Virus record (IMG/VR): IMGVR_UViG_3300024974_000020
Coordinates: 1-20,605 of that record
From: a virus
Direction: 5' to 3' (one strand)
DNA: 20,605 nucleotides
The first letter of the stretch is position 1. Every line of letters starts with the position of its first letter. This document shows, piece after piece, positions 1 to 20,605 of the stretch. The notes below the pieces were generated by a model, which saw only the letters and a program-made list of their open reading frames with translations, was not told where the DNA came from and did not search any database. The position numbers and the translations under genes were made by a program.

Positions 1-7527: not shown

Positions 7528-8204
7528 TGACTGAATTAAAATCTATCACTGTAAAAAATGTTAATTTCTATGTTAGAGAAGGAACATTAGATGAAATGGT
7601 TGTTAAAGAGGTGTTTAATGGTGAGTATAATCGGCTAAATATTACTACAGATGATATTGTAGTTGATCTAGGTCTTAATATTGGCTCATTTACATTGTAT
7701 GCTTTGTCTAAAGGTGCTAAGTATGTGGAATCATATGAAGCTGAACCTGATAATTTTGAACTAGCTATGAAAAATTTATCTTACAACACTATATACTCCA
7801 ATAACTATTCATTAAACAATAATGCTGTTGTTGGTAATGATGATGAAACTAGGGTATTTTATACTAACGGTAAGAAGAATAAAGGTATGCATTCCCTCTT
7901 TAATAAACGGGGTAGGATACCTACTACGGTTAGGTGTGTTAATATAAATTCAATTTTAGAGAAAGTTGCTCCTACAGTGTTGAAGTTGGATATCGAAGGT
8001 GGGGAATATGAATGCCTTAAAGCAATTAAGTCATTCGATGGTATTAGGGAATTGATTTTTGAATATCATCCAACATACCTTGATGATACGAAAACCCATT
8101 CTAAATATTATGAGATTATTGATCTTTTACATAGTAATTTTAGTCATGTGGAAACTATAGGTAAAATTACAGACCAAATCTGTATAATTTATTGTTCAAA
8201 ATAA
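7527..8204 (+). CDS. FkbM-family methyltransferase
   Basis: A 225-residue SAM-dependent methyltransferase. Motif I is IVVDLGLNIGSFTLYA (about 44-59), the acidic residue after strand 2 is in YEAEPDNFE (about 70-78), and the FkbM hallmark is LKLDIEGGEYECL (about 152-164). Family members methylate hydroxyls of sugars or natural products. Overlap with the glycosyltransferase gene suggests it caps the sugar that enzyme adds. No signal peptide or membrane segment is visible. Confidence 0.88.
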   Translation: MTELKSITVKNVNFYVREGTLDEMVVKEVFNGEYNRLNITTDDIVVDLGLNIGSFTLYALSKGAKYVESYEAEPDNFELAMKNLSYNTIYSNNYSLNNNAVVGNDDETRVFYTNGKKNKGMHSLFNKRGRIPTTVRCVNINSILEKVAPTVLKLDIEGGEYECLKAIKSFDGIRELIFEYHPTYLDDTKTHSKYYEIIDLLHSNFSHVETIGKITDQICIIYCSK

Positions 8205-8241
8205 AGATTTTGAATCGTAGGTTTTACGTTGAGATGTTATA

Positions 8242-8745
8242 ATGTATTTGTTGGAATATTTTAAACCACTGAGTCTTGATGAGAGTGTACCAGGAGTACA
8301 ATTCTTGGTTGTTAAAGAGTACAACCAAGGCGGTAAGATTCCAGAGATGACTCTAGCTCTGGAATTTACTGAACTGGAACAGTCCATGTTTAATATTTCA
8401 GAAGATGAACTGGAAAACAAAATCATTGAAACTTTAGAATCATTTCCTAAAGTCAAGGTTGAAAATGTTTATGATGTTCAGAGGGCTAAAACTAATATAG
8501 CTAGGGTTACACGTAGAGGTGTTGGTAATAGCCGGTACAAAAATATATATTGGTATAGGGGTAGGGGTCATCTCAATATTGAACATGAAACCCCTAGAAT
8601 GCGATATTTAGATAGCCCTTTTGTTGTGGTAGAACGTGCTGGAATGTATGCTATCGTGAAAAGACCTGGATTTGAGAACTTTGGGTTTGTTGCGTCTGAT
8701 CTATATACTGAAACAGATAACACGTTAACATTTATTCTTGAATAA
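8242..8745 (+). CDS. Unknown protein
   Basis: A 167-residue protein that I do not recognise. The N-terminal 75 residues mix strands and an acidic helix (SEDELENKIIETLESF). A basic RVTRRGVGNSRYKNIYWYRGRG stretch follows, rich in Arg and Tyr. The C-terminus alternates short strands (FVVVERAGMYAIVKR, FGFVASDLY). It starts at ATG 8242 with GAGAT nearby upstream. It follows the methyltransferase by 37 bases and is the last gene before the promoter and tRNA region. Confidence 0.7.
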   Translation: MYLLEYFKPLSLDESVPGVQFLVVKEYNQGGKIPEMTLALEFTELEQSMFNISEDELENKIIETLESFPKVKVENVYDVQRAKTNIARVTRRGVGNSRYKNIYWYRGRGHLNIEHETPRMRYLDSPFVVVERAGMYAIVKRPGFENFGFVASDLYTETDNTLTFILE

Positions 8746-8753
8746 AAATGCTT

Positions 8754-8787
8754 GAAGATGAAATCTTCTAAGAAATTGAAAAATTTC
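8754..8787 (+). other. Two short hairpins after the last gene of the block
   Basis: GAAGAT/ATCTTC (8754-8759, 8763-8768) with a GAA loop, then GAAATT/AATTTC (8772-8777, 8782-8787) with a GAAA loop. They lie directly before a promoter. There is no clear T-run, so they are RNA-processing or stability elements or weak terminators rather than a standard terminator. Confidence 0.45.
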
Positions 8788-8788
8788 C

Positions 8789-8817
8789 TTGACAAAATCA
8801 AGTTGTTATTGTAAACT
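8789..8817 (+). promoter_or_regulatory. Sigma70-type promoter P1 before the tRNA region
   Basis: TTGACA at 8789-8794, a 17-base spacer, and TAAACT at 8812-8817. It is the upstream member of a tandem pair. Confidence 0.7.
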
Positions 8818-8847
8818 ATTCTCATACTAAATAAACAATAACAACTT
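8800..8847. repeat. Perfect 12-bp inverted repeat around the P1 -10 element
   Basis: AAGTTGTTATTG (8800-8811) and CAATAACAACTT (8836-8847), 24 bases apart, enclose the -10 box and start region of P1. It could be an operator, or the hairpin of a weak bidirectional terminator. Confidence 0.75.
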
Positions 8848-8862
8848 TATTTAAAATAATTA

Positions 8863-8891
8863 TTGACAACATTGAACTTTTAATATATAAT
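8863..8891 (+). promoter_or_regulatory. Consensus sigma70-type promoter P2 before tRNA-Tyr
   Basis: Perfect TTGACA (8863-8868), a 17-base spacer and perfect TATAAT (8886-8891). The expected start is near 8898, some 15 bases before tRNA-Tyr, so the tRNA cluster would be strongly transcribed early by unmodified host polymerase. Confidence 0.9.
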
Positions 8892-8899
8892 GTTGTCAA
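8863..8899. repeat. Perfect 11-bp inverted repeat overlapping both P2 boxes
   Basis: TTGACAACATT (8863-8873) and AATGTTGTCAA (8889-8899). The left arm contains the -35 box and the right arm overlaps the end of the -10 box. Such symmetry exactly on a promoter suggests an operator. Confidence 0.75.
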
Positions 8900-8912
8900 A
8901 GTTAAACAATTT

Positions 8913-9005
8913 GGGTATCTTGAGACTATGGCGTGTGTCTCGGCTGGCTGTAACCCAGCTCCCTCGTGGTAAACAATCGCGGTTCGAATCCGTGGATACC
9001 CACCA
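8913..9005 (+). tRNA. tRNA-Tyr (GTA)
   Basis: Class II tRNA with encoded CCA. Acceptor GGGTATC/GATACCC, D stem GAGA/TCTC, anticodon arm GCTGG-CTGTAAC-CCAGC with anticodon GTA, a long variable arm, and T arm with TTCGAAT loop. All stems pair well, so this is the best-preserved class II tRNA in the window. Confidence 0.93.
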
Positions 9006-9008
9006 AAT

Positions 9009-9113
9009 TTGATCACAAGGCATTAGCCCAACATTTTATTAAGTGTTGAAATTCCTCAAGTCCATTGGAGGATGCGAGCGTGGGTCCGTAGTGTAGAAAC
9101 GGTGAGTGATCAA
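9009..9113 (+). ncRNA. Candidate structured RNA between tRNA-Tyr and tRNA-Gln
   Basis: A 105-base segment is closed by a perfect 8-bp stem TTGATCAC/GTGATCAA. Inside are GGC-ATTA-GCC, CAACA...TGTTG, TCCTC...GAGGA and CCGT...ACGG hairpins, giving a multi-branched fold. It is not a standard tRNA: no T-loop consensus and no CCA end. T4 also encodes two stable non-tRNA RNAs (C and D) within its tRNA cluster, so this may be a similar RNA. It could instead be a rearranged tRNA remnant, since its 3' part resembles a tRNA 5' half (GGGTCCGTAGTG...). Confidence 0.35.
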
Positions 9114-9122
9114 TGTTTTTAT

Positions 9123-9198
9123 TGGGGTGTAGCCAAGATGGTAAGGCAATAGAGTTTGATTCTATGATGCGGCAGTTCGATCCTTCCCACCCCTTCCA
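9123..9198 (+). tRNA. tRNA-Gln (TTG), slightly degenerate
   Basis: Acceptor TGGGGTG pairs with CACCCCT except for the terminal T-T. D stem GCC/GGC. Anticodon arm ATAGA-GTTTGAT-TCTAT pairs perfectly with anticodon TTG. The T arm is GGCAG-TTCGATC-CTTCC with one mismatch. CCA is encoded. The weak first pair is usual for glutamine tRNAs. Confidence 0.82.
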
Positions 9199-9214
9199 AT
9201 CCAAGGAGAAATAT

Positions 9215-9319
9215 ATGAATCGTGTTAAATACTGGTATATTCAAATTTTGAATGAATTATTCATGTTGTACGAAATTCATCGTAACAGAGTGATTAATGC
9301 TCAACGAAAGAGTATTTAA
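9215..9319 (+). CDS. Small unknown protein, 34 residues
   Basis: MNRVKYWYIQILNELFMLY... begins 7 bases after a strong AAGGAG ribosome-binding site that sits right behind tRNA-Gln. It is mostly one amphipathic helix with a basic C-terminus (HRNRVINAQRKSI). The strong site makes translation likely. The function is unknown. Confidence 0.6.
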   Translation: MNRVKYWYIQILNELFMLYEIHRNRVINAQRKSI

Positions 9320-9337
9320 ATTATTGAGAAATATATT

Positions 9338-9602
9338 ATGGGTTCACCTATAGCTGTTGATTTATTGTGTAGAGTAAACTCTTACATGGATGCAAATCCA
9401 CATATAAAGGGTAGATTTTTTAATGAGATATATTTCACCCCTAAAGATTTTTATGATCATTATATTTGCAGGGGGTTTGATTGTCGATGGGATGACCATC
9501 GTTGAAGTTTATGATAACAATATGTGGAATGAACTGATTGTTATCGATGGTGAAATTGGAAATATTGAGGAACTTTGTGATGAGTTTGCTACAAGAAATT
9601 AA
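9338..9602 (+). pseudogene. Small gene split by a frameshift at a G5 run
   Basis: From ATG 9338 the frame reads MGSPIAVDLLCRVNSYMD to a TGA at 9503. After the GGGGG run at 9471-9475 another frame gives GLIVDGMTIVEVYDNNMW and onward, ending at TAA 9600-9602, where it overlaps the next gene's start. Dropping one G fuses them into a sensible 87-residue protein (CRG-LIVDG). The family is unknown. The second half supplies the ribosome-binding context for the YqeY gene. Confidence 0.55.
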
Positions 9603-10014
9603 AGCGGATTTAGATGCCGCTAGAAAGGCTAGAAACCAAAATCTATTGACAATTCTGACTACATTATATTCAGAAGCTGCAATGGTAGGTAAAACCACTC
9701 GTAATGGTGAATCTACTGACGAAGAAGTTATTAGAATAGTCCGAAGATTTAAAGATGGCGTGACTGATATTGTTGCCATTAGAGGTGCATCATTCGATAC
9801 AGATGTCGAGTTGTCTATCTATGAAAGATACTTACCGAAAATGATTTCAGAAGACGATCTAAGTATTATTATTGTTCAGTTTGTTAATGATAACTTACTT
9901 CCAGATAGATCACCTAAACATACGGGTATAGTCATGAAACACTTGAAAGATAATTTCGGGGGTCGTTATGATGGGAAATTGGCATCTGAACTGGTTAAGA
10001 AAGCTTTGAGTTAA
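9580..10014 (+). CDS. YqeY (GatB/YqeY domain) protein
   Basis: A 144-residue protein from ATG 9580, with a ribosome-binding site in TTGAGGAA; a longer in-frame start at 9538 is unlikely. MSLLQEIKADLDAARKARNQNLLTILTTLYSEA is the typical YqeY start (ArkArd...L..L.se). VIRIVRRFKDGVTD, ELSIYERYLPKMISEDDL and GIVMKHLKDNFGGRYDGKLASELV follow the family in order, and length is close to the usual 148. The tRNA-binding-like YqeY domain resembles the tail of GatB amidotransferase subunits. Its place inside a tRNA cluster fits a tRNA-related role, but its reaction is unknown. Confidence 0.88.
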   Translation: MSLLQEIKADLDAARKARNQNLLTILTTLYSEAAMVGKTTRNGESTDEEVIRIVRRFKDGVTDIVAIRGASFDTDVELSIYERYLPKMISEDDLSIIIVQFVNDNLLPDRSPKHTGIVMKHLKDNFGGRYDGKLASELVKKALS

Positions 10015-10185
10015 ATGGATAAACAAATTATAGTTGACATTTTAGAAATCATGGTAAGAAATGATCGCTGTTATGGTGACTCTATTGAAGCTTTCCGTGA
10101 AATTTGTTATAGGTTTGATATTGAACCAGAACTTGATCCTTCGCATTATTATGATATTTTGTGGGATAAATATTTTGATGTGTGA
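10015..10185 (+). CDS. Small unknown protein, 56 residues
   Basis: MDKQIIVDILEIMVRNDRCY followed by GDSIEAFREICYRFDIEPEL and DPSHYYDILWDKYFDV. It starts directly after the YqeY stop (TTAAATG). It is acidic and helical, and its composition is like other small conserved phage proteins. The uninterrupted frame and neat junction support it. Confidence 0.6.
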   Translation: MDKQIIVDILEIMVRNDRCYGDSIEAFREICYRFDIEPELDPSHYYDILWDKYFDV

Positions 10186-10188
10186 TAT

Positions 10189-10362
10189 ATGATGGACGAT
10201 GATTCGTGTAAATTATCTATGGATGAAATTGAATCTATGTTATGAGATATTCTCGTTGAGGAAATTAATACAGAATTTTTCGCTGAATATGGGATGACAC
10301 CAGAAGAAGCTTCATTTAAAACCTTAGAAAAATTGAAAGACTGGTATAAAACTTGCTCCTAG
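10189..10362 (+). pseudogene. Small gene with an in-frame TGA
   Basis: A frame from ATG 10189 reads MMDDDSCKLSMDEIESML, meets TGA at 10243-10245, and continues in the same frame as DILVEEINTEFFAEYG, MTPEEASFKTLEKLKDWYK and TCS to a TAG at 10360, inside the next tRNA. The coding-like composition on both sides of the TGA suggests one gene of about 57 codons with a nonsense change (for example CGA or TGG to TGA). Confidence 0.5.
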
Positions 10363-10423
10363 TAGGTTCATGTTGTGCCTCTAAAACACACACAATGGAG
10401 TTCGACTCTCCATAGGAGCACCA
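10355..10423 (+). tRNA. Degenerate tRNA with a CTA (amber-reading) anticodon
   Basis: Acceptor GCTCCTA pairs perfectly with TAGGAGC, followed by A and encoded CCA. T arm TGGAG-TTCGACT-CTCCA is perfect. The anticodon arm TGTGC-CTCTAAA-ACACA has four pairs and a C-A closure; U33 is right and the anticodon reads CTA, which would decode UAG. The D arm is about 7 bases short. It is either an amber suppressor tRNA or a decayed tRNA, for example a former Arg (TCT) whose loop slipped. Confidence 0.6.
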
Positions 10424-10449
10424 AAATTTTTATGGGATAAATTTATATT

Positions 10450-10794
10450 ATGCAAGATAAGATATTTGAAGTTAAAGAAGAACATTTAAAACTCATTCGC
10501 AAGATGTATGTATCGTATAATGATTATTGTGAATTTGGGGCTCCAGCAATTGACCCTAAACGCCCATATGGTAATAGTTGGGTTTATGGTGATATTGCAG
10601 ATATTCTTGGTATTGAACCAGAATATGATGACTATGGGGACCGTTCATTCAGTGATGAGCAAGAAAGATATATGTTGCAGTTGCATATTGAAACATCAAC
10701 TGTTATCCAGATAATTTTTTCTACTGGTATTATGGCTCCAGGATTATATAAGAGTAATTGGCATGGATATAAATGGTATCCAGTAACTATTTAA
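10450..10794 (+). CDS. Conserved phage protein of unknown function
   Basis: A 114-residue protein. The segments EEHLKLIRKMYVSYND, CEFGAPAIDPKRPYGNS, DIADILGIEP, SDEQERYMLQLHIET, and STGIMAPGLYKS are the signature of a small protein found in many unrelated phages. Its job is not known. It is well preserved, unlike several neighbours. Starts at ATG 10450 with a weak GGGATAAAT upstream. Confidence 0.78.
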   Translation: MQDKIFEVKEEHLKLIRKMYVSYNDYCEFGAPAIDPKRPYGNSWVYGDIADILGIEPEYDDYGDRSFSDEQERYMLQLHIETSTVIQIIFSTGIMAPGLYKSNWHGYKWYPVTI

Positions 10795-10804
10795 TGGAAT
10801 TAAA

Positions 10805-11185
10805 ATGAATACATAGGTTAAGAAAAGTATAAAGCAAACTCCAACACTCTCCGTTTGGAAATGGGGTGTTGATAAATTTAATACTGGTTATACATTATTC
10901 ACTCTGTTTTATAGTATGAAAATAGGGTTAGATTGTTACCTATTTTAATTTCCTACTGGTTCATATGTTCCTAAACATAAAGACCCTAGTAAATTTGGTG
11001 AGCAATATCGATTAAATATTGTATTATGGGATTGTTATGAGGGTGGGAAATTCCATTGTAAGAACCAGATATTGAATCTGTTTAATGGTCGCATATATAT
11101 GTTTAGGGCTGATTCCGAGTATCATAAATTAACTAAAATTGAGAAAGGGACCATGTATATGATTAGTTTTGGGGTATTTAGATAA
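10805..11185 (+). pseudogene. Gene with two in-frame stop codons
   Basis: A frame of 127 codons from ATG 10805 is broken by TAG at codon 4 (10814-10816) and TAA at codon 48 (10946-10948), but otherwise reads through to TAA 11183-11185, which overlaps the next ATG. The protein-like stretches (SVWKWGVDKFNTGYTLFTLF, FPTGSYVPKHKDPSKFGEQY, GKFHCKNQILNLFNGRIYMF) are aromatic-rich and coding-like. Both stops could be C-to-T changes (CAG, CAA). The product is not recognised. Confidence 0.6.
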
Positions 11186-11466
11186 TGAGAACATGGCAAG
11201 CAACTCCATTTCATACTGGTGAATGCGTTCATAAATTTAAAGATTATTACGCCTATTATATCGGTGCTGGATATGGTAGTGATATACGTCTTGGTGGAGA
11301 AGAAGAATTTAAACATTGTGCTGGCTTCTATAGTGGTGTAACATCATATGATTATTGGATTAAATCTGAACTCGATAAACTCAATGATGTACAAATAGCA
11401 AAATTAGAATTAATATTACGTCGTAATACGTTGTTTATATATTCTATTGACGTTGAGCCTATATAA
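11185..11466 (+). CDS. Unknown protein, 93 residues
   Basis: MRTWQATPFHTGECVHKFKD then aromatic- and glycine-rich YYAYYIGAGYGSDIRLGG, followed by a helical C-terminal part (ELDKLNDVQIAKLELILRRN). The start overlaps the stop of the broken gene before it, so it was probably once translationally coupled to it. No family recognised. Confidence 0.65.
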   Translation: MRTWQATPFHTGECVHKFKDYYAYYIGAGYGSDIRLGGEEEFKHCAGFYSGVTSYDYWIKSELDKLNDVQIAKLELILRRNTLFIYSIDVEPI

Positions 11467-11581
11467 TTAGAAGGGGTTATTTTTGAGTTTTTAAATTTTG
11501 GTGGTAGATTGTTACCGCTGTATGTTATATTGTATACTACAAAATTTTTCATTGTGTTATCTTATTATTAAATATATATTT

Positions 11582-12214
11582 ATGAATGTAATCGGGGTTG
11601 CTGGATTTATTGGGTCCGGAAAAGGTACAGTTGGTGAAATTCTAGTTGAGCAAGGATACAAACAATTATCCTTTGCGGGTCATTTAAAAGACGCAGTATC
11701 TGCAATCTTTAGATGGCCTAGAAATTTGCTTGAGGGTGATACCCAAGAATCAAGAGAATTCCGTGAAACTGTTGATCCATTTTGGTCAAAGAAATTTGGT
11801 TATGATGTAACTCCTAGAATCATTCTACAAAAGTTTGGAACTGATGTGTGTAGAAATAATTTCCTAGATACAATCTGGGTAGATTCTCTAGAAGCTGAAA
11901 TTTATAAGCATGATAAAGTAGTTATTACAGATGTTAGGTTTCCTAATGAAATCGATTTCCTGTCTAAATTAGGTGCTACCATTATTCATGTTGATAGAGA
12001 AGAAACTAGACCTGAATGGTATGATTTACTGATTAATGATCCAGATCAATTGAAGCTTAGGTCAGATATTCACCCATCAGAATATTTGTGGTTTGGTAAT
12101 CCTGGTATATTATTTACCATTGATAATAACAAATCAGTTGATGATCTAAGAGAACGAATCAATATATTGATTAAAGAGTTAGATGATTCAATAGTAATGT
12201 ATAAAATTACTTGA
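11582..12214 (+). CDS. 1: Deoxynucleoside monophosphate kinase (T4 gp1-like)
   Basis: A 210-residue protein from ATG 11582. The P-loop is GFIGSGKGT (8-16). Later segments (QLSFAGHLKDAVSAIF, WPRNLLEGD, FGTDVCRNNFLDTIWVDSL, VVITDVRFPNEIDFL, IIHVDREETRP) follow the phage dNMP kinase family, in which VRFPNE is a hallmark. It phosphorylates dNMPs, possibly including modified ones, to feed dNTP synthesis. A longer frame from 11498 would put 28 odd hydrophobic residues before the P-loop strand, so I prefer 11582, even though no Shine-Dalgarno is visible there (the upstream bases are all A/T). Confidence 0.88.
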   Translation: MNVIGVAGFIGSGKGTVGEILVEQGYKQLSFAGHLKDAVSAIFRWPRNLLEGDTQESREFRETVDPFWSKKFGYDVTPRIILQKFGTDVCRNNFLDTIWVDSLEAEIYKHDKVVITDVRFPNEIDFLSKLGATIIHVDREETRPEWYDLLINDPDQLKLRSDIHPSEYLWFGNPGILFTIDNNKSVDDLRERINILIKELDDSIVMYKIT

Positions 12215-12239
12215 CAAATTAAATCAATGATGGTATACT
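12211..12239 (+). promoter_or_regulatory. Sigma70-type promoter after the dNMP kinase
   Basis: TTGACA (12211-12216), a 17-base spacer and extended -10 TGGTATACT (TATACT 12234-12239). The kinase stop codon lies inside the -35 box. The expected start, near 12246, coincides with the first ATG of the next frame, so that message would be leaderless or start at a later codon. Confidence 0.8.
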
Positions 12240-12245
12240 ATTTAC

Positions 12246-12521
12246 ATGAAATATAAAGTTAAACGGAAAACGTTGCGTAGGTTGTTTAAGCAACCTAAAT
12301 CACATCACTAAGTTTATGTGATTTATGAGGGTATCATTGATCGATATTACCAATATCACTATAAATTTGTCCCGCATTTTTGGGTGAATAAACAGGCATT
12401 TTACGTATGGCATCAAAAAATGTATCCTAGATTTGCGGTAACTGAATCTCAAAAGCGAATGAATGATTTTCGTAATATTAAATGGGATGATTGTGAGTCA
12501 GTAACCGTTAATATTGATTAA
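12246..12521 (+). pseudogene. Small gene with an in-frame TAA
   Basis: From ATG 12246 the frame encodes a basic 21-residue start (MKYKVKRKTLRRLFKQPKSH), meets TAA at 12309-12311, and continues in the same frame as VYVIYEGIIDRYYQYHYKF and further to TAA at 12519. The downstream 67 residues could be made alone from GTG 12318, but no good ribosome-binding site is there. A CAA-to-TAA change would explain the stop. The protein is rich in Tyr, Trp and His; family unknown. Confidence 0.5.
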
Positions 12522-12530
12522 AAGAATTAT

Positions 12531-12606
12531 TGCAAGATAGTTATAAGTGCAGAACGGACATCCGGTGTGATGTAGTGTGTAGATTAACGACCTACTCTTG
12601 CGGCCA
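12531..12606 (+). tRNA. tRNA-like gene, degenerate, identity uncertain
   Basis: Acceptor TGCAAGA pairs with TCTTGCG (first pair T-G), followed by G and encoded CCA. A short D stem GTT/AAC. Anticodon stem ACATC/GATGT is perfect but its loop CGGTGT has only six bases; restoring a T after C would give anticodon GGT (Thr). The T arm has four pairs and an atypical loop. Probably a decayed tRNA. Confidence 0.5.
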
Positions 12607-12620
12607 AATTAAGGAAATTT

Positions 12621-12680
12621 ATGATATTGCTAATAGGTGGTATTGTTGTTATTGGGTTATTGATGATTTTCGGGTTTTAA
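12621..12680 (+). CDS. 19-residue membrane peptide
   Basis: MILLIGGIVVIGLLMIFGF, entirely hydrophobic with glycines, preceded at a good spacing by AAGGAA (12611-12616). The length is that of a single membrane helix. It lies just after the degenerate tRNA. The sharp ribosome-binding site and hydrophobicity argue for a real micropeptide; composition alone in AT-rich DNA could also give it. Confidence 0.45.
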   Translation: MILLIGGIVVIGLLMIFGF

Positions 12681-12700
12681 TCCCCTATGGAATGTTTATT

Positions 12701-12865
12701 ATGTTGAGATTATTGAAATTTCTGTTTACTGGAGATTTTCATGTACATCATTGGGTTATCATTGATACTAGTAAAGTCACAAGAAATGATAACAGCGAAT
12801 CTTGGGTTCGCTATTATTTACAATGCACTGAATGTGGTGAAGTGAAACATTATGATGCTAAGTGA
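12701..12865 (+). CDS. Small protein with a CxxC, 54 residues
   Basis: MLRLLKFLFTGDFHVHHWVI continues to a CTECGEVKHYDAK tail. The basic-hydrophobic start, an HxHHW cluster and the CxxC end suggest a small metal-binding protein of a kind often seen in phages. ATG 12692 is an alternative start. The frame stays open upstream into the tRNA-like gene, which I do not count as coding. Confidence 0.6.
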   Translation: MLRLLKFLFTGDFHVHHWVIIDTSKVTRNDNSESWVRYYLQCTECGEVKHYDAK

Positions 12866-13082
12866 TGTTGTATTCTGTATTGAATATGTACAGCGATTAG
12901 TTGCGTTGGGTCCAGTTAAAACCAAAACAAATATTGAGATGAAAAAGATTGTAATTGATAAAATTCGTGTTGATCCGTCAACTCTGTTTTCTGATGAATC
13001 ATTGAATTCATTATTTAAATACAATTATATACATATTTTCGTATACTCGTTTATTCGAGATAATCAGGAATTGTTTGTATAA
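12852..13082 (+). CDS. Unknown protein, 76 residues
   Basis: Starts at overlapping ATGATG within the end of the previous gene, which suggests coupling. MMLSDVVFCIEYVQRLVALG then a charged centre and an aromatic C-terminal helix (FKYNYIHIFVYSFIRDNQ). A shorter product from the ATG at 12939 is possible. No family recognised. Confidence 0.5.
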   Translation: MMLSDVVFCIEYVQRLVALGPVKTKTNIEMKKIVIDKIRVDPSTLFSDESLNSLFKYNYIHIFVYSFIRDNQELFV

Positions 13083-13094
13083 AGAGCTTTTGAT

Positions 13095-13325
13095 ATGTCA
13101 CATACATTATATGCCTTAAAACGTGTTGATAAAACTACAGGTGTGGCTGAATATTGGGGTGGTAGTTCTGGTGGTTGGCTTAAAACTCCTAAACTACATA
13201 GAAAGAATCACCTATCATCTTCTGTTAATAGTTCATCATATTTCCAATACGATGAAACACAATATAATTATTTTACGGAAAAATATGCATCTGTTTGTGT
13301 GCAAAGTACATCGTTTGTAAGATAA
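13095..13325 (+). CDS. Unknown protein, 76 residues
   Basis: MSHTLYALKRVDKTTGVAEY then a GG- and Ser-rich middle (WGGSSGGWLKTPKLH) and an aromatic C-terminus. Preceded by AGAGCTTTTGAT, with a weak ribosome-binding site. The start MSHTLYALKRVDKTTG has the look of a beta hairpin. The gene ends 8 bases before tRNA-Ser. Confidence 0.6.
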   Translation: MSHTLYALKRVDKTTGVAEYWGGSSGGWLKTPKLHRKNHLSSSVNSSSYFQYDETQYNYFTEKYASVCVQSTSFVR

Positions 13326-13333
13326 AAGTTTAT

Positions 13334-13422
13334 GGAAAGTAAATCAGTCAAGGTGCTGGGACTACCTGCTAAGTAGATCGTACCCTACAGGGTATATGGA
13401 GCATTCCCATTGCTTTCCGCCA
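13334..13422 (+). tRNA. tRNA-Ser (GCT)
   Basis: Class II tRNA with encoded CCA after G73. Acceptor GGAAAGT/GCTTTCC, anticodon loop CTGCTAA (anticodon GCT) closed by CTAC/GTAG, and a long variable arm GTACCC-TACA-GGGTAT. The T loop AGCATTC departs from TTCGANN and the T stem has four pairs, so function may be impaired. Confidence 0.75.
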
Positions 13423-13431
13423 GAGCAGCTT

Positions 13432-13454
13432 GCTAGGTCGCTCCTAGCTATTTT
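13432..13454 (+). terminator. Possible terminator
   Basis: GCTAGG-TCGCT-CCTAGC hairpin (13432-13448) followed by TATTTT, between tRNA-Ser and tRNA-Glu. The stem is GC-rich for this genome. A T-run also follows at 13460-13464. It could instead be a spacer hairpin for tRNA processing. Confidence 0.4.
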
Positions 13455-13507
13455 GAGCGTTTTTCGGTATCCTCAATGAACAACCAACAAGAAAGCCGAC
13501 CAAATTT

Positions 13508-13583
13508 GTCCGAATCTTCTAATAGGTCAGGAAACCAGACTTTCAATCTGGTAATCCGGGTTCGATCCCCGGTTCGGACGCCA
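13508..13583 (+). tRNA. tRNA-Glu (TTC)
   Basis: Acceptor GTCCGAA/TTCGGAC, G73 and encoded CCA. D stem TTCT/AGGA, anticodon arm CCAGA-CTTTCAA-TCTGG with anticodon TTC, and T arm CCGGG-TTCGATC-CCCGG. All arms are well formed, making it the best tRNA in the window. Confidence 0.95.
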
Positions 13584-13589
13584 ATTTAT

Positions 13590-13693
13590 GACACCAAAGT
13601 ATCGATGATTCTAGATAGCATTGGACATCATTATTAATACAATATGACAAGTCATGCGGTTTGAGTATTTTTAGTGATTATTTGGTGTCGCCA
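13590..13693 (+). pseudogene. tRNA-like remnant with perfect acceptor stem and CCA
   Basis: GACACCA (13590-13596) pairs with TGGTGTC (13683-13689), extended by two more A-T pairs, then G and encoded CCA, just like neighbouring tRNAs. A TATC/GATA D-like stem is visible. The 104-base length is too long, and there is no normal anticodon arm or TTC loop. It may be an invaded or expanded tRNA, or a structured RNA that uses tRNA end processing. Confidence 0.5.
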
Positions 13694-13700
13694 AATTCAT

Positions 13701-13773
13701 GTGACGTTAGCTCAACGGTAGAGCGCTGGCTTCCACCCAGAAGATGTGAGTTCGAATCTTACGCGGTACGCCA
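13701..13773 (+). tRNA. tRNA-Gly (TCC)
   Basis: Acceptor GTGACGT/GCGGTAC (one A-G mismatch, two wobbles), D stem GCTC/GAGC, anticodon loop CTTCCAC with anticodon TCC, T arm GTGAG-TTCGAAT-CTTAC, G73 and encoded CCA. Probably functional, with a weak acceptor. Confidence 0.82.
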
Positions 13774-13794
13774 ATTTTATATAACGAGGTTAAT

Positions 13795-14055
13795 ATGTCT
13801 GAAATGAGAGCAAAGGTTGGAGTTGGGGTTGTTCAAACTCTCCAGAATAATGATGGAGAAACATATGCCGAAAATGTTTCGTTTTATGGGGTTAGTAAAC
13901 CCTTGTATGATGAAACTGGTTTAGATGAAGATAATACTTATGCTAAATATTCTCCTTCTATTCGGTTTGATATAACAATTGCTAACCCAGCATTGTTTGG
14001 TAAATTTCAATCCGGTCAAAAGTTTTATGTAGATTTTACCGAAGTAGAAAAATAA
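13795..14055 (+). CDS. Conserved phage protein of unknown function
   Basis: An 86-residue protein after an ACGAGG ribosome-binding site. MSEMRAKVGVGVVQ opens a beta-rich fold; DEDNTYAKYSP and IANPALFGKFQSGQKFYVDFT are the signature of a small protein seen in many phages. The role is unknown. It is intact. Confidence 0.78.
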   Translation: MSEMRAKVGVGVVQTLQNNDGETYAENVSFYGVSKPLYDETGLDEDNTYAKYSPSIRFDITIANPALFGKFQSGQKFYVDFTEVEK

Positions 14056-14069
14056 GTTTTAGTATTCAC

Positions 14070-14107
14070 AAAAGCCTGTTGATTGTTATGTCCCCACAGG
14101 TGCTTTT
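14070..14107 (+). other. Hairpin in the intergenic gap
   Basis: AAAAGC and CTGT (14070-14079) pair with ACAG (14096-14099) and GCTTTT (14102-14107) with a two-base bulge and a 16-base loop. It is the only structure I see in the 14056-14165 gap. There is no downstream T-run beyond the stem itself. Confidence 0.35.
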
Positions 14108-14165
14108 AGAGAAGTACAATTTAGAATGGCTGGGACGAATACTTTTTAATTGAGTATTTTATATT

Positions 14166-14468
14166 ATGTTTGGTGAAACTACTTCCCTCCCTAAAGTTAC
14201 GTTTACTTTTGATGGAGTAGATTATGTAAGTCATGGTTATATTGGATGTCAACTTAAAAGTACCGAATGGTTTAGAGTTCATGCTGGAACTAGAAGAGTC
14301 TTGAGATTGTATGATTTTGAGTGTACTGTAGTTGAGATTGAAGTTTGGAAAACCGTTCGTGAAGGGTTGAAAATTGGAACTTTATGGAGAATTACACCAA
14401 TTGCTTGGTTCGATAATTATGTTGACCAAGTTAAGTGGTTTTTTGGTAAATTGAAAGATTTAATTTAA
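14166..14468 (+). CDS. Unknown protein, 100 residues
   Basis: MFGETTSLPKVTFTFDGVDY begins a beta-rich domain (HGYIGCQLKS, RRVLRLYDFECTVVEIEVWK) and ends with a tryptophan-rich helix (DQVKWFFGKLKDLI). No family recognised. It is followed within two bases by the next gene. Confidence 0.65.
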   Translation: MFGETTSLPKVTFTFDGVDYVSHGYIGCQLKSTEWFRVHAGTRRVLRLYDFECTVVEIEVWKTVREGLKIGTLWRITPIAWFDNYVDQVKWFFGKLKDLI

Positions 14469-14470
14469 TT

Positions 14471-14827
14471 ATGGATTCAAAAAATATTTTGTTTATCCCA
14501 ACTGTTACCTCTGTTCGAGACAAATACGGTAAACTAGAAACTCAAGAGGAACGCAGTAATATTTATCCATCAAAACATTTCTTTGAGAGAGTTGTAGAAC
14601 GTAATCTTGATTCTAATCTCTCAATGATTCATCACATGGCATCTCGTGCCTTTGATGATATGCAATCATGTACATACAATTCCAGAACTTATAAAGTAGT
14701 CTGGAAGAATTTAGTTCTCCATGCTCAAATTAGTATAGGTAAGCTTTCGCGTAAACGTGAACTTATTTTGAAAACTATATATGATAGAGATCATGAATTC
14801 GAATATGATGTGATTATCAAAATTTAA
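14471..14827 (+). CDS. Unknown protein, 118 residues
   Basis: MDSKNILFIPTVTSVRDKYG, then a conserved-looking SKHFFERVVERNLD helix and a C-terminal half with strands KVVWKNLVLHAQISIG and ELILKTIYDRDHEFEYDVII. The 'HxxxR...V....L.TIY' layout recalls small RNase-toxin-like or DUF4258-type folds, but that is only a resemblance. It is followed immediately by tRNA-Met. Confidence 0.6.
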   Translation: MDSKNILFIPTVTSVRDKYGKLETQEERSNIYPSKHFFERVVERNLDSNLSMIHHMASRAFDDMQSCTYNSRTYKVVWKNLVLHAQISIGKLSRKRELILKTIYDRDHEFEYDVIIKI

Positions 14828-14834
14828 GATTTAC

Positions 14835-14907
14835 GGGTCTGTGGTTTAATTGGTAAAACACGCTGCTCATAACGGTTGAGATTTCGGATCGTGCCCGAAC
14901 GGACCCA
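14835..14907 (+). tRNA. tRNA with CAT anticodon (Met or Ile2)
   Basis: Acceptor GGGTCTG/CGGACCC, D stem GTTT/AAAC, anticodon arm CGCTG-CTCATAA-CGGTT (four pairs) with anticodon CAT, and T arm TTCGG-ATCGTGC-CCGAA. CCA is not encoded. The T loop starts with A rather than T, as in the interrupted tRNA that follows. Confidence 0.8.
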
Positions 14908-14961
14908 TTAATTCAAAATATGCGGGTGTAGCCTAGAGGTCCGGCATCTGGCTTTACTATA

Positions 14962-15795
14962 TTAGTGTATTTCTAATAGATTTTTGATTATGTCTAGTTT
15001 TGATTTATTCATATATTCTTTATGTGAAATGCGAATTATTTCACAGTTATACTCTTCTTTTATGTAACTATCTCTTTCTGTATCATATTTTATGGCTTCT
15101 TTAGTATTGTGTTGTGTTCCATCTAGTTCTATCAGTAGGTTTAGTTCTGGGAAAAAGAAATCCCCAAAATAATATACATTTTTTATTTTATTAGCGAATG
15201 GGTATTCCTGTATGAATACTATATTTGGGTAATATGTTATTAACCAATCGTGAAAAGATTTTTCTAGGTATGATCTTCTTTTTCTAGACCTATTTAAACT
15301 TGGGTTATATCCATTGGCTACTTTTTCTTTTAGAATTCTAGATAGTAATATTGATTTACACTCTAGGGAACAAGTTTTCCCTGATAATGAGTGTGATTTT
15401 TCACAAATAATACACCATTTTACTTTTGAATATTTTGGTTTTGTTGTTTTTTGTGGGGTTCCTTTAGGTGGGCCAGTTTTTATTTTGCTCCAATCTTTTC
15501 TAGCATTAGAATATTTTGCTGAACAAGACCTATTACAAAAGTTATTTGGTAGATAAATAGGAGAGTTACATTGTTTGCAGCTCGATTGTGTTTTTATTGT
15601 GGTATGTTTGTTATGGTGAATTTTTAAATTCTGTGCTGATATTTCTTTTTTGCATATAACGCAACTGCATACTAATTGATATTTTGTTGTACCTTTTTCC
15701 GATTTTCCGCACCACCTAACATGATTTCTGAATTCTAATTTTGATAAGTTGAGTTCTATGTGTGTCTTACTACAAAATGTACATTTTGTCTGCAT
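14962..15795 (-). CDS. Homing endonuclease: zinc fingers plus Vsr-like nuclease
   Basis: The only minus-strand gene, 277 residues. The N-terminal 150 residues carry several Cys/His pairs typical of zinc fingers (CTFCSKTH, CSCVICKK, CKQCNSP with CNRSCSAKY, CIICEKSH with CSLECKS), which should bind DNA. The C-terminal domain is of the Vsr-like (EDxHD/DUF559) type: SYLEKSFHDWL, FIQEYPF, FGDFFFPELNLLIELDGTQH and YDTERDSYI. It sits inside a tRNA gene, the kind of conserved target such enzymes use. A TATAAATA motif lies 30 bases before its start. Confidence 0.85.
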   Translation of the reverse strand: MQTKCTFCSKTHIELNLSKLEFRNHVRWCGKSEKGTTKYQLVCSCVICKKEISAQNLKIHHNKHTTIKTQSSCKQCNSPIYLPNNFCNRSCSAKYSNARKDWSKIKTGPPKGTPQKTTKPKYSKVKWCIICEKSHSLSGKTCSLECKSILLSRILKEKVANGYNPSLNRSRKRRSYLEKSFHDWLITYYPNIVFIQEYPFANKIKNVYYFGDFFFPELNLLIELDGTQHNTKEAIKYDTERDSYIKEEYNCEIIRISHKEYMNKSKLDIIKNLLEIH

Positions 15796-15824
15796 ATAAT
15801 TTTATGTGAATTGAACTTAATTTT

Positions 15825-15832
15825 TATTTATA
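15825..15832 (-). promoter_or_regulatory. Possible T4-type late promoter for the minus-strand endonuclease
   Basis: TATAAATA read on the minus strand, 30 bases before ATG 15795. The position is right for a late promoter with a leader of about 15-20 bases. Chance matches are possible in AT-rich DNA. Confidence 0.4.
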
Positions 15833-15900
15833 TATACTTATATATAAATCTCTATGTGGTTGTCGGATCGTACCCGGCCAGCCGCTCCAACATTTACACC

Positions 15901-15929
15901 TTGACTAATTTAGAAAAGTGTGATATAAT
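15901..15929 (+). promoter_or_regulatory. Sigma70-type promoter before gene 45
   Basis: TTGACT (15901-15906), a 17-base spacer, and extended -10 TGATATAAT (TATAAT 15924-15929). The -10 region is identical to that of the gene 55 promoter. The leader holds a GAGGTAACATA ribosome-binding site before ATG 15959. Confidence 0.85.
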
Positions 15930-15958
15930 ATATTTTTAACATGAAATGAGGTAACATA

Positions 15959-16645
15959 ATGAAACTATCTCCAGAAACTACTGGTGTTCTAAAAAACTTT
16001 GCAACAATTAACCAAGGCATTCTTTTTAAAGAAGGTAATGTTGTTTCAACTATTAGCCCACAAAAGAATATTTTGGCTCAGGCTACTATCTCAGAAGAAA
16101 TACCACAAGAGTTTGGTATCTATGATCTGAATAACTTCTTGTCAGTTACAAGCCTTTTTAAAGATGGTTCTGAGCTTGATTTTGATGATCATCATGTGAT
16201 TATTAATGGGATGTCCGGTCGTTCTAAGATCAAATATCGTATTACTGACGCATCTATGATCGTGGCGGCTCCAGATAAACGCCCTAACCTACCATCTGTT
16301 GATATTAAGTTCGTTCTTAGTAAAGATGATTATGAATGGGTTTTGAAAACTGCCAATGTAATTGGTTCACCAAATATCGCCGTTGAGTCGAAGGATGGAG
16401 AATCAATTAGTTTGGTTGCGTTCAATGCGTCTGATGATTCTGCTCATACCAATTCACTGACTATCCCTGATGCTAATGCTGATGGTAAAACATTTAGTAT
16501 GGTTTTCAAGACTGAAAACTTGAAAGCTATTCCTGATACCTATGCTGTAGAAATTAGCTCTAAAGGTATTTCCACATGGACTGCTATTGATCGTGAATTA
16601 AAATACTGGATCACAACCGAAACTGTATCTAAGTTTAATGGTTAA
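15959..16645 (+). CDS. 45: Sliding clamp gp45
   Basis: A 228-residue trimeric sliding clamp (T4 gp45: 228). MKLSPETTGVLKNFATINQGILFK matches the T4 start closely (MKLSKDTTALLKNFATINSG), as does IYDLNNFLSVTSLF (T4 IYDLNGFLGILSLV). It encircles DNA and tethers DNA polymerase, and activates late transcription by contacting gp55 and a gp33-like co-activator. It is under its own promoter and is intact. Confidence 0.95.
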   Translation: MKLSPETTGVLKNFATINQGILFKEGNVVSTISPQKNILAQATISEEIPQEFGIYDLNNFLSVTSLFKDGSELDFDDHHVIINGMSGRSKIKYRITDASMIVAAPDKRPNLPSVDIKFVLSKDDYEWVLKTANVIGSPNIAVESKDGESISLVAFNASDDSAHTNSLTIPDANADGKTFSMVFKTENLKAIPDTYAVEISSKGISTWTAIDRELKYWITTETVSKFNG

Positions 16646-16649
16646 TTGT

Positions 16650-16958
16650 ATGGAAAATACCACAGTTTCTTATGAAGAATGGAAACAACTTTCTGCGTCA
16701 GTTGATACCGTAGATAAAACTATTAATTATGATGATGTTGAACTTTTGTCTCCGTATATTACATCTTATATGACTAGTCCGGTTGGTTTATATGATGGTG
16801 AAGCATTGGTCGCTATGTCAATTGGATATGATGACATTAATGCGATTATTGACCATTTTAAAGATAAAACTGTATTTTTATATACATGCTTTTATACACC
16901 GTATCAGGATGAAACTGGTACACATCGACGTAATATTGTTAGATTTGCTGTGCTTTGA
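16650..16958 (+). CDS. Unknown protein, 102 residues
   Basis: MENTTVSYEEWKQLSASVDT begins an acidic protein with a beta-rich C-terminus (TVFLYTCFYTPYQDETGTHR, NIVRFAVL). I prefer ATG 16650 just after the gp45 stop; an in-frame ATG at 16638 overlaps gp45 by 8 bases. It does not resemble T4 RpbA, which neighbours gp45 in T4. Confidence 0.65.
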   Translation: MENTTVSYEEWKQLSASVDTVDKTINYDDVELLSPYITSYMTSPVGLYDGEALVAMSIGYDDINAIIDHFKDKTVFLYTCFYTPYQDETGTHRRNIVRFAVL

Positions 16959-16982
16959 TAATTATTTTTTGAGGATTATATA

Positions 16983-17303
16983 ATGAGTGATATAAAATTT
17001 ATTGAAACTGTTTTTGGTACTTTGGATGATAAACAACTCCAAACCTTGACAGATGGTGTTAAGGAAATGTCTGTTCATTTGTCACGTATTGACAGTGAAA
17101 AGGAAGCATTGAAAGATATTGTTAATTCAATTTCAGACAAGTTGAAGGAATCTGATGTAAAACTTCCGAAGAAGATCATTAATCGTATTGCTAAGGTGTA
17201 TCATAAGAAATCCTTTGCGGCGGTTGCTACCGAAGACAATGAATTCCAAACACTGTATAGTGTTGTTGTTGGTAAAGCTGCCAGCGATTTAGGTGATGCT
17301 TAA
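16983..17303 (+). CDS. dsbA: DsbA-like late-transcription DNA-binding protein
   Basis: A 106-residue helical protein. The part LKDIVNSISDKL...LPKKIINRIAKVYHKKSFAAV...EFQTLYSVV follows T4 DsbA (LIKDIRIRAKDELG...MFNRLLALYHKD...ELYDTVF) in spacing and key residues, especially the YHK motif. T4 DsbA binds double-stranded DNA at late promoters and aids late transcription. A GAGGATTATATA ribosome-binding site precedes ATG 16983. The match is by eye over about 60 residues, so the call is probable rather than certain. Confidence 0.65.
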   Translation: MSDIKFIETVFGTLDDKQLQTLTDGVKEMSVHLSRIDSEKEALKDIVNSISDKLKESDVKLPKKIINRIAKVYHKKSFAAVATEDNEFQTLYSVVVGKAASDLGDA

Positions 17304-17466
17304 TTATATCCTACATTTATTTGGGTATAAATTCATCTATGTGTGTGAATGGGGTGTATATAGCCATCGATATGATTCAGTAGATCGTATGTCTATGCGC
17401 CCTATTCATCCTAACATGAGTGTAGCTCCTCCGTGGGCTACACCTCATATAGTTAGAGATATTTAA
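17296..17466 (+). CDS. Small unknown protein, 56 residues
   Basis: Starts in the end of the dsbA-like gene (8-base overlap) with AGGTG just before ATG. MLNYILHLFGYKFIYVCEWG, then a polar Arg/Ser part and a proline-rich end (HPNMSVAPPWATPHIVRDI). Short overlap and a clean frame filling the gap support it. No family recognised. Confidence 0.55.
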   Translation: MLNYILHLFGYKFIYVCEWGVYSHRYDSVDRMSMRPIHPNMSVAPPWATPHIVRDI

Positions 17467-17478
17467 TAGGTATAGAAA

Positions 17479-17724
17479 ATGAATACAAATGGATTGTCTA
17501 ATATACTTTCTCACTATGAGTTGGATATTAATGATGGTATTACACGCAATAGGATTGCCGATGATATGCTATCTTATATCAGATCAACAGTTGCTATTGT
17601 AGATATTACTACCACAGAAGAAGTTGATCTAGGAGTGGTTAAGTACGAAGTCTCTATGTTAGGTGAACCAGTAGCCACCTTTCGTTCCAAAACTGGACAT
17701 GCTGAATTCGATGAGGTAAAATGA
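17479..17724 (+). CDS. Unknown protein, 81 residues
   Basis: MNTNGLSNILSHYELDINDG then a helix (RNRIADDMLSYIRSTV) and a beta-rich end (GVVKYEVSMLGEPVATFRS). Its stop overlaps the gp44 start (ATGA), so it is probably cotranslated with the clamp-loader genes. No family recognised. Confidence 0.65.
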   Translation: MNTNGLSNILSHYELDINDGITRNRIADDMLSYIRSTVAIVDITTTEEVDLGVVKYEVSMLGEPVATFRSKTGHAEFDEVK

Positions 17725-17966
17725 GTAGTGAACAAATTCTTTGGACGGAAATCTATCGTCCTAAAAAAATAGCAGATTGTATATTGCCTGAACATATTAA
17801 AACCATGTTCCAACAATGTGCAGATAAAAAAGAAATCCCACATATGTTACTTTCCGGTGGACCGGGTTGTGGTAAGTGTTTGGATCCTAATGAGGAAATT
17901 GAAATTCAAGTACCTGATGATTTATATAATGACCTTGTTAAGTTTATATCAGAGAAATCTACATGA
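17721..17966 (+). CDS. 44: Clamp-loader ATPase gp44, N-terminal part, fused to a short split-intein N half
   Basis: Residues 1-52 are the start of gp44 (WTEIYRPKKIADCILPEHIK, then HMLLSGGPGCGK), ending exactly inside Walker A. Residue 53 is the intein Cys1, followed by 28 more residues (CLDPNEEIEIQVPDD then LYNDLVKFISEKST) and a TGA. A 29-residue N half is far shorter than the roughly 100 of usual split inteins, but similar to the atypical AceL-TerL/VidaL class (about 15-40). The missing Thr of GKT is supplied by the partner at 19085. Without trans-splicing the product has no nucleotide-binding site. It overlaps the previous gene by four bases. Confidence 0.92.
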   Translation: MSSEQILWTEIYRPKKIADCILPEHIKTMFQQCADKKEIPHMLLSGGPGCGKCLDPNEEIEIQVPDDLYNDLVKFISEKST

Positions 17967-18047
17967 TGTGGTGATATTCAGTCTTTCCTAACCCTGTAAT
18001 CCCATAATAACTAAATACTTTTATGTTTAATTATATGAGAGTATTTA

Positions 18048-19122
18048 ATGTTTACAGAAGAGATGGAATGTGCGTATATAAATTTATTAAAATCTAACGA
18101 GAAAAACCGGAAAAAGAAACGGTTTTTCCTGATTATTTTATTATTAGAGGATATACTGAAGATAAATCCTATGAATTGGCTAAAAAATTTTATTTTAACC
18201 TTATAACAAAAAATGAGTTGGAATTAATATCTAATGCATGTAGTGCATTTTCTATTGATTATTGGGTTATTAGGGGGTATAGCGAAGATATAGCTAGGTC
18301 TAAAGTTTCTGGTATACAGAGAAAGAATTCTAGGAAACGGGCAGATAAATTAAAGATGATTCCTAAAGAAATTCGTGATATAAATAACCCATTAACTGTA
18401 TCATATTACGTTAATAGAGGTTTCTCCGAAGATGAATCTAAGATAAAACTTAAAGAGAGGCAATCTACATTTTCGCTGAGTAAATGTATTGAAAGGCATG
18501 GTGAAGAATTAGGATATATAGTTTGGAAAGAACGGCAAGATAAATGGCAAGATAGTTTAAATTCTAAATCAGAAGAAGAGCTGTTACGGATAAATAAGTC
18601 TAAGGATAGCAGTTCATTTACCTGGGCATTGAAGAAATGCGACGGTGATATAGAAAAGGCTAAAGACTTATATGTAATTCGTAATAGTAAACGTAATACT
18701 TGTAAACCAGTGTGTTTGTACTCTAAAGAATCTATAGTATTCTTGCAGGAAGTGTATGATTTATGTTGTTCTCTTGGGTTAACCATTTTATGGAAAGATG
18801 CTGAATTGGTTATTTCTGATGGAGTTTTTACGGTATGTATGATTTTTGTGTAAAAGAACTTAGGATCATTATTGAATATCATGGTACGGCTTTCCATCCA
18901 AAAAGCTGGGATGATCCAACATGGAAGCACCCTTATGACAAATCAATAACTTCCGAGCAAGTCTATAATAGAGATAACCTTAAGAAAAATAAAGCTATAG
19001 AATTTGGATATGATTATTATGTAGTCTGGTCTGATGCTACAGTAGGATTTATAGAAAATATGAAAAAGGTGATTTTGGGTAAGTATGAAAAATTTGAAAA
19101 TAACATTGAAAGATTTATTTAA
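18048..19122 (+). pseudogene. Homing endonuclease between gp44 halves, broken by two frameshifts
   Basis: The reading frame starts at ATG 18048 (MFTEEMECAYINLLKSNEK), moves to another frame at the A5 run 18102-18106, and again at the T5 run near 18825-18829. Restoring one base at each gives a single 358-residue protein. It has three repeats of a (Y)WVxRGYSEDxA unit (about 18131, 18257 and 18402), as in some phage homing endonucleases, and a SLSKCIERHGEELGYIVWKE segment. The C-terminal Vsr-like nuclease reads YDFCVKELRIIIEYHGTAFH and then YNRDNLKKNKAIEFGYDYYV. A TTG at 18176 could start the middle part alone. It overlaps the next gene by 38 bases. Without repair it makes no full nuclease. Confidence 0.8.
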
Positions 19123-20260
19123 TTTTTGTGGTATGACTTCTGTAAATTATGATGAGTTTACAGAGAATACTAGAGAAATTTATATTAAAACGCCAGATAA
19201 TGATTGGGTCAAAATTAATGGATTTATAAAAAAACAAGATAAAAAATTGTTTGTTGAATTCAAATCTGGAAGGTTTTTTATCTGTGGAGAAAATCATATA
19301 GTAGTATCGCGTGATGGGTTATCTTATATTAAAGATTCATCGAATGTGTTAAATGTTCTAAGCGAAGATTATGATGAGATTGTAAATAAAGAGGACCTAG
19401 ATTATGGAGATGTATATGACATTTCTATAGACGCCCCTCATTTATATCTTACTCCGAATGGGTTCGTCCACCATAACACTACTATAGCAAAAGCTTTATG
19501 TGAAGAGGTTGGATGTGACTACCTTTTTATCAATGCATCTACTGAAAATGGTATTGACGTTCTTAGAAATCAAATCACAAACTATGCCACTTCTGTATCA
19601 TTGTCTGGTGGTAGAAAAGTTGTAATTCTCGATGAGTCTGATGGGCTTTCTCCTAATTTTCAAAATGGTATGAAATCATTTCTGGAACAGTTTTCACAGA
19701 ATTGTTCATTTATCTTTACGTGTAATCATAAAAATAAAATTATTGAACCGATTCATTCTCGTTGTTCGGTAATCGATGTTAAGATCACAAAGGAAGATAA
19801 GCCAGCTCTTATGGCGCAATTCTTTAAGCGTGTTCTGATGATTCTTGATACAGAAGGTGTTCAATACAATAAGGATGTTGTAGCCAAAATCATTGCTAAA
19901 TATCACCCAGATAACCGTAGGGTGTTAAATGAGTTACAACGTTATTCATTGTTGGGTCAAATTGATACTGGTATTCTAACTCAGGTATCGGATATTAATT
20001 TGTCTCCATTGATCAAGTCATTGAAAGAAAAGAATTTTGGTGATGTGAGAAAGTGGTTGGTGAATAATTTGGACTCTGATAGTGTAACTATTTACCGCAA
20101 GATGTATGACCAGATGTATGATTTCTTGGAGCCAAATTCCATTCCTCAATTAGTATTGTTGATTGGTCGTTATCAGTATCAGACAGCGTTTGTTGCTGAT
20201 GCGGAAATTAATCTCATGGCATTTTTCACTGAATGTTTGATTGATCTTGAGTTTCGATAA
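19085..20260 (+). CDS. 44: Split intein C half fused to the C-terminal part of clamp-loader ATPase gp44
   Basis: Residues 1-131 are the large C half of the intein: FVEFKSGRFFICGENHIVV holds the block-B His, GDVYDISIDAPHLYLTPNGFVHHN is the C-terminal block ending in His130-Asn131. The +1 residue is Thr132. From there TTIAKALCEE completes Walker A. VVILDESDG is Walker B, IFTCNHKNKI is sensor 1, and IHSRCSV is the arginine-finger SRC motif. Joined with the 52 residues from the first gene it makes a 312-residue gp44 (T4: 319), which with gp62 loads gp45 onto DNA. ATG 19085 overlaps the endonuclease; ATG 19133 is an alternative. Confidence 0.92.
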   Translation: MKNLKITLKDLFNFCGMTSVNYDEFTENTREIYIKTPDNDWVKINGFIKKQDKKLFVEFKSGRFFICGENHIVVSRDGLSYIKDSSNVLNVLSEDYDEIVNKEDLDYGDVYDISIDAPHLYLTPNGFVHHNTTIAKALCEEVGCDYLFINASTENGIDVLRNQITNYATSVSLSGGRKVVILDESDGLSPNFQNGMKSFLEQFSQNCSFIFTCNHKNKIIEPIHSRCSVIDVKITKEDKPALMAQFFKRVLMILDTEGVQYNKDVVAKIIAKYHPDNRRVLNELQRYSLLGQIDTGILTQVSDINLSPLIKSLKEKNFGDVRKWLVNNLDSDSVTIYRKMYDQMYDFLEPNSIPQLVLLIGRYQYQTAFVADAEINLMAFFTECLIDLEFR

Positions 20261-20605
20261 TGGCCGACTTGTTTAAAGATATTATACCGTCTCTACTTGA
20301 ACGTAGAGAACCTGCAATAACAACCGATAACGAAAATGAATATAACCCATTCATTTGTAATCGTGCAATTTCACAGCATGTTGATTGTATTCTCTATGCT
20401 AATGAAATGAATCGGTTACGTGGGTTGGATAAGAAAATGCAATATGATTTCTATTTTCATTCTCTACCTAAGAAAAAGAGGAAATTTCAGAAGTGGGCTA
20501 AGGGTAGTGAAGAATCGGCTGATATTGCTAATGTGAAGGAATATTTTGGTTACTCTACTGAAAAGGCTAAGGAAAGCTTACGAATTCTTAGTAGAGAGCA
20601 ATTAG
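20260..20605 (+). CDS. 62: Clamp-loader small subunit gp62, cut by the window end
   Basis: MADLFKDIIPSLLERREP, then YNPFICNRAISQHVDCILYA, NEMNRLRGLDKKMQYDFYF, KKKRKFQKWAKGS and VKEYFGYSTEKAKESLRIL follow gp62 of cyanophage-type T4 relatives. It starts on the gp44 stop (TAATG) and stays open to the last base, with 115 codons visible. It forms the 4:1 gp44/gp62 clamp loader. Confidence 0.88.
   Translation, partial: MADLFKDIIPSLLERREPAITTDNENEYNPFICNRAISQHVDCILYANEMNRLRGLDKKMQYDFYFHSLPKKKRKFQKWAKGSEESADIANVKEYFGYSTEKAKESLRILSREQL

What the first reader, a model, noticed from the sequence alone, without database searches (positions are those of the whole stretch)
17721..20260. gp44 clamp loader split inside Walker A by an intein with a 29-residue N half
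The first gene ends GGPGCGK then Cys1 and 28 intein residues. The second gene, 1.1 kb on, begins with a 131-residue intein C half ending VHHN and resumes with TTIAKAL. Known: atypical split inteins with very short N halves exist (AceL-TerL and VidaL types). Inference: this is a new member in a replicative clamp loader, with T as +1 residue. Short N halves are valued because they splice small tags, and a clamp-loader example is, as far as I know, not commonly described.
Basis: partly seen in the sequence, partly recalled or inferred. Interest (0 to 1): 0.92.

Follow-up and report, generated by a model that had tools for sequence, protein, structure and literature searches.

The report
Phage clamp-loader gene with split intein
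A T4-like phage gene for a DNA-replication protein is cut in two inside its ATP-binding loop by a self-splicing protein element with an unusually short first half and a decayed DNA-cutting gene in the gap; the same arrangement turns up in many other ATP-binding proteins of phages, so it is a new member of a small known class and points to many more.

Summary
Gene 1 (17721-17966) is 52 gp44 residues ending GGPGCGK plus a 29-residue intein N half. Gene 2 (19085-20260) is a 131-residue intein C half ending VHHN plus 260 gp44 residues starting TTIAKAL. The joined flanks (312 aa) match uninterrupted gp44 proteins at 62-71% identity, with the junction exactly at Walker A GK|T. The C half is predicted to have the intein (HINT) fold and carries the splicing residues.

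Relatives of that endonuclease lead to at least 27 distinct short-N split inteins (N halves 14-58 aa, median 36) in terminase, SbcC/gp46, DnaB/gp41, UvsX, PhoH, Clp-like protease, UvsW-like helicase and clamp-loader genes; nearly all checked insertions lie in the P-loop. Three other interrupted clamp loaders accompany this endonuclease family, and a huge phage has a contiguous intein at the same residue.

The reading as an atypical natural split intein is well supported: a new member of a known kind. Splicing itself is inferred, not shown.

The parts
17721..17876 (+). gp44 N-extein, 52 aa, ends LLSGGPGCGK (Walker A up to Lys)
   Evidence: phrog_168 clamp loader positions 5-55, E 2e-16
17877..17966 (+). 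intein N half (IN), 29 aa, Cys1, then stop codon
   Evidence: same layout in relatives
17967..18047 (+). spacer between IN stop and endonuclease remnant, no long open frame
   Evidence: stops in all three frames
18048..18130 (+). probable 5' piece of the endonuclease gene in another frame (MFTEEMECAYINLLKSNEKN...); frameshift with the next piece inferred, this end is variable in relatives
   Evidence: weak, not aligned with confidence
18131..18853 (+). homing endonuclease, DNA-binding repeats and conserved module (KERQSTFSLSKCIERHGEE..WKERQDKWQ); ORF listed from TTG 18176
18835..19122 (+). homing endonuclease catalytic part (VKELRIIIEYHGTAFHP, Vsr/EDxHD-like), shifted frame; overlaps the IC start by 38 nt
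19085..19477 (+). intein C half (IC), 131 aa, block-B His71, D112, penultimate His130, Asn131
19478..20260 (+). gp44 C-extein, 260 aa from TTIAKAL, with stop
   Evidence: phrog_168 positions 56-312, E 4e-92; Gp44_lid
15959..16645 (+). context: gp45 sliding clamp
   Evidence: Pfam gp45-slide_C, DNA_PPF
20260..20604 (+). context: gp62-like clamp-loader A subunit, cut by record end
   Evidence: Pfam Phage_clamp_A

Best explanation
The gp44 clamp-loader ATPase of this T4-like phage is made as two polypeptides that are joined after translation. A naturally split intein does this, with a 29-residue N fragment on the first protein and a 131-residue C fragment at the front of the second. The fragments associate into a HINT domain. 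Cys1 and Thr+1 exchange the N-extein by ester chemistry, Asn131 cyclises, and GGPGCGK is ligated to TTIAKAL, restoring Walker A and a 312-residue gp44. The intein became split when a free-standing homing endonuclease inserted into its coding sequence near the N-terminal end. The endonuclease drove spread of the element into P-loop genes and has since decayed by frameshift here, leaving a dependent but functional split gene. Shown: the anatomy, homology, empty site, predicted fold and recurring architecture. Inferred: association, splicing, homing and the order of events.
For: Exact anatomy. Spliced product aligns along its whole length, 62-71% identity, with intact gp44 proteins; empty site GK|T in 79 of 80 close relatives, the other cut at its contig end. 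IC is a HINT fold by prediction (pLDDT 80; Foldseek top hit gp41-1 intein 1e-6; Z 13.4 to Npu DnaE, 11.5 to VidaL, 11.4 to Cat). Catalytic positions H71, D112, H130, N131 invariant among 31 aligned ICs. A contiguous intein in a huge phage's clamp loader at the same residue covers IN+IC as one domain. The IN / endonuclease / IC layout, with IC start usually touching or overlapping the endonuclease 3' end, recurs in at least 27 distinct split inteins and in Vibrio phage vB_VmeM-32 gp41. Here the endonuclease is frameshifted while gp44-N, IN, IC, gp44-C, gp45, gp46-like and gp47-like genes stay open, as expected if only splicing is under selection.
Against: No splicing data. The window intein has no close relative in IMG/VR, so selection on IN and IC could not be measured. 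Homology of the 29-residue IN rests on Cys1, position and the contiguous relative, not on a significant score by itself. Only 20.6 kb of the genome is held, so an intact gp44 elsewhere is not excluded.
Confidence: 0.87

Rival explanations
1. The locus is a dead remnant: a clamp-loader gene broken by an endonuclease, with an intein that no longer splices; the phage uses another clamp loader or the host's.
For: The endonuclease itself is frameshifted; most of the genome is unseen.
Against: All catalytic intein residues are kept and both gp44 halves and both intein halves are open, while 1 kb of endonuclease between them is not. gp45-gp44-gp62 order is kept. Only one clamp loader is in the record.
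Confidence: 0.07
2. The halves work as a two-piece clamp loader without splicing, associating non-covalently like genes-in-pieces NrdA of some phages.
For: A precedent exists (an endonuclease-split ribonucleotide reductase that retains function, cited in PMC3322345).
Against: The break is inside the Walker A loop, between Lys and Thr of the nucleotide site, with 29 and 131 foreign residues attached there; such a site is unlikely to form without excision. The insert is a predicted HINT domain.
Confidence: 0.03
3. A group I or II intron, or an assembly artefact, separates the two halves.
For: Phage genes are often interrupted by introns, and the locus is from a metagenome contig.
Against: Rfam finds no intron, only four tRNAs. 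The insert is coding intein sequence flush with the junction, not an intron. The same three-part layout recurs in dozens of independent contigs and in an isolated phage genome.
Confidence: 0.02

Closest known systems
VidaL and PolB16 OarG: natural atypical split inteins, S1 site, N halves 16 and 15 aa (PMC13014065, PMC10189870)
   Same: Natural split near the N terminus after the first strands; long C fragment with HINT fold (IC model aligns to VidaL 6vgv at Z 11.5)
   Different: Here the host is a clamp loader, IN is 29 aa with an added VPDDLYNDLVKFISEKST tail, Cys1/Thr+1 (PolB16 uses Ser1/Ser+1), sequence only about 21% identical to VidaL, and a decayed endonuclease sits between the genes
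AceL-TerL, GOS-TerL, Cat (S2 atypical split, N halves 25, 37 and 30 aa; PMC11766414)
   Same: Short N half, C half of comparable size, phage P-loop host protein; IC model aligns to Cat 6dsl at Z 11.4
   Different: Split one structural element later; +1 is Cys there, Thr here; window IC falls outside the large S2-type group in the tree
Fractured genes with split inteins and a free-standing Vsr-like endonuclease (Dassa et al. 2009; recalled, paper not held)
   Same: Gene broken in two by a split intein with an endonuclease gene in between, mainly in phage
   Different: As recalled, the well-known members (gp41-1, NrdJ-1, IMPDH-1) are split at the conventional site with a long N half; here the break is at the N-terminal site
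Contiguous inteins at the RFC/clamp-loader Walker A site (archaeal RFC small subunit; LR756508 phage, L083)
   Same: Same insertion position GK|T in the same protein family (L083); archaeal RFC profiles in NCBIfam extend into the intein C end
   Different: Not split, and (L083) no endonuclease
Vibrio phage vB_VmeM-32 gp41 helicase split intein (KU160494, L084)
   Same: 27-aa IN, related endonuclease between, IC start overlapping its 3' end, HHN|T junction; groups with the window IC
   Different: Host gene is the helicase; insertion is N|TGKS rather than GK|T; annotated only as hypothetical proteins or not at all

Membership tests
Class 1 intein (HINT splicing domain) | Nucleophile at position 1 (Cys/Ser) directly at the extein junction | tested here: met
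   Cys follows GGPGCGK with no extra residue
Class 1 intein (HINT splicing domain) | Block B His, block F D/H, penultimate His and terminal Asn | tested here: met
   H71, D112, H130, N131 invariant in 31 aligned ICs
Class 1 intein (HINT splicing domain) | +1 Cys, Ser or Thr | tested here: met
   Thr; empty-site relatives show Thr as native residue
Class 1 intein (HINT splicing domain) | HINT fold | tested here: met
   Predicted model of IC only, Z 13.4 / 12.8 to Npu DnaE / gp41-1
Class 1 intein (HINT splicing domain) | Catalyses splicing | not testable with these tools
   needs protein
Natural atypical split intein (short N half) | N fragment of about 15-37 aa as a separate gene, long C fragment | tested here: met
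   29 and 131 aa, separate ORFs with stops between
Natural atypical split intein (short N half) | Split falls inside an otherwise contiguous intein architecture | tested here: met
   Contiguous relative L083 continues from IN into the LRLPVGRLFELLG element that begins the window IC
Natural atypical split intein (short N half) | Fragments associate and splice in trans | not testable with these tools
   needs protein
Fractured gene (Dassa type) | Free-standing endonuclease gene between the two split-intein genes | tested here: met
   Endonuclease family shown by 80 IMG/VR loci and several phage genomes; frameshifted here
EDxHD / Vsr-like homing endonuclease | Vsr-like catalytic domain | tested here: inconclusive
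   IIEYHG..FHP motif shared with many relatives; one relative hits NCBIfam vsr weakly, E 0.006; no Pfam or PDB match for the window copy; some relatives look GIY-YIG-like at this end
AceL/GOS-TerL (S2) subgroup | Split after the IxIxDxYxxL element | tested here: not met
   That element (KITLKDLFNF) is in the window IC; tree separates it from the 30 S2-type rows, support 99/99, long branches

The most novel reading that the evidence does not exclude
A single modular family of homing endonucleases is specialised for inteins in P-loop (Walker A) coding DNA. [quoted passage not shown] It has done so more than once, in two intein lineages and with different nuclease domains. Loci such as L089, where N-extein, IN and endonuclease are one ORF and IC-gp44 another, would then be snapshots of gene breaking.
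Probability: 0.4. Interest if true: 0.75.

Novelty: new member of a known kind. Interest (0 to 1): 0.6.

Why it matters
Very few natural split inteins with short N halves have been characterised (AceL-TerL, GOS-TerL, VidaL, PolB16), and they are prized for attaching small synthetic tags to proteins. This locus adds the clamp loader as a host. More usefully, it shows that one endonuclease family acts as a beacon: following it yields at least 27 further candidates with N halves down to 14 residues. The recurring P-loop location across at least eight ATPase families makes the open question of how such inteins become split directly testable.

Tried and rejected
Window IC alone as query in IMG/VR: no relative; IC alignment A2: no pattern conserved enough; L083 intein as query: none; DNA pattern for HN-TT-[IV..]-AKAL: none outside the window. 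So the exact allele is rare or unsampled.

Intron: Rfam negative. Second clamp loader in the record: none. PDB profile search with the endonuclease: no meaningful match, so its fold class stays open.

Further split clamp loaders among relatives of L098 and L139: only those two contigs themselves in 92 loci, 89 uninterrupted, one truncated.

Paper searches for a clamp-loader split intein: none found in the open-access library. Dassa 2009 and Thiel 2014 could not be read, so a clamp-loader case among Dassa's enzyme types cannot be excluded.

Full report
Observation. The two ORFs are as described: 17721-17966 encodes 52 gp44 residues ending GGPGCGK and a 29-residue tail starting with Cys; 19085-20260 encodes 131 residues ending VHHN and then 260 gp44 residues starting TTIAKAL. 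An in-frame stop lies a few codons before the ATG at 19085, so the length of the C half is well defined. PHROG places the two exteins at adjacent positions of one family, phrog_168, clamp loader (5-55 and 56-312). gp45 lies upstream and a gp62-like gene downstream, the usual T4-like order. The record is a 20,605-bp virus contig and holds one clamp loader.

Junction. In 79 of 80 close relatives (61-74% identity) the reading frame runs straight through ...GK|T...; the last, L076, begins at that point of its contig. Joining the two flanks gives 312 residues that align over their whole length to intact proteins at 62-71% identity. The insertion is therefore exact, between Lys and Thr of Walker A.

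Intein. The C half matches gp41-1 and Pho RadA inteins by sequence (E 0.003-0.005) and Pfam Intein_splicing weakly. AlphaFold2 with 31 related C halves gives pLDDT 80. The model matches inteins throughout: gp41-1 E 1e-6; Npu DnaE Z 13.4, gp41-1 12.8, VidaL 11.5, Cat 11.4. His71, Asp112, His130 and Asn131 are invariant in the alignment. A 484-kb uncultured phage (LR756508, locus L083) has one ORF with a contiguous 149-residue intein at the same residue of its clamp loader; the aligned C parts are 32% identical. In it the N part runs directly into LRLPVGRLFELLG, the counterpart of LKITLKDLFNFCG with which the window C half starts. So the split falls just before that element. By the nomenclature in PMC13014065, natural atypical splits lie either after strand beta-2 (S1: VidaL, PolB16) or after helix alpha-1 (S2: AceL-TerL). 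The window is S1-like with a longer tail; this assignment is by sequence alignment.

The gap. The 1.1 kb between the halves is not empty. 18131-18853 and 18835-19122 align, in two different frames, to successive parts of single proteins in relatives (e.g. L093 residues 182-377 in frame 3, then 384-473 in frame 2). The central module KERQSTFSLSKCIERHGEE...WKERQDKWQ is conserved across relatives and is followed by IIEYHG..FHP, a Vsr/EDxHD-like catalytic motif; that class remains unproven. A second frameshift near the 5' end is likely but not aligned with confidence. Conserved genes elsewhere in the window (gp44 halves, gp45, gp46-like, gp47-like, UvsW C part) carry no frameshift, which favours real decay over sequencing error, though reads were not available.

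A family. Relatives of the endonuclease were fetched from IMG/VR (80 loci). Intein C halves follow the endonuclease in about 60 of them. Thirty non-identical loci have both halves recognised automatically, 27 after grouping at 80% identity: N halves 14-58 aa (median 36), C halves 118-175 aa. C-half starts mostly overlap or abut the endonuclease 3' end, as in the window. Hosts by PHROG: terminase large subunit, SbcC/gp46, DnaB/gp41, UvsX, PhoH, Clp-like ATP-dependent protease, UvsW-like helicase, clamp loader, and genes of unknown function. Almost every insertion checked lies in the P-loop: mostly GK|T or GK|S, some G|TGK, N|TGKS, A|TNVGKS or S|SGKS. One automatic N call (L149) was a false match and was set aside. 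In some terminases further inteins sit at non-P-loop sites without this endonuclease next to them. A cultured phage, vB_VmeM-32, has the layout in gp41 with a 27-aa N half, not recognised as a split helicase in its annotation.

Clamp loaders. Besides the window, three interrupted clamp loaders carry this endonuclease family. L098 (N half 29 aa) and L139 (32 aa) are at GK|T. In L089 N-extein, intein N half and endonuclease form one ORF and the C half with gp44-C another, at NPG|TGK. A tree of C halves puts the window with vB_VmeM-32 gp41, L083, L114, L091 and L119, and L098 and L139 in the other group (99/99 support, but long branches). The same site thus appears to have been reached by two intein lineages. 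Interruption is rare: 89 of 92 relatives of L098/L139 are uninterrupted, two are those contigs themselves, and one is truncated.

Mechanism. Most likely the two proteins are made separately, the short N half docks into the C half, and class 1 splicing restores gp44. Without it Walker A is not formed, so the phage should depend on the reaction. The endonuclease is best read as the mobility factor that entered the intein gene and split it, now decayed. Splicing, homing and order of events are inferred.

Literature and novelty. PMC11766414, PMC13014065 and PMC10189870 name the characterised natural atypical split inteins as AceL-TerL, GOS-TerL, VidaL and PolB16; no clamp-loader case was found in the open library. 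Phage inteins split around an endonuclease are known (Dassa 2009, recalled; MIJ3 PolB, PMC6892783). The find is a new member of a known kind; the endonuclease-P-loop association is the part most likely to surprise a specialist.

Noticed in passing
window 295-1870: A second fractured gene in the same record: UvsW helicase with a conventional 35-aa intein C half (971-1075...VVQN|CHLASAKG) and a NUMOD3-containing endonuclease ORF (295-993) upstream; the N half lies off the window. PHROG has families for both (phrog_9690, phrog_22417).
   Followed up: partly
L091:3530-5765: P-loop gene of unknown function (phrog_1250) with an intein N half of only 14 residues (CFCGETEMDVEFPL), one shorter than the 15-aa PolB16 N half reported as the shortest characterised.
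   Followed up: partly
L089:2214-4540: Clamp loader in which N-extein, intein N half and a homing endonuclease with a GIY-YIG-like end form one ORF, and intein C half plus C-extein another: a possible intermediate of gene breaking.
   Followed up: partly
L128, L130, L132, L157 (terminase genes): Terminase large-subunit genes with two or three inteins each, one at the P-loop next to this endonuclease family and others before CLFLDEFAF-like and CEF sites.
   Followed up: no
L084:1-508 and 843-3918: Vibrio phage vB_VmeM-32 has intein C-half sequence in UvsX and a split gp41 helicase that the record does not recognise as such.
   Followed up: partly
window 14962-15795 (-): Free-standing DUF559/homing-endonuclease-like gene with zinc-finger-like motifs, on the opposite strand near gp45.
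   Followed up: no
window 9123-9195, 13508-13580, 13701-13770, 14835-14907: Four tRNA genes by Rfam.
   Followed up: no
A4 alignment (endonucleases): The same central module is joined to Vsr/EDxHD-like ends in most loci and to GIY-YIG-like ends in others (e.g. L105, L128, L149, L159, L160), suggesting swapping of nuclease domains.
   Followed up: partly
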